Below are positions 1 to 64,000 of a DNA stretch of 64,000 nucleotides, piece by piece; the stretch's first letter is position 1; the number at the start of each line of letters is the position of its first letter. Origin of the DNA: Botrimarina mediterranea (GTDB taxonomy: Bacteria > Planctomycetota > Planctomycetia > Pirellulales > Lacipirellulaceae); NCBI RefSeq assembly GCF_007753265.1, contig NZ_CP036349.1:4745363-4809362 (forward strand), in the 5' to 3' direction. Under the pieces are notes generated by a model, which worked only from the letters and a program-made list of their open reading frames with translations, did no database searches and was not told the origin of the DNA. The translations under genes were made by a program, and so were the position numbers.

Positions 1-393
1 AACCCTGAATCCTTGCTGTTCGCCAAGACGCACGAGTGGGTCGCCGTCGCCGAGACTGGCGGCGAGAAGGTCGCCACCATCGGCATCTCCAAGCACGCCG
101 TCGAAGCGCTGACGGACCTCGTCTTCATCGAGCTGCCGAAAGTGGGCCGCTCCGTCGACGCCGAGGAGTCGTTCTGTGAAGTCGAGTCCGTCAAGGCGGT
201 TAGCGATGTCTACAGCCCGGTGACCGGCGAGGTCGTCGAGGTCAACGAGCCGCTCGCCGACCAGCTCGAAGTCCTCAGCGACGACCCCTACGGCAAGGGC
301 TGGATCGCCAAGGTCAAGATCACCGACGAGACTTCGCTCGCCGGCCTGATGGACTACGAGGCGTATGAGAAAATGTGTGCGGAAGAGGCGTGA
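1..393 (+). CDS. gcvH: Glycine cleavage system H protein (5' end off window)
   Basis: Lipoyl carrier of the glycine cleavage complex; it shuttles the aminomethyl group from P protein to T protein. The frame is open from base 1 (reading N-P-E-S before the TTG at 13), and the typical family N-terminus resembles NPE.L.F.KTHEW, so the true start lies just upstream. The lipoylation motif ESVKAVSD is present, with the modified lysine at about residue 65 counted from base 1. The protein ends at a normal length. It is followed by gcvPA after a 95-bp palindromic spacer. gcvT is probably upstream, outside the window. Confidence 0.95.
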   Translation, partial: NPESLLFAKTHEWVAVAETGGEKVATIGISKHAVEALTDLVFIELPKVGRSVDAEESFCEVESVKAVSDVYSPVTGEVVEVNEPLADQLEVLSDDPYGKGWIAKVKITDETSLAGLMDYEAYEKMCAEEA

Positions 394-407
394 CGAAGTT
401 GGAAGTG

Positions 408-485
408 CGAAGTGGGAAGTGGGAAATCCCTTTCGCTAACTCCAACGTGCTTCTTCCAACTTCCGACTTCCTACTTCCCACTTCG
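408..485. repeat. Palindrome between gcvH and gcvPA
   Basis: Perfect 13-bp inverted arms at 408-420 (CGAAGTGGGAAGT) and 473-485, with further imperfect GGAAGT/ACTTCC complementarity inside. The right arm ends three bases before the gcvPA start codon, so no Shine-Dalgarno sequence is present. This is one of many intergenic palindromes in the window. Confidence 0.75.
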
Positions 486-487
486 AC

Positions 488-1912
488 ATGCCTTTCACTT
501 ACAACACCGAAGAAGACGTCGCCGCGATGCTCCAGGCGATCGGCGTGGCGTCGATCGAAGAGCTGCTCGAGCAGGTGCCCGCCGACTTCCGGTTGCAGCG
601 GACGCTCGACCTGCCGCAGGCGATGGGGGAGATGGAGCTCGACCGCCACATGCGCGAACTCGCCGGCAAGAACGTCGGCGCCGCGTCGGGGGCGGTGTCG
701 TATCTGGGCGGCGGGACGTACGACCACTTCATCCCGGCGGTGGTCGACACGATCGCCAGCCGCGGCGAGTTCTACACCAGCTACACGCCTTATCAGGCCG
801 AGGTCGCGCAGGGCAACCTGCAGGCGATGTTCGAGTACCAGACGTTGATCACACGGCTGACGGGGCTCGATGTCTCCAACTGCAGCCTCTACGACGGCGC
901 CAGCGCCGCGGCCGAGGCGGTGATGATGGCGCTCGCCTCGGGCAAAGGCCGCACGCGCGTCGTCCTGCCGGCGAGCGTTCACCCCGAGTACCGCCAGACG
1001 ATCACGACCTACGTCTCGTGCCTCGACGCCGAGGTCGTCACCGTAGCCGCGCCGAACGGCGTGGTCGATCTCGACGAGTTGCGTTCGGTCGTCAACGACC
1101 AGACGGCGTGCGTCGTGCTCCAGCAACCGAACTTCTTCGGCTGTGTCGAAGACGCCGACGAAGCGACCCGCATCACGCACGCCGCCGGCGCGCTGATGAT
1201 CGCCGCGTTCGACCCGATCAGTCTGGGTCTCATGAAGCGGCCCGGCGATTGGGTCGGCGTTGGTGAGGGCGCCGACATCGCCGTCTGCGAAGGCCAATCA
1301 CTCGGCACGCCGATGCAGTACGGCGGGCCGTTCCTCGGCATCCTGGCGTGCCGCGAGTCGCTCGTCCGCCGCATGCCGGGCCGCATCGTCGGCCAAACAA
1401 CCGACCGCCGCGGCAAGCGCTGTTTTGTGCTGACGATGCAAACCCGTGAGCAGCACATCCGCCGCGACAAGGCGACCAGCAACGTCTGCAGCAACCAAGC
1501 CTTGTTCGCGCTGCGGGCGACGGTGTACCTCTCGTTGCTCGGCCCCGAGGGCCTCAAAGAGACGGCGCACTTGTGCCTCCAGAAGAGCCGCTACCTGGCC
1601 GAGCGCCTCGTCGAAACGGACCGTTTTGAATTGGCGTTCGCCGCGCCAACATTCAAAGAGTTCGTCCTCCGCGACCGCCAAAACAAGATCGACGACCTGA
1701 TCGCTTGCGGCTTAGCCAACGACATCCTAGCCGGCCTCCCCCTCGGTCAGTTCGACCCCGAGCTCGACGACTGCCTGCTGGTCTGCGTCACCGAGAAACG
1801 CACCCGCGAAGAGCTCGACCGCTTCGTCGAAGTCCTGACCCAAAACGCCGCCCACCCTAACGGCGGCAATCGAGCAAAATCGCCCCACTTCGAGCCGGCG
1901 TCAATTGCTTAG
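488..1912 (+). CDS. gcvPA: Glycine dehydrogenase (decarboxylating) subunit 1
   Basis: N-terminal half of the split P protein (474 residues, normal for subunit 1). Together with GcvPB it decarboxylates glycine and loads the aminomethyl group on lipoyl-GcvH. Family hallmarks include the MPFTYNTEEDVAAML start, the YLGGGTYDHFIPAVVDTI segment and the GEGADIAVCEGQSLGTPMQYGGPFLG region. The PLP lysine is in the other subunit. Gene order gcvH-gcvPA-(DUF1877)-gcvPB indicates an ancestral operon later split by an insertion. Confidence 0.96.
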   Translation: MPFTYNTEEDVAAMLQAIGVASIEELLEQVPADFRLQRTLDLPQAMGEMELDRHMRELAGKNVGAASGAVSYLGGGTYDHFIPAVVDTIASRGEFYTSYTPYQAEVAQGNLQAMFEYQTLITRLTGLDVSNCSLYDGASAAAEAVMMALASGKGRTRVVLPASVHPEYRQTITTYVSCLDAEVVTVAAPNGVVDLDELRSVVNDQTACVVLQQPNFFGCVEDADEATRITHAAGALMIAAFDPISLGLMKRPGDWVGVGEGADIAVCEGQSLGTPMQYGGPFLGILACRESLVRRMPGRIVGQTTDRRGKRCFVLTMQTREQHIRRDKATSNVCSNQALFALRATVYLSLLGPEGLKETAHLCLQKSRYLAERLVETDRFELAFAAPTFKEFVLRDRQNKIDDLIACGLANDILAGLPLGQFDPELDDCLLVCVTEKRTREELDRFVEVLTQNAAHPNGGNRAKSPHFEPASIA

Positions 1913-1917
1913 AAAGA

Positions 1918-2116
1918 GTTAACCACTGAGGCACAGAGAGCGCTAAGGAAGCACTGAGAAGTCGGTAGCTGTGGGAGGGGTCTCCAGACCCCGATTACGC
2001 GCACCACTATCAAACGGCCTGGATACCGAAATCGGGGTCTGGAGACCCCTCCCACAATCTTACGAATGAATTCGTCTCTGTGCGTCCTCCGTGCCCTTCG
2101 TGCCTCTGTGGTTAAT
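1918..2116. repeat. Nested palindrome: hairpin A1 inside a CACAGAGGCAC-type repeat
   Basis: The outer imperfect inverted repeat starts TTAACCACTGAGGCAC after the gcvPA stop and ends GTGCCTCTGTGGTTAA just before the DUF1877 gene. Inside it, perfect 26-bp arms at 1970-1995 and 2031-2056 (starting TGTGGGAGGGGTCTCC) enclose a 35-nt loop. The same hairpin family recurs at 2829-2917 and 19964-20052 with the same loop length. Confidence 0.85.
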
Positions 2117-2130
2117 CAAAGGCGTCCAAC

Positions 2131-2736
2131 ATGAGCATGATCCTCTCGCTCAAACAGGCGCCCGCGGCGACGCTCGACTTGTTGGTCCAGCGGCCCGAGT
2201 TGGCGGTTGTGTTCTGGATGAACCCCGACTTCAAGCCGGCAAAGCCGTCCGGCTTCGTCGTCTGGCTGACACGTCTCTTGGGCGGGTACACGCCGCCGAT
2301 GGAACTGCCCGAGGCGCCCAAGGAGCTCGCCCGCAATGGCGAGAGGCTCGACCTCGACAAGGCGTGGCACGCGTTGCAGTGGCTGTTGACCCAGCCGAAG
2401 AGCATGAGCGAAGGGGACGAGTGGCAAGTGCCGCCGCCCGAGGGCTTCCTGCTCGGCGCGGGTGAACCCATCGTCGGCAGCGACCACGGTTACGGCGACG
2501 AACGCGCCGCCTCGCCCGCTGAGGTTGCCGCTTTCGACGACCTGCTCAAGCGAACGCCGTGGTCCGAACTCGAGTCCCGTTTCGACGCCGACGCGCTCGC
2601 TTCCGCCCAGGTCTACCCCGACAACTGGGGCGACTCGGGAGAGGTCGATTACGTCCAGCAGTACTACAACAAACTAAAAGACTTCATCGCCGCTACCCGG
2701 TCCGAAGACCTAGGGGTGGTGATTCAACTTAGTTGA
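2131..2736 (+). CDS. DUF1877 family (YfbM-like) protein
   Basis: A 201-residue protein matching the YfbM/DUF1877 layout: an MSMI start, an L-D-x-D-K-x-W-x-x-L-x-x-L-L segment near residue 70, a GEPIVGSDHGYG turn, and a C-terminal YPDNW...YVQQYYNKLKDFIAA helix. The function of the family is not established; it is usually a small soluble cytosolic protein. It interrupts the gcv operon, with long palindromic repeats on both sides, so it looks inserted together with repeat DNA and is unlikely to be part of glycine cleavage. Confidence 0.75.
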   Translation: MSMILSLKQAPAATLDLLVQRPELAVVFWMNPDFKPAKPSGFVVWLTRLLGGYTPPMELPEAPKELARNGERLDLDKAWHALQWLLTQPKSMSEGDEWQVPPPEGFLLGAGEPIVGSDHGYGDERAASPAEVAAFDDLLKRTPWSELESRFDADALASAQVYPDNWGDSGEVDYVQQYYNKLKDFIAATRSEDLGVVIQLS

Positions 2737-2747
2737 GACCGCAATCA

Positions 2748-3021
2748 GGAGAAGGAGATAGGGGGATGAATTGGAGATAAGGGAGATGGCAACCAATGGG
2801 GCCGACCCGAATCGCCAACCCAATCAAACCTGTAGGAGGCGTCTCCGACGCCGATTACGCGCACCATCATTAAACGGCATGGATACCGGAATCGGCGTCG
2901 GAGACGCCTCCTACAGGAGACGAGAAACGCGTTGCCCACCGGGCCACTAGCCGACTCGAAGGCTTCTCCCGCGGCGGCTACGATCCCCCCGATCACCAAA
3001 ATCCCCCCAATCTCCATTCAA
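2748..3021. repeat. Repeat-rich spacer with hairpin A2
   Basis: The outer pair is GGAGATAGGGGG-like (about 2752-2790) against CCCCCCGAT...CCCCCCAATCTCC (about 2985-3018). Inside lies hairpin A2, with perfect 27-bp arms at 2829-2855 and 2891-2917 and a 35-nt loop almost identical to that of A1. The A2 stem differs from A1 at several bases, with matching changes in the opposite arm. No coding gene is seen here. Confidence 0.85.
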
Positions 3022-3031
3022 AGAATCGACT

Positions 3032-4498
3032 ATGCGTAACCACAACGACTCCCAGCTGCTGTTCGACATCTCCAAGCCCGGCCGTCGCGCGACGCGGTTG
3101 CCGGCTTGTGACGTGCCCGTTAAGCCGGTAGCGGAGCTGTTGCCGGCCGCATCGCTCGCGGCGTCGACGCCGGAGTTGCCGGAGCTGGCCGAGCCGCAGG
3201 TCGTGCGGCACTTCACCAATCTGTCGACGCTCAACATGTCGGTAGACACGCACTTCTACCCGCTCGGCTCGTGCACGATGAAGCACAACCCCAAGCGGAA
3301 CGAGCGCGCCGCGTCGTTGCCGGGGATTGTGGACCTGCACCCGTACCAACCCGAAGAGTCGATCCAGGGGATGCTGCAATTGCTCTACAAGGTGCAAGAG
3401 TACCTCTGCGAGATCTCCGGCCTCCCCGCGTGCAGCCTCCAACCCGCCGCCGGCGCGCACGGCGAGCTCACCGCTCTCTGGGTAGCGCACGCCTACTTCA
3501 AGGACAACGGGCAGGCTCACCGCACGAAGGTGCTCGTCCCCGACAACGCCCACGGCACCAACCCCGCCAGCGCCGCGATGGCGGGCTTCGACACGGTGAC
3601 CGTCAAGACGCTGATCACCGGCGCCGTCGATATGGAGGACTTCCGCAAGAAGCTCGACGACAACATCGCCGTCTTCATGATCACCAACCCGAACACGGTC
3701 GGCGTCTTCGAGCCGCAGATCGGTGAGATCGCCGCCGAGGTCCACGCCCGCGGCGGCTTGATGTATCTCGACGGCGCCAACATGAACGCGATCCTCGGCA
3801 TCTCGCGCCCCGGTGACTTCGGCGCCGACATGCAGCACTACAACCCGCACAAGACTTTCAGCGGCCCCCACGGCGGCGGCGGCCCCGGCGCGGGCCCAAT
3901 CTGTGTGGCGGAGAAGCTGCGGCCGTACTTGCCCGCTCCTGTCGTCGCTAAGCGGTCAGCTTCGGAGGGTGCGGAATACTACCTCGATTATTCGTCCACC
4001 AAGTCGATCGGTCGTGTGCGGTCGTTCTTCGGCAACGTCGGCGTGCTAGTGCGTGCTTATTGTTACATCCGTTCGCACGGTCCCGACGGTCTGCGGCGTG
4101 TCAGCGAGCAGGCGGTGCTGAACGCCAACTACTTGCTGAGCCGGGTGAAGCACTTCTTGCCGGTGCCGCAGGGCGAGCGTTGTATGCACGAGTTCGTCGC
4201 CTCGGCGAAGAAGCTCAAGACCGAGCGCGGCGTCACGGCGATGGACATCGCCAAGCGGCTCCTCGACTTCGGCTACCACGCCCCGACGATCTACTTCCCG
4301 CAGACGGTGCCCGAGGCGCTGATGTGCGAGCCAACCGAGACCGAGAGCAAAGAGACGCTCGACGCCTTCGCCGAGACCCTCTTCCGCATCACCGAAGAGT
4401 CGCCCGAGCTGCTCCACGAAGCGCCCCACACCACGGCGATTAGCCGCCCCGACGAAGTCACCGCCGCCCGCCAGCCGACGCTCTGCCACTGCGGGTAG
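3032..4498 (+). CDS. gcvPB: Glycine dehydrogenase (decarboxylating) subunit 2
   Basis: PLP-carrying half of the split P protein (488 residues). The cofactor lysine is Lys274 in NPHKTFSGPHGGGGPGAGP. Other family motifs are FYPLGSCTMKHNPK, SLQPAAGAHGE, NAHGTNPASAAMAGF and LYLDGANMNAI-like text. It forms the (AB)2 enzyme with GcvPA. The start has only a weak ribosome-binding site, and the upstream spacer is filled by repeats, so transcription may be independent of gcvPA. Confidence 0.96.
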   Translation: MRNHNDSQLLFDISKPGRRATRLPACDVPVKPVAELLPAASLAASTPELPELAEPQVVRHFTNLSTLNMSVDTHFYPLGSCTMKHNPKRNERAASLPGIVDLHPYQPEESIQGMLQLLYKVQEYLCEISGLPACSLQPAAGAHGELTALWVAHAYFKDNGQAHRTKVLVPDNAHGTNPASAAMAGFDTVTVKTLITGAVDMEDFRKKLDDNIAVFMITNPNTVGVFEPQIGEIAAEVHARGGLMYLDGANMNAILGISRPGDFGADMQHYNPHKTFSGPHGGGGPGAGPICVAEKLRPYLPAPVVAKRSASEGAEYYLDYSSTKSIGRVRSFFGNVGVLVRAYCYIRSHGPDGLRRVSEQAVLNANYLLSRVKHFLPVPQGERCMHEFVASAKKLKTERGVTAMDIAKRLLDFGYHAPTIYFPQTVPEALMCEPTETESKETLDAFAETLFRITEESPELLHEAPHTTAISRPDEVTAARQPTLCHCG

Positions 4499-4505
4499 CG
4501 ATTAT

Positions 4506-4600
4506 TCTCGCGCAGAGACGCGGAGACGCAAAGTGCTGTAGGCGAGCCGGCCACGTTAGTGGTCGGTGAACTCACGCAAAGGCGCTAAGGCGCGAAGGAT
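4506..4600. repeat. Left arms of a two-step inverted repeat (family B)
   Basis: The outer arm at 4506-4532 (TCTCGCGCAGAGACGCGGAG...) and inner arm at 4570-4598 (ACTCACGCAAAGGCG...) are matched in inverted order by 4888-4917 (inner) and 4934-4960 (outer). Together they bracket the small gene at 4601-4876. An empty version of the same two-step element lies at 7326-7513. Confidence 0.85.
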
Positions 4601-4876
4601 ATGGAGGAAGACCCTGAACTTTGGAAGAAGCTGAAGCCGGGAGATCGTGTTCGATTTTTCCGTATGCCCTCCACACTGGTTGGGTACGTTCCCGAAGAAA
4701 CTCGTCGGCTCTACGAGTGGATGGTCGAACACAAGCATGTGCTGGTTGTAGACCACTACGACACAATCGACGGCATCGACTACCCTTGGTCCGATTGGTT
4801 CGAGCCGAACTGTGAGCACTTAGAAGGCTCTCATACCATCGTGCTGAACGATGACGGCCTGGAACGCGTCAACTGA
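4601..4876 (+). CDS. Small hypothetical protein bracketed by inverted repeats
   Basis: A 91-residue ORF starting MEEDPELWKKLKPGDRVRFF and ending VLNDDGLERVN. It is acidic, aromatic-rich, and has no signal peptide or membrane segment. The KPGDRVRF text resembles the start of a small beta-barrel, but no family is recognised. The ATG follows directly on an inverted-repeat arm (GCGCGAAGGAT), which supplies GAAGG as a possible Shine-Dalgarno. It lies between gcvPB and the lipoyl ligase and appears to have entered with its flanking repeats. It may not be expressed. Confidence 0.55.
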   Translation: MEEDPELWKKLKPGDRVRFFRMPSTLVGYVPEETRRLYEWMVEHKHVLVVDHYDTIDGIDYPWSDWFEPNCEHLEGSHTIVLNDDGLERVN

Positions 4877-4887
4877 CTCTGCTGCCC

Positions 4888-4960
4888 ACCTTTGCGTCCT
4901 AGCGCCTTTGCGTGAGTCTTAATACCCGCCCCCTCTGCGTCTCCGCGTCTCTGCGCGAGA
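4888..4960. repeat. Right arms of the family B inverted repeat
   Basis: The inner arm is 4888-4917 and the outer arm 4934-4960 (ends CTCTGCGCGAGA). They are reverse complements of 4570-4598 and 4506-4532 with one or a few mismatches. The outer arm ends nine bases before the start codon of the lipoyl ligase gene. Confidence 0.85.
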
Positions 4961-4969
4961 CTTCAAACG

Positions 4970-5809
4970 ATGCCCCTCAACTGCCGGTTGATCATCGACG
5001 AGCCCGCTGACGGCGCCTGGAACATGGCGGTCGATGAGGCGCTCGTTGAGAGCGCCGTGGCCGAGGGCGTGGCCACCTTGCGGCTGTATCAGTGGCGTCC
5101 CACCCTCTCGCTAGGGTACTTCCAAAAGTACGCCGAGCGAGAGTCGCACGCCGCGAGCGCCGCCCTGCCGTGCGTGCGGCGGTCGAGCGGTGGTGGGGCG
5201 CTGGTGCATGACCGTGAGTTGACCTACTCGCTCGCGCTACCGGCGACGGCGCTGACGGGCGTCGATACGCGAAGCCTCTACTGCCAGGCGCACAAGGCAG
5301 TGATCGCGGCGGTCGCGGAACTGGGGGGCGACGCCTCGCGGTTGTCGCTCTGCGACCCCGAGAAGCAGCCCCGGCCCGAACGGGAGCCCTTCCTCTGCTT
5401 CCAGCGGCGGGCGGACGGCGACCTGCTGGTGGAAGGCCCCTTCCCGGACCAACAGGAGTCCCAGGAGGACGCGATAGGCGAACCCCGCCCCAGTGCTATG
5501 GCGGCGGGGGCCATCCGGGGCCGATACAAGGTCTGTGGCAGCGCCCAGCGGAAGCGCCGCGGGGCCCTGCTGCAACACGGCGGCGTCCTGCTGGCCCAGT
5601 CGCCCGCGGCGCCAGAACTGCCTGGGCTGGCCGAGTTGGGCGTCCTCGCCGTCAATCCGGCGGAGCTGGCGCCCGTGCTAGCCGGGCGCCTGGAAGTCGC
5701 CCTCGACCTTAGCTGCCAGCTGGGAGTCTTGCGGCCAACCGAAGCCGCGACTGCCCGGCGGATCGTTGCGGACAAGTACGGCGCCGATGCCTGGCTACGG
5801 CGGCACTAA
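4970..5809 (+). CDS. Lipoate-protein ligase / octanoyltransferase family protein (LplA/LipM-like)
   Basis: A 279-residue BPL/LPL-fold enzyme that should attach octanoate or lipoate to carrier lysines, here most obviously GcvH. Visible motifs are RRSSGGGALVHD near residue 70, the conserved Cys143 in the FLCF segment (the acyl-binding cysteine of LipM-type octanoyltransferases), and KVCGSAQRKRRGALLQHG with Lys187 and the LipM-style GSAQR.R.GA.LQHG signature. About 28 Pro/Gln/Glu/Ala-rich residues (about 155-183) are inserted just before that lysine, where relatives have a short loop. Whether it acts as ligase or transferase cannot be decided from sequence alone. Confidence 0.85.
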   Translation: MPLNCRLIIDEPADGAWNMAVDEALVESAVAEGVATLRLYQWRPTLSLGYFQKYAERESHAASAALPCVRRSSGGGALVHDRELTYSLALPATALTGVDTRSLYCQAHKAVIAAVAELGGDASRLSLCDPEKQPRPEREPFLCFQRRADGDLLVEGPFPDQQESQEDAIGEPRPSAMAAGAIRGRYKVCGSAQRKRRGALLQHGGVLLAQSPAAPELPGLAELGVLAVNPAELAPVLAGRLEVALDLSCQLGVLRPTEAATARRIVADKYGADAWLRRH

Positions 5810-6224
5810 AAAAACCGAGAGAAACCGACGCAGAATCACTGTCCCCGGCTTGCTAACAGAGGCAGCATTCCTGCTATGCTGGGAATTGGGTGGAAACTTC
5901 TCGTCACGGCAGCCCTCTCTCGGGGGGCGTGCCGGCGGTAGGTTCTGCCGCAATCCTCGCCAGACGCGAGCCATCGCTGCTGTCGCTACGTACAAATAGG
6001 TGTTGAGAGGAACAGTGCCGGCCCCTCCCAGGGACCGGGGAACCGGGCCACACGCCGGAACCGTGTGGCCGACACGAGATGAGGTGAACCCCCCGATGCC
6101 AACGAGCCGTCGCCATGTAAGGCGCCGGTTGACCGAACCTCCGCACTATTCGCTGAGAGTCCGCCGCAAGGCCCTCCTCTGACTCCCAGCCCGCCGTGCG
6201 TGTTCGAACTGGAGGAATCACGAC
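5810..6224. other. 415-bp spacer upstream of the FHA gene
   Basis: No convincing gene was found. It contains a perfect 8-bp hairpin GGCCACAC/GTGTGGCC at 6046-6070 within a GC-rich stretch, and a weak promoter-like pair TTGCTA (5850) and TATGCT (5875) with a 19-bp spacer. A structured 5' leader of the FHA gene is possible. No known riboswitch signature was recognised. Confidence 0.35.
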
Positions 6225-6947
6225 ATGAAGTTGGTGGTGCTAGCTGGAGCCAAGACGGGCGCGGCAGTCCCGATCAAGAAAGACCGATTTATCATCGGCC
6301 GGGGCAAGGACTGCACCCTGCGGGCAGGGAGTGAAGCGATCAGCCGCAACCATTGCGAGCTGCTCGTGACCGAGTCGGGCGTCACCGTCCGCGACATGGG
6401 GAGCCGCAACGGCACCTACGTCAACGACGAGAAGATCGAAGGCGTCAAGACGCTCTCCAACGGTGACAAGCTGCGGATCGGCCCGCTCGAGTTCCGCTAC
6501 GAAGCCGAGGGCGAGCTCAAGCAAGCCAAGGCGCCGAAGGTGAAGAGCGTCGGAGAAGCCGTCGCGCGTACCGCGGCGAAGGCCACCAAAGAGCCCCAGA
6601 ACTTCGAAGACGACATCAGCGACTGGTTGATCGCCGGCGAGGTCCCCACCGGCGCGGCGCCCGCCATCGGCGAGACGCTGATGATGAAGTCCGACGAGAC
6701 CCGCATCTCGCAGGAGACCGCCGACAAGATCGCCGCCGAAACGCCGACCAAGGAGCTCTCTCCCGAAGAAGCCAAGTCTGCCGAGGAGTCCGCTGAGGAC
6801 GCGGCTGAAGAGCCCGAAGCCGAAGGCGACGACAAGAAGAAAAAGAAGGGGCCCGGCAAACTCCCCTTCCAACCCCACAAGCCGCAGGCCAAAGACAGCC
6901 GCGAAGCGGCCATGCAGGTCCTCCGCGATATGGCCCGGCGTCGCTAG
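6225..6947 (+). CDS. FHA domain protein with a charged tail
   Basis: A 240-residue cytosolic protein. Residues about 1-90 form an FHA domain: IGRGKDCTLRAGS, then SRNHCELLV, then MGSRNGTYVND, the usual phosphothreonine-binding loops. The rest is a low-complexity Lys/Glu/Ala tail with a KKKKKGPGKLPFQ segment and a C-terminal DMARRR. It probably binds a phosphorylated partner, plausibly a substrate of a Ser/Thr kinase such as the one at 17218-18729, though that link is inference. The start has a good GGAGG ribosome site ten bases upstream. Confidence 0.85.
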   Translation: MKLVVLAGAKTGAAVPIKKDRFIIGRGKDCTLRAGSEAISRNHCELLVTESGVTVRDMGSRNGTYVNDEKIEGVKTLSNGDKLRIGPLEFRYEAEGELKQAKAPKVKSVGEAVARTAAKATKEPQNFEDDISDWLIAGEVPTGAAPAIGETLMMKSDETRISQETADKIAAETPTKELSPEEAKSAEESAEDAAEEPEAEGDDKKKKKGPGKLPFQPHKPQAKDSREAAMQVLRDMARRR

Positions 6948-6983
6948 GACCCTGCCGCGATAGGAATTAGACGCGCTCAACGT

Positions 6984-7262
6984 ATGAAGTCGAACGGCCC
7001 CCGCAAGAAGAAACCCACCGAACAGAAAGACGTGACGCCGCAGGTGGCGGGCGTTCTCGGTGTCGGCCTCGACGCGACCGACGGCCACAAGCGCCTCACA
7101 CGCGGCCAGGACTTCCTCCTCGCCGGCGGGTCCGAAGAGACCCACTCACGGATGCAAGAGACCATGATCAAGGTTACCGAGAAGCTCGGCGACCGCGGCA
7201 AGCGCATCCGCGACGCCTCGCCCGAAGAGCTGCGGGATTTGATTGGCGAGGCTTCGAGCTAG
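6984..7262 (+). CDS. Conserved small hypothetical protein
   Basis: A 92-residue protein beginning MKSNGPRKKKPTEQKD and containing VAGVLGVGLDATDGHKRLTRGQDFLLAGGSEE, then a helical Lys/Arg/Glu-rich C-terminus ending LRDLIGEASS. There is no signal peptide or membrane helix. It lies 36 bp downstream of the FHA gene on the same strand and is probably co-transcribed. The family was not recognised; codon use and composition look native. Confidence 0.7.
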   Translation: MKSNGPRKKKPTEQKDVTPQVAGVLGVGLDATDGHKRLTRGQDFLLAGGSEETHSRMQETMIKVTEKLGDRGKRIRDASPEELRDLIGEASS

Positions 7263-7325
7263 AGCTTGCTCGGCTTAGCCATAGTGCTTCTAGCCTCGCG
7301 CTGACCCCTATCGCAACTTGACGAC

Positions 7326-7513
7326 GTCTCGCGCAGAGACGCGGAGACGCAGAGGGTAGGCAATGAAGACTCACGCAAAGCCGCGAAGAAAAGAGTTGGA
7401 AGAAGGAACGTGACCGCAAACGACCGCGCAGGAGTGCTTATCTTTGCAACTTCGCGCCTTTGCGCGAGTCTTGATGGCACCCAGCTCTGCGACTCCGCGT
7501 CTCTGCGCGAGAC
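7326..7513. repeat. Empty copy of the two-step inverted repeat (family B)
   Basis: The outer arms are 7326-7354 and 7485-7513 (GTCTCGCGCAGAGACGCGGA..., one mismatch). The inner arms are 7367-7388 and 7450-7471 (AGACTCACGCAAAG..., two mismatches). The centre is only about 60 bp and holds no gene. This is the same architecture as 4506-4960, where the centre holds a 91-codon ORF. The rest of spacer 7263-7587 shows nothing else. Confidence 0.9.
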
Positions 7514-7587
7514 CTGCGGCAAAGGGAAGCTCAAAAAGCGAGAGGGGCCCCGCTCCCATGGAGGTTCGGAGCCCCTTCGCCTGATTC

Positions 7588-8154
7588 TCACTCCCCAAAC
7601 ATCTCGTCCGACTCGGCCAGCGCCTCGAGCGCCTCGGCCTCAGCGGCGTCCTCGATCGACGGCTCACTCGACTCGCCCCGGTTCGCCTTCAGGGCCGCCA
7701 GCTCGGCCGGCGACAGCTGCACGTAGCCCATGTCGCGGATGACCTCGAGCACCTCGCTGCACGTGGGGAACATCCGGCCGCTGCGACGCTTGTAGGCGTC
7801 CAGGGCGTTCATGAAATCGACTTCGGCGTCGCTGTAGTCGCGCTCGCAGGTCGTCGGGTCGATCTGACGGCGACGGTTCACCTTCTCACGACGCTCGAGC
7901 TTCGGCTTGGGCGCCTCGACGGGCTGCGTGGCGGCGACCTCTTCGGCGCGACGGTCGGCGGCGACGCGGCGACGGTCGAGCGTCACCTCCTCGGCGCCGG
8001 CCTTTGCCTTTGGCTTGGACTTGGAAGCGGCGGCGGGCTTCTTAGCGGACTTAGCGGGAGCCTTCGCGGACTTCTTCGCGGCGGGCTTGGCGCCGGCCTT
8101 CGTGGTGCGGGTCTTGCTGGAAGCCTTCGAAGGAGCGGTCTTGGTCTGGGCCAC
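7588..8154 (-). CDS. Lys/Ala-rich histone-H1-like protein with a C-terminal planctomycete domain
   Basis: A 188-residue protein. Residues 1-55 are a very basic Lys/Ala/Ser/Pro tail ([19 protein letters not shown]) like bacterial histone H1 mimics. Residues about 55-95 are charged ([15 protein letters not shown]). Residues about 100-150 hold a compact region, [20 protein letters not shown] then [20 protein letters not shown], that I associate with planctomycete hypothetical proteins. An acidic tail ends DEMFGE. Nucleoid association or another DNA/RNA-binding role is inferred only from the basic tail. A promoter-like pair lies upstream at 8242-8270. Confidence 0.7.
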
Positions 8155-8241
8155 GGCGGGGTTTCCTCGGCTCGGCGGGTTAGCTTTCAGGACGGGCGTC
8201 GGTCACAGGGGAGGGCTGACCGGCGTCGCATTGGGGGACAG

Positions 8242-8270
8242 GAGCTAGCATCGACGGAACGTGTTGTCAA
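8242..8270 (-). promoter_or_regulatory. Candidate sigma70 promoter for the Lys/Ala-rich protein
   Basis: Reading the minus strand, TTGACA (8270-8265) is followed 17 bp later by TAGCTC (8247-8242), about 90 bp before the start codon at 8154. The -35 box is perfect and the -10 box poor. The rest of the divergent spacer 8155-8469 shows no gene. Confidence 0.35.
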
Positions 8271-8469
8271 AACGCAACGGCTAGGAAAGATTTCCGCTCT
8301 GCGTAAACAAACGCGATCGGGCGATTTTTCCGGCCAGTCAACTCGTACCACTCACACCGGCGCCACGCGCACGTTCGTGTTGCGGTGACCGGTCCCGACT
8401 GGTACGGTCCTCCCCGCCTACCGGCACAACCCGCACCACCCCGCCGCCGCGACGACCGCGAGACTCGGC

Positions 8470-9207
8470 ATGCCGCAACCGACCCACAAGCTGACGCCCC
8501 TGGCCGCCCTGCTGGCGTTGGCCCTGGCTGGCTGCAACTCGGTGCAGCACCAGACGCTCAACGCCGAGGGCGTCGCCTACTACAAGCAGGGCGCCTACCA
8601 GCAGGCTGCCGGCAAGTTCCAAGAGGCGATCGCCAAGCGGCCCGACCTCGGCGACGGCTACTACAACCTCGCCGCCGCGATGCACCAGTCGGGCGTCCGG
8701 TTCAACCGCCCCGACGACCTCAAGCAGGCCGAGGTCCTCTACAACCAGGCCCTCGAACGCTCGCCCGACCACGTCGAGTGCTACCGCGGCCTCGCCGTGC
8801 TGCTCAACGAGACCGGCCGCCGCGACGCGTCGTACCGCTTGTTGAACAACTGGGCCGTCGCCAGCCCGCAGAACCCGAACCCCCACATCGAGCTCGCCCG
8901 CCTGCTCGAAGAGAGCTCACGCCCGCAGGACGCCGAGCAGCAGCTCGTCCAAGCCCTCACGATCAACCCCAGCGACGCCCGCGCCCTGGCCGCCCTAGGC
9001 CGCCTCCGCGACGAGGCAGGCGATCACCTGCAGGCGCTCCAGAACTACCAGCGTTCGCTCGACGTGAACCGTCACCAGCCCCAAGTCGCGGCGCGCGTCG
9101 CCACGCTCCAATCCGCTGGCGGCTCCGCCGCGACCCTCGCCACCGGCGCCGGCGGCACGCGGATGGCCAACCAGTGGCAAGCGCCCTCGGGCCCAGCGCG
9201 GTACTAA
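8470..9207 (+). CDS. TPR-repeat lipoprotein
   Basis: A 245-residue exported protein. The signal peptide ends in a lipobox, LAGC, at about residues 17-20, so it should be a lipoprotein. TPR motifs follow: EGVAYYKQGAYQQAAGKFQEAI, DGYYNLAAAMHQSG, VLYNQALERSPDHVECYRGLAVLL, and two further degenerate copies ending ALQNYQRSLDVN. TPR lipoproteins act as scaffolds for envelope complexes; no partner is visible here. The stop codon is followed at once by a hairpin repeat at 9209-9296. Confidence 0.85.
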   Translation: MPQPTHKLTPLAALLALALAGCNSVQHQTLNAEGVAYYKQGAYQQAAGKFQEAIAKRPDLGDGYYNLAAAMHQSGVRFNRPDDLKQAEVLYNQALERSPDHVECYRGLAVLLNETGRRDASYRLLNNWAVASPQNPNPHIELARLLEESSRPQDAEQQLVQALTINPSDARALAALGRLRDEAGDHLQALQNYQRSLDVNRHQPQVAARVATLQSAGGSAATLATGAGGTRMANQWQAPSGPARY

Positions 9208-9208
9208 G

Positions 9209-9296
9209 GTAGGGTCCGCTGTGCGGACCGTTCGATTGATTGGCCGCGATGAGTTGGCTTCAAGCCGCCTTCTACGGTCCGCACAGCGGCCCCTAC
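9209..9296. repeat. Hairpin repeat of the GTAGGGTCCGCTGTGCGG type
   Basis: Inverted arms at 9209-9231 and 9274-9296 (GTAGGGTCCGCTGTGCGGAC with one mismatch) start two bases after the TPR gene stop and reach the stop codon of the convergent glycosyltransferase at 9293. It may serve as a bidirectional terminator. The same sequence recurs at 14391-14411 and 14690-14717. Confidence 0.8.
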
Positions 9297-10588
9297 GGTC
9301 CGCGGGTCGAACCGCCAAACGACTCGAACCGCCGCTCCAACTCCTCACAAGCGAGCCGCAACGCTTCCTGCGAGTCGCATTTCGCTTGCCAGTGTTTCAC
9401 GGCTTGGGTGACCTTCGATGACGTGAGCAACCGCTCCAATCGTTCCGCAACGCGGCGCCCTTTGAACCGCGACGTCGTCAGCTCTTCCGCGACGCCCAGC
9501 CGTCGCAGTCGCCAAGCGTTGTCGAACTGATCGAACGCCTTGGGTTGCACCAGTTGCGGCACGCCCGCCGCGAGGCCGCGGGCCGAGCTGCCGACGCCGC
9601 CGTGGTGGACGAACGCGGCCGACCGCTCCAGAAGTTGCGCGAGCGGCGTAAAGCCTGGCGCGATGATGCTTGAGGGCAATCGTGCTGGCAATTGATCCGC
9701 GTACTTCGTCAGCAACACGCCGCGCCGGCCCAAGCGCTGGCAGGCATCGATCGCGACTTCAAAGAACTTGTGCCCGAAACGCATCCCCGACCCCGGCGTG
9801 AACACGATCGGCGGGTCGTCCGCGTCGAGAAACGCGTTGAGCGCGTCGCTGAGCGGTTCGTCATCGCGTCCCCCGGCGCCATCGCCGAGCGGAAAGCCCG
9901 TCGTTACCGTGCCGTGAGGCCAGTCGCCCGGCGCCTCGCCGTCGGGCGACGCGAACCAATCGGGGAACAGGCACAGCGCCGGCGCGACGCCGTAATACCA
10001 GTCGAGGAAGCTCCCACGGATCGGGGGCAGGCCGTGCGACGCGCGGAACTCGTTGAGCGGCTTCATCACGATCGAGCCGACAAACGTCCGGTCACCCAGC
10101 GCGAACTGCAGCTTGTGCAGCCACCGCGGCGCCCCCGGCGGCGCGAACCCGGCCGGCATCCGCGGCGGCGTCTCGTCGCTCCACAGCGCCATCGGCGCGT
10201 AGACCACCGACACGGCCGGCATGCCAAGCTCTTCGGCCGCGACACGGCTCGCCAGGTCGAGCCCGTGGGCCACCAGCAGCGTCTCGCCGGGGCGCGACTT
10301 CGCGCGGACCACCCCGTCGAGCCGCTGAAGCAAGCCGATCGCCGCCTCACGAAAGACGACCGCCAGCCCCGACCGCGCGCCCCACAGGCCACGCGTCAGC
10401 GTCAGCCGGTCGTACTCTTCGGCCGTGGCCAGCTCGACCAGATCGAGCCCCGCCGCGGCGACATCGCTCGCAAAGTGCGGATTCGTGACCAGCGTCACGT
10501 CATGCCCGCGCCCGCGCAGCGCCGCCCCGAGCCCGATCATCGGGTAAACGTCGCCATAACTCCCCAACGCGGTCAGCAGGCAGTGCAT
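9293..10588 (-). CDS. Glycosyltransferase of the GT1/UGT type
   Basis: A 431-residue GT-B enzyme. The start is the ATG of MHCLLTALGSYGDVYPMIGLG, the typical N-terminus of MGT/UGT-like transferases; the open frame upstream is not coding. The C-terminal donor-binding signature is HHGGVGSSARGLAAGVPQLV followed by FDQFDNA, as in macrolide, sterol or rhamnosyl transferases using NDP-sugars. An IVFTPGSGM segment leads into the second Rossmann domain. The acceptor is unknown; lipid or hopanoid/sterol glycosylation is possible but inferred. It is divergent from the membrane protein at 10724, with a hairpin repeat between them. Confidence 0.85.
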   Translation of the reverse strand: MHCLLTALGSYGDVYPMIGLGAALRGRGHDVTLVTNPHFASDVAAAGLDLVELATAEEYDRLTLTRGLWGARSGLAVVFREAAIGLLQRLDGVVRAKSRPGETLLVAHGLDLASRVAAEELGMPAVSVVYAPMALWSDETPPRMPAGFAPPGAPRWLHKLQFALGDRTFVGSIVMKPLNEFRASHGLPPIRGSFLDWYYGVAPALCLFPDWFASPDGEAPGDWPHGTVTTGFPLGDGAGGRDDEPLSDALNAFLDADDPPIVFTPGSGMRFGHKFFEVAIDACQRLGRRGVLLTKYADQLPARLPSSIIAPGFTPLAQLLERSAAFVHHGGVGSSARGLAAGVPQLVQPKAFDQFDNAWRLRRLGVAEELTTSRFKGRRVAERLERLLTSSKVTQAVKHWQAKCDSQEALRLACEELERRFESFGGSTRGP

Positions 10589-10599
10589 CGGACTACTGT

Positions 10600-10683
10600 A
10601 ACCGCCAAGACGCCAAGAGCGCCAGGGATCGCCAAGATCGACGGGTCCTGGCGTTCCTTGGCGCTCCTGGCGTCCTGGCGGTT
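10600..10683. repeat. Hairpin repeat between divergent genes
   Basis: Imperfect 36-bp arms at 10600-10636 and 10648-10683 (AACCGCCAAGACGCCAAGAG-type). It sits between two start codons (10588 minus, 10724 plus), so it cannot be a terminator for either gene. Both promoters would have to lie in or beside it. Confidence 0.8.
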
Positions 10684-10723
10684 CCAACTTGTAGATAGAA
10701 CCACTCCAGCGGAGAATGGCCGT

Positions 10724-11482
10724 ATGCCAACGCCCCCCACAACGCCGCCGGAAGAGGACGACGACTTCGAGTACGAGGTCGAACCCGCCGACGAAGAAGT
10801 CATCGCGGGCCAAGCACGGCGAGCGCGAGAAGAACTGAAGCGCGCCGAGCAGGCGATCGACGTCGATTCGATCTACCGCGAGATGAACCGCCGCGACGAC
10901 TTCGACGCCGCGTTCGAGTCGATCAAGGGACGCCTCAGCATCCGCCACTTGTTGATCGCAACGACTGTGGTCGCCGTGCTCTTGGGGCTCGGCGCCATGG
11001 GCTTCTTCAACGGGGCGACGTTCGCCGCGTTTATCTGCCTCTCGCTGGTGGTGCTCGGCTCGCTCCACGCCTGGCTGGGCTACCAAGAGAGCAAGCGCCG
11101 CGCCGAGCTCGTCGCTCTCCGCGAAGCCCAGCTGCGTCAAGCGCGGCGCGTGTCGGGGGTCGAAGGCGACAATATTGAGGACGACGAGGACGATATCCCG
11201 ATCCCCAGCCGATCGATGCCCAGCCCCGCTGAAGTGCTGCGTGAGTACTTCCGCTTCGGCCTGGGCGAGTTTCTCCTCGCCGCCGCCGTGGCGACCGTTG
11301 TCATCGCCCTGCTGGCGTTCACCGAGTCGCCGCTCAAGGGCGCCGCGGCGCTCGGCGCGGTGGCGATCACCGGCCTCGCGCTGCAAGCCGCCGAGATCGA
11401 CGTGCCCCGACCGCTAGTGCTGGCGTTCTGGCTGTCACTCGTGGGCTTCTGCCTGCTGACCGTCGTGTCGTTTGTCCTCTAG
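10724..11482 (+). CDS. Membrane protein with acidic N-terminus (unknown family)
   Basis: A 252-residue protein. Residues 1-35 are very acidic (PPEEDDDFEYEVEPADEE), then a charged helix. Two hydrophobic segments follow at about 70-110 (HLLIATTVVAVLLGLGAMGF and AAFICLSLVVLGSLHAWLG), then a charged linker with EDDEDDIPIPSRS, and C-terminal membrane segments at about 175-252 ending LLTVVSFVL. Probably four to five membrane helices. The start is fixed by GGAG nine bases upstream. The function is unknown; no motif of a known transporter or enzyme is seen. Confidence 0.7.
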   Translation: MPTPPTTPPEEDDDFEYEVEPADEEVIAGQARRAREELKRAEQAIDVDSIYREMNRRDDFDAAFESIKGRLSIRHLLIATTVVAVLLGLGAMGFFNGATFAAFICLSLVVLGSLHAWLGYQESKRRAELVALREAQLRQARRVSGVEGDNIEDDEDDIPIPSRSMPSPAEVLREYFRFGLGEFLLAAAVATVVIALLAFTESPLKGAAALGAVAITGLALQAAEIDVPRPLVLAFWLSLVGFCLLTVVSFVL

Positions 11483-11503
11483 CGCAGCGAGGAGAGCCGG
11501 AAG

Positions 11504-11540
11504 CGTGCGCGTCATCGGCGCCTAGAGACGCCTCCTACAG
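11504..11540. repeat. Half copy of the A-family hairpin overlapping a stop codon
   Basis: GTGCGCGTCATCGGCG and GAGACGCCTCCTACAG match the loop edge and right arm of hairpins A2/A3; the left arm is missing. The TAG stop of the DUF885 gene (11535-11537 on the minus strand) lies within the repeat's conserved CTGTAGGAGGC, so the repeat provides the end of the protein. Confidence 0.75.
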
Positions 11541-13298
11541 AGCCGCTTGCTCATCAATCCACTCACGGATCAACTCCTCGAGCGTCACCAGCGGCACGGC
11601 GCCGTTCACCAGCACCGCGTCATGGAACGCGCGGACGTCGAAGCGATCGCCGAGCTTCTCTTCCGCCAGTTCGCGGAGCTCGCGGATCTTCAGCTCGCCC
11701 GTCTTGTACGCCAGCGCTTGGCCCGGCCAGCCGATATAGCGATCGACCTCCGAACGGATCTCGTGCAGCGACATCGCCGAGTTGTCGGCCATGTAGTCGA
11801 TCGCTTGCTGGCGGCTCCATCCCTTGTAGTGCATACCGGTATCGACGACGAGTCGCGCCGCACGCCATATCTCCATCGTCAGCCGCCCGAAGTCGCTGTA
11901 CGGGTCTTCGTAGAAGCCCGCTTCCAGCCCGAGCCGCTCGGCATACAGGGCCCAGCCCTCGACGAACGCCGTGAAGCCGCCGTACTTGCGGAGCGGCGAG
12001 AGCCCATCGAGCTCTTGCTGCAGCGCGATCTGCAAGTGATGCCCCGGCACCGCCTCGTGCATCGACAGCGCCTCGATCATGTACTTGGGCCGCGCCTTGA
12101 GGTCGTACGTGTTGAGGAAGAAGAAGCCCGCCACCGTGCCGTCGCCTTGCGGGCTCTGGTAGTAGGCGAACGTCGTCTTCGGCGCGATGTAGTCCGGCAC
12201 CGGCTTCAGGCCATACGGCATCCGCGGCAGCCGGCCGAACAGCGAAGGCAGCTCGCCGTCGATCCGCTTGAGGATCGCCGCCGTGTAGGCCATCAGCTCT
12301 GTGTCGGTCTCGGCGTAGAACTGCGGGCTGGTGCGGAGGTGCTCGACGAACGCGGCAAAGCGATCCTCCTCGTCGGTCTCGAAGCCGCTACGGTCGATGA
12401 TGTCCTCCATCTCTCGTCGGATCCGCGCCACCTCAGCCAGGCCCACGCGGTGCACCTCTTCGGGCGTCATGTCGAGCGTCGTGAACTTGCGGACACAGTG
12501 GCGGTAGAAGTCCCTCCCACCCGGCAGCGCCGACGCGCCGATCGACGACCGGCAGTTGGGGACGTACTCGTCCGCCATGAAGACGCCGAACCGCCGATAC
12601 GCCGGGACGACCGACTGCGCGATCGCCTCGCGCGCCTCGCGGCGCAGGCGCTCGTGCTCCGACTCGGGAACGCCGACCGCAAACTTCTTGAACGGTTTGT
12701 AAAGCAGGCTCTCGGTTGGATCATCGACGACATGCGAGTCGATCGACGACTCGTACCCTTCCATGATGATGGCCGGTACGGTCAGGCCGCGCTGGACCCC
12801 TTCGCGCATCAGCTCGATGTGGCCGTCGGTGTAAGCGGCGAACGCTCTCAGCCGCGCGATGTAGTTCTCGTAGTCCTTGACCGTGTCGAACGGCGACCAG
12901 TCCGGGAGCTCCGGGAACTGGATGTGGAAGCCGCTGCGGTTGTTGATCGGCAGTAGATGCTGACCCGCGGCGTAATCGGCGAGCGAGTCGGTCAGCTCTC
13001 GTTCGAGCAGGTCGCGCTCGAGTCGCAACTCCTTAGAGAGCGCGTCGCGGTCGATGGCCCGCAGTTGCTCGAGGAACTCGGCGTCTTGCTTCGCCGCACG
13101 GTCGGCGTCGGCGAGCGAGACTTTGCCAAGGCGGTCGTTGTAGCGGTGGTCGCCCGTGCGTGTCGCGTACTGCGGCCACTCTTGCATCCGCCACTGCCAA
13201 ACGTCGTCGAGCAATTTCTCGAGCGATTCGCTCGGCCCGGCCAGCGCGGCGGTCGAGAGGGCGATCACGAACAGCAGGGCGAGGGTCTTCTTGAGCAT
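11535..13298 (-). CDS. DUF885 family secreted metallopeptidase-like protein
   Basis: A 587-residue protein starting MLKKTLALLFVIALSTAALA, a clear signal peptide; an ATG further upstream (13376) would bury it, so I chose 13298. The DUF885 signature HEAVPGHH begins at His414, embedded in EALSMHEAVPGHHLQIALQQ, followed by FVEGWALYAERLG (second metal-ligand region). These proteins are HExxH-type zinc peptidases in the wider thermolysin-like group, probably acting on peptides in the periplasm. The C-terminus ends in WIDEQAAL, with the stop codon contributed by a repeat. Confidence 0.88.
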   Translation of the reverse strand: MLKKTLALLFVIALSTAALAGPSESLEKLLDDVWQWRMQEWPQYATRTGDHRYNDRLGKVSLADADRAAKQDAEFLEQLRAIDRDALSKELRLERDLLERELTDSLADYAAGQHLLPINNRSGFHIQFPELPDWSPFDTVKDYENYIARLRAFAAYTDGHIELMREGVQRGLTVPAIIMEGYESSIDSHVVDDPTESLLYKPFKKFAVGVPESEHERLRREAREAIAQSVVPAYRRFGVFMADEYVPNCRSSIGASALPGGRDFYRHCVRKFTTLDMTPEEVHRVGLAEVARIRREMEDIIDRSGFETDEEDRFAAFVEHLRTSPQFYAETDTELMAYTAAILKRIDGELPSLFGRLPRMPYGLKPVPDYIAPKTTFAYYQSPQGDGTVAGFFFLNTYDLKARPKYMIEALSMHEAVPGHHLQIALQQELDGLSPLRKYGGFTAFVEGWALYAERLGLEAGFYEDPYSDFGRLTMEIWRAARLVVDTGMHYKGWSRQQAIDYMADNSAMSLHEIRSEVDRYIGWPGQALAYKTGELKIRELRELAEEKLGDRFDVRAFHDAVLVNGAVPLVTLEELIREWIDEQAAL

Positions 13299-13403
13299 GA
13301 CGTTGCGACTCGGGGAGAGACTCATGCCGCCGTGGGCGGCGGCGTTAGCAAGACGGGCGCCTTGCCAAAGTAGCATTCTGGCGCCACCTTTTCACCGCCC
13401 GCT

Positions 13404-13418
13404 ATTTATCTGGTAAAT
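13404..13418. promoter_or_regulatory. Candidate operator upstream of the Rrf2 gene
   Basis: ATTTA-TCTGG-TAAAT, a perfect 5-bp inverted repeat in an AT-rich island about 20 bp before the regulator start codon. Rrf2 regulators commonly autoregulate through AT-rich dyads near their own promoter, so this may be its binding site. That is inference. Confidence 0.35.
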
Positions 13419-13436
13419 TTCACTCCAGTTTCACCC

Positions 13437-13874
13437 ATGAAGCTACGCATCCAAACCGACTACGCGCTGCGCACGCTGATGTACCTCGGGTACACGGGCC
13501 GGTCGGCCCGCGCCGAGGACATCGCCAATCAGTTCGTCATCTCGAAAGACCACCTCGTGAAGGTGATCCAACTGCTCGCCAAGCTGGGGTACGTGCGGAC
13601 CACGCCCGGCCGCGGCGGCGGCGTCTCGTTGGCCATGCCGCCGGACGAGATCGACGTCGGCGAGGTGATCGAGCGGATCGAGCAGCGTCACACGGTGCTG
13701 GACTGCGTCACCCATCCCGAAACCTGCCCGCTGGAGCCCGGCTGCCGGCTCCGCCGACTGTTGATCCGCGCCGAAGACGCCTTCTACAAGACGCTTGCGG
13801 GGACGACGGTTGCGGACCTCTGCCTCCACCAACGGCGCGGCGGGATGGCGAACCTCCCTCTCGAACCCGAATAG
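13437..13874 (+). CDS. Rrf2-family transcription regulator (Fe-S, NsrR/IscR-like)
   Basis: A 145-residue protein with the Rrf2 winged helix: MKLRIQTDYALRTLMYLG start, SKDHLVKVIQLLAKLGYVRTTPGRGGG as recognition helix and wing, and a dimerisation helix containing DCVTHPETCPLEPGCRLRR. Cys90, Cys97 and Cys103 are the expected iron-sulfur ligands, and the HPETC text is closest to NsrR, the nitric-oxide sensor. It lies 11 bp ahead of a periplasmic haem c protein, so the pair may form a redox or NO response unit. The exact signal is not provable from sequence. Confidence 0.85.
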   Translation: MKLRIQTDYALRTLMYLGYTGRSARAEDIANQFVISKDHLVKVIQLLAKLGYVRTTPGRGGGVSLAMPPDEIDVGEVIERIEQRHTVLDCVTHPETCPLEPGCRLRRLLIRAEDAFYKTLAGTTVADLCLHQRRGGMANLPLEPE

Positions 13875-13885
13875 GCGTCCCTCTC

Positions 13886-14383
13886 ATGTCGATCCATCGC
13901 TTTGCCGCTGCTCTGTTACTGCTCGCCGTCGCCGGGCCGGCTCTCGCCGAAGACGCCGCCCTCGAGCGCACCCGCAAGCAGGTCCGCATGCTCGATGATC
14001 TCTACAAGGGCGGCATCGTCCTGATCACGAAGAACTACGTGACCGAGGACTCGGATGTCCCCGCGGGCGTGGCCTTCAAGCAGCTCTTCGAGGCGGCGAA
14101 GAAGAACGGCTGGCACGAAGTGCGGCTGCTCGACGTCACCGGCGAACCCTACAACGACGAGAACTCGCCCGCCGAAGGCTTCGAGACCCGCGCCGTTGAA
14201 CAGCTCAAGCAGGGCGAGGCCTATTACGACGAAGAGATCACCGAAGAGGGCAAGCGCTACCTCCAAGCCGCCACGGCGATCCCCGTCGTGATGCCCAAGT
14301 GCGTGATGTGCCACCCCCACTACGAAGACGCCAAGCCCGGCGCCGCCATCGGCGCGATGAGCTACCGCATCCCGATCGAGTGA
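13886..14383 (+). CDS. DUF3365 (Tll0287-like) haem c protein
   Basis: A 165-residue exported protein: signal peptide MSIHRFAAALLLLAVAGPALA, then a PAS-like DUF3365 domain with a single CVMCH haem c motif (Cys139, Cys142, His143) near the C-terminus and the typical KCVMCHPHYED...GAAIGAMSYRIPI ending. Proteins of this fold bind haem and are proposed redox or gas sensors in the periplasm. It is probably co-transcribed with the Rrf2 regulator immediately upstream. Confidence 0.85.
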   Translation: MSIHRFAAALLLLAVAGPALAEDAALERTRKQVRMLDDLYKGGIVLITKNYVTEDSDVPAGVAFKQLFEAAKKNGWHEVRLLDVTGEPYNDENSPAEGFETRAVEQLKQGEAYYDEEITEEGKRYLQAATAIPVVMPKCVMCHPHYEDAKPGAAIGAMSYRIPIE

Positions 14384-14390
14384 TCCTTCG

Positions 14391-14717
14391 TAGGGTCCGC
14401 TGTGCGAACCGGAGAGTTGGGTTACCCCGCACGTGGAGCAACTTGAAAAGTCTTTTCGAGAGGCAAAGAACCGGGGGCTAAGGCCCCGCGGCTAAGACGT
14501 GCTAGCCAGCAAGATCAGCCGGCACGTCTTAGCGTCCGGTTCTTCGAAGCCCGATGAGACTTCGGATGCAGATGCTGGTCAGCGTCCCGAGTTGCTCCAA
14601 GGTTGAGTCGCTCGGTGTTTCGACTCCGGGCGCTGACGCGTTCCGGCTCCCCAGCAAACGGTCGGGGGCGTTGGTCGCACGGCAACGTCGTTCGCACGGT
14701 CCGTCCAGCGGACCCTA
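14391..14717. repeat. Nested inverted repeats filling the spacer before gltA's 3' end
   Basis: The outer pair is 14391-14411 (GTAGGGTCCGCTGTGCGAAC) against 14690-14717. The inner pair is AAGAACCGG (about 14467) against CCGGTTCTT (14536-14544), and inside that GCTAAGACGTGC at 14491-14502 against 14522-14533. The right outer arm contains the TAG stop codon of citrate synthase (14715-14717). No gene was found in this 331-bp spacer. Confidence 0.75.
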
Positions 14718-15998
14718 CCGCTTCTCCATCGGCACGAACTCGCGCTCGGTCGGGCCGGTGTAAATCTGCCGCGGGCGGTAGATGCGCTTGCCGGGGCTCT
14801 GACGCATCTCTTGCCAATGGGCGATCCAGCCCGGCATGCGGCCCATCGCGAAGAGGACCGTGAACATGTCGACCGGGATGCCCAGCGCGCGGTAGATGAC
14901 GCCCGAGTAGAAATCGACGTTCGGGTAGAGCTGCCGCTCGACGAAGTACTCGTCGGTGAGGGCGACCTCTTCAAGCTTCAATGCGATCTCGAAGATCGGG
15001 TCGTCGATGTGGCCCGAGTCGAGCAAATCGTGGCAGGTCTTCTTGATGATCGTCGCCCGCGGGTCGAAGCTCTTGTAGACTCGGTGGCCGAAGCCCATCA
15101 GGCGGAAGCCGTTCGACTTGTCCTTGGCCATGCGGACGTACTTGTCGACGTCGCCACCGTCCTCGCGGATCCGCTCGAGCATCGAGACGCACGCCTCGTT
15201 GGCGCCGCCGTGCAGCGGGCCCGACAATGCCGCGACGCCCGCCGCGATCGACGCGAACAGGTTCGCGTCGCTCGAACCGACCATCCGCACCGTGCTGGTG
15301 GAGCAGTTCTGCTCGTGGTCGGCGTGGACGATCAGCAGCAGGTTCAGCGCCTGGGCGTGGATCGGGTTGACGACGTAATCCTCGGCCGGGACCGAGAACA
15401 TCATGTGCAGGAAGTTCTCGCAGTAGCCCTGGTCGTTCTTCGGGTAGACGAACGGGTGGCCGATCGACTTCTTGTGCGCGTAGGCGGCGATGGTCGGCGC
15501 CTTGGCCAAGAGCCGCATCGTGCAGCGCTGCACGTCCTTCTCGTCGGTGACGTCGAGCGAGTCGGCGTAGAACGTCGACAGCGCGTGGATCACCGAGCTG
15601 AGGATCGCCATCGGGTGGGCGTCGTGCTGGAAGCCGTCGTAGAACTTCCGCATGTCCTCGTGCAGCATCGTGTGCTGGCGGAGGTCGGTCCGGAACGCGG
15701 CGATCTGGTCCGCCGTCGGCAGCTCGCCGTGCAGCAGCAAGTAGCACACCTCGACGAAGTCGCAGTGTTCGGCCAGCGTCTCGATCGGGTAGCCGCGGTA
15801 GCGGAGGATCCCCTTCTCGCCGTCGAGGAAGGTGATCGCGCTGAGCGTCGAGCCGGTGTTGACGAACCCCTCGTCGACAGTGATCGCGCCGGTCTCGGCG
15901 CGCAGCTTCGAGACGTCCAGTCCGACCTCGTCCTCGCTGCCAACAATCATCGGCAACGAAACGTTCTTGTCGCCAACAGTCAGCTTGGCGTCGGCCAT
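14715..15998 (-). CDS. gltA: Citrate synthase (type II)
   Basis: A 427-residue enzyme condensing acetyl-CoA with oxaloacetate, first step of the TCA cycle. The start MADAKLTVGDKNVSLP is preceded by GGAGAGG at good spacing; an ATG two codons upstream is the alternative. Motifs: a GFVNTGSTLSAITFLDGEKGILRYRGYPI N-terminal domain (typical of hexameric, NADH-regulated enzymes), HADHEQNCSTSTVR, SGPLHGGANEAC with the catalytic His, MGFGHRVYKSFDPR, and the catalytic Asp in NVDFYSG. Length and motifs are complete. Confidence 0.96.
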   Translation of the reverse strand: MADAKLTVGDKNVSLPMIVGSEDEVGLDVSKLRAETGAITVDEGFVNTGSTLSAITFLDGEKGILRYRGYPIETLAEHCDFVEVCYLLLHGELPTADQIAAFRTDLRQHTMLHEDMRKFYDGFQHDAHPMAILSSVIHALSTFYADSLDVTDEKDVQRCTMRLLAKAPTIAAYAHKKSIGHPFVYPKNDQGYCENFLHMMFSVPAEDYVVNPIHAQALNLLLIVHADHEQNCSTSTVRMVGSSDANLFASIAAGVAALSGPLHGGANEACVSMLERIREDGGDVDKYVRMAKDKSNGFRLMGFGHRVYKSFDPRATIIKKTCHDLLDSGHIDDPIFEIALKLEEVALTDEYFVERQLYPNVDFYSGVIYRALGIPVDMFTVLFAMGRMPGWIAHWQEMRQSPGKRIYRPRQIYTGPTEREFVPMEKR

Positions 15999-16448
15999 CG
16001 ACATCCTCTCTCCGAATTGGGGTGCAACAAGGGCGCTTGCGTGCGCGGCCGCCCCCTCGAATGACGAGACCGTCGAAGGGGCGAGACCGCAGTCTACCGG
16101 CCTCGGTTGGGGCTGCCAATCGGCGGCAACTCCCGATCCTACGCCGCGCCGGCGGGAAAAAAGTGAGGGCCCCGCTATTTCCGGCGCAACTCGGAGCGGG
16201 GCCCTCGGACGTGGTAGCCAAGTGGCAAGGCTGCCCAAGCATGCGTGACGAACCGGCGTCACGGCGCGGGATTCTCTCCAGGACGCCGTCGCGGCGTGAG
16301 GCCGGCCTTGCCGGTTGGGCCGTCCACTCCGATTACGCATGCGTTTCATTGGGTCCCTCTCTACTTGTCCACTGGGTCCACTTGGTCCACTTCGCGAAGG
16401 TCATCCCACTTAGCCCCCGGTCATTGACCGGGGGCTAAATGGCGCGGG
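15999..16448. other. 450-bp spacer upstream of citrate synthase
   Basis: No gene was found. Two hairpins are visible: AGGGCCCCGCT / AGCGGGGCCCT around 16166-16206, and the hairpin at 16409-16440 listed separately. A GTCCACT-like triplet (GGTCCACTTGGTCCACTT) lies near 16372-16393. Confidence 0.5.
16409..16440 (-). terminator. Hairpin downstream of the HTH gene
   Basis: TTAGCCCCCGGTCA / TGACCGGGGGCTAA, a perfect 14-bp stem with a 3-4-nt loop, flanked by AT bases and starting nine bases beyond the stop of the minus-strand gene at 16449. It may act as an intrinsic terminator. The same CCGGGGGCTAA text also occurs in the repeat near 14470. Confidence 0.6.
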
Positions 16449-16736
16449 CTACGCCGCCCTTGATTCAACGCCCGCCACCGCCCCGCGGTGGGCGACCGCC
16501 TCGCAATAGACGCACGGCATGAAAACCCTCCCGCCACACCCCGGGCAGCGCTGGGCGATTGCCGAACGCTCCAACAGGTCCTCCGCGGGCGGTATTCCGA
16601 CCAGCCCTCGCTTGCCGTTGGCGATCTTGTCGACCGTCCCCCGGCTGACCCCCACCGCCCGAGCGATCCCCCGCCGCGACAGGCGCCCCTCGTCCAACAA
16701 CCGCTTCACCTCCACCACCTGCTCGATCGTCAGCAC
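16449..16736 (-). CDS. Small HTH protein with a zinc ribbon
   Basis: A 95-residue protein with a GTG start, fixed by AGGAGGAGGGG just upstream. Residues about 1-45 (MLTIEQVVEVKRLLDEG, then SRRGIARAVGVSRGTVDKIANGKRG) are a resolvase/sigma-like helix-turn-helix. Residues about 63-80 (CPGCGG...CVYCEA) form a CxxC-x8-CxxC zinc ribbon. The architecture suggests a DNA-binding regulator; the target is unknown. It lies about 140 bp downstream of a 46-codon gene on the same strand that also has a strong ribosome site. Confidence 0.75.
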   Translation of the reverse strand: MLTIEQVVEVKRLLDEGRLSRRGIARAVGVSRGTVDKIANGKRGLVGIPPAEDLLERSAIAQRCPGCGGRVFMPCVYCEAVAHRGAVAGVESRAA

Positions 16737-16874
16737 GACCCCCTCCTCCTACGAAAATGGCTCCTACGAAAAAGACGAACGACAAACCTCAAACCACCAG
16801 CGTCACCTCCCCCCCGGCCTCCCTCGCCAAATTGCCCGACGTCCTCCCCCGACGCCGTTAAGCCTCCCGACGCC

Positions 16875-17015
16875 CTAGTCGTCCGCTGTGGGCTCCATCC
16901 AAAAATCCCCCGGTTCGGGGTACGTCTCCTCGTCGTCCAGCAAGAAGAAGTCCCAGTCCGCGTCCCCCAACGCCACCACCGCTCGCCCGATTCCCCGCAT
17001 GCCTGGTCCCCGCAT
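16875..17015 (-). CDS. 46-residue acidic protein (short ORF)
   Basis: A short gene: ATG at 17015 and stop at 16875, with a perfect GGAGG five bases before the start. The product begins MRGPGMRGIGRAVVALGD and continues with an acidic, aromatic part (DWDFFLLDDEETY then PEPGDFWMEP) ending TADD. The strong ribosome site, sensible amino-acid composition and the adjacent HTH gene downstream argue that it is real. I recognise no family. It could be a partner or leader peptide of the HTH/zinc-ribbon protein. Confidence 0.6.
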   Translation of the reverse strand: MRGPGMRGIGRAVVALGDADWDFFLLDDEETYPEPGDFWMEPTADD

Positions 17016-17217
17016 GGCCGCCTCCAGATAGTGAACTTTTGATCACTCCACGCAGACGCGAATGTAGCAAAGGCAGTGGCCAATTTCCACCAAAAAAGGC
17101 GCCGTTTTGTGCGCTATTCATGCCTACCAGAAAAGTTGGCAACGCCGACGGCGCTCGAGCCGCGCCTGTCAGGAAGCCCCGTCAGAAAAGCGGAGCCAGG
17201 CGACCCCCCGCCCCGAA

Positions 17218-18729
17218 TCACCGCAGCCGCTGGCGGGCCGCGTCGGCCCCGTCGATGAGTTCCGGCGCCGACTGGCGGAGCAGGTCGAGTTCCGCCTGAG
17301 AAGCGGCGGAGAGAGTAGCGCCCGCGGTGCGGGCTTGGTCGCGTTCGCCGAGCCGTTCGTAGACGACGACCCGAGCCGCGGCCACAACGAGGTCCGGGCC
17401 GCTCCCTAGGTCCCCCGACGGCGGCAGCGACTCGAGCGCCTGGGCCGCGCCACGCAGGTCGTCCCGCCGCAGGAGGCACAGCGCCAGCCCCCGCAGGGCG
17501 AAGCGGTGGTACGTCGAGTCGGCCTCGGGGAACTTGTCGAGCACCGCCCGCCAGGCGTCGGGCGTGTCGGCCATTTTGGCGTGGAAGAGCTGCGTCTTGA
17601 CGTCGTCGTACTGAGGGACGTTCACGCCCGATTGGAGCAACGTACGGGGCGCCACCACCCCTCCGACCGCCCCGCCGACACAAAGCCCCACCAGCAGCGC
17701 GGCCGCCACACGACGCCACCGGGAGCGTCTGACGGCCTCTCGCTGGGACTCGCTCTGCATCGCCTTGGTCAGCTGTTCCAGCGCCGCCGCGTCGTCGCTG
17801 GTGCGCGGCGTCCAGGCGCTGGCGAAGCCCGCGCCGGTGATCGTCGAGCTAAGCCCACCCGACTGGGCGACCCAGCCCTCCGACTGCCCGATGCGGGCCG
17901 CCTCGGCGAGGGCCTCTAGCAGCTCGGCGGCGTTCTGGTAGCGATCGGCGGGCTTCTTGGCGATCAGCCGGTCGATCACCACCGCCAGCGCTGCGGGCGT
18001 CTCGGGGCGTCGGCTGGCGACGGGCTCGGGCGGGTTGTTGAGGTGCTGCACCGCGACCGACAGCGGCGTGTCGCCCTTGAACGGCGGGTCGCCCGTCAGC
18101 AGCTGGTACGCCGTCACGCCAAGCGAGTAGAGGTCGCTCCGCGGATCGACCTCGCGCCCTTCGATCTGCTCGGGGCTCATGTAGAGCGGAGTCCCCATCG
18201 CGACGCCGACCTGCGTCATCCGCGGGCCGTCGGTCTCGACGAGTCTGGCAAGGCCGAAGTCCGCGACCTTCACGGCGCCCGAGCGGTCGAGCATCAGGTT
18301 GTCGGGCTTGATGTCGCGATGCACCAGGCCGCGCTCCGACGCCGCCGCCAGCGCCGAACCGACCTGCCAGAGCACCTCGAGCATCCGCCCCGGGCTCAGC
18401 AGGCCGTGGCGCTGCATCTCGCGTCCCAGTGTGCCGCCGGGGACGTACTCCTGGGCGATATAGTGGCGGCGGACCCCCTCGGCCTCGGCCGAGCCGACCT
18501 CGTAGACCTGCACGATCCCCGGGTGCGACAGCGACGCCGCCGAGCGGGCCTCGTGCTGAAAGCGATCGACGTACGCCTGATCGCGGCACAACTCGGCCGC
18601 CAAGACCTTCACCGCGACCCGACGGGCCAGCGACTGCTGCTCCGCTAAATAAACCGCCGCCATAGCCCCACGCCCCAGCTGCCGCAGCAGTTGGTAATCG
18701 TTAAGGCGATGGCCGGTGAGGTCGTCCAC
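17218..18729 (-). CDS. Serine/threonine protein kinase, membrane-anchored
   Basis: A 503-residue Pkn2-type kinase. Residues about 10-270 form the kinase domain: glycine loop LGRGAMAAVYLA, VAVKVL with the ATP lysine, HRDIKPDN catalytic loop, DFG in VKVADFGLARL, and GTPLYMSPEQIEG. A membrane helix near residues 345-365 (AAALLVGLCVGGAVGGVVA) is followed by an extracytoplasmic region of about 140 residues with TPR-like helices (FALRGLALCLLRRDDLRGAAQALESL). The second glycine-loop position reads GAMAAV, within family variation. Probable signalling kinase; FHA proteins encoded nearby are possible readers. Confidence 0.92.
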   Translation of the reverse strand: MDDLTGHRLNDYQLLRQLGRGAMAAVYLAEQQSLARRVAVKVLAAELCRDQAYVDRFQHEARSAASLSHPGIVQVYEVGSAEAEGVRRHYIAQEYVPGGTLGREMQRHGLLSPGRMLEVLWQVGSALAAASERGLVHRDIKPDNLMLDRSGAVKVADFGLARLVETDGPRMTQVGVAMGTPLYMSPEQIEGREVDPRSDLYSLGVTAYQLLTGDPPFKGDTPLSVAVQHLNNPPEPVASRRPETPAALAVVIDRLIAKKPADRYQNAAELLEALAEAARIGQSEGWVAQSGGLSSTITGAGFASAWTPRTSDDAAALEQLTKAMQSESQREAVRRSRWRRVAAALLVGLCVGGAVGGVVAPRTLLQSGVNVPQYDDVKTQLFHAKMADTPDAWRAVLDKFPEADSTYHRFALRGLALCLLRRDDLRGAAQALESLPPSGDLGSGPDLVVAAARVVVYERLGERDQARTAGATLSAASQAELDLLRQSAPELIDGADAARQRLR

Positions 18730-19046
18730 GGGGGCTTACGCCCGGGGGTTAGGGGTTGAGGGGCGAGGGACTAGGGGACGACGTTGGAAACTTATCGGAA
18801 GCAAAGCGCCCGCCTTTGTCCCCCTCCTTTTAGGGAGGGGTTAGGGGAGGGTCTTAGTTCTCCGTAACCATGTCGCGAACTTGTCGAGTACGGTCCAAGC
18901 AGAATTAGCACACAGTCCGCACCCATGTTTGGACGCGTTTCACCCTCCCCCCGCTTTCCTGAGACATGACCTCCCTAAAAAGGGAGGGGAACAAAGGCGA
19001 CGGCTTCGACATCGCTGGGATGCAACCGCGCGCGGTCCTCTAGCCT
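18730..19046. repeat. Repeat-filled spacer between the kinase and metF
   Basis: Inverted arms at 18811-18840 and 18970-18999 (CGCCTTTGTCCCCCTCCTTT with a few mismatches) enclose AGGGAGGGGTTAGGGGAGGG against CCCTCCCC. A GGGGTTGAGGGGCGAGGGACTAGGGG stretch precedes it from about 18750. No gene was found. Confidence 0.75.
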
Positions 19047-19913
19047 CTACAACGTCACGTTCGTCAGAACCCGGCTCGCCGCTTCCGACTTGTTCAACAC
19101 GTAGTAGTGAATCCCCGGGACGCCCGCATCCACGAGGCCCTGCGTTTGCGCCGTCGCTTGCTCGACGCCGACCTCGAACTGGGCGGTGGCATCTTCACCG
19201 CAGGCTTCCAGTTGCGACAGGAACTCCTGCGGCAACTTCGCGCCGCACAGTGAAGCGATCCGCTTGATCTGCGAGACGTTCGTCACCGGCAGCAGGCCCG
19301 GGATCAGCGGCACACGGATGCCGGCGGCCTCGCACTTGTCGCGGAAACGATAAAAGTCCTCGTTGTTATAGAACAGCTGCGTGATGATCGCGTGCGCGCC
19401 GGCGTCGATCTTCTTCTTGAGGTTATCGAGGTCCGCCTCCGGGGACGGCGCCTCTTGGTGCACCTCGGGGTAGCCGCCCACCGCGACGCCCATCGATGGG
19501 AAGTCGGCGTGGATCATTTCGACCAGCTCGTTGGCGTAACGATAGCCGCCTTCGGTAACAGTGAAGACCTTCTCGCCCGCCGGCGGATCACCCCGCAGCG
19601 CGACGACGTTGGTCACATCCGCCTCGAGTGCGCGGCGTAGGTAGTCGCGGACCTGATCCGCCGTCCGGCCGACGCACGTGAGGTGTGTCGCCACCGGCAG
19701 GCCGAACTCCTTGCGCACCCGCGCGGCGATCTCGAGCGTCCGGTCCTGGGTCGAGCCGCCCGCCCCATACGTGCAAGTGATGTAAGCCGGCTTGAAGCCC
19801 ACCAGCGTCTGGGCGTGCCCGAACAGAGCCTCCACCCCCGCCTCGGTCTTGGGGGGGAAGAGCTCAAACGAGAGGGCGAACTTGTTCGCGGCGTAGATAT
19901 CAGGAAGACGCAT
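19047..19913 (-). CDS. metF: Methylenetetrahydrofolate reductase
   Basis: A 288-residue FAD-dependent TIM-barrel enzyme reducing 5,10-methylene-THF to 5-methyl-THF for methionine synthesis. Motifs: FALSFELFPPKTEAG at the start, TCTYGAGGSTQDRT, HLTCVGRTADQVRDYL, NVVALRGDPP, GVAVGGYPEVHQEA, ITQLFYNNEDFYRFRDKCEAAGI and PLIPGLLPVTN, all diagnostic. Length is normal. It functionally complements the glycine cleavage system by using its one-carbon product. Confidence 0.96.
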   Translation of the reverse strand: MRLPDIYAANKFALSFELFPPKTEAGVEALFGHAQTLVGFKPAYITCTYGAGGSTQDRTLEIAARVRKEFGLPVATHLTCVGRTADQVRDYLRRALEADVTNVVALRGDPPAGEKVFTVTEGGYRYANELVEMIHADFPSMGVAVGGYPEVHQEAPSPEADLDNLKKKIDAGAHAIITQLFYNNEDFYRFRDKCEAAGIRVPLIPGLLPVTNVSQIKRIASLCGAKLPQEFLSQLEACGEDATAQFEVGVEQATAQTQGLVDAGVPGIHYYVLNKSEAASRVLTNVTL

Positions 19914-19963
19914 GAAGTACAGGGGCTATCGGCTGTCAGCTTGTTAAGCCGGATGTTTTACAT

Positions 19964-20052
19964 CTGTGGGAGGGGTCTCCAGACCCCGATTACGGTATCC
20001 ATCGCGAAACGGCATGGTGCGCGTCATCGGGGTCTGGAGACCCCTCCCACAG
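19964..20052. repeat. Hairpin A3 with inverted loop
   Basis: Perfect 27-bp arms at 19964-19990 and 20026-20052 (the same stem as A1) enclose a 35-nt loop. The loop edges are swapped relative to A1/A2: GGTATCCAT is now on the left and ATGGTGCGC on the right, with AAACGGCATG kept in the same sense. Confidence 0.9.
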
Positions 20053-20098
20053 CATCGTGTCGATGCTATGACCGCATCCAAGCCCGCGTCAGTATAAG

Positions 20099-20133
20099 CC
20101 GACAGCCGACAGCCGACAGCCGACAGCCGACAG
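20099..20133. repeat. Five tandem copies of CCGACAG
   Basis: A 7-bp unit repeated exactly five times just downstream of the aminotransferase stop codon. The sequence GGCTATCGGCTGTCAGC at about 19924 is its rough inverted counterpart, so hairpin A3 is nested within this pair as well. Confidence 0.8.
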
Positions 20134-20138
20134 CCCCC

Positions 20139-21101
20139 TCACCACAACCGAGCCGCCGCGTTCTCCGCCACGTACTCGGCGACATAATCCTTGTACGCCT
20201 GGGCGATCTTGCGGGTCGTCGGGCCGCCGCCGGGTGGGAGCTCACGCCAATTGCCGTCGGCCCCGGTACTGCCAGGCAGTCGTATGGCGGCAACCGGCAT
20301 CACCTCGCGCGTGGCGCTGGTGACGAACGCCTCTTCGACGCGGGCCAGGTCCTCGACCGACACGTGCTCTTCGTGCACGGGCCAGCCCGCCTTCGCGCCG
20401 ATCTTCCGCAGCGCCGCCCCCGTGATGCCGCGGAGGTTGCCGTCCGAGTCCGCCGGCGTGACGACGCGACCATCAATCACAAAAAACGTGTTGCTGTTGC
20501 TCGCTTCGGTGGCGTAGCCGGTGGCGTTGAGCATCAGGCAATCGTCGGCGCCCAGTTCCACGGCCTCGGCGAGGCCGAGGATGTTGTTCAGGTAGTTGCC
20601 GCTCTTAATGTTGGGGCTGAGGGCGTTGTCGGCGTTGCGGCGGACGGTGGTGACCGCCAGTTTCATGCCGACCTCTCGGTGCTCCTGCTTCCAGACCGGG
20701 ACGCCCTTCACGAGGATCATGTAGCTCGTCTTGAGGTTCGGGTCCGGGTAGAGGTCCACCGGCCCGACGCCACGTGAGACGTGCCAGCGGACATAAACCT
20801 CGCCCGAGCCGTCGGCCGAGTCGCCGCCGCCCGCCGCGGCCACGGCACGGCGGATCTCGGCCATCAGTTCGTCGCGGCTCTGCGTGATCGGCATGTGGAT
20901 CAGCCGGGCCGAGTTCTCCATCCGCTCGAAGTGCTCGCGCCAAAACAGCGGCACGCCGTCGTAGGTTCGGAAGACCTCGTAGACCGAGTCGCCGTATAAG
21001 AACCCTCGGTCGAGCACCGGGATGCGGGCGTCTTCCAGCGGCGTGACGACGCCATCGATGTTGGCGGTCGAGCGGACGGTCACCGAGCTGGCGACAGACA
21101 T
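20139..21101 (-). CDS. Class IV PLP aminotransferase (branched-chain type)
   Basis: A 320-residue enzyme of the IlvE/D-amino-acid-transaminase/PabC fold. The start MSVASSVTVRSTANIDG has GAGGA eight bases upstream. Motifs: LDRGFLYGDSVYEVFRTYDG, RWHVSRGVGP, the PLP lysine in NIKSGNYLNNILGLAEAVELGADDCLMLN, ATEASNSNTFFVIDG and TPADSDGNLRGITGAAL. The EASNSN text and the D-x-x-L-x-G-I-T-R/G segment fit a branched-chain aminotransferase, but a D-amino-acid or ADC-lyase role cannot be excluded. Confidence 0.9.
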   Translation of the reverse strand: MSVASSVTVRSTANIDGVVTPLEDARIPVLDRGFLYGDSVYEVFRTYDGVPLFWREHFERMENSARLIHMPITQSRDELMAEIRRAVAAAGGGDSADGSGEVYVRWHVSRGVGPVDLYPDPNLKTSYMILVKGVPVWKQEHREVGMKLAVTTVRRNADNALSPNIKSGNYLNNILGLAEAVELGADDCLMLNATGYATEASNSNTFFVIDGRVVTPADSDGNLRGITGAALRKIGAKAGWPVHEEHVSVEDLARVEEAFVTSATREVMPVAAIRLPGSTGADGNWRELPPGGGPTTRKIAQAYKDYVAEYVAENAAARLW

Positions 21102-21545
21102 GCGGAAATCCTCTTCAAGGCGCGTCGTTGTGGCGACGCGGCGGTGGGACGTGGTAGGCGGGGCGGCTCGCGTGGCAAGATCGGCAATCTGCGCAGAGGC
21201 TCCCGACGAAACGGGCAATTTCGTTGCGTCAGCGGGCAGCCGCGTGCCGAAACCGCATTCTACTGTCGCCCCCCCATTACGGTAGGCGACACGGGGAGGG
21301 ACGAGGGTCTAGGGACGGGGGAAGCGCAAGCGTACCCCTCCGTTTTGCCCCGTCCCTCGCCCCCCGTCCCTTTTCTTCCTACAACGATTTAGGACTGGAA
21401 AGTGCCCCGGCGATTTCCGCTATACTCCGGTCCCCGCCCCGGACGGCGACCGCTTGTGAAGGGGCCGACAACTTGAGTCGCTACCCCGAGCCGAGCCCCG
21501 CCGCGTCGTCCGACAGCTGAACACCCATTAAGAAGGCAGCTGAAT
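21102..21545. other. Spacer with inverted repeat and candidate glgP promoter
   Basis: Around 21288-21378 a GGGGAGGGACGAGGG / CCCGTCCCTCGCC-type imperfect palindrome occurs, with a CGCAAGCGTAC centre shared with the spacer at 35729-35815. A TATACT box at 21421-21426 with a poor -35 (TGGAAA at 21396) is the only promoter-like signal before glgP. No gene was seen. Confidence 0.4.
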
Positions 21546-23747
21546 ATGAGCAAAGTCGAAGCCGCTCCCCTCGCCTCCGCCGCCCGCGAGAACTGGACCG
21601 AAGTCACGCCTCAGGCCCTCTACCACAAGTTGACGACGATCGCGCGCAACCTGTGGTGGAGCTGGAAGCCCGAAGTCGGCCAGCTGTTCCGCGACCTCGA
21701 CCCGGTGCGGTGGCGCCAGCTGGACCATAACCCGATCGCCCTGCTCTCGGAGATGACTCCCGAGCAGGTCGCCGAGCGGGCCAGCGAGATGGCGATGATC
21801 ACCCGCATCAACCAGGCCCATCGCCGCCTGCACGACTACCTCACTAAGACCGAGCACACCTGGGGCGCTCGCGAGGCGGGCGTCCTCGGATCAAAGCCCG
21901 TCGCCTACTTCTCCGCCGAGTTCGGCATCCACGAGTCGGTGCCGATCTACTCCGGCGGCCTCGGCGTGCTGTCGGGCGACCACATCAAGTCGGCCAGCGG
22001 TCTGGGCATCCCGCTGATCGCTATCGGCTTGTTCTACGACCAAGGCTACTTCCGTCAGCACCTCGACGGCGAAGGCTATCAGCAGGAAGAGTACGTCGAC
22101 ACCAAGGTCGCCGTTCAGCCGATGGAGCCCGCCACGGGCCCGGACGGCAAGCCGATCACCGTGCAGATCGACACCCGCAACGGCGCGCTGTGCGCCAAGG
22201 TGTGGCTCATGCACGTCGGCCGCATCAGCCTCTACCTGCTCGACTGCGACGTCGAGGGCAATAGCCCGCAAGACCGCGAGCTCACCAGCCGGCTGTACGG
22301 CGGCGACACCCGCACGCGTATCCGCCAGGAACTCGTTCTCGGCATCGGCGGCGTCAAGGCGCTCAAGGCCCTCGGCATCACGCCGGGCGCGTATCACCTC
22401 AACGAGGGCCACAGCGCGTTCGCGCCGCTAGAGGTCATCCACGAGCGGATGGAGTACGACGGCCTGTCGTTCGACGACGCCCTGCGTGAAGTCGCCCAGC
22501 AGACCGTCTTCACGACGCACACCCCGGTCCCGGCGGGCCACGACCGCTTCGACGCCGGCCTCATCGAGGAGCACCTCGGCCCGACCCGCGATAAGCTCGG
22601 CATCTCGCACGAGCAGCTGATGGGTCTGGGACGCGTCGAGCCGCAGAACGGCGAAGAGTCGTTCTGCATGACCGTCATCGGTCTGAAGCTCTCACGCCGC
22701 GCCAACGCAGTGAGCTCGTTGCACGGCGTCGTCTCGCGCCGCATGTGGGCCAACCTTTGGCCCTGGCGTGTCGAGGAAGAGGTGCCCATCGGCCACATCA
22801 CCAACGGCGTCCACGTCCCGACCTGGCTCGCGCTGCCGATGCGGCAGATGTACGACCGCTACCTCGGCGTCGATTGGCAACGGCGGATGTTCGACCCCGA
22901 GACTTGGCAGCGCATCTACCAAGTCGATCCGGGCGAGCTGTGGGAGACGCACCACGCGCTGAAGAGCCGGTGCCTCGACTTCGTCCGCCGTCGGCTCAGC
23001 CGTCAGGCACGTCGTCGCAGCGAGGACGAAGCCTCGGTCGACGCGGCGCGGCTGGCGCTCGACCCGGCGGCTTTGACGATCGGCTTTGCGCGTCGCTTCG
23101 CGACTTATAAGCGTGCCGACTTGTTCCTGCGTCAGCTCGACGCGATCGCCGAGCTGATCAACGACACGAACCGCCCGGTGCAGTTCATCTTCGCCGGCAA
23201 GGCGCACCCCGCCGACGAGCCCGGCAAGAAGTTCATCCAGCGGATCGCCAACCTGCGCAAGGACTCGCGGTTCTCGGGACGTGTCGTCTTCATCGAAGAC
23301 TACGACCTGAACGTCGCCCGTCACATGGTGCAAGGCGTCGACGTGTGGCTTAACAACCCGCGTCGCCCGCTCGAAGCCTCCGGCACCAGCGGTATGAAGG
23401 TCGTGCTCAACGGCGGCCTCAACTGCTCGATCTTGGACGGCTGGTGGGCCGAGGCCTACAACGGCAAGAACGGCTTCTCCATCGGCCTAGGCCAGCAGCA
23501 CGTCAACACCGACATCACCGACACGCGCGACGCCGAGAACCTGTTCCGGGTGCTCAGCGACGAGGTGATCCCCTGCTTCTACGAGCGTGACGCCGACGGT
23601 CTGCCGCACGAGTGGATCACGCGGATGGTCAACTCGATCGCGACCCTCGCCGCCCGCTTCAGCGCCCACCGCATGGTGCAGGACTACGTGACGCACTGCT
23701 ACCTGCCCGCCGCGGGCGGCATGTCGAGCGAGATGGGGATGCGGTAA
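21546..23747 (+). CDS. glgP: Alpha-glucan phosphorylase (GT35, AgpA type)
   Basis: A 733-residue PLP enzyme releasing glucose-1-phosphate from glycogen or maltodextrin. The N-terminal ARNLWWSWKPEVGQLFRDLDP is the DUF3417 domain typical of the short bacterial/archaeal phosphorylases. It is followed by VAYFSAEFGIHESVPIYSGGLGVLSGDHIKSAS, HLNEGHSAF, TTHTPVPAGHDRF and TNGVHVPTW. The PLP lysine is Lys618 in EASGTSGMKVVLNGGLN. Complete length. A 28-bp perfect-type hairpin lies 20 bp downstream. Confidence 0.94.
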   Translation: MSKVEAAPLASAARENWTEVTPQALYHKLTTIARNLWWSWKPEVGQLFRDLDPVRWRQLDHNPIALLSEMTPEQVAERASEMAMITRINQAHRRLHDYLTKTEHTWGAREAGVLGSKPVAYFSAEFGIHESVPIYSGGLGVLSGDHIKSASGLGIPLIAIGLFYDQGYFRQHLDGEGYQQEEYVDTKVAVQPMEPATGPDGKPITVQIDTRNGALCAKVWLMHVGRISLYLLDCDVEGNSPQDRELTSRLYGGDTRTRIRQELVLGIGGVKALKALGITPGAYHLNEGHSAFAPLEVIHERMEYDGLSFDDALREVAQQTVFTTHTPVPAGHDRFDAGLIEEHLGPTRDKLGISHEQLMGLGRVEPQNGEESFCMTVIGLKLSRRANAVSSLHGVVSRRMWANLWPWRVEEEVPIGHITNGVHVPTWLALPMRQMYDRYLGVDWQRRMFDPETWQRIYQVDPGELWETHHALKSRCLDFVRRRLSRQARRRSEDEASVDAARLALDPAALTIGFARRFATYKRADLFLRQLDAIAELINDTNRPVQFIFAGKAHPADEPGKKFIQRIANLRKDSRFSGRVVFIEDYDLNVARHMVQGVDVWLNNPRRPLEASGTSGMKVVLNGGLNCSILDGWWAEAYNGKNGFSIGLGQQHVNTDITDTRDAENLFRVLSDEVIPCFYERDADGLPHEWITRMVNSIATLAARFSAHRMVQDYVTHCYLPAAGGMSSEMGMR

Positions 23748-23767
23748 GAGCTAATCGACCGACTCAT

Positions 23768-23838
23768 CTTGAGCCGCGCCCGTCAGGAAGCGGAGTCGCC
23801 ATCGACGCGGCTCCGCTTCCTAACGGGCGCGGCTCAAG
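23768..23838 (+). terminator. Long hairpin downstream of glgP
   Basis: Inverted arms of 28 bp (23768-23795 and 23811-23838; CTTGAGCCGCGCCCGTCAGG, one mismatch) with a 15-nt loop, 20 bp after the glgP stop. There is no run of T's, so it may be another dispersed palindrome rather than a classic terminator. Confidence 0.6.
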
Positions 23839-23908
23839 TCTTTTCGAGCGTGAACACAATCGACGGCGCGAGTCGCGTCGTGCCGACACGGGTGCTACGC
23901 TAAACCCC

Positions 23909-25000
23909 ATGCCCCGCATCACTTCACCCGACGACGACGCGCTCACCGAGCTCTGCGACGAGTTGCGTTCGCGCGCCGCCGAAGTCGATCGCTCACAGGC
24001 CTGGCCCGCCGAGTCGATGCGGCTCTGCGGCGAGGCGGGTGTGTTCGAGTGGTTCCTCGAGAACCACTTGGGCGGGCAGAAGTGGAGCGATCCCGACGTC
24101 ACACGCGGCTACCTCGCGCTCAGCGAGGCGTGCCTCACCACGACGTTCATCATCACCCAACGCACCGGCGCCTGCCGGCGGATCGCGGTGGGTGATAACG
24201 ACGCGCTCAAAGAGCGGCTGCTGCCGGACCTCGTGTCGGGCAAGTCGTTCGCCACGGTCGGGATCTCGCACCTCACCACGAGCGGCCGCCACCTGAAGAA
24301 GCCGCTGCTCGCCGCGACGCGCGTCGCGGACGGTTGGCGGCTCGAAGGCATGGCGCCGTGGGTGACCGGCGCGGAGGCGGCGGAGCACGTCGTCGTCGGC
24401 GCCACGGTGCTCGACGAAGCGGGCGAGCCGACGGCCGACGAAGTGCTGCTAGCAGCGCCGGCGAATCTCCAAGGCGTCAGCACACCGCCGGCGTTTGCGA
24501 TGGTCGCCCTCACCGCCAGCCGCACGGGCCCGGTGCGGTTCGACGGCGCCGTTATCCCGGACGAGTACGTCATCGCCGGGCCGATCCCCGAAGTGCTGAA
24601 GCACGGCGTCGGCGCCGCGACCGGCGGGCCGCAGACCTCGACGCTCGCCCTTGGCTCCGCCGCCGCCAGCTTGGCCCTGTTGCGAGCAGAAGCCGCCAAG
24701 CGGCCCGACCTTGAGGGGCCGCTGGAGGCCCTCACCGCCGACCACGCCGAGGTCCTCGCCGACCTCCACGCCGCCGCCTCGGGCGAGCCCCGGTGCAGCA
24801 GCGAATCGCTGCGCCAACGGTCCAACAGCCTCGTGCTGCGGGCCTCTCAAGCGGCCCTCACGGCCACCAAGGGCGCCGGCTACTTGGCCGACGCCCCCGC
24901 CGGCCGGCTCTGCCGCGAGGCGCTGTTCTTCCTCGTCTGGAGCTGTCCGCAGCCCGTCCAGCACGCGGGGCTGTGTGAACTCGCGGGGTTGGTGGGGTAG
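23909..25000 (+). CDS. Acyl-CoA dehydrogenase-like flavoprotein
   Basis: A 363-residue protein. The start MPRITSPDDDALTELCDEL is chosen because the open frame upstream runs through the glgP 3' end and hairpin. The acyl-CoA dehydrogenase fold is indicated by GYLALSEACLTTTFIITQRTGACRRI, KSFATVGISHLTTSGRHL, the LEGMAPWVTGAEAAEHVVVGATV beta-domain and a C-terminal helical bundle with RASQAALTATKGAGYL. Substrate and redox partner are unknown; a catalytic glutamate could not be pinned down. APS kinase follows 80 bp downstream. Confidence 0.8.
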   Translation: MPRITSPDDDALTELCDELRSRAAEVDRSQAWPAESMRLCGEAGVFEWFLENHLGGQKWSDPDVTRGYLALSEACLTTTFIITQRTGACRRIAVGDNDALKERLLPDLVSGKSFATVGISHLTTSGRHLKKPLLAATRVADGWRLEGMAPWVTGAEAAEHVVVGATVLDEAGEPTADEVLLAAPANLQGVSTPPAFAMVALTASRTGPVRFDGAVIPDEYVIAGPIPEVLKHGVGAATGGPQTSTLALGSAAASLALLRAEAAKRPDLEGPLEALTADHAEVLADLHAAASGEPRCSSESLRQRSNSLVLRASQAALTATKGAGYLADAPAGRLCREALFFLVWSCPQPVQHAGLCELAGLVG

Positions 25001-25081
25001 ATTGCGCTACACTCCGGGTTCACACCGACGACTAACGTCGCCGGCTCGCCCTCCTGCCCACTGCCTGCTGCCCACTCCCCC

Positions 25082-25747
25082 ATGTCCGAACCGATCGTTG
25101 TCTGGCACGAGCAAGCCGTCACCCGGGCTGACCGTGAGAAGCTCTCGGGGCATCGCGGCGCCGTTGTCTGGTTCACGGGGCTGTCCGGGTCGGGCAAGAG
25201 CACCATCGCCAACGCGGTGGACGCCAAGCTCCACGCCGCGGGCGTGCGGACGTACGTGCTCGACGGCGACAACTTCCGCCACGGCATCGCGGCGACGCCG
25301 CAAGCGCTTGCAGACCAGTACGGAGAGGAGTTCGGCAAGCGCTTCGGCCTCGGCTTCGCTCCTGAGGACCGCGTCGAGAACATGCGCCGAGTCAGCGAGG
25401 TGGCGAAGCTGATGGTGGACGCGGGAGTCGTCGTGCTGACGGCGTTTGTGAGCCCCTATCGATCCGAACGCGACATGGCCCGGCGGACGCTCGGCGGCGG
25501 CGCCGCCGATAAGGGGGACTTCTTTGAGGTCTTTGTCGATACGCCGCTTGAGGTGTGTGAGCAACGCGACCCCAAGGGGCTCTATAAGAAGGCTCGGGCC
25601 GGCGAGATCAAGCACTTCACCGGCATCAGCGATCCCTACGAGCCGCCTCTCGCGCCCGAGCTAACGCTCGCGGGGGGGCAGACCTCGGTGGACGAACTGT
25701 CCCGTGAAGTGATCGACGCTTTGCGGCGGCACGGCGTCGTGAGTTGA
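25082..25747 (+). CDS. cysC: Adenylylsulfate (APS) kinase
   Basis: A 221-residue kinase forming PAPS from APS and ATP. The P-loop GLSGSGKST is at residues 33-41, followed by [43 protein letters not shown], and the [18 protein letters not shown] substrate lid with SDPYEPP. About fifteen extra residues ([18 protein letters not shown]) extend the segment between DGDN.RHG and ENMRR compared with typical CysC. A second APS kinase domain is fused to CysN at 57325-59277, so the genome encodes two. Confidence 0.93.
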
Positions 25748-25803
25748 AACACTTATGTGACGAGCGATCCCTGCGCTGCGTCACAAGATCGCAGCGGAAT
25801 CGT

Positions 25804-25833
25804 TTGACAAGCTGCGCCGGTCCGCGCTATTTT
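25804..25833 (+). promoter_or_regulatory. Candidate sigma70 promoter for the BON gene
   Basis: TTGACA at 25804-25809, 18-bp spacer, TATTTT at 25828-25833. Perfect -35 and good -10 in GC-rich DNA, about 195 bp before the chosen start codon, which would leave a long leader containing CCTTCGGG and CCGAAGG complementary segments. Confidence 0.5.
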
Positions 25834-26028
25834 ACGGGCGCAGGCAATCGATCTCGACACCACACGACGCCCCCCCACCCTGCCCCGCTCCGCTGCCGGC
25901 GGCTTCATCTGATGAGGCCGCTTCTCCTTCGGGATGGAAGTCCGAAGGCCCGCCCGAAGGCTAGCTGTCCGAGTGTACGGCGCGCACGCCGCCGCCGTCC
26001 GCCCCACGCCCTGCCGTTGCGTTGCGCC

Positions 26029-26319
26029 ATGTCCTTGCGTCGAGTTACCGCTGCCCGAAGACTTACACTCCCCCGCCGCGCGTCGGCGGTCGATCTGGAG
26101 AGACTGATCCGCGAACGGATCCTCTCACGGCTCGGCAGCCGCGTGCGCAATCTGGCGGTCGCCGTCGATCGCGGCGTGATCCACTTGGCGGGGCAGTGCT
26201 CGACGTACTACACGAAGCAACTCGCCCAGCACGTCACCCTCGGCGTGGTCGAAGACGAGGTGATCGACAACGCGATCGAAGTCACGGTTCCCAACGGCGG
26301 CAGCGTGCAGTTTGATTAG
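26029..26319 (+). CDS. BON-domain protein
   Basis: A 96-residue product from the start MSLRRVTAARRLTLPRR. The BON domain covers about residues 25-90: LERLIRERILSRLGSRVRNLAVAVDRG, VIHLAGQCSTYYTKQLAQHVTLGV and NAIEVTVPN. BON domains bind phospholipid or surface ligands and usually occur in exported proteins, but no signal peptide is evident from this start. An in-frame ATG at 25912 would add an Arg-rich N-terminus; the start is uncertain. Confidence 0.65.
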   Translation: MSLRRVTAARRLTLPRRASAVDLERLIRERILSRLGSRVRNLAVAVDRGVIHLAGQCSTYYTKQLAQHVTLGVVEDEVIDNAIEVTVPNGGSVQFD

Positions 26320-26331
26320 CGTTCCGCTCTT

Positions 26332-26403
26332 GATTAACCACAGAGGCACAGAGGTTCTTCTCTGTGCTTTCCTCCGTGCCCTCTGTGGCTCCGTGGTTTA
26401 ATC
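26332..26403. repeat. CACAGAGGCACAGAGG-type palindrome between convergent genes
   Basis: GATTAACCACAGAGGCACAGAGG pairs imperfectly with CCTCTGTGGCTCCGTGGTTTAATC, and a CAGAGG..TTCTTC..TCTGTG core is inside. It lies between the BON gene and the 3' end of lpxK, so a bidirectional terminator role is possible. It is the same family as the outer repeat at 1918-2116. Confidence 0.85.
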
Positions 26404-26419
26404 AGAATTAGTTTATCAG

Positions 26420-27493
26420 CTACCACTCGTCGGCAGGCGCTTCGCTCGCGACTCTTGCGAGTAGTTGTTTCAGCTCTTCGGCTCCGACGGTGACCTCGGC
26501 GTCGATCGCCAGCGCTCGCAGCGGTAGATCGCCTATCGTTGCCACGCCGACCTTCACGAGGTCCTTGTGCGTGCAGACGATCCATTCGGCGTTTGACGCC
26601 GACGTTTCGTGTTCGATCCGCTCGATGTCGGACCGCGTATAAGCGTGGTGGTCGGCGAACTCGGTGAACGCTGCGACCTCGGCGCCGAGATTAACAAGCA
26701 ACTTGCGGAACGCCAGCGGATTGCCGATGCCGCAGAAAGCCGCGACGCGGGCGCCGCGGAGCCGTTCGACGGGCTCGGTTTCGACCGCGTCGCCCACACC
26801 GATCAGGCCCGTCGGCCGCGTCACCGACTCGCACCACAGTGCGTCGGGCGCCATCTTCACGGCGCGGGCGCGGATCGCTTCGCGATCGCTCGCCGAGACG
26901 AGGTCGCTACGGGTCAAGCAAATCACGTCCGCGCGTTTCAGTGAACTGACCGGCTCACGCAGCGCGCCGCGGGGGAAGACGTGGCCGAATCCAAAGGGCT
27001 CGGTGGCGTCGAGCAGCACGATGTCGAGGTTGCGCCCGAGCCGCCGGTGCTGGAAGCCGTCGTCCATGACGATCACCTGCGACGCCAGCTCTTCGATCGC
27101 CAACTGCGCGGCGGCGACGCGGTCGCGGTTCTGCACGTGCGGCACGTCGGGGAGCGATTGCTCGAGTTCGAGGGCCTCGTCGTTCGGCCCGCCGTCCGTC
27201 GATCCGTAGCCGCGACTCACGAGCCCGACGCGGACCCCCTCGGCGCGGAGCTGGCGGGAGACCCATTTCACCATCGGCGTCTTGCCCGACCCACCCAGCG
27301 TTAGATTGCCGACGCTCACCACCGGCACGCCGACCCGCTGCGTCAACTCGGGCTTCGCATCGTACCGCCGGTTCCGCCACCAGACGCCGACGCGGTACGG
27401 CCCCTCTGCTAGCGAGAGCAACCCGCGCAGCGCCGCAGCGCCGAGTCCACGGCGGCGGCCGCTCACAAGGTCGTAGAAGTCGCTGGATCGCAC
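26420..27493 (-). CDS. lpxK: Tetraacyldisaccharide 4'-kinase
   Basis: A 357-residue inner-membrane-associated kinase phosphorylating the lipid A precursor at the 4' position. The P-loop VVSVGNLTLGGSGKTPMVKWV is near residue 65, followed by LVSRGYG, IVMDDGFQHRRLGRNLDIVLLDATEPFGFGHVFPRGALREP, and AFCGIGNPLAFRKLL, all family-diagnostic. I chose the GTG giving VRSSDFYDLVSGRR because the ATG at 27580 lies inside a large nested palindrome. Its presence implies a lipid-A-type outer membrane. Confidence 0.92.
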   Translation of the reverse strand: MRSSDFYDLVSGRRRGLGAAALRGLLSLAEGPYRVGVWWRNRRYDAKPELTQRVGVPVVSVGNLTLGGSGKTPMVKWVSRQLRAEGVRVGLVSRGYGSTDGGPNDEALELEQSLPDVPHVQNRDRVAAAQLAIEELASQVIVMDDGFQHRRLGRNLDIVLLDATEPFGFGHVFPRGALREPVSSLKRADVICLTRSDLVSASDREAIRARAVKMAPDALWCESVTRPTGLIGVGDAVETEPVERLRGARVAAFCGIGNPLAFRKLLVNLGAEVAAFTEFADHHAYTRSDIERIEHETSASNAEWIVCTHKDLVKVGVATIGDLPLRALAIDAEVTVGAEELKQLLARVASEAPADEW

Positions 27494-27530
27494 GGGGCTG
27501 TTATGCGTTAGATAAACTATGCCGATGGAT

Positions 27531-27849
27531 GGCGAGCCGGGAGCGTCAGCGACCGGAGTTGAGGCGGGTACCCACTTCACTCCGGTCGCTGACCAGGATT
27601 ATGCAATGGCTAGCAGTTGGTTGTTGGCTCAGTGGTTTCGTCCAAGAAGCGTTAGCGCGTTGTGTCCCCCTCCTCCGCTTTCGGGGGAGGGGCTAGGGGA
27701 GGGGGTTGGAACCCTGGTACCCGCTTCAGCACCCTCCCCTAGCCCCTCCCTCTGAAGAAGGAGGGGGACACATCGCGCTAACGCTTCTTCAATACACCCG
27801 ACTTTGAACTGCTAGCCCTTGCATAATCCTGTGACGCTCCCGGCTCGCC
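27531..27849. repeat. Four-layer nested palindrome
   Basis: Layer 1: 27531-27548 with 27832-27849 (GGCGAGCCGGGAGCGTCA). Layer 2: 27595-27618 with 27807-27830 (AGGATTATGCAATGGCTAGC). Layer 3: 27646-27673 with 27760-27787 (GAAGCGTTAGCGCG). Layer 4: GGGGGAGGGGCTAGGGGAGG with CCTCCCCTAGCCCCTCCC around 27682-27752. An extra local hairpin, GTCAGCGACCGGAGT, is at 27545-27593. The layers are in strict mirror order. No gene was found in spacer 27494-27977 otherwise; a TATACT box is at 27932. Confidence 0.85.
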
Positions 27850-27977
27850 TACGCTCACTTTGATGGGCCGATCGTAGCGGTTTCGCTGCTCGTTTGGCGC
27901 CGCTGGCTGCCGCCCACGGCTGAGGGGGGCGTATACTGTAAGGGTTCTTCCCTCCGCAACTGCCGATAATCCTCCGC

Positions 27978-30900
27978 ATGGCGAACGCCGCGACCCCGCC
28001 GACCAGTCCTGCCAGTCTGAAAGGGACCGCCAACCCGTCGGGCTACGACCAGTTCGTGGACTCGCGGATCGCGAAGACTCGGACCGCGGTCAAATCGGCG
28101 GACGTGGCGACCGGCATTGTGGCGCTGATCGCTTGGGCGCTGGTGGTGCTGCTAGTGGCGGCCGTGGCGGACCACTGGATCGTCGCCGGCGGGCTCGACC
28201 GCTGGGAACGCTACGCGCTGTGGGGCGTCGGCCTCGCGGGCGCCGGGCTGTATGTCGCCACGCGGCTGGGGCCGAACCTTTGGCGGAGCGTCAATCCGCT
28301 CTACGCGGCGCGCGAGCTCGAGCGCGAAACGCCCGAACTCAAGAACAGTCTGCTCAACCTGCTGCAACTCCGCGGCGCGACCGACGCGCCGGCGATCAAG
28401 CAGGCGCTCGAACGCCAGGCCGCCGAACGGCTCGCCCGCGCGGGCGACGCGCCGATCGATCACACGCCGTTGGTGCGCGCGGCGAAGTGGCTGCTCGCGC
28501 TGGTGGCGATGGTCGGCGTGTATGTCGTCGCCTCGCCGAAAGACTTTTTCGCTTCGGCGGGCCGTGTGCTGGCGCCGTGGTCGCAGATCGCCGCGCCGAG
28601 CCGCGTCCGCATCACCGCCGTCGAGCCCGGCGCCGTCACGCTCGCCCAGGGCGAGCGGCTCGAGGTTTCGGCGAAGGTCAGCGGCCTCGACGCCGATGAG
28701 CTTGTCGAATTGGTTTACACCAGCGACGACCGACAGGCCGTCGGGCGCCGCATGCCGATGACGGCTTCGAGCGGCGGGATGCAGTTCAGCGCGTCGCTGC
28801 CCGGTGGGAGCGGCGCGACATCGGCATTAGGTCTTCAAGGCGGTCTCACTTATCGCATCGAAGCGGGTGACGCGCATTCGGCGAACTACCAAGTCGAGGT
28901 GCTCACAGCGCCGACCATCGCGCCGGTGATGGTCCGCTACGAGTACCCGCCTTACACGGGCTACCAGCCGCGTGAGGTCGAGGGCGTCGGCGACCTGCGG
29001 GCGATCGAAGGGACTCGCGTCACGATGTCGGTCGAAGCGAACCTGCCGATCGAATCCGCACAGATCGACCTCGGCGCCGACGGTAGGCCCGACGTGCGCA
29101 TGACGGCCGAGGGTAAGACGGCGAAGGGAACGCTCGCGCTGCGGCACGAGGGCGACGGCGCCACGTCGACGAACAACTACGTCCTGCGTTTCACTTCGAC
29201 CGACGGTCAAGCGAACAACAACCCGCCGCAGTACCAGGTTGAAGTGCTGCGGGACTTGGCGCCAGAGGCGTCGATCCGTGAACCCGAGGCAGAGTCGATC
29301 GATGTCGCGCTCAACCAGCGTGTGCGCATCGCCATCGAAGCGCGCGATCCGGATTACGCCCTCAAGCGGGTGCGGCTGGTGGGTGAGGCCGCTGGCAAGC
29401 AAGTTTTCGAACGGGATTTGTTGCGTGGCGATGGCAAGGGCGGCTTCAAAGCCGAGACCGAGATCGTCCCGCAAGCGATCGGCCTACGGCCGGGCGATGT
29501 GATGGACTACTGGGTCGAGGCGACCGACAACCGCACGCCGCAACCGAACGTGTCGCAGAGTCGGCGCCACCAGTTGCATGTCATCGCCACGGAGAATCCC
29601 CAGCAAGGCGACCGCCGCAACGAGCAGCAACAGCCCGGCGCCGGGGGCGATCCGCAACAGGACCAGCCGCCAGGCGATCCGAACGCTGAGGGGCAGAACG
29701 GCGCGCAGCAACAAGACGGCGGCCCGCGTCAACCGAACCAAGCCCAGCCCAATCAAGACCAACAGGGCGAGCAGCAACAGCCGGGCGAAGCCGGGGAGAA
29801 TGGCCAACAAGATGGTCAGGCTAAGTCACAAGCCGGCGAGGAAGAGAACCAGCAGGGTGAGAACGGGCAGCCCCCACCGGGCGGCCTGACGGGTCCCGGC
29901 AACGAGAGTGGCGCGAACTCGTCGGAGCAATCGGGCGACGGCAACGAGGGGAGCAGTACGTCGCAGCCCAACGAAGGCGAGGACACGCCCGCTGGCGGTT
30001 CGCAAGCGGGCGAGGCGGGCGACAACCAGCAGCGGCCAAGCGGCAATCAGAGCGGCGACCAAAGCGGACAGAACGGCGACCAGCAGCCGGCGGGCCAGCA
30101 GCCCAGCGGCGATCCGGCGCAGCCACCATCGGCGAGTGAGTCCTCGCAAGGCGAAGGCGCCGCCGAGCAGCCCGTCGCGCGCGACGGGAGCGACGACGGC
30201 TCAGCGTTCGACAAGATGCTCGACTGGCTCAAGAACCAACAGGGCGGACAGCAGGACGGCGAGCCCGCGCCCTCCGATCAGAAGAACCAGGGCGGGAACG
30301 AGGACGGCCAAGCGGCTCAAGACGCTCAGCCGAGCAACGCTGAACAAGCGCAGGACGATGGCCAAGCCCAGGACGGGCAGCCGCGTGGCGAGCAGTCGCA
30401 GCCAGACCCATCGGAGGGGCAGCTAGGCCAGGCCGGGGATGAGCAAGGCCAAGCCAGCGATCAAAAAGGCACGTCTGGCGATCAGCGCGACGCTTCCAAC
30501 TCCGAAGATGAAGGCGGACAGCAAGACGCCAACCCGTCCAGCGACGACCAAGACACCCTGGGCGAGTCCAACGGCCGCCAAGGCGAGCGCGGGAACGAAG
30601 GCAGCGGCGGCGCCGAAGGCGAGCAGCAGCCTCGCGATAGCGCTGGCGGCGAGCAGCCCGATCGTAACAACGGACCCGGCGCCGGTGAGCAGGACCGTCG
30701 CGGCGAGCAATCGAGTTCAAAGTCCAGTGAGTCGGGCGGCGACAACCCGCCGGGTGAATCGACCGATCGCGACGCCGGCCCACGCGAAGGCGCCGACGGC
30801 GCTGGCCAGAGCCAAGCCGCCGACCGTGGCGCCGGGCAATCGGCCGATAAGGGCGCCGGCGACACGTCGGGCCGCGAAGGGGGCGAACAAGCGAGCGACT

Positions 30901-31667
30901 CCCCCACCGGCGGCGAGTCGGGCGACGAGCGCGGCGAGGGGAGCCAGTCGCGCGAATCGCAGAACGGCGATGGCGAGCAGAGTGGCGCTGGCGACCAACA
31001 GCAAGGCGGCAAGCAACCGGGTGATGAGCAATCAGGCGAACCGTCAGGCCAATCCCCCGAGGGTCGCGAAGGAGAGTCGGGGCAACAGCCCGGCGGCGAA
31101 TCCTCAGAATCGGGCGACGCTGAGCAAAACTCCGATCAGCAAAACTCGCTTGATGACAAACGAGGCGAAGGCGCGCGCGATAGCAGCAACCCCGCCGGCC
31201 GGGGCGGGCCGATGGAGCTGGGCGATCGCGGCGCGACGTCCGACGCGGCCGGCGAGGGCGCCGAGTCGGGGGGCGACGCCGCGAACCTCGACTACGCGCG
31301 CGAGCAGACAGAGCTAGTGCTCCAGCGTCTCGAGGACCAGCTCCGCAAGAAAGAGGTCGATCGCAAACTGCTCGACAAGCTCGGCTGGACCGAAGAAGAC
31401 CTGCGCGAGTTCGTTGATCGCTGGCAATCACGCAAACAGAAGGCCGCCGAGCGCGGCGCCGACGGCGAGGCGGAACTCGATAGGGCGCTGCGAAGCCTTG
31501 GGCTAAGCCCCCAGGGGCCGACCGCAAAGAGCAAGGTGACCGAGGACTCCTTCCGCGACTTGCGGGAGAACGCCCGCGGGAAGACGCCGGCCCGGTTGCG
31601 GGACTCGGTCGAGTGGTACCTACGCAGCATCAACGCCGCGGACGACGCGCCGGCGAGCGACGAGTGA
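27978..31667 (+). CDS. Giant membrane protein with a 560-residue Q/G/D/E-rich tract (DUF4175-like N-terminus)
   Basis: A 1229-residue protein. Two membrane helices lie at about 38-62 (IVALIAWALVVLLVAAVADHW) and 74-92, and a third near 172-188 (WLLALVAMVGVYVVAS). An Ig-like/beta-rich extracytoplasmic part runs to about residue 535 (EVLTAPTIAPVMVRYEYPPY, DLAPEASIREPEAESIDVALN). Residues about 538-1098 are almost entirely Q, G, E, D, S, N, P and A (e.g. NPQQGDRRNEQQQPGAGGD). A helical coiled end follows (LVLQRLEDQLRKKEVDRKLLDKLGW). The layout resembles planctomycete DUF4175-like proteins; the function is unknown. No length comparison with relatives was possible. Confidence 0.8.
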   Translation: MANAATPPTSPASLKGTANPSGYDQFVDSRIAKTRTAVKSADVATGIVALIAWALVVLLVAAVADHWIVAGGLDRWERYALWGVGLAGAGLYVATRLGPNLWRSVNPLYAARELERETPELKNSLLNLLQLRGATDAPAIKQALERQAAERLARAGDAPIDHTPLVRAAKWLLALVAMVGVYVVASPKDFFASAGRVLAPWSQIAAPSRVRITAVEPGAVTLAQGERLEVSAKVSGLDADELVELVYTSDDRQAVGRRMPMTASSGGMQFSASLPGGSGATSALGLQGGLTYRIEAGDAHSANYQVEVLTAPTIAPVMVRYEYPPYTGYQPREVEGVGDLRAIEGTRVTMSVEANLPIESAQIDLGADGRPDVRMTAEGKTAKGTLALRHEGDGATSTNNYVLRFTSTDGQANNNPPQYQVEVLRDLAPEASIREPEAESIDVALNQRVRIAIEARDPDYALKRVRLVGEAAGKQVFERDLLRGDGKGGFKAETEIVPQAIGLRPGDVMDYWVEATDNRTPQPNVSQSRRHQLHVIATENPQQGDRRNEQQQPGAGGDPQQDQPPGDPNAEGQNGAQQQDGGPRQPNQAQPNQDQQGEQQQPGEAGENGQQDGQAKSQAGEEENQQGENGQPPPGGLTGPGNESGANSSEQSGDGNEGSSTSQPNEGEDTPAGGSQAGEAGDNQQRPSGNQSGDQSGQNGDQQPAGQQPSGDPAQPPSASESSQGEGAAEQPVARDGSDDGSAFDKMLDWLKNQQGGQQDGEPAPSDQKNQGGNEDGQAAQDAQPSNAEQAQDDGQAQDGQPRGEQSQPDPSEGQLGQAGDEQGQASDQKGTSGDQRDASNSEDEGGQQDANPSSDDQDTLGESNGRQGERGNEGSGGAEGEQQPRDSAGGEQPDRNNGPGAGEQDRRGEQSSSKSSESGGDNPPGESTDRDAGPREGADGAGQSQAADRGAGQSADKGAGDTSGREGGEQASDSPTGGESGDERGEGSQSRESQNGDGEQSGAGDQQQGGKQPGDEQSGEPSGQSPEGREGESGQQPGGESSESGDAEQNSDQQNSLDDKRGEGARDSSNPAGRGGPMELGDRGATSDAAGEGAESGGDAANLDYAREQTELVLQRLEDQLRKKEVDRKLLDKLGWTEEDLREFVDRWQSRKQKAAERGADGEAELDRALRSLGLSPQGPTAKSKVTEDSFRDLRENARGKTPARLRDSVEWYLRSINAADDAPASDE

Positions 31668-32819
31668 AACGCCAAGCATCGCGGTGAGCAACGCGGCGGC
31701 GGGCTCGGGCACGGCAATCGATGTGGCCGCTGCGGCGAACGCGTCGCGCCAGATCGTGTAGTCGGCCGCGTCAACGACGCCGTTGTCGTTGCCGTCGGCG
31801 AGGAGCCGGGTCGTTGAACCGTAGTGCGTCGCCCAGACGTCGTAGTCGCCCTCGTCGATGACGCCGTTACCATCGAAGTCTCCCGCAGCCGGCGCGAGGA
31901 CGCCCGACCGCTCGTCGGCGAGCAGCACCTCCCAGGCGACGAGCTGGATCCATGCGGCTTGCTCGTCGGTGATGTCGGCGTCGGCGTCCCAGTTCGGTAC
32001 GTCGCGCGGTACAGGTTGCCCGACCGTGGAGTGTCGCAGAATCACCGTCTGTATCGTTGTAGACGCGGCGAATCGCCCGGCCATGCTCATGTGGATGTCA
32101 TCGCGATAGAGTTCATCCGAGCTATTGAATGGCGCGTCACCAGCGAGGATGCGATCGCGGATTTCACGGATCACTTTGCCGGCGCTGGCGAGTTGCACTC
32201 TCCCTGGATTGAGGGCGGCGACCTTGTCGTAGAGGAGGTTGTGATAAGAGGCCGAGTAGTTGGCGAGCGTGTCGGGATCGTCGGCTACCGGCGTGTTCCA
32301 TTGTGACCAGGCGGACTCTGCCTTACCGGCCCACGGACCGTAGACGATGATCTTCGTCTGCCCTCCGCCGCCTTGGTCTGCGGAGGCGATGAAGTCTTGC
32401 ATTCTCGCAACTTCATTCGAGAGGGTTGGATTCGAAAGGGAGGGGAACGTCTGGAGCGTGAGGTAGTCCCAATCGTTGTTGGGTAGGGCCGTCGGGTGGT
32501 AGCCGTAACTAGTGCGGAACGTTCCTGTAGACGTTGGATCGGTCCACATCGACTCCAGGGTCGTGTTGCCGCGGACGTGGTAACCGAGATTCACCGACTC
32601 ACCGAGCGCTGTCTCAAGCATGCGGACGGTGCCAACGGGCGTAACCGGTCCTGTCCAGAACCCCACGTCGGTGATCGCCAGCGAATCGAAGGTGAAGCTG
32701 TTGCCGACTTGGAAGAGGTTCAGCGCATGCGTGGAAGTGGCGCTGGCTCCGACGAGCAGTTGCACCGCTGCGATGAGCATTACGCGACGCGATAATCCGT
32801 TGGTCCTTCCGCGAGCCAT
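31620..32819 (-). CDS. SGNH-hydrolase-like secreted protein with dockerin-like repeats and PEP-CTERM
   Basis: A 399-residue protein from MARGRTNGLSRRVMLIAAVQLL, a signal peptide cut near STHA. The GNSFTFDS segment and a later DDIHMS motif look like the catalytic Ser block and Asp-x-x-His of SGNH/DUF4886-type esterases. Two calcium-binding dockerin-like repeats follow (DFDGNGVIDEGDYDVW and DGNDNGVVDAADYTIW), then the sorting signal VPEPAAALLTAMLGVSLVARRR. Probably surface-attached via exosortase. The 3' end overlaps the convergent giant-protein gene by 48 bp. Confidence 0.8.
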   Translation of the reverse strand: MARGRTNGLSRRVMLIAAVQLLVGASATSTHALNLFQVGNSFTFDSLAITDVGFWTGPVTPVGTVRMLETALGESVNLGYHVRGNTTLESMWTDPTSTGTFRTSYGYHPTALPNNDWDYLTLQTFPSLSNPTLSNEVARMQDFIASADQGGGGQTKIIVYGPWAGKAESAWSQWNTPVADDPDTLANYSASYHNLLYDKVAALNPGRVQLASAGKVIREIRDRILAGDAPFNSSDELYRDDIHMSMAGRFAASTTIQTVILRHSTVGQPVPRDVPNWDADADITDEQAAWIQLVAWEVLLADERSGVLAPAAGDFDGNGVIDEGDYDVWATHYGSTTRLLADGNDNGVVDAADYTIWRDAFAAAATSIAVPEPAAALLTAMLGVSLVARRRVVRGVDAA

Positions 32820-32973
32820 ATTCCGCCGCCTTCGATTGTCCGTTCCCATCCTGCGCAAGCCATTTCCGGCACGGCATACGCGAGCCTCCATCGTAGTCCG
32901 TCTTTACGGCAACGGCACCCGTTTCGGCACGTGTTAATTTTCTGCTACAAGTTACGCTAGCGGCCTGGCTGGC

Positions 32974-34722
32974 TTGGCCACGCCGGTTTTGACGATTAGA
33001 CCTCTTCTGGACACGTCTTTGGCCCCTAACCCCACCGAACCCGCCAATCCCCGCTACTTGGCGCCGTTCCATCCGAAGCGGATCCCCCACCATTTTGTCG
33101 ATGTCTTGATCATCGGCGGGGGGATCGCCGGCCTGCGGGCGGCCATGGCGTGCGACCCGCGGCTGTCGGTGCTGATCGTCACCAAGGACCACCGCCGCGA
33201 ATCGAACAGCACCTATGCGCAGGGGGGGATCGCGGGGGTCCTCGACCCGGAGGACAACTTCGACAACCACGTCCGCGACACCCTGGTCGCCGGCGCCAAT
33301 CTGTGCGACCCCGCTGTGGTGGACCTCGTGGTGCGCGAGGCCCCGGGCCATATCCGCGAACTGATGGCCTGGGGCGCGCAGTTCGACCTCGCCGACGACG
33401 GCGAGCTGCTCCTCGGCCGCGAAGGGGGGCACAGCCACAACCGCATCGCCCACGCCCTGGGGGACGCCACCGGCCGCGAGATCATGCGCGCCATGTGGGT
33501 CCACGCCCGCGAGACGCTCCGCGCGCAGGTTTGGGAGAAGACGTTCACGATCGACCTGCTGACGACCCCCTGCGAGTCGTCGGGCGAGCCCGAGTGCCGC
33601 GGCGCGCTGGTGTGGGGGCCCTCGCACGGCAAGACGTTCGTGTGGGCGAAGCAGACGATCCTCGCCACGGGCGGCGCGGGGCAGTTGTTTCGTGAGACGA
33701 CGAACCCGGCGGTGGCGACGGGCGACGGGCATGCCATTGCTTATCGGGCGGGCGCCGAGCTGGCCGACATGGAGTTCATGCAGTTCCACCCGACGGTGCT
33801 TTATATCGCCGGTTCGAGCCGCAGCCTGATCACCGAGGCGATGCGCGGCGAAGGGGCGTGGCTGATCGACGCGGACGGCAAGCGCTTTATGCCGGAGTTC
33901 GATCCCCGAGCCGAACTCGCGCCGCGCGACATCGTGAGCCGGGCGATCGTCCAGCAGATGGAGAAGACGCGGCGGCCATGCGTCTATCTCGACCTGCGGC
34001 ACCTCGACGCCGACCACGTCCGCAAGCGATTCCCTGGCATCGCCCAGACGTGTCTTGAGTTCGGCATCGACATCGCGACCGACCCGATCCCCGTGCGTCC
34101 CGGCGCGCATTACATGATCGGCGGCGTGCGGGTCGATGAGCGCGGCGCCACCACCCTGCCCCGCTTGTTCGCGGCGGGCGAGTCGAGTTCGAGCGGCCTG
34201 CACGGGGCGAATCGGTTGGCGTCGAACAGCCTGCTCGAGGGCCTCGTCTACGGCCATCGCGCCGGGGCGGCGGCGTCGGAAGCGGCGTTGGCGGAGCCCG
34301 ACACGTTTCGCGCGATCCCGCTGGAGAATCCGCCCGTCCCCAAGTCGGCCGAGACGCTCGACTTGGCCGATATCCGCAACTCGCTGAAGAGCCTGATGTG
34401 GGTCCGCGCCGGCGTCTGGCGCGACGCCGCGGGACTCGGCGAGGCCGCCGAGAGCATCCTGGCGTGGCGGCACTACGTGCTCACACGGCAGCTGACGGCG
34501 CCCGACGGTTGGGAGTTGCAGAACATGCTGCAAGTCGCCGAGCTGATCATCCGCTCCGCGGCGGAGCGGACCGAGTCGCGGGGCGTTCACCTGCGGAATG
34601 ACTTCCCCGTGGCGGACGACGACCATTGGCGGCGCCGGGTGACCGTCCGCCGCACACCAGAGGGGCCCGAGACGGGGCTCACGGCGCCCCTGGACGCGCC
34701 GTTGGCGCCGCCGTCGTCATGA
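32974..34722 (+). CDS. nadB: L-aspartate oxidase
   Basis: A flavoprotein of up to 582 residues converting aspartate to iminoaspartate for NAD synthesis. The FAD-binding VDVLIIGGGIAGLRAAMA is near residue 45, then STYAQGGIAGVLDPEDN, HSHNRIAHALGDATGREIM, ATGGAGQLFRETTNP, EFMQFHPTVLY, HYMIGGVRVDERGATTLPRLFAAGESSSSGLHGANRLASNSLLEGLVYGHRAG. No ATG is available before the FAD motif; TTG at 32974 or TTG at 33019 are the likeliest starts, neither with a ribosome site. Confidence 0.94.
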   Translation: MATPVLTIRPLLDTSLAPNPTEPANPRYLAPFHPKRIPHHFVDVLIIGGGIAGLRAAMACDPRLSVLIVTKDHRRESNSTYAQGGIAGVLDPEDNFDNHVRDTLVAGANLCDPAVVDLVVREAPGHIRELMAWGAQFDLADDGELLLGREGGHSHNRIAHALGDATGREIMRAMWVHARETLRAQVWEKTFTIDLLTTPCESSGEPECRGALVWGPSHGKTFVWAKQTILATGGAGQLFRETTNPAVATGDGHAIAYRAGAELADMEFMQFHPTVLYIAGSSRSLITEAMRGEGAWLIDADGKRFMPEFDPRAELAPRDIVSRAIVQQMEKTRRPCVYLDLRHLDADHVRKRFPGIAQTCLEFGIDIATDPIPVRPGAHYMIGGVRVDERGATTLPRLFAAGESSSSGLHGANRLASNSLLEGLVYGHRAGAAASEAALAEPDTFRAIPLENPPVPKSAETLDLADIRNSLKSLMWVRAGVWRDAAGLGEAAESILAWRHYVLTRQLTAPDGWELQNMLQVAELIIRSAAERTESRGVHLRNDFPVADDDHWRRRVTVRRTPEGPETGLTAPLDAPLAPPSS

Positions 34723-34933
34723 GCTGGGGGTCGCGGTTGAACCACCTGCTAGGCGGGTGCGTAGCGAGCGGCAGGGGGCTGCGTTGAGCGGCTCACTGTC
34801 GGAGTGGTTTTGGCCCTCCGGCACGCCTGTCCCACCCCGCTACGGGATGGACAGGCCCCCGCAGGGCGGTTTAGCCTTTGCGACTTATCCCTAAGTTTCC
34901 TACGCGAGCACTACGGTCGAGCACCACAACCGC

Positions 34934-35728
34934 ATGAGCACGCCACTAAACGCCGGCGCCGGACCATCGGCCGCGCCGATGCCGTCCACGGCAACGCCCT
35001 CCACGGCGATGATCGAAGCCGAAGGGCTATCGAAATTCTACGGCGATTTCGCCGCCACCCGCGACGTCACGTTCGCCATCCGCAAGGGCGAGGTCGCCGC
35101 GTTCCTGGGCCCCAACGGCGCCGGAAAGAGCACGACGATGAAGCTGTTGACGGGGTACCTCTCCCCGTCTTCGGGCACGGCCAAGATCGCCGGCTTCAAC
35201 ACCTCAACCGATCGGATCGACGCCTCGCGGCGGCTGGGTTACCTGCCCGAGAACGGGCCGCTGTACCCGGACATGACCCCGCGGATGCTGCTGAAGTTCT
35301 TCGGCCAGGCGCGGGGGATGGACTCGCGGCGGCTCAAGAACCGCATGGAGGCCGTCATCGATCAGTGCCGGCTCGAAGCGGTCATCGGCAAGCCGATCGG
35401 CAAGCTGTCGAAGGGTTACCGCCAGCGGGTCGGCATGGCCCAGGTGCTGCTGCACGAGCCGGACGTGCTGATCCTCGACGAGCCGACCGCCGGGCTCGAC
35501 CCGAACCAGATCCGCGAGGTCCGCAAGCTGATCCGCACGCTCGGCGAGACCAAGACGGTGCTGCTCTCGACGCACATCCTTCAAGAGGTCGAGGCGATGT
35601 GCAACCGCGTCGTCTTCATCAACGAGGGGCGTGTGGTGTTCGACGGCGCGCCGTCGGGCCTGGGCAGCGACCCCGCGGCGCTCGACGCGAGGTTCCACGA
35701 ACTCACCGGCGTGGTGGAGAGTGCTTGA
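34934..35728 (+). CDS. ABC transporter ATP-binding protein (GldA-like)
   Basis: A 264-residue ATPase. Walker A LGPNGAGKSTTMKLLTG is near residue 59, then an LGYLPENGPLYPDMTP Q-loop region, a signature written LSKGYRQRVGMAQVLLHEP, Walker B VLILDEPTAGLDPNQ and the LSTHIL H-loop. The first 25 residues are Ala/Pro/Ser-rich; MIEAEGLSKFYG is an alternative start. It is followed by a fused GldF-GldG permease and a DUF4340 protein, a gene set seen with gliding-type ABC systems but widespread in planctomycetes, which do not glide in that way. The substrate is unknown. Confidence 0.9.
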   Translation: MSTPLNAGAGPSAAPMPSTATPSTAMIEAEGLSKFYGDFAATRDVTFAIRKGEVAAFLGPNGAGKSTTMKLLTGYLSPSSGTAKIAGFNTSTDRIDASRRLGYLPENGPLYPDMTPRMLLKFFGQARGMDSRRLKNRMEAVIDQCRLEAVIGKPIGKLSKGYRQRVGMAQVLLHEPDVLILDEPTAGLDPNQIREVRKLIRTLGETKTVLLSTHILQEVEAMCNRVVFINEGRVVFDGAPSGLGSDPAALDARFHELTGVVESA

Positions 35729-35985
35729 TGGAGGGGCTAGGGGCTGAGGGACTAGGGGCTAAGGGGACGCGCAAGCGTACTTACGTTCTTCCCTCAACCC
35801 CTTAGTGCCTAACTCCTCAACCCCTTCCGCCACAGACAAAAATGCCTCGGAAATAGCCACTGGATTCTTTACAATGGACATTTGTCAACGAGTGGTTGAG
35901 TTCGACCTTTAAGACCCGCTCCAGCATCTCCCCCCCTCCCCACGATCCCCCTTCCTTTCATCGTCACCGGCAAGAACGATCCCCT
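35729..35985. other. Spacer with AGGGGCTAGGGGCTGAGGG repeat
   Basis: An imperfect palindrome at 35733-35815 (GGGGCTAGGGGCTGAGGG against CCTCAACCCCTTAGTGCC) has a CGCGCAAGCGTAC centre, the same centre as in the spacer before glgP. A CCCCACGATCCCCC tail follows, related to the spacers at 2985 and 39033. Confidence 0.65.
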
Positions 35986-38799
35986 ATGAACTGGACCGTC
36001 CTGCACGCGATCTTTCGTCGCGACTTCGTCAGCTACTTTTCCAACCCGACCGGCTACGTCTTCATCTGCGTCTTCGTGATGCTGACGTCGCTCGCGGCTT
36101 TCTGGCCGCCGGAATTCTTTAGCAACAACCTGGCGAACCTCGACCAGTTGTCGAAGTGGATGCCGTTCATCCTGCTGGCGTTCATCCCGGCCATCACGAT
36201 GAGCATCTGGGCCGAAGAGCGGCGCCAGGGGACGGACGAGCTGCTGCTGACGATGCCGGCGACCGACTTCGATGTCGTGATGGGCAAGTTCAAGGCGGGG
36301 GTCGCGATCTTCACGGTCGCCCTGCTCTTTTCGATGTTCAGCGTCTTCCTGGTGTTCCGCTGGGGCCTCGGCAACCCGGACGGCGGCTTGTTCCTGGGAT
36401 CGTACCTGGGTTACTGGTTCGTTGGCGTCGCGATGCTGTCGGTCGGCATGGTGGCGTCGTTTCTGACCAGCAACCTGACCGTCGGCTTCATCCTCGGCGC
36501 GATCTTCAACGCCCCGCTGGCGTTGTTCGGCGCGGCGGACCTGATCGTCAAAAGCCCGGCGCTCGCCCAGACCATCCGCCAATGGAGCGCGTCGGAGCAG
36601 TTCGCCGATTTCGAGCGCGGCGTGGTGAGCCTGTCGAGCGTTATGTACTTCGTCAGCATCACCGCGGTGATGCTCTACGTTTGCATGGTGCTGATCAGCA
36701 AACGCCACTGGGCGGGGCGTGAGGACGGCGAGTCGAAGGGGGGCCACTACCTGCTGCGGACCTTGAGCCTGCTGGTGGTCGTCGGGGCGCTGAACGTGTT
36801 CCTGTCGAACAACGACAGGCGGCTCGACATGACGACCGAGAACCTTAATTCACTCTCGGTGAAAACCCGGCAACTCGTGAAGGACCTGTCGGCCGACGAC
36901 GACGTGCCGCCGATCCAGATCGACGCTTACGTCAGCCCGCAGGTGCCGGCCGAGTACGCCGCCCAGAAGCGTGACCTCATCAGCACGCTCAGCGAGCTGT
37001 CGAGCCTGTCGGGCGGCAAGATCCGCGTCACCAAGCACGAGATCGAGAACTTCAGCGAAGAGGCGACGCTCGCCGAGAAGCGGTTCGGCATCGAGGCCCG
37101 TAGCGTCGCCACGAAGGACCGCGGCTCGCGCACGACGCAGGAAATCTTCCTCGGCGCCGCGTTCACCTGCGGGCTCGACAAGGTCGTAATCCCGTTCATC
37201 GACAAAGGCGTCCCCGCCGAGTACGAGGTGATTCGTTCGATCACCACGGTGGCTCAAGAGAAGCGACAACGGCTGGGCGTGCTGAAAACGGCCGCGAACC
37301 TGTACGGCGGTTTCACGATGCAGGGCCCGATCCCTAAGGCCCGCATCGTTGAGGAGCTCGAGAAGCAGTACGACGTGGTCGAGGTCGATCCGGCCAATCC
37401 GATCACCGAGCGATTCGACGTGCTGCTAGCCGTTCAGCCGTCGTCGCTGGGGCCTGCGGAACTCGACAACTTCGTTGACGCGGTCCGTAGTGGTCAGCCG
37501 GTCGCGATCTTCGAGGACCCCGCCCCGCAATTGTGGCGTGACGTCGTCGGCACCGCCGAACCCAACCCGCCCCAAGGCGGCGGAATGATGGGCATGTTTG
37601 GCGGCGGCCAGCCCGGCGCCCCCAAGGGTGACATCAACCAGTTGTGGAAGACGCTCGGCGTCGAAGTCGCCGGCGACGAGGTCATCTATCAAGAGTTTAA
37701 CCCCTACCCGCGCGCCGGCTCGGGCCCCGACGCGATTACCCCGGCTTGGGTGTTCGTCGATGAAGGCGAGCCCGGCGCCGAGCAGCCTTTCAACCCCGAC
37801 GACGCGATCGTTTCGGGGTTACGGCAGCTTCTGTTCTTCTACCCCGGCGCGGTGGAACAGTCGGACGGCTCGAAGCTCGAGTTCACGCCCCTCGCCACGA
37901 CCGGCAACCTCACCGGCTACGTCCCGCAGAGCGAACTGCGGAGGGCGCAGGGGAACATGGCGTTACCATTCAGGCCGACGGGTTCGCCGTACATCATGGC
38001 GGCCCGAGTGAGCGGCGTTGCCGACGACCGCGAGCAGCTATCGCTCGATGAGCTCGACAAGAAGTCCGACGACGACGAAGAGGATCAGGCCGACGCCGCC
38101 GAGAAGAAGGAGGAGGTAACGATCAACGCCGTCGTGGTCTCCGACATCGACGCCCTCAGCGACGTCTTCTTCGCGATCCGCGAGATGGGCGAAGAGGAAG
38201 ACGCCATCGTGCAGTGGAACTTCCAGAACGTCGCCTTCGTGCTCAACACGCTCGACTCGCTCGCGGGGGACGATCGGTTTCTCGAAGTCCGCAAACGGAC
38301 CCGTAACCATCGGATCCTCGAGAAGATCGAAGAAGCGACCAAGAAGCACCGCGACTTGGCCGCTGAGAACCGAGAGAAGTTTATCGAGGACGCCAAGGCG
38401 CAGATCCAGGGCGTCCAGGAAGAGTTCTCCAAGAAGATCGCCGAGATCCAGACCAACACCGACCTCTCGGCGCTAGAGAAGCGACAACGCGTCGAACAGG
38501 CTCAGGTCCTTTACGGCCGCAGCACGGAGGTCCGTGTCGCGAAGCTCCAAGCCGAGCGTGATCGGCAGATCCGCCAGAGCGAACGCGACTTGGCCGCCCA
38601 AGTCCGCGGCGTGCAGGACTTCTACAAGCTGTCCGCCGTGCTAGTGCCGCCGATCCTGCCCATCCTGTTGGCGATGCTGGTCTACTTCCACCGCCGCGAG
38701 AGCGAGCGTGAGGGCGTGTCGAAGACCCGCCTCCGCTTCGGCGGCAAGTCCGTCGCCGAACGCCGCGCCGAAGCCGCCGCTGCGATGCAGAAGAAGTAA
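35986..38799 (+). CDS. Fused ABC permease and auxiliary subunit (GldF-GldG)
   Basis: A 937-residue protein. Residues 1-270 form an ABC-2 permease with about six membrane helices (MNWTVLHAIFRRDFVSYFSNPTG start, WAEERRQGTDELLLTMPATD loop). From about 280 a GldG/ABC-auxiliary domain begins with a membrane helix and NVFLSNNDRRLDMTTENLNSLS, followed by a periplasmic part (PPIQIDAYVSPQVPAEYAAQKRDLISTLSEL). An acidic linker (KKSDDDEEDQADAAEKKEE), a long coiled coil (about 800-900) and a last membrane helix (VLVPPILPILLAMLVYF) end the protein. Relatives such as Flavobacterium carry GldF and GldG separately. Confidence 0.88.
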   Translation: MNWTVLHAIFRRDFVSYFSNPTGYVFICVFVMLTSLAAFWPPEFFSNNLANLDQLSKWMPFILLAFIPAITMSIWAEERRQGTDELLLTMPATDFDVVMGKFKAGVAIFTVALLFSMFSVFLVFRWGLGNPDGGLFLGSYLGYWFVGVAMLSVGMVASFLTSNLTVGFILGAIFNAPLALFGAADLIVKSPALAQTIRQWSASEQFADFERGVVSLSSVMYFVSITAVMLYVCMVLISKRHWAGREDGESKGGHYLLRTLSLLVVVGALNVFLSNNDRRLDMTTENLNSLSVKTRQLVKDLSADDDVPPIQIDAYVSPQVPAEYAAQKRDLISTLSELSSLSGGKIRVTKHEIENFSEEATLAEKRFGIEARSVATKDRGSRTTQEIFLGAAFTCGLDKVVIPFIDKGVPAEYEVIRSITTVAQEKRQRLGVLKTAANLYGGFTMQGPIPKARIVEELEKQYDVVEVDPANPITERFDVLLAVQPSSLGPAELDNFVDAVRSGQPVAIFEDPAPQLWRDVVGTAEPNPPQGGGMMGMFGGGQPGAPKGDINQLWKTLGVEVAGDEVIYQEFNPYPRAGSGPDAITPAWVFVDEGEPGAEQPFNPDDAIVSGLRQLLFFYPGAVEQSDGSKLEFTPLATTGNLTGYVPQSELRRAQGNMALPFRPTGSPYIMAARVSGVADDREQLSLDELDKKSDDDEEDQADAAEKKEEVTINAVVVSDIDALSDVFFAIREMGEEEDAIVQWNFQNVAFVLNTLDSLAGDDRFLEVRKRTRNHRILEKIEEATKKHRDLAAENREKFIEDAKAQIQGVQEEFSKKIAEIQTNTDLSALEKRQRVEQAQVLYGRSTEVRVAKLQAERDRQIRQSERDLAAQVRGVQDFYKLSAVLVPPILPILLAMLVYFHRRESEREGVSKTRLRFGGKSVAERRAEAAAAMQKK

Positions 38800-38813
38800 C
38801 GAAATCGAATTAG

Positions 38814-39071
38814 TTGAAGGAGATAGGGGGGATGTTGGTGAAAGGGGGGATCGCAAGCGGCCGGCAGGCCGTTCCGTGATTCGCCTGTCAATGACGCAGT
38901 GAGTCTCGACTAGTGCGGTTGGAGATAACTCGCCAGCCGCGGAGCGGCTGCTCGTTCATCTCCCGGATGGCCTAGAGAAGCACACTCTGCGAGGCAAGAC
39001 GTTGACGAACGGAAGAGCTTAGAACGTCCGCTGCGATCCCCCCTATCACCAACATCCCACTATCTCCTTTC
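38814..39071. repeat. Inverted repeat pair of the GGAGATAGGGGGGAT type
   Basis: Left arm about 38814-38854 and right arm about 39033-39071 (GCGATCCCCCCTATCACCAA...), matching with few mismatches, fill the 300-bp spacer before the DUF4340 gene. The 180 bp between the arms shows no gene. Same family as the outer arms at 2752-3018. Confidence 0.8.
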
Positions 39072-39099
39072 CTTTAAATAAACAGCCCCTACAAAGAGC

Positions 39100-40887
39100 A
39101 TGAAGGAAAGCACGCAAACGCTCCTGTTCATCCTCGCCGCTGTCGCGTCGGTGCTGGCCGCTAGTTGGTCGCGCCCGACGGACGTCACGTACCGAGTCGA
39201 CGACCTGATCGGCGAGCCGCTGTTCACGCCGTTTGAGACGGAAGAGGCGAAGTCGATGCGGATCGTCCGCTTCGATGAGGACACGGCCACGCTGCGCGAG
39301 TTCGAGGTCGCCGAAGAGAACGGCGTCTGGAGCATCCCCAGCAAGGGCGGCTACCCGGCCGACGCCGAGCGGCAGATGGCCGAGGCGACCGCGGGCGTCG
39401 TCGGGCTCGAAATTCTCTCGATCGCCAGCCAGGACGCCAGCGACCACGCCGAGTACGGCGTCGTCGAGCCCTCCCCCGGCATGGACGTCAGCCAGACCGG
39501 CGTTGGCACGCGCGTGACGCTCGAATCGGAGGACGGCAAGAAGCTGGTGGACCTTGTGATCGGCAAGGCCGTGAAGGGCGCGGACGATCAGCGGTTCGTC
39601 CGCAAGCCTTCGCAGGACGTTGTCTACACGGCCGCCGTTGACCCGTCGAAGTTCTCGACCAAGTTCGAGGACTGGATCGAGGACGACCTGCTGAAGGTCA
39701 ATACCTGGGACATCGCCCGCGTCGAGGTCAAGGACTACTCCGCCGAGCTTGTGATGCAAGGCGGACGTCCGGCCCTGGCGCTCGACCCCCGCGCGGACCT
39801 GACGGTCGCCTACGACGACGCCGAGTCGAAGTGGACGCCGTTCGATCTCAAGTCGTATGACCGCGACGCCGAGGAGTACAAGACATTCGAGTTAGGCGAG
39901 AATCAAGAGCTGAACGACGCCACCCTGTCCGACCTCAAGAATGCCGTCGGTGACCTGAAGATCGTCGATGTCGAGCGCAAGCCGGCAGGCCTGTCGGGCG
40001 ACCTCAAGGCGGGCGCCGACCTCTTCGACGACCAGGCCAGCATCCAGAGCCTGATGCGGCGTGGATTCGCGCCGGTGGGCTCGGAATCGGGCGGCACCGA
40101 GGTGCTGTCGTCCGAGGGCGAGGTGATCCTCACGCAGAAGGACGGCGTCGAATACGTGCTGCGCTTCGGCAAGCTCCAACTCTCCGAGGACGAGGGCGCC
40201 GGCGAGGAAGCGCCCGCCGGAGGCGAAGAGGAGGAGTCGAAGGCCTCGGGCGTCAGCCGCTACCTCTTCGTCATGGCGCGCTACAACGAGTCGATGATTC
40301 CGGCGCCGGAACTCGAAGAGGTTCCGGCCGAGGAGGAGGCGACCGAAGACGAAGCGATCGAAGAGGAAGCCGCCGATCCGGCCGACGGTGAAGACGCCGA
40401 AGGCGAAGCCGAGGAAGAGCGAAGCGAAGAGACGGACGAGGGAGCTGCAAGGCGTGACGAGATCAGCAAGGCCAACCAGCGAAAGCAGGACGAGTACAAC
40501 GCTAAGGTCGAGGCCGCCAAGGCCCGCGTCGCGGAACTGAATGATCGCTTCGGCGACTGGTACTACGTGATCTCGGACGAGGTCTACAAGAAGGTGGCGA
40601 TCGGCCGCGAAGAGCTGATCAAGGCCAAGGAACCCGCCGATGGCGAGGAGTCCGACGGCGAGGAGAGCGAAGCCGCGGCCCCGGCGGGCATCCCGGGCCT
40701 GCCGAACCTCCCCGGCATCCAGTCCGACCCCGCGACGCCGACCACCGAGGAAGAAGCCACGGAAGACGACGCCACAGAGGACGACGCCACAGAGAACGAG
40801 GCTGCGGAAGAGCCTGCTGCGGATGAAGGCGATCCGATCGAAGCGACAGAGGAAGGCGAGGCTGACGCCACCCCTTCTCAAGAATAA
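39100..40887 (+). CDS. DUF4340 protein of the Gld-like ABC operon
   Basis: A 595-residue protein with an N-terminal membrane anchor (TLLFILAAVASVLAASW), then DUF4340 repeats: DTATLREFEVAEENGVWSIPSKGGYPADAERQ, DLVIGKAVKGADDQRFVRKPSQDVVYTAAVD and IARVEVKDYSAELVMQGG. Two long acidic Glu/Ala-rich tracts lie at about 365-450 and 505-595. DUF4340 proteins regularly follow GldG-type genes and are thought to work with them in the envelope; the biochemical role is unknown. Confidence 0.85.
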   Translation: MKESTQTLLFILAAVASVLAASWSRPTDVTYRVDDLIGEPLFTPFETEEAKSMRIVRFDEDTATLREFEVAEENGVWSIPSKGGYPADAERQMAEATAGVVGLEILSIASQDASDHAEYGVVEPSPGMDVSQTGVGTRVTLESEDGKKLVDLVIGKAVKGADDQRFVRKPSQDVVYTAAVDPSKFSTKFEDWIEDDLLKVNTWDIARVEVKDYSAELVMQGGRPALALDPRADLTVAYDDAESKWTPFDLKSYDRDAEEYKTFELGENQELNDATLSDLKNAVGDLKIVDVERKPAGLSGDLKAGADLFDDQASIQSLMRRGFAPVGSESGGTEVLSSEGEVILTQKDGVEYVLRFGKLQLSEDEGAGEEAPAGGEEEESKASGVSRYLFVMARYNESMIPAPELEEVPAEEEATEDEAIEEEAADPADGEDAEGEAEEERSEETDEGAARRDEISKANQRKQDEYNAKVEAAKARVAELNDRFGDWYYVISDEVYKKVAIGREELIKAKEPADGEESDGEESEAAAPAGIPGLPNLPGIQSDPATPTTEEEATEDDATEDDATENEAAEEPAADEGDPIEATEEGEADATPSQE

Positions 40888-40889
40888 CT

Positions 40890-40962
40890 GAACCACAAAG
40901 GAACGATGGAACAAAGGATGGATTCAATGTCGAACCTTTGTTCCTTAGTTCCTTTGTGGTTC
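40890..40962 (+). terminator. Hairpin downstream of the DUF4340 gene
   Basis: Arms at 40890-40917 and 40935-40962 (GAACCACAAAGGAACGATGG..., three mismatches) with a 17-nt loop start two bases after the DUF4340 stop and lie between convergent genes. The text is a variant of the ACCACAGAGGCAC repeats. Confidence 0.65.
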
Positions 40963-40979
40963 ATTTGCTTTCTTGGTGG

Positions 40980-41297
40980 TTAAACGGCTTCGCCTAGGTC
41001 GCGGAGGCGTTCAAGGGTGAACAGTCCCGAGTCGTGGCCGTCGCTGAACGCGATGTTGTACGCGTAAGCGCCGACGGGGCGCATGGCGGCGATCGTCAGC
41101 GGCCGGGCCTCGGCAGTGGAGAGGACCGTCAGCTGCGTCGGCGGTGGGGGCGGCGCCGAGCGTTTCTCGCGGCACGTCGCGCAAGGACAAGCCTCGCGCA
41201 GCGCGCGGGCCGTGTACTCACGTCTCGCGCCGTCGGACCAGTCGATCCGCACGCGATCGTCGGCGAGGCGCTGGATGGCGGTGGGGGTTGCGTCCAT
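40980..41297 (-). CDS. DUF971 family protein
   Basis: A 105-residue protein of the gamma-butyrobetaine-hydroxylase N-terminal-like (DUF971) fold: RVRIDWSDGARREYTARALREACPCATCREKR with a Cys cluster (CPCATC), a proline linker, and PVGAYAYNIAFSDGHDSGLFTLERLRDLG. The GHDSG.F..ERLR ending is typical. These small proteins are often linked to Fe-S cluster handling (fused or adjacent to Mrp/ApbC in other genomes), but that is not shown here. Confidence 0.85.
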   Translation of the reverse strand: MDATPTAIQRLADDRVRIDWSDGARREYTARALREACPCATCREKRSAPPPPPTQLTVLSTAEARPLTIAAMRPVGAYAYNIAFSDGHDSGLFTLERLRDLGEAV

Positions 41298-41312
41298 TGA
41301 GATGCCTGAGCC

Positions 41313-41378
41313 GTAGGGCAGGCCTCGCCTGCCGCCTTTCGTTGATCTCTGATTTCGGCAGGCGGGGCCTGCCCTAAC
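41313..41378. repeat. Hairpin GTAGGGCAGGCCTCGCCTGCC
   Basis: Arms at 41313-41333 and 41357-41378, nearly perfect, with a 23-nt loop. It lies between two minus-strand genes (DUF971 downstream, PaaK-like upstream), ending seven bases from the PaaK-like stop codon. Confidence 0.8.
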
Positions 41379-41384
41379 GATGTC

Positions 41385-42653
41385 TCAACGGTTGTCTACC
41401 AGCCGCCGCGACTTGTGCTCACTGCGCGGCAGGCTGCCGCATTCGACACCGCGCACTTCGACGCGTAAACCCAGGCGGAGCTGGATCTCGTCCGACACGC
41501 TAGGTAAGTCTCCGCTGCGGTCTTCGACCTCGACGACGAGCTCGTCCATCGAGCCGCGGCGCTCGGCGACGAGACGCCACTCATCGACCTGCGGCAAGCG
41601 GCGCAACACCTCTTCGATCGAGGAGGGGAAGACGTTCACGCCACGCACCACGAGCATGTCGTCCGCCCGACCCACAACGCCGCCCGGCAAACGCACGAAT
41701 CGGCATGGGCCATCGGGCGGCCATTCGGGACGCACCAGGTCGCCTGTCCGGTAGCGGATCACCGGCGCGCCGATGCGGCCGAGGTTGGTCAGCACCATCT
41801 CGGCGAGTTCGCCCGACGACGCGGGCTGGCCGGTCTCGACCGAGATAAACTCGGCAATGAACTCCGACTCGATCACGCGCAGCCCCGGTGGGTCGTTCCA
41901 CAGGTCGTCGCCGAAGCCCCACGGGCCGACCTCCGTGGCCCCAGCGTGATCGACAACCCGCGCCGCCCACGCCGTGGCGATCCGCTCGCGCGTCGCCGGC
42001 AGGCTGCCGCCCGGTTCGCCGGCGACGACGACGGTCTCGATCGGCAGCGCCGCCACATCGACGCCGCGCTTGGCGCCCTCATCGGCCAGGTGCAACGCGT
42101 AGCTGGGCGTGCAGAACAGGCGGTTGGCGCCGGCGCGTTCGATCAGGTCGAGCCGCGATGCCGAGGTCATCCCGCCACCGGGGATCGCCTGTACGCCGCG
42201 ATTTACCAGCGCGTCGAACGCGCTCCAGAAGCCGACGAACGGCCCGAATGAGAACGCCAGCATGGCGCGATCGCCCGGCGCGATCTGAGCCGCGTCGAGC
42301 GTATGCCGCCAGGCCTGCATCCACCACCGCCAGTCATCGGCGGTGTCCGGAACGGCCACCGGCGCGCCGCGGGTGCCGCTGGTCTGGTGGAAGCGGACGT
42401 ATTCCTGCGGCGGCCTGGTGAGCCACTCCCCCCCTGCAGCGGCGGCGACGAGTTCGTCCTTGTTAGTGGTCGGCAGCGAACCAAGTTCGGCAATCCGCTT
42501 GAGCTGCGGCGGCGCCGTCCCCAGTTTTCTTCGATAGAGCCCGCTCGCCGGGACCGCGGCTACTAACAGCGCATTCAGGCGCCGCATTTGGTCTGCTTCT
42601 AGGGTGGGGCGATCCCAACTCCATTCGTGCGGCGGGGTTACGAGAGTACTCAC
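41385..42653 (-). CDS. Phenylacetate-CoA ligase-like AMP-forming enzyme
   Basis: A 422-residue adenylate-forming enzyme of the PaaK type, activating a carboxylate to an acyl-AMP/CoA. Motifs: FHQTSGTRGAPVAVPDTADDWRWW (ATP-binding loop), FVGFWSAFDALVNRGVQAIPGG, FCTPSYALHLADEG, VVAGEPGGS, DHAGATEVGPWG, IRYRTGDLVRP, and VVGRADDMLVVRGVNVFPSSIEEVL. The C-terminal subdomain ends LPRSEHKSRRLVDNR with the expected catalytic lysine region. A GTG start is used and no ribosome site is seen. The true acid substrate is unknown. Confidence 0.88.
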   Translation of the reverse strand: MSTLVTPPHEWSWDRPTLEADQMRRLNALLVAAVPASGLYRRKLGTAPPQLKRIAELGSLPTTNKDELVAAAAGGEWLTRPPQEYVRFHQTSGTRGAPVAVPDTADDWRWWMQAWRHTLDAAQIAPGDRAMLAFSFGPFVGFWSAFDALVNRGVQAIPGGGMTSASRLDLIERAGANRLFCTPSYALHLADEGAKRGVDVAALPIETVVVAGEPGGSLPATRERIATAWAARVVDHAGATEVGPWGFGDDLWNDPPGLRVIESEFIAEFISVETGQPASSGELAEMVLTNLGRIGAPVIRYRTGDLVRPEWPPDGPCRFVRLPGGVVGRADDMLVVRGVNVFPSSIEEVLRRLPQVDEWRLVAERRGSMDELVVEVEDRSGDLPSVSDEIQLRLGLRVEVRGVECGSLPRSEHKSRRLVDNR

Positions 42654-42953
42654 TGTAGCATCATAGCCCGGTTAGGGGGCTGATGGCACACCGTGAGGGG
42701 CTCGGTTCGGCAGGCCCCGGCGGCGTCGGCGTAAAAGAATGGCGAATCTGCGCCCTTCTCAGTTGCCCCACGCCCCATCTTCCGCCATCCTCGGACCTTG
42801 TTGTCCCAAGTGGTCCCCAGCAGTGCGCCGTGCTGTGACCACCCCCTACAAGCCGCGGCATCGTTTTCTCCCCGACTGCAATGGTCGCGAGTGAGAAGGA
42901 CGAACCTTTTCATAATCGCCGCGTGGCGCACGGAAGGAACGAGAAAGAGCGTT
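42654..42953. other. 300-bp divergent spacer
   Basis: Between the GTG starts of the PaaK-like enzyme and the matrixin-like protein. Open frames overlap it on both strands, but composition and lack of start signals argue against genes. No clear promoter or repeat was recognised. Confidence 0.4.
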
Positions 42954-44153
42954 GTGAATAAGCTATCCCTCAGCGGGGCCGCCCTGGTTGTCCTCTTGGC
43001 AACCGGCGTCGCCCACGCCCTGACTATCGATACGAGATTCCTCTCAACGGGCAGTTCGATTCCGACGGTGGGGGCGGTCACCGGTCCGCCGAGTTCGGCC
43101 CTCGGCGGAGGCGACCTCGAGTCGCTCGTGCGCGCCGCGGCCGACGAATGGGAACGGCTGATTCTCGATGACCACAAGTTCACACTCACCTTCGGCTGGG
43201 CCGACACGAGCCTGTGGAGCAACGCGGCGGTGCACATCCCGGGTGGCTCCGGCGGCCGGCCGTCACGCACGATTGCAGGAAGCATCGCCTTCAATAGCAG
43301 TGCGAATAACTCGCTCAAGATGTTTCTCGATCCGACCCCGTCGATGAATGAAGAGTTCACATTCGAACACCGTAAGTTCACCGATCTCGGCAGTGGCCCG
43401 ATCGAATACTCGCGCCAGTTCGTCGGACTCACGCCGGAATCGAAGAGCACGATCGACCTCTACACCACGGCGCTACACGAGATCGGACACGCCCTCGGTC
43501 TGACGAGTTGGGAGACGTACCTCATCGAAACTCTCGACGGCGATATCGACGTCACGCTCGCTCCCTTCGAGGGCTCGTCGATCCCCGTTCATAGCTCGCA
43601 CATCGAGTTGTCGGAATCACTGCTCGCCGATCGTCGGATGTGGGGCCAACGCCGTGAGATCACGCAGACCGATTTGCTGGCGGTCTGCCAGATTAATGGC
43701 TTCAACCAGTGTCAGCTCGAACTGGCGCCGGCCGACTACGCCGGCGACCTTAACGGCGACGGCGCCGTCAACGCCGCCGACTACACGGTGTGGCGCGACA
43801 ATCTCGACGCCGCGTCGCGATCGAGCGATGCGTCAACAGTGCCCACCGACTTCTCGCAATGGGCAAAGAACTTCGGACGCACTTTTCAGACAAACGAAAC
43901 CTTCGCGGGCGACTACAACGCCGACGGCGTCGTCAACGCCGCCGACTACACGATTTATCGAGACGCCTTGGCGAGCGGCGATTTATCCGCCGACGGCGAC
44001 GGTGATGGCAAGCTGACGACTGCCGACTGGACCTACTGGACGGAGCGCTACGGGGCGAAATCGACGACGCTTGGCGGTAGTGTTCCCGAGCCCTCTACCG
44101 TAGCCATGGTCGTTTTCGCGGTCGCTGCCATGACGCGCCGCCGTTCACGCTAA
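42954..44153 (+). CDS. Matrixin-like secreted metalloprotease with dockerin-like repeats and PEP-CTERM
   Basis: A 399-residue protein with a GTG start chosen so that the signal peptide VVNKLSLSGAALVVLLATGVAHA is N-terminal. The zinc-binding site TALHEIGHALGL (HExxHxxG) marks a metzincin, preceded by TIAGSIAFNSS. Three dockerin-type calcium repeats follow: DLNGDGAVNAADYTVWRD, DYNADGVVNAADYTIYRD and DGDGKLTTADWTYWTE. The end is a PEP-CTERM signal, VPEPSTVAMVVFAVAAMTRRR. Probably surface-exposed. Its stop codon overlaps that of the convergent activator gene by three bases (CTAA). Confidence 0.85.
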   Translation: MNKLSLSGAALVVLLATGVAHALTIDTRFLSTGSSIPTVGAVTGPPSSALGGGDLESLVRAAADEWERLILDDHKFTLTFGWADTSLWSNAAVHIPGGSGGRPSRTIAGSIAFNSSANNSLKMFLDPTPSMNEEFTFEHRKFTDLGSGPIEYSRQFVGLTPESKSTIDLYTTALHEIGHALGLTSWETYLIETLDGDIDVTLAPFEGSSIPVHSSHIELSESLLADRRMWGQRREITQTDLLAVCQINGFNQCQLELAPADYAGDLNGDGAVNAADYTVWRDNLDAASRSSDASTVPTDFSQWAKNFGRTFQTNETFAGDYNADGVVNAADYTIYRDALASGDLSADGDGDGKLTTADWTYWTERYGAKSTTLGGSVPEPSTVAMVVFAVAAMTRRRSR

Positions 44154-46045
44154 CGATCGATCCCGTACTGATCGACTTTGCGATAGAGCGTTGCGCGGCC
44201 GATGCCCAGAAGCTTTGCCGCCTCGGGAATCACCCCCTTGGTGCGTGCGAGCGCTTCGAGGATGAGCTTCTTTTCCCACTCGTCGATCCGCAGGCTCTCG
44301 ATCTGCCCAGCCGATTTCGCGGAAGTCCCGGCGTCACGCAGAGCCAGGTCCTCCGGCTCGATCTGCTGCCCAATCGCCATCACCACCGCGCTATCGATCA
44401 CATTGCGGAGCTGCCGCACATTGCCGGGCCAGTGGTAGCCGAGCAATCGCTCCCGCGCCGAGGGGCTCAGCTGAATTCCCGGTCGGCCATGCTCGCTCTT
44501 GAAGTGGTCAAAAAAGAAGTCCACAAGAAGCGAGATGTCCTCGCCGCGCTCACGCAACGGCGGCAGGCGCAACTCGAACACGCTGAGCCGGTAGTAGAGG
44601 TCCTCGCGGAACTTTCCGTCGCGGACGTAGTTCTGCAAGTCCTGGTTCGTCGCCGCGAGCACCCGCACGTCTACCGTCACCGGTTGTGTAGCGCCCACCG
44701 GCAGGAACGGATGCCCCTCGAGAACGCGGAGTAGCTTCGCCTGCCCCGCGGGGGTCATCTCGCCGACCTCATCGAGGAACAGCGTCCCCATGTCGGCCTG
44801 TTGAAAAAAGCCGCTGTGGTCGCGGTCGGCGCCGGTGAACGAGCCCGCCTTGTGGCCGAAGAGCTGGCTCTCCATCAGATCGTGAGGGATCGCTGCGCAG
44901 TTGACCGACACCATCGGTCGATCAACCCTCGCGCTGGCCCGGTGGATCGCCCGTGCGACCAACTCTTTGCCGGCGCCGCTCTCGCCGCGGATCAGCACCG
45001 AGCCTCGCGCCGTCGCGACTCGGGCGATCTTCGCCTTCAGCTCGAGCATCGGCTCGCTCTCGCCAATCAGGCCGTCGTACCCGGGCGCCGCGGCGACAAG
45101 GCGATCGAAGTTTTGCCGCAACGATCGCCACTCCATCGCTCTCGCGAGCGACACCGCTAAGAGATTCGCCACCGAAATGATGAAGTCGAAGTCAGACTGT
45201 CGGAACCGCCCGTCCTCTAAGTAGGCGTGCAGCGCGCCGAGCGGCCGCACATTATCGCGTTTTTCCAGCCCAAGCTTTGGCAACAGTGGCGCGCAGATCG
45301 CATCGGCGAACGCGCCGATCTTGATAGTCCCGGAGGAGTCCACGCTCGGCGCCTCTTGGTTGGCGACCCACACCGCGTTGCCAGCTCGGATCACCAGCTC
45401 CGTCAGTGACGGGCTGAGCGCCAGCCGCGACGATGCGTCAGAAGGGAGCGAGTGCTTGGCGCGCAGTTCGCCCTCGTCGCTAGGCCAGAGGAAGCCAACG
45501 ACGGAGGCACCCGTCCTCGCTTTCAGAAGGTCGAGCGCCGTCTGCACGAGCTCGTCCGGGCTGCTCGATCCCAGGAGCTTGATACAGAGTTGATAAAGCA
45601 GCATCAACTCTTTGACTTGCTCAGTGTTGGGCAGTCCGTCAAGCGACGCCTCGTCAACGCCGCCGCTCGTGACGTGCCGCTCATCGACGATCGTTTGCGT
45701 GGGCGCCGGCGCCATCCCGTCGAAGGTCGCGTCCTCGGCGGTGGCTGGTTCCTCGGACTCGTGGAACTCCAGCTCCGTTGTGCCAATGCGGATGACATGC
45801 CCGTCGCCGAGGGTCGCCTTCCCCACCTTCTGACCGTTGACGTAGGTGCCGTTGCGGCTCTTGTTGTCCGCAACGACCCAGCGTTCTTCCTCAGCGACGA
45901 TCCTCGCGTGGACCCGTGAACAGATCGGGTCGGGAAGCGCGACTTGGCACGCGCCGCCGCGACCCAGCAGGGTGTCGCCCCGTGGCGCCAGGGGAAATCG
46001 CGTCCCCATGCGGGGCCCGCTGAGAACGGTGAGGTACGCGTGCAA
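44150..46045 (-). CDS. Sigma-54-dependent activator with FHA and GAF domains
   Basis: A 631-residue regulator. FHA domain about 1-95 (GDTLLGRGGACQVALPDP, CSRVHARIV, KSRNGTYVNGQ), GAF domain about 140-295, AAA+ domain about 315-555: Walker A GESGAGKELVARAIH, the sigma54-contact loop reading GSFTGA instead of GAFTGA, Walker B GTLFLDEVGEM, and arginine-finger FREDLYYRLSVFELRLPPLRERGEDI. A Fis-type HTH ends the protein (EAAKLLGIGRATLYRKVDQYGI). It should respond to a phosphothreonine partner and open RpoN promoters. The start is probably TTG, because no ATG lies upstream of the FHA domain. Confidence 0.93.
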   Translation of the reverse strand: MHAYLTVLSGPRMGTRFPLAPRGDTLLGRGGACQVALPDPICSRVHARIVAEEERWVVADNKSRNGTYVNGQKVGKATLGDGHVIRIGTTELEFHESEEPATAEDATFDGMAPAPTQTIVDERHVTSGGVDEASLDGLPNTEQVKELMLLYQLCIKLLGSSSPDELVQTALDLLKARTGASVVGFLWPSDEGELRAKHSLPSDASSRLALSPSLTELVIRAGNAVWVANQEAPSVDSSGTIKIGAFADAICAPLLPKLGLEKRDNVRPLGALHAYLEDGRFRQSDFDFIISVANLLAVSLARAMEWRSLRQNFDRLVAAAPGYDGLIGESEPMLELKAKIARVATARGSVLIRGESGAGKELVARAIHRASARVDRPMVSVNCAAIPHDLMESQLFGHKAGSFTGADRDHSGFFQQADMGTLFLDEVGEMTPAGQAKLLRVLEGHPFLPVGATQPVTVDVRVLAATNQDLQNYVRDGKFREDLYYRLSVFELRLPPLRERGEDISLLVDFFFDHFKSEHGRPGIQLSPSARERLLGYHWPGNVRQLRNVIDSAVVMAIGQQIEPEDLALRDAGTSAKSAGQIESLRIDEWEKKLILEALARTKGVIPEAAKLLGIGRATLYRKVDQYGIDR

Positions 46046-46265
46046 GGCTGGTCGTATCGGTTGGATTGGCCCGGTGCTCCGAAGCCGTTTCCAGGCCCGT
46101 GCTTCGTAGCCTTTTAAAGGTAGTCCACCAAGCCGCCGCCGTCAGCCACACGACGCCCTCCCCAAGACTTTTTGGCCCAGCTAGCCGGCAATTCTGCGTC
46201 TGTTTTGCATGTCGTCCCTTCGAAATGCCCCCATAAACTTGGGGAAATCCACTTCCTATCCCACC

Positions 46266-46294
46266 TTGGCCGATTTGGGCGAGGTTGGTAAGCT
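46266..46294 (+). promoter_or_regulatory. Candidate promoter of tRNA-Pro
   Basis: TTGGCC (46266-46271), 17-bp spacer, TAAGCT (46289-46294), nine bases ahead of the tRNA 5' end. Position and spacing fit a tRNA promoter with little leader. Confidence 0.45.
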
Positions 46295-46303
46295 GTGGGG
46301 CTA

Positions 46304-46378
46304 CGGGCTGTAGCTCAGCTTGGCTAGAGCGCTGCGTTCGGGACGCAGAGGTCGGAGGTTCGAATCCTCTCAGCCCGA
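46304..46378 (+). tRNA. tRNA-Pro (anticodon CGG)
   Basis: The cloverleaf can be written out: acceptor CGGGCTG/CAGCCCG, D stem GCTC/GAGC, anticodon stem CTGCG/CGCAG with loop TTCGGGA (anticodon CGG at 46339-46341), variable AGGTC, T stem GGAGG/CCTCT with loop TTCGAAT, discriminator A. CCA is not encoded. The segment from the anticodon loop to the 3' end is duplicated at 48978-49021, making this the insertion site of an integrative element. Confidence 0.95.
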
Positions 46379-46380
46379 CT
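46337..46380 (+). repeat. attL: 44-bp direct repeat in tRNA-Pro
   Basis: Begins TTCGGGACGCAGAGG in the anticodon loop and ends two bases past the discriminator. Integrases that use tRNA genes commonly cross over in the anticodon loop, which fits. Confidence 0.92.
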
Positions 46381-46408
46381 AGACTTACGACGATCCGCTC
46401 TACTTCTC

Positions 46409-46448
46409 TTGCAGAGCACTTGCAGAAAAAGACGCCCCCCTGTTGCAG
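46409..46448 (+). promoter_or_regulatory. Left cluster of TTGCAG (putative integrase arm sites)
   Basis: TTGCAG occurs at 46409, 46420 and 46443, just inside attL; the first two are 11 bp apart (one helical turn). The same hexamer with the same 11-bp step occurs near attR. Confidence 0.6.
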
Positions 46449-46543
46449 CAGAGAGGCGTCTCGCGAACCTGTTGGCCCGCTTCGCAGTGGTCCAGATGTC
46501 CCCACTCAGTGCCGAGCGGCCTGAGCTATCCGGGAGGTTCGCC

Positions 46544-47554
46544 GTGAAGCAACCCCAGCCTTTCTTCCGTAAGTTCACCCAGAGCTGGTACGTCCAGCTC
46601 GGCGGCAAGCAGATCGCTCTGGGCAAGGACGAAGGCGAAGCCTTCGCCAAGTATCGGCAGATCGTCGGCAGCCCTAGCGGGCTGGACTCGCACGTCACGA
46701 CCGTGCACGAGCTGCTCGACGACTACCTCGAATGGGTCCAGCAGCACCGAGCCGCGGCGACTTACGAGTCGACCCGCTTCTACCTCTCCGCGTTCGCGAA
46801 GACGGTCGGTTCGCAGCTCAAGATCGCCGAGGTTCGACCCTTCCACGTCACGGCGTGGATGGCCTGCCACAAGACTTGGGGCGACACGTCGCAGCACGAC
46901 GCAATCAGCATCTTGCAGCGAGCGTTTAGCTGGGCCGTCAAGCGAAGGATGCTCGACGAGCACCCGCTGCGGGACATCGAAGAGAAGCCGGCTAAGCAGC
47001 GGCGTGAGTTCGTGCTCACGCCCGAGCAGTGGAAGCTGGTGACGGACCACGTCGGTGACGCCCGTTTCGTGGACTTGCTGACCTTCCTTTGGGAGACCGG
47101 CTGCCGGCCGCTCGAAGCGCGTCAACTCGAAGCCGGCTATTGCGACCTCGGGAACAGCCTTGCTGTCTATCCGCTCCAGCAGTCTAAGGGGAAGCGACGC
47201 CGTCGCGTGTTGTTCCTCAACGCGACGGCTGTGGAGATCTGCCGGCGGCTCGCTGAGAAGCACCCGACCGGCCCCATCTTCCGCAACCGCCTTGGCAACG
47301 CGTGGACGAAGGACGCCATGCAGTGTCGGTTGAGCCGGCTGCGGGACAAGCTGGCGATGCCCGAGCTGTGTGCGTATACGTTCCGGCATTCGTTTGCGAC
47401 GCAGGGCTTGATGAACGGTGTTGATCCGGTGACGCTCGGCCACCTGATGGGCCACGTCGATGGCACGATGGTCGCTAGGCAGTACCAGCACCTGGCGGCC
47501 AACCTCGACTACCTCAAGAACGCGGCGGAACGCGTCAAAGGTCGAGGTGCTTGA
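46544..47554 (+). CDS. int: Tyrosine recombinase (integrase)
   Basis: A 336-residue phage-type integrase from GTG 46544, which has GGGAGG seven bases upstream and gives the planctomycete-style start VKQPQPFFRKFTQSWYVQLGGKQIALG. SAM-like N-terminal domain about 50-140. Catalytic domain: Arg188 in TGCRPLEARQLE, the YTFRHSFATQGL block with Arg281 (Tyr replaces the usual first His, as is common in planctomycete integrases), LGHLMGH, and nucleophile Tyr314 in ARQYQHL. It should catalyse excision and insertion at the tRNA-Pro repeats. The 3' end overlaps the excisionase gene by 20 bp. Confidence 0.92.
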   Translation: MKQPQPFFRKFTQSWYVQLGGKQIALGKDEGEAFAKYRQIVGSPSGLDSHVTTVHELLDDYLEWVQQHRAAATYESTRFYLSAFAKTVGSQLKIAEVRPFHVTAWMACHKTWGDTSQHDAISILQRAFSWAVKRRMLDEHPLRDIEEKPAKQRREFVLTPEQWKLVTDHVGDARFVDLLTFLWETGCRPLEARQLEAGYCDLGNSLAVYPLQQSKGKRRRRVLFLNATAVEICRRLAEKHPTGPIFRNRLGNAWTKDAMQCRLSRLRDKLAMPELCAYTFRHSFATQGLMNGVDPVTLGHLMGHVDGTMVARQYQHLAANLDYLKNAAERVKGRGA

Positions 47555-47768
47555 GCTGTCGCTTGTGACGCTCGGCCTTGGGTAGCTCGCATTGCCCCAG
47601 GTACTCGGTGAGCTGGGCCGTCGTGATGCGGATGGCGCCACCGATGCGGTACGCCTTGAGAGCCCCCGTCGAGGCCAGCTTGTAGACCAGCCGGGCGGAG
47701 ACGTTCAGGCGTTCGGCGACTTGCTGAATCGTCAGCATGCCATCGCTGTTTTCGTGCTCGTTGCTCAT
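47535..47768 (-). CDS. Excisionase / MerR-like HTH protein
   Basis: A 77-residue protein with an HTH_17-type winged helix: MLTIQQVAERLNVSARLVYKLASTGALKAYRIGGAIRITTAQLTEYLGQC, the standard excisionase fold, and a basic C-terminal tail. It should bind near the element ends and direct the integrase toward excision. Convergent with int, overlapping its 3' end by 20 bp, so opposite expression of the two could interfere. Confidence 0.85.
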   Translation of the reverse strand: MSNEHENSDGMLTIQQVAERLNVSARLVYKLASTGALKAYRIGGAIRITTAQLTEYLGQCELPKAERHKRQLKHLDL

Positions 47769-48209
47769 GGTTCAGAACGCCACTTTTCGGGCGTCGTGGT
47801 GGGTGCAGTTGATTTTGCGATGAACTCTTGACGTAAGTCCGCCCCGGAACGTCACTTCGATCGTGTCGAACCCACCCCGCCCAAGCCCCCACGTTGAGAG
47901 GTTAACACCCCTATTAGCCATGGGGCGGCTGGCGCCGGCTGGCAAGCCGTCGGCTGCCTCGGATCGGCCCCGCGGCTTGCCAGCAGGCTCCAGCTTTGAT
48001 TCTGCCGCATGCATACAAGGGGACCTACGAACGTAAGGCTTCGAGCGGAGAGGGCCCGGAAGGGGCCTCTGGTGCGGTTTGGGGAGGGGTTCAGCTCGGG
48101 CTCGGCAACAAAGGGGGGGGTCCGCCCCCTTCGTCACTGTCACCATCACCGTCTCAACTGGCAGCGAAGACGGTGACGGCGACAGCGACGAAGGGGGCTC
48201 GCGGGAGCG
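47769..48209. other. Element centre with hairpins, no gene
   Basis: A 12-bp hairpin GCTGGCAAGCCG (47938-47949) with CGGCTTGCCAGC (47973-47984) lies here, then G-rich DNA and the long hairpin at 48125-48197. I see no credible ORF in these 440 bp. Confidence 0.5.
48125..48197 (-). terminator. Thirty-bp hairpin after the element's cargo gene
   Basis: Arms at 48125-48154 and 48168-48197 (CCCCCTTCGTCACTGTCACC..., 27 of 30 pairing, remaining three G.T-type) with a 13-nt loop, starting 12 bp beyond the stop codon of the 168-residue gene. A strong transcription-blocking hairpin, though the G/C run is not followed by a T tract. Confidence 0.6.
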
Positions 48210-48716
48210 TTAGCGGCCGCCGCGTCGCTGGCGTTTACCGGGGGAGGCTTCGGCGGACCTGTACGGCTTCGGTTTCCATCCGTAAACGAGCCCCATCAGG
48301 TTCTTGCCGAGCTTGGTTTCCAAGACCTGCATGAACCACTTCTCGTTCGATAGGCTGCAATCGAGCAGCAGCGCCGCCATCCGCACATGCGTGTGATTGA
48401 ACGCGTCGCCGTAGACTTTGAGCTTTTCGACGACGCTCGGCATCAACAGCAGCTGCAGCCGCGTCTCACTGAAATTGCTGGCTCGCAGGAAGCCCGGCGG
48501 CGACTTGGCTTTCTGGATTGCGTCCAGACGCGTCGCGATGAGCTGCTCGACCTTCTTCGGGGATTCCGTCGCGAATTCCAACAAGACCGCAGCGAGCTTG
48601 CCCTGTGTCCATTCCATCGCACGGGCGTGCTTAGCTAGCTCATCGGCGAGGGACTTCGACGCCGGAATCTGGCGTTTGACGGTTCGTTCCTCGGACGCTG
48701 GTTTTCGTTTTGCCAT
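48210..48716 (-). CDS. Element cargo protein, possible tandem ribbon-helix-helix
   Basis: A 168-residue basic protein from MAKRKPASEERTVKRQIPAS, start supported by GAGAGGG about seven bases upstream. Two similar segments can be aligned: QIPASKSLADELAKHARAME then WTQGKLAAVLLEFA (residues about 16-50), and LLMPSVVEKLKVYGDAFN then HTHVRMAALLLDCS (about 90-125). Each looks like a strand followed by two helices, as in ribbon-helix-helix DNA binders. The tail KPYRSAEASPGKRQRRGGR is very basic. The DNA-binding assignment is inference. It is the only non-recombination gene in the element. Confidence 0.6.
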   Translation of the reverse strand: MAKRKPASEERTVKRQIPASKSLADELAKHARAMEWTQGKLAAVLLEFATESPKKVEQLIATRLDAIQKAKSPPGFLRASNFSETRLQLLLMPSVVEKLKVYGDAFNHTHVRMAALLLDCSLSNEKWFMQVLETKLGKNLMGLVYGWKPKPYRSAEASPGKRQRRGGR

Positions 48717-48841
48717 CGGAACCCTCTCTGGGTACGGGGAATTCATTCCCGGACAATAATACCCAATATTGGTTCTCGTCAAGCACCGCGTGACAGAGAG
48801 GGCGGCGGTTGCAAGTCGTTCCTTGCTTCGCACGCTACTAC

Positions 48842-48952
48842 TTGCAGAGACATTGCAGTAGAACGGACCGATTCGTCTGCAAATCGCGTCCTTGCGTGCA
48901 ACTTTTGCAGTGACTAAGTTGACGCAAGTAGCGAAGCTCCAACGGCTTGCAG
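48842..48952. promoter_or_regulatory. Right cluster of TTGCAG (putative integrase arm sites)
   Basis: TTGCAG at 48842, 48853 (11 bp apart), 48905 and 48947, plus one inverted copy (CTGCAA) at 48877, all within 140 bp of attR. TTGCAA also occurs at 48809. Clustering at both element ends is what arm-type Int/Xis sites look like. Confidence 0.6.
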
Positions 48953-48977
48953 CAATCGCGATCGGACGAGGGTCCAC

Positions 48978-49021
48978 TTCGGGACGCAGAGGTCGGAGGT
49001 TCGAATCATCTCAGCCCGACT
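48978..49021 (+). repeat. attR: displaced 3' end of tRNA-Pro
   Basis: Forty-three of 44 bases match 46337-46380; the substitution at 49008 would break a T-stem base pair, which is tolerated because this copy is not part of a working tRNA. Confidence 0.92.
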
Positions 49022-49057
49022 TCTTTTAAACCCTGCCGAGTCAAGAGTTTCTGACAC

Positions 49058-49116
49058 CTGCCGACGGTCGGCAGCGCGGCATTTCCCGGAGAGCCAAAAC
49101 GGTACATACCGTTTTG
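49058..49116. repeat. Two perfect palindromes ahead of an integrase remnant
   Basis: CTGCCGAC-G-GTCGGCAG at 49058-49074 and CAAAACGGTA-CA-TACCGTTTTG at 49095-49116 (10-bp arms, 2-bp centre). The second could be a terminator, operator or recombination core; it lies 29 bp before the integrase fragment's ATG. Confidence 0.7.
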
Positions 49117-49145
49117 CGCGCCTCCAACGATGGGAGATGCCTTTC

Positions 49146-49502
49146 ATGCCAAGGCTCACGCAGAAGCTGCCCAATTACCGCAAGCACGCCGCCAGCGGCA
49201 ACGCCGTTGTCACGCTCAGCGGCGTCGATCACTACCTCGGCCGCTATGGCTCCAAGGCAAGCCGCGTTCTCTACGATCGGCTGCTGGCCGAATGGCTCGC
49301 CGGTGGGCGCGCCTTCGCAGCGACCGAGGCCTCGCCGATCACGATCGTCGAGTTGTCGGCGCGTTACTGGCGGTTCGCGACCCGCTATTACCGCAAGAAC
49401 GGCAAGTGCACCGGCGTAGCGCCGGCGATCAAGGCGACGCTGCGTTACATCGAGGAGTGGTATCTGGTCATCCTGACCGCACGAAGGCTCATCGATGTCT
49501 AG
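49146..49502 (+). pseudogene. Truncated integrase (N-terminal fragment)
   Basis: A 118-residue product starting MPRLTQKLPNYRKHAASGNAVVTLSGVDHYLGRYGSK matches the N-terminal, core-binding part of a different planctomycete tyrosine integrase (ASRVLYDRLLAEWLAGGR, SARYWRFATRYYRKNGK, IKATLRYIEEWY). It stops where the family continues into the catalytic domain; no R-H-R-Y residues follow. It is probably the relic of an earlier element inserted at the same tRNA. Confidence 0.8.
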
Positions 49503-49570
49503 TGTCATGGGCCAACGCGCTGCGCCGTGGGCCCACTGCGCAGCCAGCCCTCCCTGATCCTCGCATAGCA

Positions 49571-50515
49571 CTACTTTGCTGCGGCGCGGCGTAAGCGGTC
49601 CATCACGGCGTGACCGAGCCCCTCTTCAGGGAACGGTCGTGCGATTATGTAGTCGAGCCCCAGGGCGTCGAGCCGACGAATGGCGGCAAACAGGTTGTAC
49701 GCGGCTTCACGAAGGCATTCTCGTTCCGACAGCACTTCGATCGCGACAAATTCGTTCGGTTTGGGCGCCGGCCCCAGCGTCAATAAGCCCACCTTCGAGT
49801 GAGGACGCGGAGGGTCAAAGGTAAGTTCTAGGGGTGTTGCCGGCGAGTAATGCCGCGCGAGCTGACCGGGGCTGGCAGGCCTACTGCCACCGGCGGATGC
49901 GAGTTTGAGAGGACCAACGACTTCTTCGATCTCTTCGGCCGTTACGCCGCCCGGCCTCAGCAGTACTGGTTGCTCATCGAGAAACGACACCACGGACGAT
50001 TCGATGCCCACCGCACAGGGGCCGCCATCGATAACGTGTGGCAGTCGATCGCCAAACTGGTCCATGACGTGTTGTGCGGTGGTGGGGCTGACCGTGCAGA
50101 AGAGATTGGCGCTCGGGGCAGCAATTGGCGAGCCCGCCCGTTCAATCAGGCGACGCGCTAGAGGATGAGCGGGACACCGGATGGCGACACTCGCTAACCC
50201 CGCGGTAACGATGTCGGGGACGCAGTCAGCTTTCTTGAACACAAGCGATAGAGGTCCTGGCCAGAATCGCTCAATTAGGTCCCGGGCGGGCGGAGGGACG
50301 TGCATGACCAATGAGCTGAGTTGGGCGGGGTCCGCAATATGCACGATCAGCGGATCGAATCGGGGCCGCCCTTTCAGTTCGAAAATCTTGGCAACGGCGT
50401 CAGCATTAAGCGCATTCGCCCCGAGCCCATAGACCGTCTCGGTAGGGAACGCCACTATCCCTCCCAAACGGATTACCTCTGCGCAGCTATCCAGATCCTG
50501 CTCTGTCACCTTCAA
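49571..50515 (-). CDS. Threonylcarbamoyl-AMP synthase (Sua5/YrdC)
   Basis: A 314-residue Sua5-type enzyme making threonylcarbamoyl-AMP for the t6A37 tRNA modification. YrdC domain about 1-200: IVAFPTETVYGLGANALN, IFELKGRPRFDPLIVHI, FWPGPLSLVF, VAIRCPAHPLARRLI, PIAAPSANLFCTVSPTTAQHV, IDGGPCAVGIESSVVSF. The C-terminal Sua5 domain begins after the SPGQLARHYSP linker motif. The start is TTG at 50515 or GTG at 50509; an AGGAAG upstream fits the GTG slightly better. Confidence 0.93.
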   Translation of the reverse strand: MKVTEQDLDSCAEVIRLGGIVAFPTETVYGLGANALNADAVAKIFELKGRPRFDPLIVHIADPAQLSSLVMHVPPPARDLIERFWPGPLSLVFKKADCVPDIVTAGLASVAIRCPAHPLARRLIERAGSPIAAPSANLFCTVSPTTAQHVMDQFGDRLPHVIDGGPCAVGIESSVVSFLDEQPVLLRPGGVTAEEIEEVVGPLKLASAGGSRPASPGQLARHYSPATPLELTFDPPRPHSKVGLLTLGPAPKPNEFVAIEVLSERECLREAAYNLFAAIRRLDALGLDYIIARPFPEEGLGHAVMDRLRRAAAK

Positions 50516-50670
50516 ACTTCCTGGTTTCCTAACGACTAGGAGACGGGGGCGCCCAACGCGAGACTCAAGAATGGACGTTGCGAGGCCGCGTCACTGCCAC
50601 CTTGAACCAGTTTCCAGTTATGGGTAGTCCGGGGAAACCTTCGGTACTGCGCTCAACTCGATCCTAGCGG

Positions 50671-51096
50671 CTAGAGCCAAGCGTTCTTCTTGGCGTCGGG
50701 GTGATCGAGGATCAGAGCGAGAAGATCCGCGGTGCTGCAGTGAGACTCGATCGGATGTCGCAACGGATGACCGCTCTTCACACGGTAGTGGTTGCGACGG
50801 CCCACTTTCTCACGCTCGATGAATCCCTCCTCTTCGAGGTCGGAAAGGATCTGCTGGATCGCACGTTCGGTGATTCCGACCCGAGCGGCAATCTCCCGCA
50901 ATGCGAGGTCGGGCTCCGCATTGAGCAAGATCAGGACATGCGAGTGGTTCGTCAAGAACGTCCAGCGGCGCCGAGCTTCTGAGCCGGACTTCTTCGCCGG
51001 GACTGCTTCCGGTGAGCGGGATGCGCTCGGGCTCGATGTTTTTTGGGGCTCGCCTTTTTCCTCAGCAGCGCGGCCCATCGCTCTCTTCTTCGGCAT
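50671..51096 (-). CDS. Winged-helix transcription regulator, divergent from dabBA
   Basis: A 141-residue protein from ATG 51096. The first 45 residues are a disordered Lys/Ser/Pro/Glu tail. Residues about 50-110 form a winged helix: NHSHVLILLNAEPDLALREIAARVGITERAIQQILSDLEEEGFIEREKVGRRNHYRV (MarR/IclR-like). It lies head to head with the dabB promoter 130 bp away and is therefore the likely regulator of the dab/cys cluster; the signal is unknown (no metal or sensor motif is visible). Confidence 0.8.
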   Translation of the reverse strand: MPKKRAMGRAAEEKGEPQKTSSPSASRSPEAVPAKKSGSEARRRWTFLTNHSHVLILLNAEPDLALREIAARVGITERAIQQILSDLEEEGFIEREKVGRRNHYRVKSGHPLRHPIESHCSTADLLALILDHPDAKKNAWL

Positions 51097-51222
51097 CAAG
51101 TTGCTTCAGCTCTAGGGGGGGCGGCTTCGACCTCCGGTCGCTGGTAGGAGAGAGCCCCCCGGAGTCAGTAGGGCCGCCTCAAACCATCTTATCGAAAAGT
51201 GGGCTAAACACCAGAAGCTCAA

Positions 51223-51251
51223 TTGACGAAGTATATTTCCGGCATTATTCT
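51223..51251 (+). promoter_or_regulatory. Candidate sigma70 promoter of the dab operon
   Basis: TTGACG (51223-51228), exact 17-bp spacer, TATTCT (51246-51251), about 43 bp before the dabB ATG, in a short AT-rich island. One of the clearest promoter-like sequences in the window. Confidence 0.55.
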
Positions 51252-51293
51252 TCTGCAGTACTCGCGTTATCCTACCACTCGGCCGGCAATCCC

Positions 51294-52883
51294 ATGACGA
51301 CCATCGTGTTGGTTTCGCTGATTTCCTCGGCGTTTATGCTGTTTCTCTTCGGAGCGGCGCCATCCGCAGCATGTAATCGACGGCCGGTAGCGATCCGGAG
51401 CGCCGTCACATTGCTTGCCGGTTGGCAGTCGGGATTGGCGTTGATCGCGATGCTTGGCCGCCTGTCGGGCGTGGTCGATCCGATTGCGGAGCTGCGGTGG
51501 CCACCGGTGGGACCGCTCGCTTGCGGCGTCTTCCTGGATGGCGTCTCGGGCCTAGTTTTCCTGCTGGTCAGTTTCATTGGGCTCATCGTATGCCAGTACT
51601 CAATCCGTTACCTCGATGGCGACCCGCGGCAGGGCGACTACTTCCGCTGGGTCGCGGCGACGATTGGCAGCGTCTCATTGCTGGTGCTGTCGGGCAACTT
51701 GCTCATGTTGGTGTTGGCCTGGGTCGCCACCAGCCTCTCGCTCCACCAGCTGCTGCTGCACTACCCAGGGCGTAGCGGTGCGCGGCGGGCCGCCTGGAAG
51801 AAGTTCGCCATCAGCCGTGCGGGCGACATTTTCCTCGTCGTAGCACTCCTTCTAGCGTTCCGCGAATTCGCAACGTTCGATCTTTCCGCTATCTTCGCGG
51901 CCGTCGCGCCCGGCCAAGTTCTCTCTGCCGAGCGCGATAGCACGCTAGCTTGGGTTAGTTGGCTGGTCGTTCTGGGTGGGATCACCAAGTCGGCGCAGTT
52001 CCCGCTGCATAGTTGGCTACCCGAGACGTTGGAGACTCCGACCCCGGTCTCAGCTTTGATGCACGCCGGGGTGGTGAACGCCGGCGGCTATTTGATTATC
52101 CGGCTGAGCCCGCTCTTGGTTCACCAATCGTCAGCTCTCGACCTATTGACGGTGGTGGGGACAGCGACAGCGGCTTATGGGGGGGTCGTCATGCTGACGC
52201 AGTCGAGCGTAAAGAAGGCCCTCGCGTATTCGACGGTCGCACAGATGGGCTTCATGATGCTCCAGTGTGGACTCGGCGCCTTTTCAGCCGCCATGCTTCA
52301 CCTTGTCTCCCACTCACTCTACAAGGCGTACGCCTTCCTCAATAGCGGCAATGTCCTTAAGGACGAACGCGCCAGCCGAGTCGTCGCTGAACTGAACTCC
52401 GCCCGTCGTTTACGTCTAACCCAGTTGCCGCTGATTGCTGCGGCGTCGATTGTCGGCTCTTGCCTTATCGCATGGTTGATGGGCTTCGACGTTTCCTCCA
52501 AGCCTGGCGGTTACGCGCTGGCCGCTATCTTCTGCTTGGCGCTGACGATGGGTATCTGGGAATCGTTGAAAATCCCCCGACAAACGATCCGCCGTACGGC
52601 GGCCTTGGCCGCCGCAGGCCTAACCGTTCTCTACATCAGCGGCTACCTCGCGATCGACTCTCTGGTCGGCGCCAATGTGGCTCACTTTCCGTCGGATGGG
52701 AGGCCCTCGATCGCCGGGGGTGTCGTTGTCATCGCCTTCTTTGGGCTCGCTGCGCTGCAAGTCTTACTGCGACTTCCGGCGGCGCATCGCCGGCGCGACG
52801 CCCTCTACGTTCATGCAATCAACGGCTTCTACGTCGATGCGGCGATCCTACGTGTCGCTGGACCGCGCTTGTCGAAGAGATGA
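51294..52883 (+). CDS. dabB: Inorganic carbon uptake complex membrane subunit DabB
   Basis: A 529-residue NuoL/MrpA-like membrane protein with about 13 hydrophobic segments. The start MTTIVLVSLISSAFMLFLFG follows an AT-rich promoter. The proton-translocating antiporter-like core is seen in FLDGVSGLVFLLVSFIGLIVCQYSIRYL, KKFAISRAGDIFLVVALLLA, GGITKSAQFPLHSWLPETLETPTPVSALMHAGVVNAGGYL, SVKKALAYSTVAQMGFMM and HLVSHSLYKAYAFLNSG. In DAB complexes this subunit couples a cation gradient to CO2/bicarbonate accumulation by DabA. It overlaps dabA by four bases (ATGA). Confidence 0.93.
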   Translation: MTTIVLVSLISSAFMLFLFGAAPSAACNRRPVAIRSAVTLLAGWQSGLALIAMLGRLSGVVDPIAELRWPPVGPLACGVFLDGVSGLVFLLVSFIGLIVCQYSIRYLDGDPRQGDYFRWVAATIGSVSLLVLSGNLLMLVLAWVATSLSLHQLLLHYPGRSGARRAAWKKFAISRAGDIFLVVALLLAFREFATFDLSAIFAAVAPGQVLSAERDSTLAWVSWLVVLGGITKSAQFPLHSWLPETLETPTPVSALMHAGVVNAGGYLIIRLSPLLVHQSSALDLLTVVGTATAAYGGVVMLTQSSVKKALAYSTVAQMGFMMLQCGLGAFSAAMLHLVSHSLYKAYAFLNSGNVLKDERASRVVAELNSARRLRLTQLPLIAAASIVGSCLIAWLMGFDVSSKPGGYALAAIFCLALTMGIWESLKIPRQTIRRTAALAAAGLTVLYISGYLAIDSLVGANVAHFPSDGRPSIAGGVVVIAFFGLAALQVLLRLPAAHRRRDALYVHAINGFYVDAAILRVAGPRLSKR

Positions 52884-55582
52884 CGACGATGACCGCCTCC
52901 TACGGCAGCATTCCTTCACTTAGCCCGGGACCAAACATGTGCACGACCATTGCGGCTGAGCCTTACGGACGCGAGGTGAAGGCCGAGCGTCCCTCCGATC
53001 CTCATCAGGTGGCGGCAGAGGCGTTGCGCGGCTTGGCGGAAACAATCGCGCCGGTATGGCCACTCGCCGACTACGTCGCCGTCAATCCCTACATGGGATT
53101 GACGGGAACCGACTTCTTGACGGCTCGTGAGTGGTTGCGGGGAGTTTCCGATTGTGAGCTGTTGATGCCGCTCACCTACTATCGACAGCGGTTCGTCGAT
53201 GGCTATTTCGGCCGCGCCGAGATTGAGTTGGCGATCGACGAACTCGTCGATGCGGACGTCGAAGGCGCCGAGCTGATAACGGGCGGGATGCTAGAACAGC
53301 TGCTAAAAGCGTTGCCTTCCGAAGAAGCCGCGGCGTCAGGCGAGGAGACATCGAGGCGAGCCTCTCGTATCCGATCGATTTCCGCTGCCTACGACCTTTA
53401 CGCTGACGCTTCGTGGACCCTCCGAATCCATGAAGAGATCGGTAAGCATTGCGCGGCCCACTATGACGGTGGACAAGCGTCTTGGTTGAGTCCGTGGAAA
53501 GAGCAGTCGTTGTATGCCGCGTGGCGTTCCGCGATGCGCCACGACCGACGCCTGGAGGTGCTGGGGCTATCCGGCGTAAGGGCGCTCGTCAGCGGTCTTC
53601 CCGCCGATACTACGACGGCCGTGGTTGAATTGCTAGAGGTCTCTGGTGTGCCCCAAGCGCTCTGGCGAGAGTACCTGCTCTGCCTAGCGTACGAGCTTCC
53701 CGGCTGGAGCGCGTGGACTCAGTATCAATCGGCTTGGCGGGAGGGGACCGAGGCTCGGGTTGGCGACGCGGAGGGAGACGATCTCTTCGGTCTGGTCGCG
53801 ATGCGCCTCGCCTACGATATCGCTGTAGCGAAGCGATTTAACTTTTCGATGGACATCTCCGGCATGCTTCCATTGTCGACGCGGGGCGGGGCAGTCGCCA
53901 CCGGAGCGCCTGGCGCTGAGGCGCTCGTTCGGTATGCCTTACTGCGCGCCTCGGAAATCGCCTATCGCAACGGTCTCCTGAGCAAGGTGTCAGCGACTCC
54001 CTCTGTCGAAGATGGTGCGGACTCCGCTGACGACGTCGCAGGGACCAAGGTGCGTGGAGCCCGGAAACTCGCTCAGGTAGCGTTCTGCATCGATGTGCGC
54101 TCGGAGCGGATACGTCGTCACCTCGAGATGGCTGGCGATCAAATCGAGACAATCGGCTTCGCCGGCTTTTTTGGTCTGCCATTCGCCTTCCAACGCCTCG
54201 GCGAATCGGTAAAATCCAATCAGCTGCCCGTTCTCGTGCGACCCCAATTCACGGTTGCGGAACATCTGCGTTCGGTGCCCACTGATCAGCAGAAGGCAGC
54301 CTGGAGCCGGCGGAACTTCGCACGAGTTGCGCGTAAGGCATGGAAGCGATTCCAAACCGCGTCCGTCAGCGCCTTCGCATGCGTCGAAGCCACTGGCTTA
54401 TTGTTCGGCGCCAAACTGCTGCGGCGAGTCGTTGGGCGCAGTGCCGGCTCGATCGAGCCGCAGTACGACGGTGTCGCCTGCGCGCAGCGTGACCGGCTCG
54501 CCCCTGATCTAGCAAGTCTCGAATCGCAGGGCCTGACGAAGGATCGACAAGCCGACTTGGCGGCGTCGATTCTCACGGGCATGGGGCTGCGGACGGGCTT
54601 CGCTAGACTCGTCGTCTTCTGTGGGCATGGGAGCAAAACGGAGAACAATCCGCTCGCAGCGGGGCTCGATTGTGGAGCGTGCGGCGGCCATTCCGGCGAA
54701 CCGAACGCACGCTTGGCCGCGCAGCTGCTCAATAACCCTGCGGTCCGCAAACAACTAATCGCGAAAGGGTTCGAGCTCTCCACAGAGGTCCATTTCCTCG
54801 CGGGGCTACACAGCACGACAACCGATGAGATTCGCTTCTTTGACCTCGACCTCGTGCCACCGTCCCATCGGCAGGATGTGGAAGAACTCCGTGCTGCGGC
54901 GAACACCGCCGCCAATGCAACCCGGTTAGATAGGCTGCCGCTACTCTCAACTGCGAGGGCGAGCGAGCCATTCCGGCGGGCGCAGGACTGGTCAGAGGTG
55001 CGGCCTGAATGGGGGCTTACCGGCAATGCCGCCTTCATCGTGGGGCCGCGCAGCCTGACTACTTCGATCTCGCTCGAAGGCCGCGCCTTCCTGCATAACT
55101 ACGATCATAATAAGGACCCCGATGGGAAGGTGCTGGAGGGCATCCTGACGGCGCCGATGGTGGTGGGGAGCTGGATCAACCTCCAGTACTACGCTTCCAC
55201 GGTGGATCCCCACCATTTCGGCAGCGGCAGCAAGACGATCCATAACGTCGTGGGCCGCTTCGGCGTCTTCTCCGGCAACGGGGGAGACCTGACAACAGGC
55301 GTTCCCTGGGAGTCGGTCCACGATGGCAAGGCCTATCGACACGAGCCTCTACGACTGCTCTCGGTGGTCGCAGCGCCGCGCACCTCGATTACCGCGATCC
55401 TAGAGCGACACGGCAATGTCGAGAGCCTGGTGGTGAACGGGTGGGTTCAACTCGTGGCTATGGAGGACGGGAAGTTCTATCAGCTGACTACCCGTAAAGA
55501 CTGGCGCCCGGTAAAGCCCTATGGCCACCGAAAAGCTGCGGTCGCAGAAGTCAGATCGCGTGCTCCCATCACCATCGATTAG
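52880..55582 (+). CDS. dabA: Inorganic carbon uptake complex subunit DabA (DUF2309)
   Basis: A 900-residue cytoplasmic subunit with a beta-carbonic-anhydrase-like zinc site. The expected ligand set is visible: Cys403 and Asp405 in FCIDVRSE, His583 in CGHGSKTENNP and Cys598 in GLDCGACGG; the 15-residue His-Cys spacing equals that of characterised DabA (His524/Cys539). With DabB it hydrates CO2 to bicarbonate unidirectionally, driven by the ion gradient. Other family blocks: VNPYMGLTG near the start and the C-terminal EGRAFLHNYDH, APMVVGSWINLQYYASTVDP, and PLRLLSVVAAPR. Translationally coupled to dabB by an ATGA overlap. Confidence 0.95.
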   Translation: MTTMTASYGSIPSLSPGPNMCTTIAAEPYGREVKAERPSDPHQVAAEALRGLAETIAPVWPLADYVAVNPYMGLTGTDFLTAREWLRGVSDCELLMPLTYYRQRFVDGYFGRAEIELAIDELVDADVEGAELITGGMLEQLLKALPSEEAAASGEETSRRASRIRSISAAYDLYADASWTLRIHEEIGKHCAAHYDGGQASWLSPWKEQSLYAAWRSAMRHDRRLEVLGLSGVRALVSGLPADTTTAVVELLEVSGVPQALWREYLLCLAYELPGWSAWTQYQSAWREGTEARVGDAEGDDLFGLVAMRLAYDIAVAKRFNFSMDISGMLPLSTRGGAVATGAPGAEALVRYALLRASEIAYRNGLLSKVSATPSVEDGADSADDVAGTKVRGARKLAQVAFCIDVRSERIRRHLEMAGDQIETIGFAGFFGLPFAFQRLGESVKSNQLPVLVRPQFTVAEHLRSVPTDQQKAAWSRRNFARVARKAWKRFQTASVSAFACVEATGLLFGAKLLRRVVGRSAGSIEPQYDGVACAQRDRLAPDLASLESQGLTKDRQADLAASILTGMGLRTGFARLVVFCGHGSKTENNPLAAGLDCGACGGHSGEPNARLAAQLLNNPAVRKQLIAKGFELSTEVHFLAGLHSTTTDEIRFFDLDLVPPSHRQDVEELRAAANTAANATRLDRLPLLSTARASEPFRRAQDWSEVRPEWGLTGNAAFIVGPRSLTTSISLEGRAFLHNYDHNKDPDGKVLEGILTAPMVVGSWINLQYYASTVDPHHFGSGSKTIHNVVGRFGVFSGNGGDLTTGVPWESVHDGKAYRHEPLRLLSVVAAPRTSITAILERHGNVESLVVNGWVQLVAMEDGKFYQLTTRKDWRPVKPYGHRKAAVAEVRSRAPITID

Positions 55583-55688
55583 GCGAACGTGCCACGAGAC
55601 TGGGAGGAAGGTAGGCCTGTGTTTCGCCACATCACCCCGTACCAACACGTTAGTTAACGAATCTTGGGACTCGAAAGGGAATCTGACC

Positions 55689-56246
55689 ATGATCGCCTTC
55701 AGTGACGCGAGCGAGAGCAATCTGCATCTACAAAGACTTCAAGAAGTCTGTTTGCAGACGAACGTTCCTATCTCCTGGGTTGTGTTCGCCGATGACGATC
55801 CCGTCATGCTCCGCAGGCTAGCGGGGGCGCTTCAGAGAGAATCAGCGGTAATCTTGCCGATACCTCAAGCTCTTTGGGAGGCAGACGGTGACCTCCTGAA
55901 GGACGCTATTCTATGGCTCATAAAAGAGCGGAGAATCGCAAATTTGGCGCTCGTCGGAAACTCCGCAGCCGGCGTCCCGGTGAGCGATCCGTTTGTGACT
56001 GGCCAATCGGCGCCGCGTGAGACTACGGAGGAGCTGTTCACTCAAGTGCAGAGAGCGCAGCGATTGAAAGCGCAGGTTGAGAACCACTTTGCAAGGCAGA
56101 TCCACTCGCTCCTCGCTGTCCCTGAGATCGACTTAGCCGTGGATGGGGGCGTGCTGAGGATGCACGCCCTCTACTACCGCGATGAAAGCGGTGTCTTCGC
56201 CGCTTACGATCCCTTGACTAGTTCATTCCGGGTGTTGGTCCGTTAG
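55689..56246 (+). CDS. Beta-carbonic-anhydrase-like protein without zinc ligands
   Basis: A 185-residue protein from ATG 55689 with AAGGGA upstream. The C-terminal third follows the beta-CA pattern closely: a [21 protein letters not shown] helix, then [28 protein letters not shown], equivalent to the LHGWYYDI.TGE..AYDP ending of beta-CA. The central [22 protein letters not shown] aligns with the H-x-x-C strand (GHSGCG) but has Asn-Ser-Ala-Ala, and the C-x-D-x-R site reads FADDDPV. The only Cys is near the N-terminus, so zinc catalysis is impossible by the known mechanism. It lies 106 bp after dabA and 34 bp before cysD, apparently in one operon. Confidence 0.7.
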
Positions 56247-56280
56247 TCGTCCTCGTTCTTCCAATACCGGAGAGTTGGCC

Positions 56281-57240
56281 ATGGCAAGAGAGCTCGGGGC
56301 CCTAACGGCCGGAATCGTGACCTCTAGCGTTCGCCCCCGTGCAACGTCACACCTCGACGCCCTGGAGTCCGAAGCGATTCATATCCTGCGTGAAGTCGCA
56401 GCCGCATTTGAGAATCCCGTTCTGCTGTACTCCATCGGCAAAGACTCCTCGGTCATCTTGCATTTGATGCGGAAGGCGTTCTATCCGGGGAAGCCGCCTA
56501 TGCCGCTGCTGCATATCGACTCGACGTGGGAGTTCCGCGAGATGACGGATTTCCGTGAACGCTTCGCGCGACAACAGCTCGGCCTACGGGTCATCGTCAA
56601 AATCAATGAGGAAGGACGACGGGCCGGGGTGAATCCCTTCGACTTTGGCAGCAACGCTTACACCGAAGTGATGCGCACGCAGCCCTTGAAAGAGGCGTTG
56701 ACAGAGCACGGCTTCGACGCGGCTATCGGCGGCGGTCGCCGCGACGAAGAACGCTCGCGAGCCAAGGAACGCGTCTTCTCTTTTCGGGATCGCAATCACC
56801 GCTGGGAGCCCCGCAACCAACGACCGGAACTGTGGAATATCTACAACACTTGGCGACGCCCGGGCGAGTGCCTGCGGGTGTTTCCGCTCTCCAATTGGAC
56901 CGAGCTAGACGTTTGGCAGTACATCGAGCGAGAGCAGGCGCCACTTCCCGATCTTTACCTGGCGAAACCCCGCCCCGTCGTCATGCGTGGCGACGATCTG
57001 ATTGTCGTCGATGACGAGCGGATGCGGCTGGAGGCCGGCGAGCAACCGGAGCTGAGGACCGTCCGCTTCCGAACGCTCGGGTGCTACCCGGTCACCGGCG
57101 CGGTTGAATCCACAGCGTCGACTATTGGAGAGGTCGTTCAAGAACTCATCGAGACTCGCTACTCGGAACGGCAGGGGCGCGCGATCGACCGCGACGAGGC
57201 TTGCGCCATGGAGCGGAAGAAGCGGGAAGGCTATTTCTAA
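56281..57240 (+). CDS. cysD: Sulfate adenylyltransferase small subunit
   Basis: A 319-residue ATP-sulfurylase subunit, start at ATG 56281 with GGAGAG upstream (an in-frame TTG precedes it by two codons). PP-loop [24 protein letters not shown] near residue 50, [50 protein letters not shown], and [15 protein letters not shown] near the end. It works with CysN to adenylate sulfate to APS. It follows the dabBA/pseudo-carbonic-anhydrase genes with short gaps. Confidence 0.96.
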
Positions 57241-57324
57241 CGGCGGTCTTGATGCGTCAAGTCTCCTTCACCAGACCGACGCGTCGGCGTCGATATTCCA
57301 CGCTCTAGTAACGCGATAACTCCC

Positions 57325-59277
57325 ATGACATCCGGCACGATTGCGCCCGCGTTGAGCACCACCGCCGTCCGTCCGGTCGAGAAAGACCTCCTCCGGTTCA
57401 TCACCTGCGGGAGCGTTGACGACGGCAAGAGCACTCTGATCGGCCGCCTGATGCTCGACGTGGGGGCGGTCTACAGCGATCAGATTGCGGCGCTGCAGAT
57501 GGAGTCGGAGAAGCACGGCACCAACGGCGGTGAGATCGATACGGCTTTGCTGCTCGATGGTCTCGAAGACGAGCGGCAGCAGGGGATCACGATCGATGTG
57601 GCGTATCGGTACTTCGCTACCGAGAAGCGAAAGTTCATCATCGCGGACACACCCGGCCACGAACAATTCACCCGGAACATGGCCACGGGGGCATCGACCG
57701 CCGACCTCGCCATCCTGCTTGTGGACGCCACCAAAGGGGTTTTGACGCAGACTAAGCGACACGCGTTCATTGTCTCGCTGCTGGGGATCAAGCACGTCAT
57801 CTTGGCCGTCAACAAGATGGACTTGGTTGCCTATGATGAAGCCACCTTCGACGCCATTCGTGGTGATTTTAAGCGATTTGCGTCGAAGCTCGATATCACC
57901 GATGTGCGTTTCGTTCCACTGTCGGCCCGCCACGGAGACAACGTCGCCGAGCCCAGCGCGAGGATGCACTGGTACGAGGACGGGTCGTTGCTGCACCAGC
58001 TTGAAACCATTTATGTCGGCTCCGACCAGAACTTGCGAGACTTCCGCTTCCCGGTGCAGTGGGTCAACCGCCCCGACAACGTCTTTCGGGGGTTTAGCGG
58101 GACGATTGCATCGGGCTCTGTCCGCGTGGGTGAAGAGATCGTCGTGCTGCCTTCCGGCAAGCGTTCGCGGGTCCGCAGCATCGTCACAATGGACGGGACA
58201 CTCGATGAAGCAGCGGCGCCTCGATCGGTAACGCTAACGCTTGAGGACGAGATCGATGTCACCCGAGGGGACTACCTCTGCCGTCCGGGCAATCAGCCTC
58301 ACGTCGGCCGTACGGGAGAAGCGATGCTCGTATGGATGTCGGAGACCCCCTTGAATCAAGGGCGCCCGCTCTGGTTCAAGAACGCAGCGGGACGAGCGGT
58401 CTGCGAGGTTGAGTCGATCCGTTACGAAGTGGATGTCAATACACTCCATCGCAAGCAATCCGACACGCTGCGGCTCAACGCCATCGGCCGTTGCTCGCTC
58501 AGTTTCCACCAGCCAATCGCGTACGACGCCTACGAAAAGAACCGCAAGACCGGCGCCTTCATCCTCGTAGATCGGATCACTCACGAGACGCTCGCGGCGG
58601 GCATGTTCCTCGACTACGGTCTGTCAGGGGATCTTGCGGGAAGCGAGCCGCGGTTCTTGCCGGCACGGCGAGTCCAAAGTCCCATCGACGACAGTCATCG
58701 TTTACAGCGGTACGGGCACGAACCGTTCACCGTCCTTCTGACGGGCCTGCCCGCGTCGGGCAAGACGACGATCGCGAAGCACTTGGAGAAGAGATTGTTC
58801 AGCCGGGGCGCCGTTGGCGTGCTGCTCGATGGTGAGTCGCTGCGGCACGGGATCAGCAAGGGCCTCGGCTTCTCCAAGGAAGAGCGGTCCGAGAACCTCC
58901 GCCGCGGGGCGGAAATCGCAAAGCTTATCAACGATTCAGGGCAGTTTTGCATCGCCGCGTTCTGCGCCCCCGAAGAATCCATGCGGCAACAGTTCTGCGA
59001 AATAGTAGGCCGACACCGTGTCGTCCATGTCCACCTCGATGCTTCGGTGGCGGCGTGCCGTCTCCGAGACACAACGGGACGTTATCTGGCCGCCGATAAT
59101 GGTGAGATCTACGGCTTCCCCGGAGTGACGGCAGAATATGAGACCCCCGCCACCCCCGACCTAACGATTGTTACGGAAGAATTGATCGACCTAGAAGCTG
59201 CGGCGGGCAAGTTGATCGAGCGACTGGCGTCTGGCATTTGCAGCGGAGGCGGCAGCGTGGCGGTCGCCAAGTCTTGA
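57325..59277 (+). CDS. cysNC: Bifunctional CysNC: sulfate adenylyltransferase GTPase and APS kinase
   Basis: A 650-residue fusion. Residues 1-440 form CysN, an EF-Tu-like GTPase: FITCGSVDDGKSTLIGRLM, GITIDVAYRYF, DTPGHEQFTRNMATGAS, NKMDLV, then beta-barrels. Residues about 455-630 are APS kinase: VLLTGLPASGKTTIAKHLE, LLDGESLRHGISKGLGFSKEERSENLRRGAEIAKLI, and ATPDLTIVTE. The kinase P-loop GLPASGKT replaces the GLSGSGKS of the free CysC at 25082. Produces PAPS from sulfate with CysD. PAPS may serve reduction or sulfation; no PAPS reductase or sulfotransferase is in the window. Confidence 0.95.
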   Translation: MTSGTIAPALSTTAVRPVEKDLLRFITCGSVDDGKSTLIGRLMLDVGAVYSDQIAALQMESEKHGTNGGEIDTALLLDGLEDERQQGITIDVAYRYFATEKRKFIIADTPGHEQFTRNMATGASTADLAILLVDATKGVLTQTKRHAFIVSLLGIKHVILAVNKMDLVAYDEATFDAIRGDFKRFASKLDITDVRFVPLSARHGDNVAEPSARMHWYEDGSLLHQLETIYVGSDQNLRDFRFPVQWVNRPDNVFRGFSGTIASGSVRVGEEIVVLPSGKRSRVRSIVTMDGTLDEAAAPRSVTLTLEDEIDVTRGDYLCRPGNQPHVGRTGEAMLVWMSETPLNQGRPLWFKNAAGRAVCEVESIRYEVDVNTLHRKQSDTLRLNAIGRCSLSFHQPIAYDAYEKNRKTGAFILVDRITHETLAAGMFLDYGLSGDLAGSEPRFLPARRVQSPIDDSHRLQRYGHEPFTVLLTGLPASGKTTIAKHLEKRLFSRGAVGVLLDGESLRHGISKGLGFSKEERSENLRRGAEIAKLINDSGQFCIAAFCAPEESMRQQFCEIVGRHRVVHVHLDASVAACRLRDTTGRYLAADNGEIYGFPGVTAEYETPATPDLTIVTEELIDLEAAAGKLIERLASGICSGGGSVAVAKS

Positions 59278-59622
59278 TCGGCGACGCTGCAGCAAGTCAT
59301 CCATCAAGGCACCTGGGATTGCTTTCCTCTTGAAGACATCAATAGCCGCGAAAGGGGCGATCGGCACAGTGAGTCTATTACCTCGGGTACTCGAAGTGCG
59401 TGCGGCATGTTGTCGCGTGTAGCCGATATTTAGTCGGCGAACGCATCAAGCGACGGCCCTCGCTGCAGGGCTGCTGAAGCTACGTCGTAACTTATGTCCA
59501 GATTGATGTCCCAGGACGACGAACGATTGCCATTCCCACGAGGCCCGCACTACGCTCGGGTGTGCGGGATGTGATTCGGATCGTATGCTTCCCGTTCGTT
59601 GTCTTAATAAGGTGACTTGACG
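59278..59622. other. 345-bp spacer after cysNC
   Basis: No gene, clear terminator or family repeat was recognised. Less GC-rich than the core region. The last bases contain AAGGTG, a ribosome site for the truncated ORF at 59623. Confidence 0.4.
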
Positions 59623-59745
59623 ATGATTGTCCCTAGCCTACGTGAAGAGAACGTCAAGAAGATTCGAGCCGATCTCGATTTCATGGTCTGCGATAGCTCA
59701 GTACTTTGGGACACCGGCGGGACTTCGCATTTTATGCGCCGCTAG
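59623..59745 (+). pseudogene. Gene start truncated by an IS insertion
   Basis: An ATG with AAGGTG eight bases upstream opens MIVPSLREENVKKIRADLDFMVC; at 59690 the frame enters the inverted repeat of an IS3-type element and stops at 59745 after IS-derived residues. The first 23 residues look like a real charged N-terminus. No continuation was recognised on the far side of the IS. Confidence 0.5.
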
Positions 59746-60107
59746 AGCCGGGGGGTGGTCGGCTTCGAATTGATCGGGAGACTTGTAGCCGAGCGTTTGG
59801 TGACGCCGCCTGGAGTTGTAGAACGTTTCGATGTAGCGGAAGACGCTCGGCCGGGCCTCGTCCATCGTGGCGTAGGCCCTCCAATAGGTCCACTCGTGCT
59901 TGAGGCTCCAGAAGAATCGCTCGGCGACCGCGTTGTCGTAGCAGTTCCCCGTGGGGCTCATCGAGACCTCGATCCCGAGCGTTCTCAACGTCTTCTGGTA
60001 GCCGTCGCTCGTGTACTGGCAGCCGCGGTCGCTGTGATGCAAGAGCTCGCCGTGCCTGGGCCGCCGTTTCTCGACCCCGCCGGTGTCCGAAAGTACTGGG
60101 CTATCGC
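59690..60107 (-). mobile_element. Internally deleted IS3-family element with both inverted repeats
   Basis: Terminal inverted repeats of 32 bp at 59690-59721 and 60076-60107 (GCGATAGC.CAGTACTTT.G...) with two mismatches. Between them only the C-terminal third of the OrfB transposase remains on the minus strand. OrfA and the first half of OrfB are missing and the right repeat abuts the coding remnant. At 418 bp with intact ends it is MITE-like and could be moved by a full-length relative. No target duplication was seen. Confidence 0.85.
59698..60060 (-). pseudogene. IS3 transposase OrfB, C-terminal remnant
   Basis: rve-type catalytic domain fragment: ELLHHSDRGCQYTSDGYQ (second catalytic Asp), GNCYDNAVAERFFWSLKHE (catalytic Glu), then RYIETFYNSRRRHQTLGYKSP. 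The first Asp and the helper OrfA are absent, so the product is inactive. It ends at the TGA within the left inverted repeat. Confidence 0.88.
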
Positions 60108-60945
60108 CCAAACACTCCGGAGTTGTTCCACCGCCTTCTCGCGGAAGTACCGCCACAGGATCGACGCTAAGCCTGCGAATCCGAGGACGGCGAACGCCGA
60201 TGGTTTTGAGTGAGGCTGAGACACGGGGCGAAAGCGCCCTCCTAGAGTAATGCCATCGACTCAGCGCGAGCCTCCGTTACGAAGTTGACGTATCGTAGGC
60301 TATCGGGCGGTTGCTTTGCGACTGGAGATACCGCCAAGTGCGTCGCAGCTGTCAAGGAAAGCGTTGATACTTCTTGAGTTACTAGCCGGCGGTCTTGCCG
60401 ATTCTCTTCTGAAGTCGCGGGGCTTGCTCTCGCCTGCCCTGTACTGGAATGCTCGGCGGGGACGATGTCAGTTGAGCAACCGCCAACTGATCTGCAAGAA
60501 ACTCCCTCCTGGGCTAGCGGACCATCAAAGTTGGTCCAAGGCGATGCAGCGCGCGTTGTGTAGGGTGTTCAATCCGGTGAAATCCCCATGCTGCGACAAC
60601 TTTTCGCAGCGCTCGTTAACGACTACTCGCCACCCGCCACCATGCTTCCCGCCGTCGCAATGGCTGGCTGCTCTTGACTTGCAATCACGGCAAGACCTTC
60701 CGCGCTAAGACCTTACGACCCCGACGGTAATCATTCACTCGGCGTCGCGCCGATTGTGCGGCTCCGGTTCACCACGGCGGGGACCGACAAGCCAACGGAC
60801 TCGACAGGGGTATGGTACCCACGAGTACAATTAAGGCTGATCAATCGAGAGTGATTCTTGGCTGATCCGGCTAGGAGATCCCGGTTCACGTTCCGCGCGG
60901 CTCTTTGGACGGGCCGCCTGGGAACGACCAGCAAAGGAGACCGCC
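60108..60945. other. Degraded 840-bp stretch before pflB
   Basis: No intact gene. On the minus strand near 60130-60215 the text KPSAFAVLGFAGLASILWRYFR resembles a decayed PEP-CTERM tail, but no gene body leads into it. A 130-codon ORF at 60316-60708 has Ser/Leu/Arg-rich shadow-like composition and is not annotated. A promoter candidate for pflB is listed separately. Confidence 0.4.
60801..60831 (+). promoter_or_regulatory. Candidate pflB promoter with palindrome
   Basis: TCGACA (60801-60806), 19-bp spacer, TACAAT (60826-60831). The spacer contains GGGTA-TGG-TACCC (60808-60820), a perfect 5-bp dyad that could be an operator overlapping the promoter. It leaves a leader of about 110 nt before pflB. 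Confidence 0.4.
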
Positions 60946-63225
60946 ATGCACGCCACTTCGGCTGTACTCACCCCCCCTCTCCCCGTGAGCCGGCCGCAAT
61001 CTCTCGACCCTTACCGGGGATTCGTCCCGGGAGGGTGGTCGCAAGAGGTCAATGTCCGCGACTTCATCCAGCAGAACTACCAGCCTTACGACGGCGACGC
61101 CTCGTTTCTCGCCGGCCCCACCGATCGCACCCGCCACTTGTGGAGCAAGCTATTGGAGCTCTTCGTCGTTGAACGCCAGCGTGGCGTGCTGGGGGTCAGC
61201 CAAACTCCTTCGTCGATTACCGCCCACGGGCCGGGGTACATCGACAAGGACTCCGAGATCATCGTCGGCCTTCAAACCGACGCGCCACTGAAGCGAGCCA
61301 TCTTCCCGAACGGCGGTTGGCGGATGGTCGTCAGCTCGCTGAAGGCCTACGGCTACGAGCCTGAACGAGCGGTCGCGGAGGTCTTCACCAAGTATCGCAA
61401 GACCCACAACGACGGCGTGTTCGATGTTTATACGCCCGACATCCGGAAGGCGCGGAGCACCCACCTCGTTACGGGGCTGCCCGACGCATATGGTCGCGGC
61501 CGGATTATCGGCGATTACCGCCGTGTCCCGTTGTACGGCGTCGATCGGTTGATCGAGGCCAAGAACGCAGAGAAGGCCTCACTTGACGAAAAGCACTCGA
61601 CCGAGGCAGTGATCCGCGACCGCGAGGAGCTCTCCGAACAAGTCAGGGCGCTCCACGAGCTGAAGCAGATGGCGGCCGACTACGGGTTCGACGTTTCGCG
61701 TCCGGCGCGCAACGCCCGCGAAGCTGTGCAGTGGCTCTACTTCGCCTACCTCGCGGCGGTGAAGGAGCAGAACGGCGCGGCGATGAGCCTAGGCCGCACC
61801 AGCACGTTCCTCGACGTCTACTTTCAACGCGACCTTGCCGAAGGGACGCTCACGGAGGAAGAGGCCCAAGAGATCATCGACGACTTCGTCATCAAGCTGA
61901 GGATCGTCCGGTTCTTGCGGACCCCAGAGTATGACGGTCTCTTTAGCGGCGATCCCACTTGGGTCACCGAGGCGATTGGAGGCGTCGGCGCCGATGGCCG
62001 ACCGCTGGTGACCAAGAACAGCTTTCGCCTCCTCAACACGCTCTACAACCTCGGCCCGGGGCCAGAACCGAACATGACGGTACTCTGGAGCAAGGCGCTG
62101 CCGGAGGGGTTTAAACAGTTCTGCGCGAAGGTCAGTATCGACACCTCGAGCGTCCAGTACGAGTCGGACGACCAACTGCGTGCGGTCACCGGGGACGACA
62201 GCGCCATCGCCTGCTGTGTTTCCGGCATGGAGATGGGCAAGTCGATGCAGTTCTTCGGCGCCCGGGTAAACCTCGCGAAGTGCCTGCTGTACGCCATCAA
62301 TGGCGGTCGCGACGAGATAACCGGTGAGCAAGTCATGCCCCCCTTCGATCCTTGCCGGGGAGAGGTCCTCGACTACAACGAGGTGATGCAGCGGTTCGAT
62401 GTAGCGATGGAGTGGTTGGCCCGCGTTTACGTCAACGCGATGAACTGCATCCACTACATGCACGACAAGTACGCGTACGAGCGTGTCGAAATGGCGCTGC
62501 ACGACTACGCCCCAAGGCGGACGATGGCGTTCGGCATCGCCGGTCTGTCGGTGGTGGCCGACTCGCTCAGCGCGATCAAGAACGCGCGGGTGTGGCGTTA
62601 CGGCGACGAGACCGGCCTGACCACCGACTACCGCGTCGAGGGCGAGTTCCCCGCCTTCGGCAACAACGATGATGAGGTGGATGGCTATGCCGCCTGGCTG
62701 GTCCGTGCCTTCATGGAAAAGCTCCGCAAGCACCCCACCTACCGCAACGCGGAGCACACCCAGTCGGTGCTGACCATCACCAGCAATGTTGTCTACGGCA
62801 AGAACACCGGCAGCACTCCTGACGGCCGCAAGGCCGGTGAACCCTTCGCCCCCGGCGCCAACCCGATGCACGGCCGCGACGTCGAGGGCTATGTCGCCAG
62901 CGCGCTGTCGGTCGCCAAGCTGCCGTACGAAGCGGCTCGCGACGGCATCTCCCTGACCCACACTGTGATCCCCTCGGCGCTGGGCTCCTGCGAGGAGGAC
63001 CGCGTCGCTAATCTCGCCGCTTGTCTCGACGGATACTTCGGCTGCGGCGGCTTCCATATGAACGTCAATGTGCTCGACCGTGAGACTTTGCTCGACGCGA
63101 TGGAGCATCCCGAAAGGTATCCGCAGCTGACCGTGCGGGTGAGCGGCTATGCGGTCAATTTCGTGAAGCTTACGCCCGAGCAGCAGCAAGACATCGTTAG
63201 CCGCACCTTCCACGAGAAGCTTTGA
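60946..63225 (+). CDS. pflB: Formate C-acetyltransferase (pyruvate formate-lyase)
   Basis: A 759-residue glycyl-radical enzyme converting pyruvate and CoA to acetyl-CoA and formate under anoxia. The catalytic pair is Cys423-Cys424 in [25 protein letters not shown] (canonical PFL has CCVSPM; here Gly replaces Pro). The radical glycine is Gly734 in [10 protein letters not shown] near the C-terminus. Other blocks: [33 protein letters not shown] and [26 protein letters not shown]. Start with GGAG seven bases upstream. The activase gene follows 14 bp later. Confidence 0.96.
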
Positions 63226-63239
63226 GCTCGTCTACCGAC

Positions 63240-64000
63240 ATGCCGCCTAGCGCCTGCCGCAACGTGGGCGAACCATCGGTCCGCGCTCGCGGCAGCGAGG
63301 GTTATGTTTTTAGCCACGACAACGCTTCGGCGGTCGATGGGCCTGGGCTGCGCTATGTGGTGTGGCTGATGGGCTGCATCATGCGTTGCCAGTACTGCCA
63401 CAACCCCGACTCGTGGCAGATACAACGCGACAATCAGCGGCACAGCGTCAAGAACGTACTTGCCGACGTCGAGCGGTACGGCACGTTCCTCCGGGCGGCG
63501 GGCGGCGGCTTCACCGTCTCCGGCGGCGAGCCCCTCGTGCAGGCGCCCTTCGCCATGAACCTGCTCCGCGGCGCGCGGCGGTTGGGCCTCCACACCGCCC
63601 TAGATACGAACGGCTACCTCGGCGCGAGACTGGATAACGACGAACTCGCTGACATCGATTTGGTGCTGCTCGACCTCAAGGCATTCGGCGAAGAGCATCA
63701 TCGCAACGTCACCGGCGTCAGCAACCGCACGGTCCTAGAGTTCGCGCGGCGCTTAGCAGACCTCGGCAGGCCGGCGTGGGTGCGTTTCGTGCTCGTCCCG
63801 GGTCTGACTGACGATGAAGACGACATCCGTCGCCTAGCCGACTTTGCCGCCCGTCTCACGAACGTCGAGCGGCTGGAGGTGCTGCCGTTCCATCAGATGG
63901 GCCGGCGCAAGTGGCGCGATCTCAAACTCCCTTACGCCTTAGAAGCGACCCCCGCCGCTACACACGATCAAGCCGAGGCCACCCGGACGATATTCCGCGA
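63240..64000 (+). CDS. pflA: Pyruvate formate-lyase activating enzyme (3' end off window)
   Basis: Radical-SAM activase installing the glycyl radical on PflB. ATG at 63240; 253 codons are visible before the window ends. The [4Fe-4S] motif CIMRCQYC (Cys46, Cys50, Cys53) is preceded by SAVDGPGLRYVVWLMG and followed by GGFTVSGGEPLVQAPFAMNLL, ALDTNGYLG, DLVLLDLKAFGEEHHRNVTG and RFVLVPGLTDDEDDI, all typical. It forms an operon with pflB. Confidence 0.94.
   Translation, partial: MPPSACRNVGEPSVRARGSEGYVFSHDNASAVDGPGLRYVVWLMGCIMRCQYCHNPDSWQIQRDNQRHSVKNVLADVERYGTFLRAAGGGFTVSGGEPLVQAPFAMNLLRGARRLGLHTALDTNGYLGARLDNDELADIDLVLLDLKAFGEEHHRNVTGVSNRTVLEFARRLADLGRPAWVRFVLVPGLTDDEDDIRRLADFAARLTNVERLEVLPFHQMGRRKWRDLKLPYALEATPAATHDQAEATRTIFR

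Follow-up and report, generated by a model that had tools for sequence, protein, structure and literature searches.

Gene content of the locus

The window, that is, the whole stretch of 64,000 nucleotides of Botrimarina mediterranea DNA that we analysed, contains an apparent operon of five genes on the forward strand, dabB-dabA-psCA-cysD-cysNC, where psCA stands for a putative pseudo-carbonic anhydrase:

50671-51099, reverse strand: winged-helix regulator (Pfam assignment), divergent, upstream of the operon
51297-52883, forward strand: dabB, proton-conducting membrane subunit (Pfam PF00361, E = 5.6e-46)
52880-55582, forward strand: dabA (Pfam PF10070, DabA, E = 5.8e-247)
55689-56246, forward strand: psCA, 185-aa protein with a predicted beta-carbonic-anhydrase (beta-CA) fold and no zinc ligands
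56281-57240, forward strand: cysD, by homology the small subunit of sulfate adenylyltransferase (Pfam PF01507, E = 5.8e-49)
57325-59277, forward strand: cysNC, GTPase subunit fused to APS kinase (Pfam GTP_EFTU and APS_kinase)

The psCA reading frame (185 aa) runs from the ATG at 55689 to the stop codon at 56244-56246, and its start, which is preceded by CGAAAGGGAATCTGACCATG, including a purine-rich ribosome-binding-like stretch, is supported by the lengths of the homologues. The intergenic gaps measure 106 nt between dabA and psCA, 34 nt between psCA and cysD, and 84 nt between cysD and cysNC. Most related dabBA operons, and several sbtA clusters, likewise have a homologue of the winged-helix regulator next to them in divergent orientation. 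Past the cys genes, and before a gene that resembles pyruvate formate lyase (60946-63225), there is a transposase/integrase-like fragment (59698-60156, reverse strand). The genome has a separate canonical beta-CA gene at another site, so that catalysis need not come from psCA.

DabA, translated from the ATG at 52880, has Cys403, Asp405, Arg407, His583, and Cys598; the intact beta-CA-like site that the first-pass annotation had read in this protein (Cys403, Asp405, His583, and Cys598) is therefore correctly numbered for that start. The motif Cys-Ile-Asp-(Val/Thr)-Arg-Ser-Glu occurs in all 58 related DabAs examined. DAB-type CO2 pumps are widespread, pathogens included, and the DAB2 complex seen by cryo-EM has been described as DabA and DabB only (PMC13144422). 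A third subunit is not required for DAB. Accessory factors are of interest because the purified DAB2 complex binds CO2 and does not hydrate it alone (PMC13144422).

Predicted fold of psCA

Taken as a single sequence, the window protein reached Pfam Pro_CA (PF00484) only at E = 0.18, with 12.5 bits against a gathering cut-off of 25.7, had no match in NCBIfam, and retrieved an unrelated protein as its top match in a PDB sequence search. These results would be expected if the fold were unrelated and the beta-CA likeness fortuitous, an explanation that is extremely improbable and refuted at the level of prediction, since the profile searches, the predicted fold, and the profile-profile comparison agree on beta-CAs. 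A profile built from 11 psCA members, none of which has the zinc cysteines, matched the beta-CAs 3eyx (E = 1.3e-7) and 5swc (E = 1.8e-6) among PDB sequences, and all its matches below 0.01 were beta-CAs. Ten of the 11 members matched Pro_CA at E ≤ 1, the best at 5e-8. Being weak in the single sequence and clear with the family profile, the similarity is more than chance. An AlphaFold2 model computed from the window protein and four homologues has moderate confidence (pLDDT 75, pTM 0.71, with residues 1-10 and 96-111 below 50 pLDDT). The best 50 Foldseek matches to this model are all beta-CAs, with probabilities of 0.99-1.00 and TM-scores of only about 0.4-0.55, which makes the fold call secure and its details not. 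The comparison of the psCA family with canonical planctomycete stand-alone beta-CAs by hhalign gave 96.8%. Prediction thus shows psCA to have a beta-CA fold, as the first-pass annotation had supposed from the letters alone; profile-profile comparison and structural modelling agree on this, and neither points to an unrelated fold.

The zinc site and active-site residues

Alignment to canonical beta-CAs locates three informative segments in the window protein:

55791-55805, forward strand: D35-D36-D37-P38-V39, equivalent of the beta-CA Cys-x-Asp-x-Arg, from a gap-free alignment
55959-55970, forward strand: N91-S92-A93-A94, equivalent of the zinc His-x-x-Cys
56175-56210, forward strand: C-terminal hairpin, Y163 to D174, the best conserved stretch of the family, aligned with VYKFETGxVFAYD of canonical beta-CAs

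The window psCA thus has D35, D37, V39, N91, and A94 where the catalytic C, D, R, H, and C of beta-CAs would stand. The hairpin tyrosine Y163 is invariant in the 11-member alignment and may belong to a putative bicarbonate-binding pocket. That Asn-Ser-Ala-Ala stands in place of the zinc His-x-x-Cys, as noted on first reading, agrees with the alignment. The companion statement that Cys-x-Asp-x-Arg is missing holds for Cys and Arg, but the Asp is retained.

Both zinc cysteines are absent from all 18 psCAs: the first is replaced by His in 12, Asp in 4, Leu in 1, and Val in 1, and the second by Ala in 9, Ser in 4, Gly in 3, and Val in 2. None of these direct homologues therefore has kept the zinc ligands, in line with the pseudoenzyme proposed initially. 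The catalytic Asp is retained in 16 of 18, the zinc His position is still His in 12 of 18, and the Arg of the Asp-Arg dyad, lost in the window protein (V39), persists in 4 of 18. We infer from these residues that the window psCA would have no carbonic anhydrase activity. Ten of the 18 members, exemplified by the L141 protein, have a His where the first Cys would be, an acidic residue at the Asp position, and the His of the zinc site, a combination that the window protein does not have; because several members keep this possible His-x-Asp...His arrangement, catalytic death is strict only for lineages like that of the window.

The same residues, strikingly non-random for a dead site, could indicate a re-tooled metal protein, in which Cys2His was swapped for His-x-Asp...His to support a different metal chemistry; the lineage of the window (D,D,N) would then have drifted further or bind nothing. 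The set is not conserved, however: D,D,N or D,D,S is found in the window protein and those nearest to it, and L,D,H or V,D,A or also H,N,S in others. Helix capping may be the reason why the Asp-Pro that starts the first helix (residues 38-47 of the model) is kept. We regard such a metal site as unlikely.

A further CA-like protein (L136, genome G052, 5736-6401, reverse strand) has CTD at the site of CSDSR and GHVPG at that of GHxxC, the Arg and the second Cys being lost.

Homologues and linkage to inorganic-carbon uptake

A whole-genome search within the GTDB family of the window organism recovered psCA relatives with 49, 46, 35, 28, and 27% identity, all located between dabA and cysD. Across 397 genomes of the order, the profile search gave 13 matches better than 1e-20, 12 of them directly downstream of dabA and one (G363) upstream of sbtA, in the order psCA-SbtA-cysD with an SbtA-type transporter (Pfam Sbt_1, E = 4e-115). 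Three metagenome-assembled genomes from an independent collection, found by pattern search, also have psCA directly after dabA. The search of the phylum added dabB-dabA-psCA in G532, psCA-IDH-SbtA in G650, where IDH is an NADP-dependent isocitrate dehydrogenase (NCBIfam), and psCA-IDH in G514, on a contig of 3.6 kb that is too short to show a transporter neighbour; G850 provides a second case of psCA-IDH-SbtA. The commonest layout is dabB-dabA-psCA, often followed by cysD-cysNC. With the single window sequence, neither the plasmid search nor a first scan of genome contigs returned a psCA relative, nor did a scan of viral contigs with the psCA alignment. A second match in the organism's own genome (L002, E = 0.04) was rejected as chance, being an EPSP-synthase-like frame.

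Linkage to dabA, whose constancy the first-pass annotation had named as a point to check, holds for most members, but some adjoin SbtA or IDH-SbtA instead. Since members also lie beside the unrelated SbtA, the partner of psCA appears to be inorganic-carbon (DIC) uptake generally and not DabA alone. A CA-like neighbour accompanies dabA in 20 of the 55 related DabA loci whose context could be read and is missing from the other 35, and one genome of the same genus possesses dabBA without psCA or cysD. The 35 loci without such a neighbour imply that psCA is dispensable and that DabAB works without it.

The IDH gene is found 3' of psCA in four loci, twice as psCA-IDH-SbtA, once as dabA-psCA-IDH-cysD (L142), and once on the short psCA-IDH contig (L148, 6567-8117; L142, 8186-9997; L149, from about 1700; L194).

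Origin and selection

In a tree computed with the ligand columns left out, the psCAs form one clade (support 97/93) nested in a transport-linked clade (100/99) that is apart from canonical CAs and also holds the G363 SbtA-linked protein, a subgroup whose genes follow cysNC (six genomes), and the G034 dabA-linked protein; the inner order of this larger clade is not safe because several branches are long. The G034 protein, encoded after dabA and more distant, keeps Cys, Asp, His, and Cys, and the G363 protein keeps D, H, and C. Two dabBA operons are present in genome G055, and next to each of them lies a different CA-like gene in which C, D, H, and C are kept. As the more distant dabA-linked relatives keep their ligands, psCA looks like a carbonic anhydrase of these clusters that lost catalysis. 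Descent from the beta-CA-like domain of DabA was considered as well and is unsupported (hhalign 0.3% against DabA versus the 96.8% against stand-alone beta-CAs).

The graded appearance of the ligand loss (C,D,H,C in G034; D,H,C in G363; D and often H in psCAs) and the absence of the gene from many loci might suggest a decaying remnant, a former cluster carbonic anhydrase without function that is being eliminated. Against this, dN/dS values of 0.25 and 0.28 in two close psCA pairs indicate purifying selection, which makes decay unlikely; the reading frame is intact in every copy read, its position is constant across genera, and the C-terminal hairpin is conserved at 25-50% identity. A relic of this kind is therefore very improbable.

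A second zinc-less CA-like subgroup is encoded directly after cysNC in the dabB-dabA-cysD-cysNC clusters of another family (L092, 6614-7246; L093, 6865-7428; L132-L135). Its second-Cys position is mostly occupied by Phe, with Glu in G130.

Sulfate-activation neighbours

In planctomycetes, genes for DIC uptake, whether DabBA or SbtA, repeatedly form clusters with cysD or with cysD-cysNC, as in L191 (G261), L091 (G363), L198 (G909), and the window itself (51297-59277). CysD is present in 17 of the 55 DabA loci, 13 of which also have a CA-like gene, versus 7 of the 38 loci without cysD (Fisher p = 6e-5); placed on the DabA tree, this association comes down to only 5 independent pairs (sign test p = 0.25). 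The psCA could accordingly be a sulfur-side protein that serves sulfate activation by CysD/CysNC, its adjacency to dabA resulting merely from the joining of clusters. Besides the uncorrected association, the cysD gene located 3' of SbtA in the G363 psCA cluster and the second zinc-less subgroup directly after cysNC would fit such a role. Yet psCA lies by dabA without cysD in G177, G101, G377, G291, and G532, and beside IDH-SbtA without cysD in G650 and G850; conversely, G024, G025, G162, and G312 have cysD loci without psCA, and only those 5 independent pairs carry the association once kinship is taken into account. We consider a role confined to sulfate activation improbable.

Related planctomycete SbtA clusters often contain a winged-helix regulator of the same kind together with a CA that has an N-terminal extension, and that of G261 also has cysD-cysNC. 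From this shared cluster context we recognize a recurrent module with two unrelated transporters, made of a regulator, a DIC transporter, and a CA or pseudo-CA, sometimes with sulfate activation. The extended beta-CA, often 3' of SbtA, has an export-signal-like N-terminus (L160, 322-1155, reverse strand; L183, L187, L196, and others) and is likely exported. Just downstream of dabA in L095 (G154, 6690-6998, reverse strand) there is a short cysN-like fragment, which suggests the erosion of a former dab-cys cluster.

Proposed role of psCA

A conserved protein of this fold, devoid of both zinc cysteines and found with either type of DIC transporter, is better explained as an accessory or regulatory component of DIC uptake than as an enzyme, as a catalytic part specific to DabA, or as a relic. 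On these sequence-based grounds, we think it slightly better than an even chance that psCA assists or regulates inorganic-carbon uptake in planctomycetes without being catalytic itself. In the first-pass annotation it had been put forward as a possible bicarbonate sensor, scaffold, or DabA regulator, roles between which sequence does not discriminate. It would descend from a stand-alone beta-CA that travelled with DIC uptake clusters and lost its zinc site. Most probably a soluble protein with a (homo)dimeric beta-CA fold, it may dock on or signal to the uptake machinery, DabAB here and SbtA in some relatives, and would tune this machinery to the carbon supply. The oligomeric state, the contact with the transporter, and regulation as opposed to a purely structural part are what we infer, as are ligand sensing by psCA and the sign of the regulation. 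A broader version, with psCA as a regulator or sensor common to DabAB and SbtA that links the supply of DIC with isocitrate dehydrogenase and with the activation of sulfate by CysD/CysNC, is tentative and rather doubtful.

A conserved pseudo-carbonic anhydrase associated with DabAB or SbtA is a concrete candidate for an accessory factor in the control of DAB-type CO2 pumps. The clade that contains psCA moreover offers a direct comparison with a relative that has intact zinc ligands.

Comparison with known systems

The psCA resembles the beta-class CAs (Pfam PF00484, Pro_CA) in its predicted fold, C-terminal hairpin, position of the catalytic Asp, and descent, whereas the window protein differs from them by the absence of the zinc Cys/His/Cys and of the dyad Arg, by a score below the Pfam cut-off, and by its divergent residues 96-111. 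SbtB, a PII-like protein that regulates the bicarbonate transporter SbtA, is small and soluble like psCA, and its gene too adjoins that of a DIC transporter. The role proposed for psCA would resemble that of SbtB, but the fold of psCA is unrelated to that of SbtB, and psCA serves clusters of either DabAB or SbtA. DabA of the DAB/MpsAB systems (PMC13144422, PMC6689103) is encoded in the same operon as psCA and also has beta-CA-like domains, but its zinc site is intact whereas that of psCA is absent, and the two have no profile similarity. In Staphylococcus aureus, the third gene, mpsC, has been reported to be dispensable and not to be collocated with mpsAB homologues outside staphylococci (PMC13144422, PMC6689103). 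Within the open-licence literature, searches on DabA with cysD or Planctomycetes and on beta-CA pseudoenzymes found no description of the psCA family or of the DIC-uptake/cysD clusters. The alpha-class CARPs and the gamma-like domain of CcmM are inactive CA relatives in which the CA fold is kept, catalysis is lost or altered, and a new non-enzymatic role has arisen; unlike psCA, they belong to other CA classes and are not tied to DabAB or SbtA operons. Inactive relatives are thus known in other CA classes, and a conserved one of the beta class tied to DIC uptake operons is new with respect to the literature searched.
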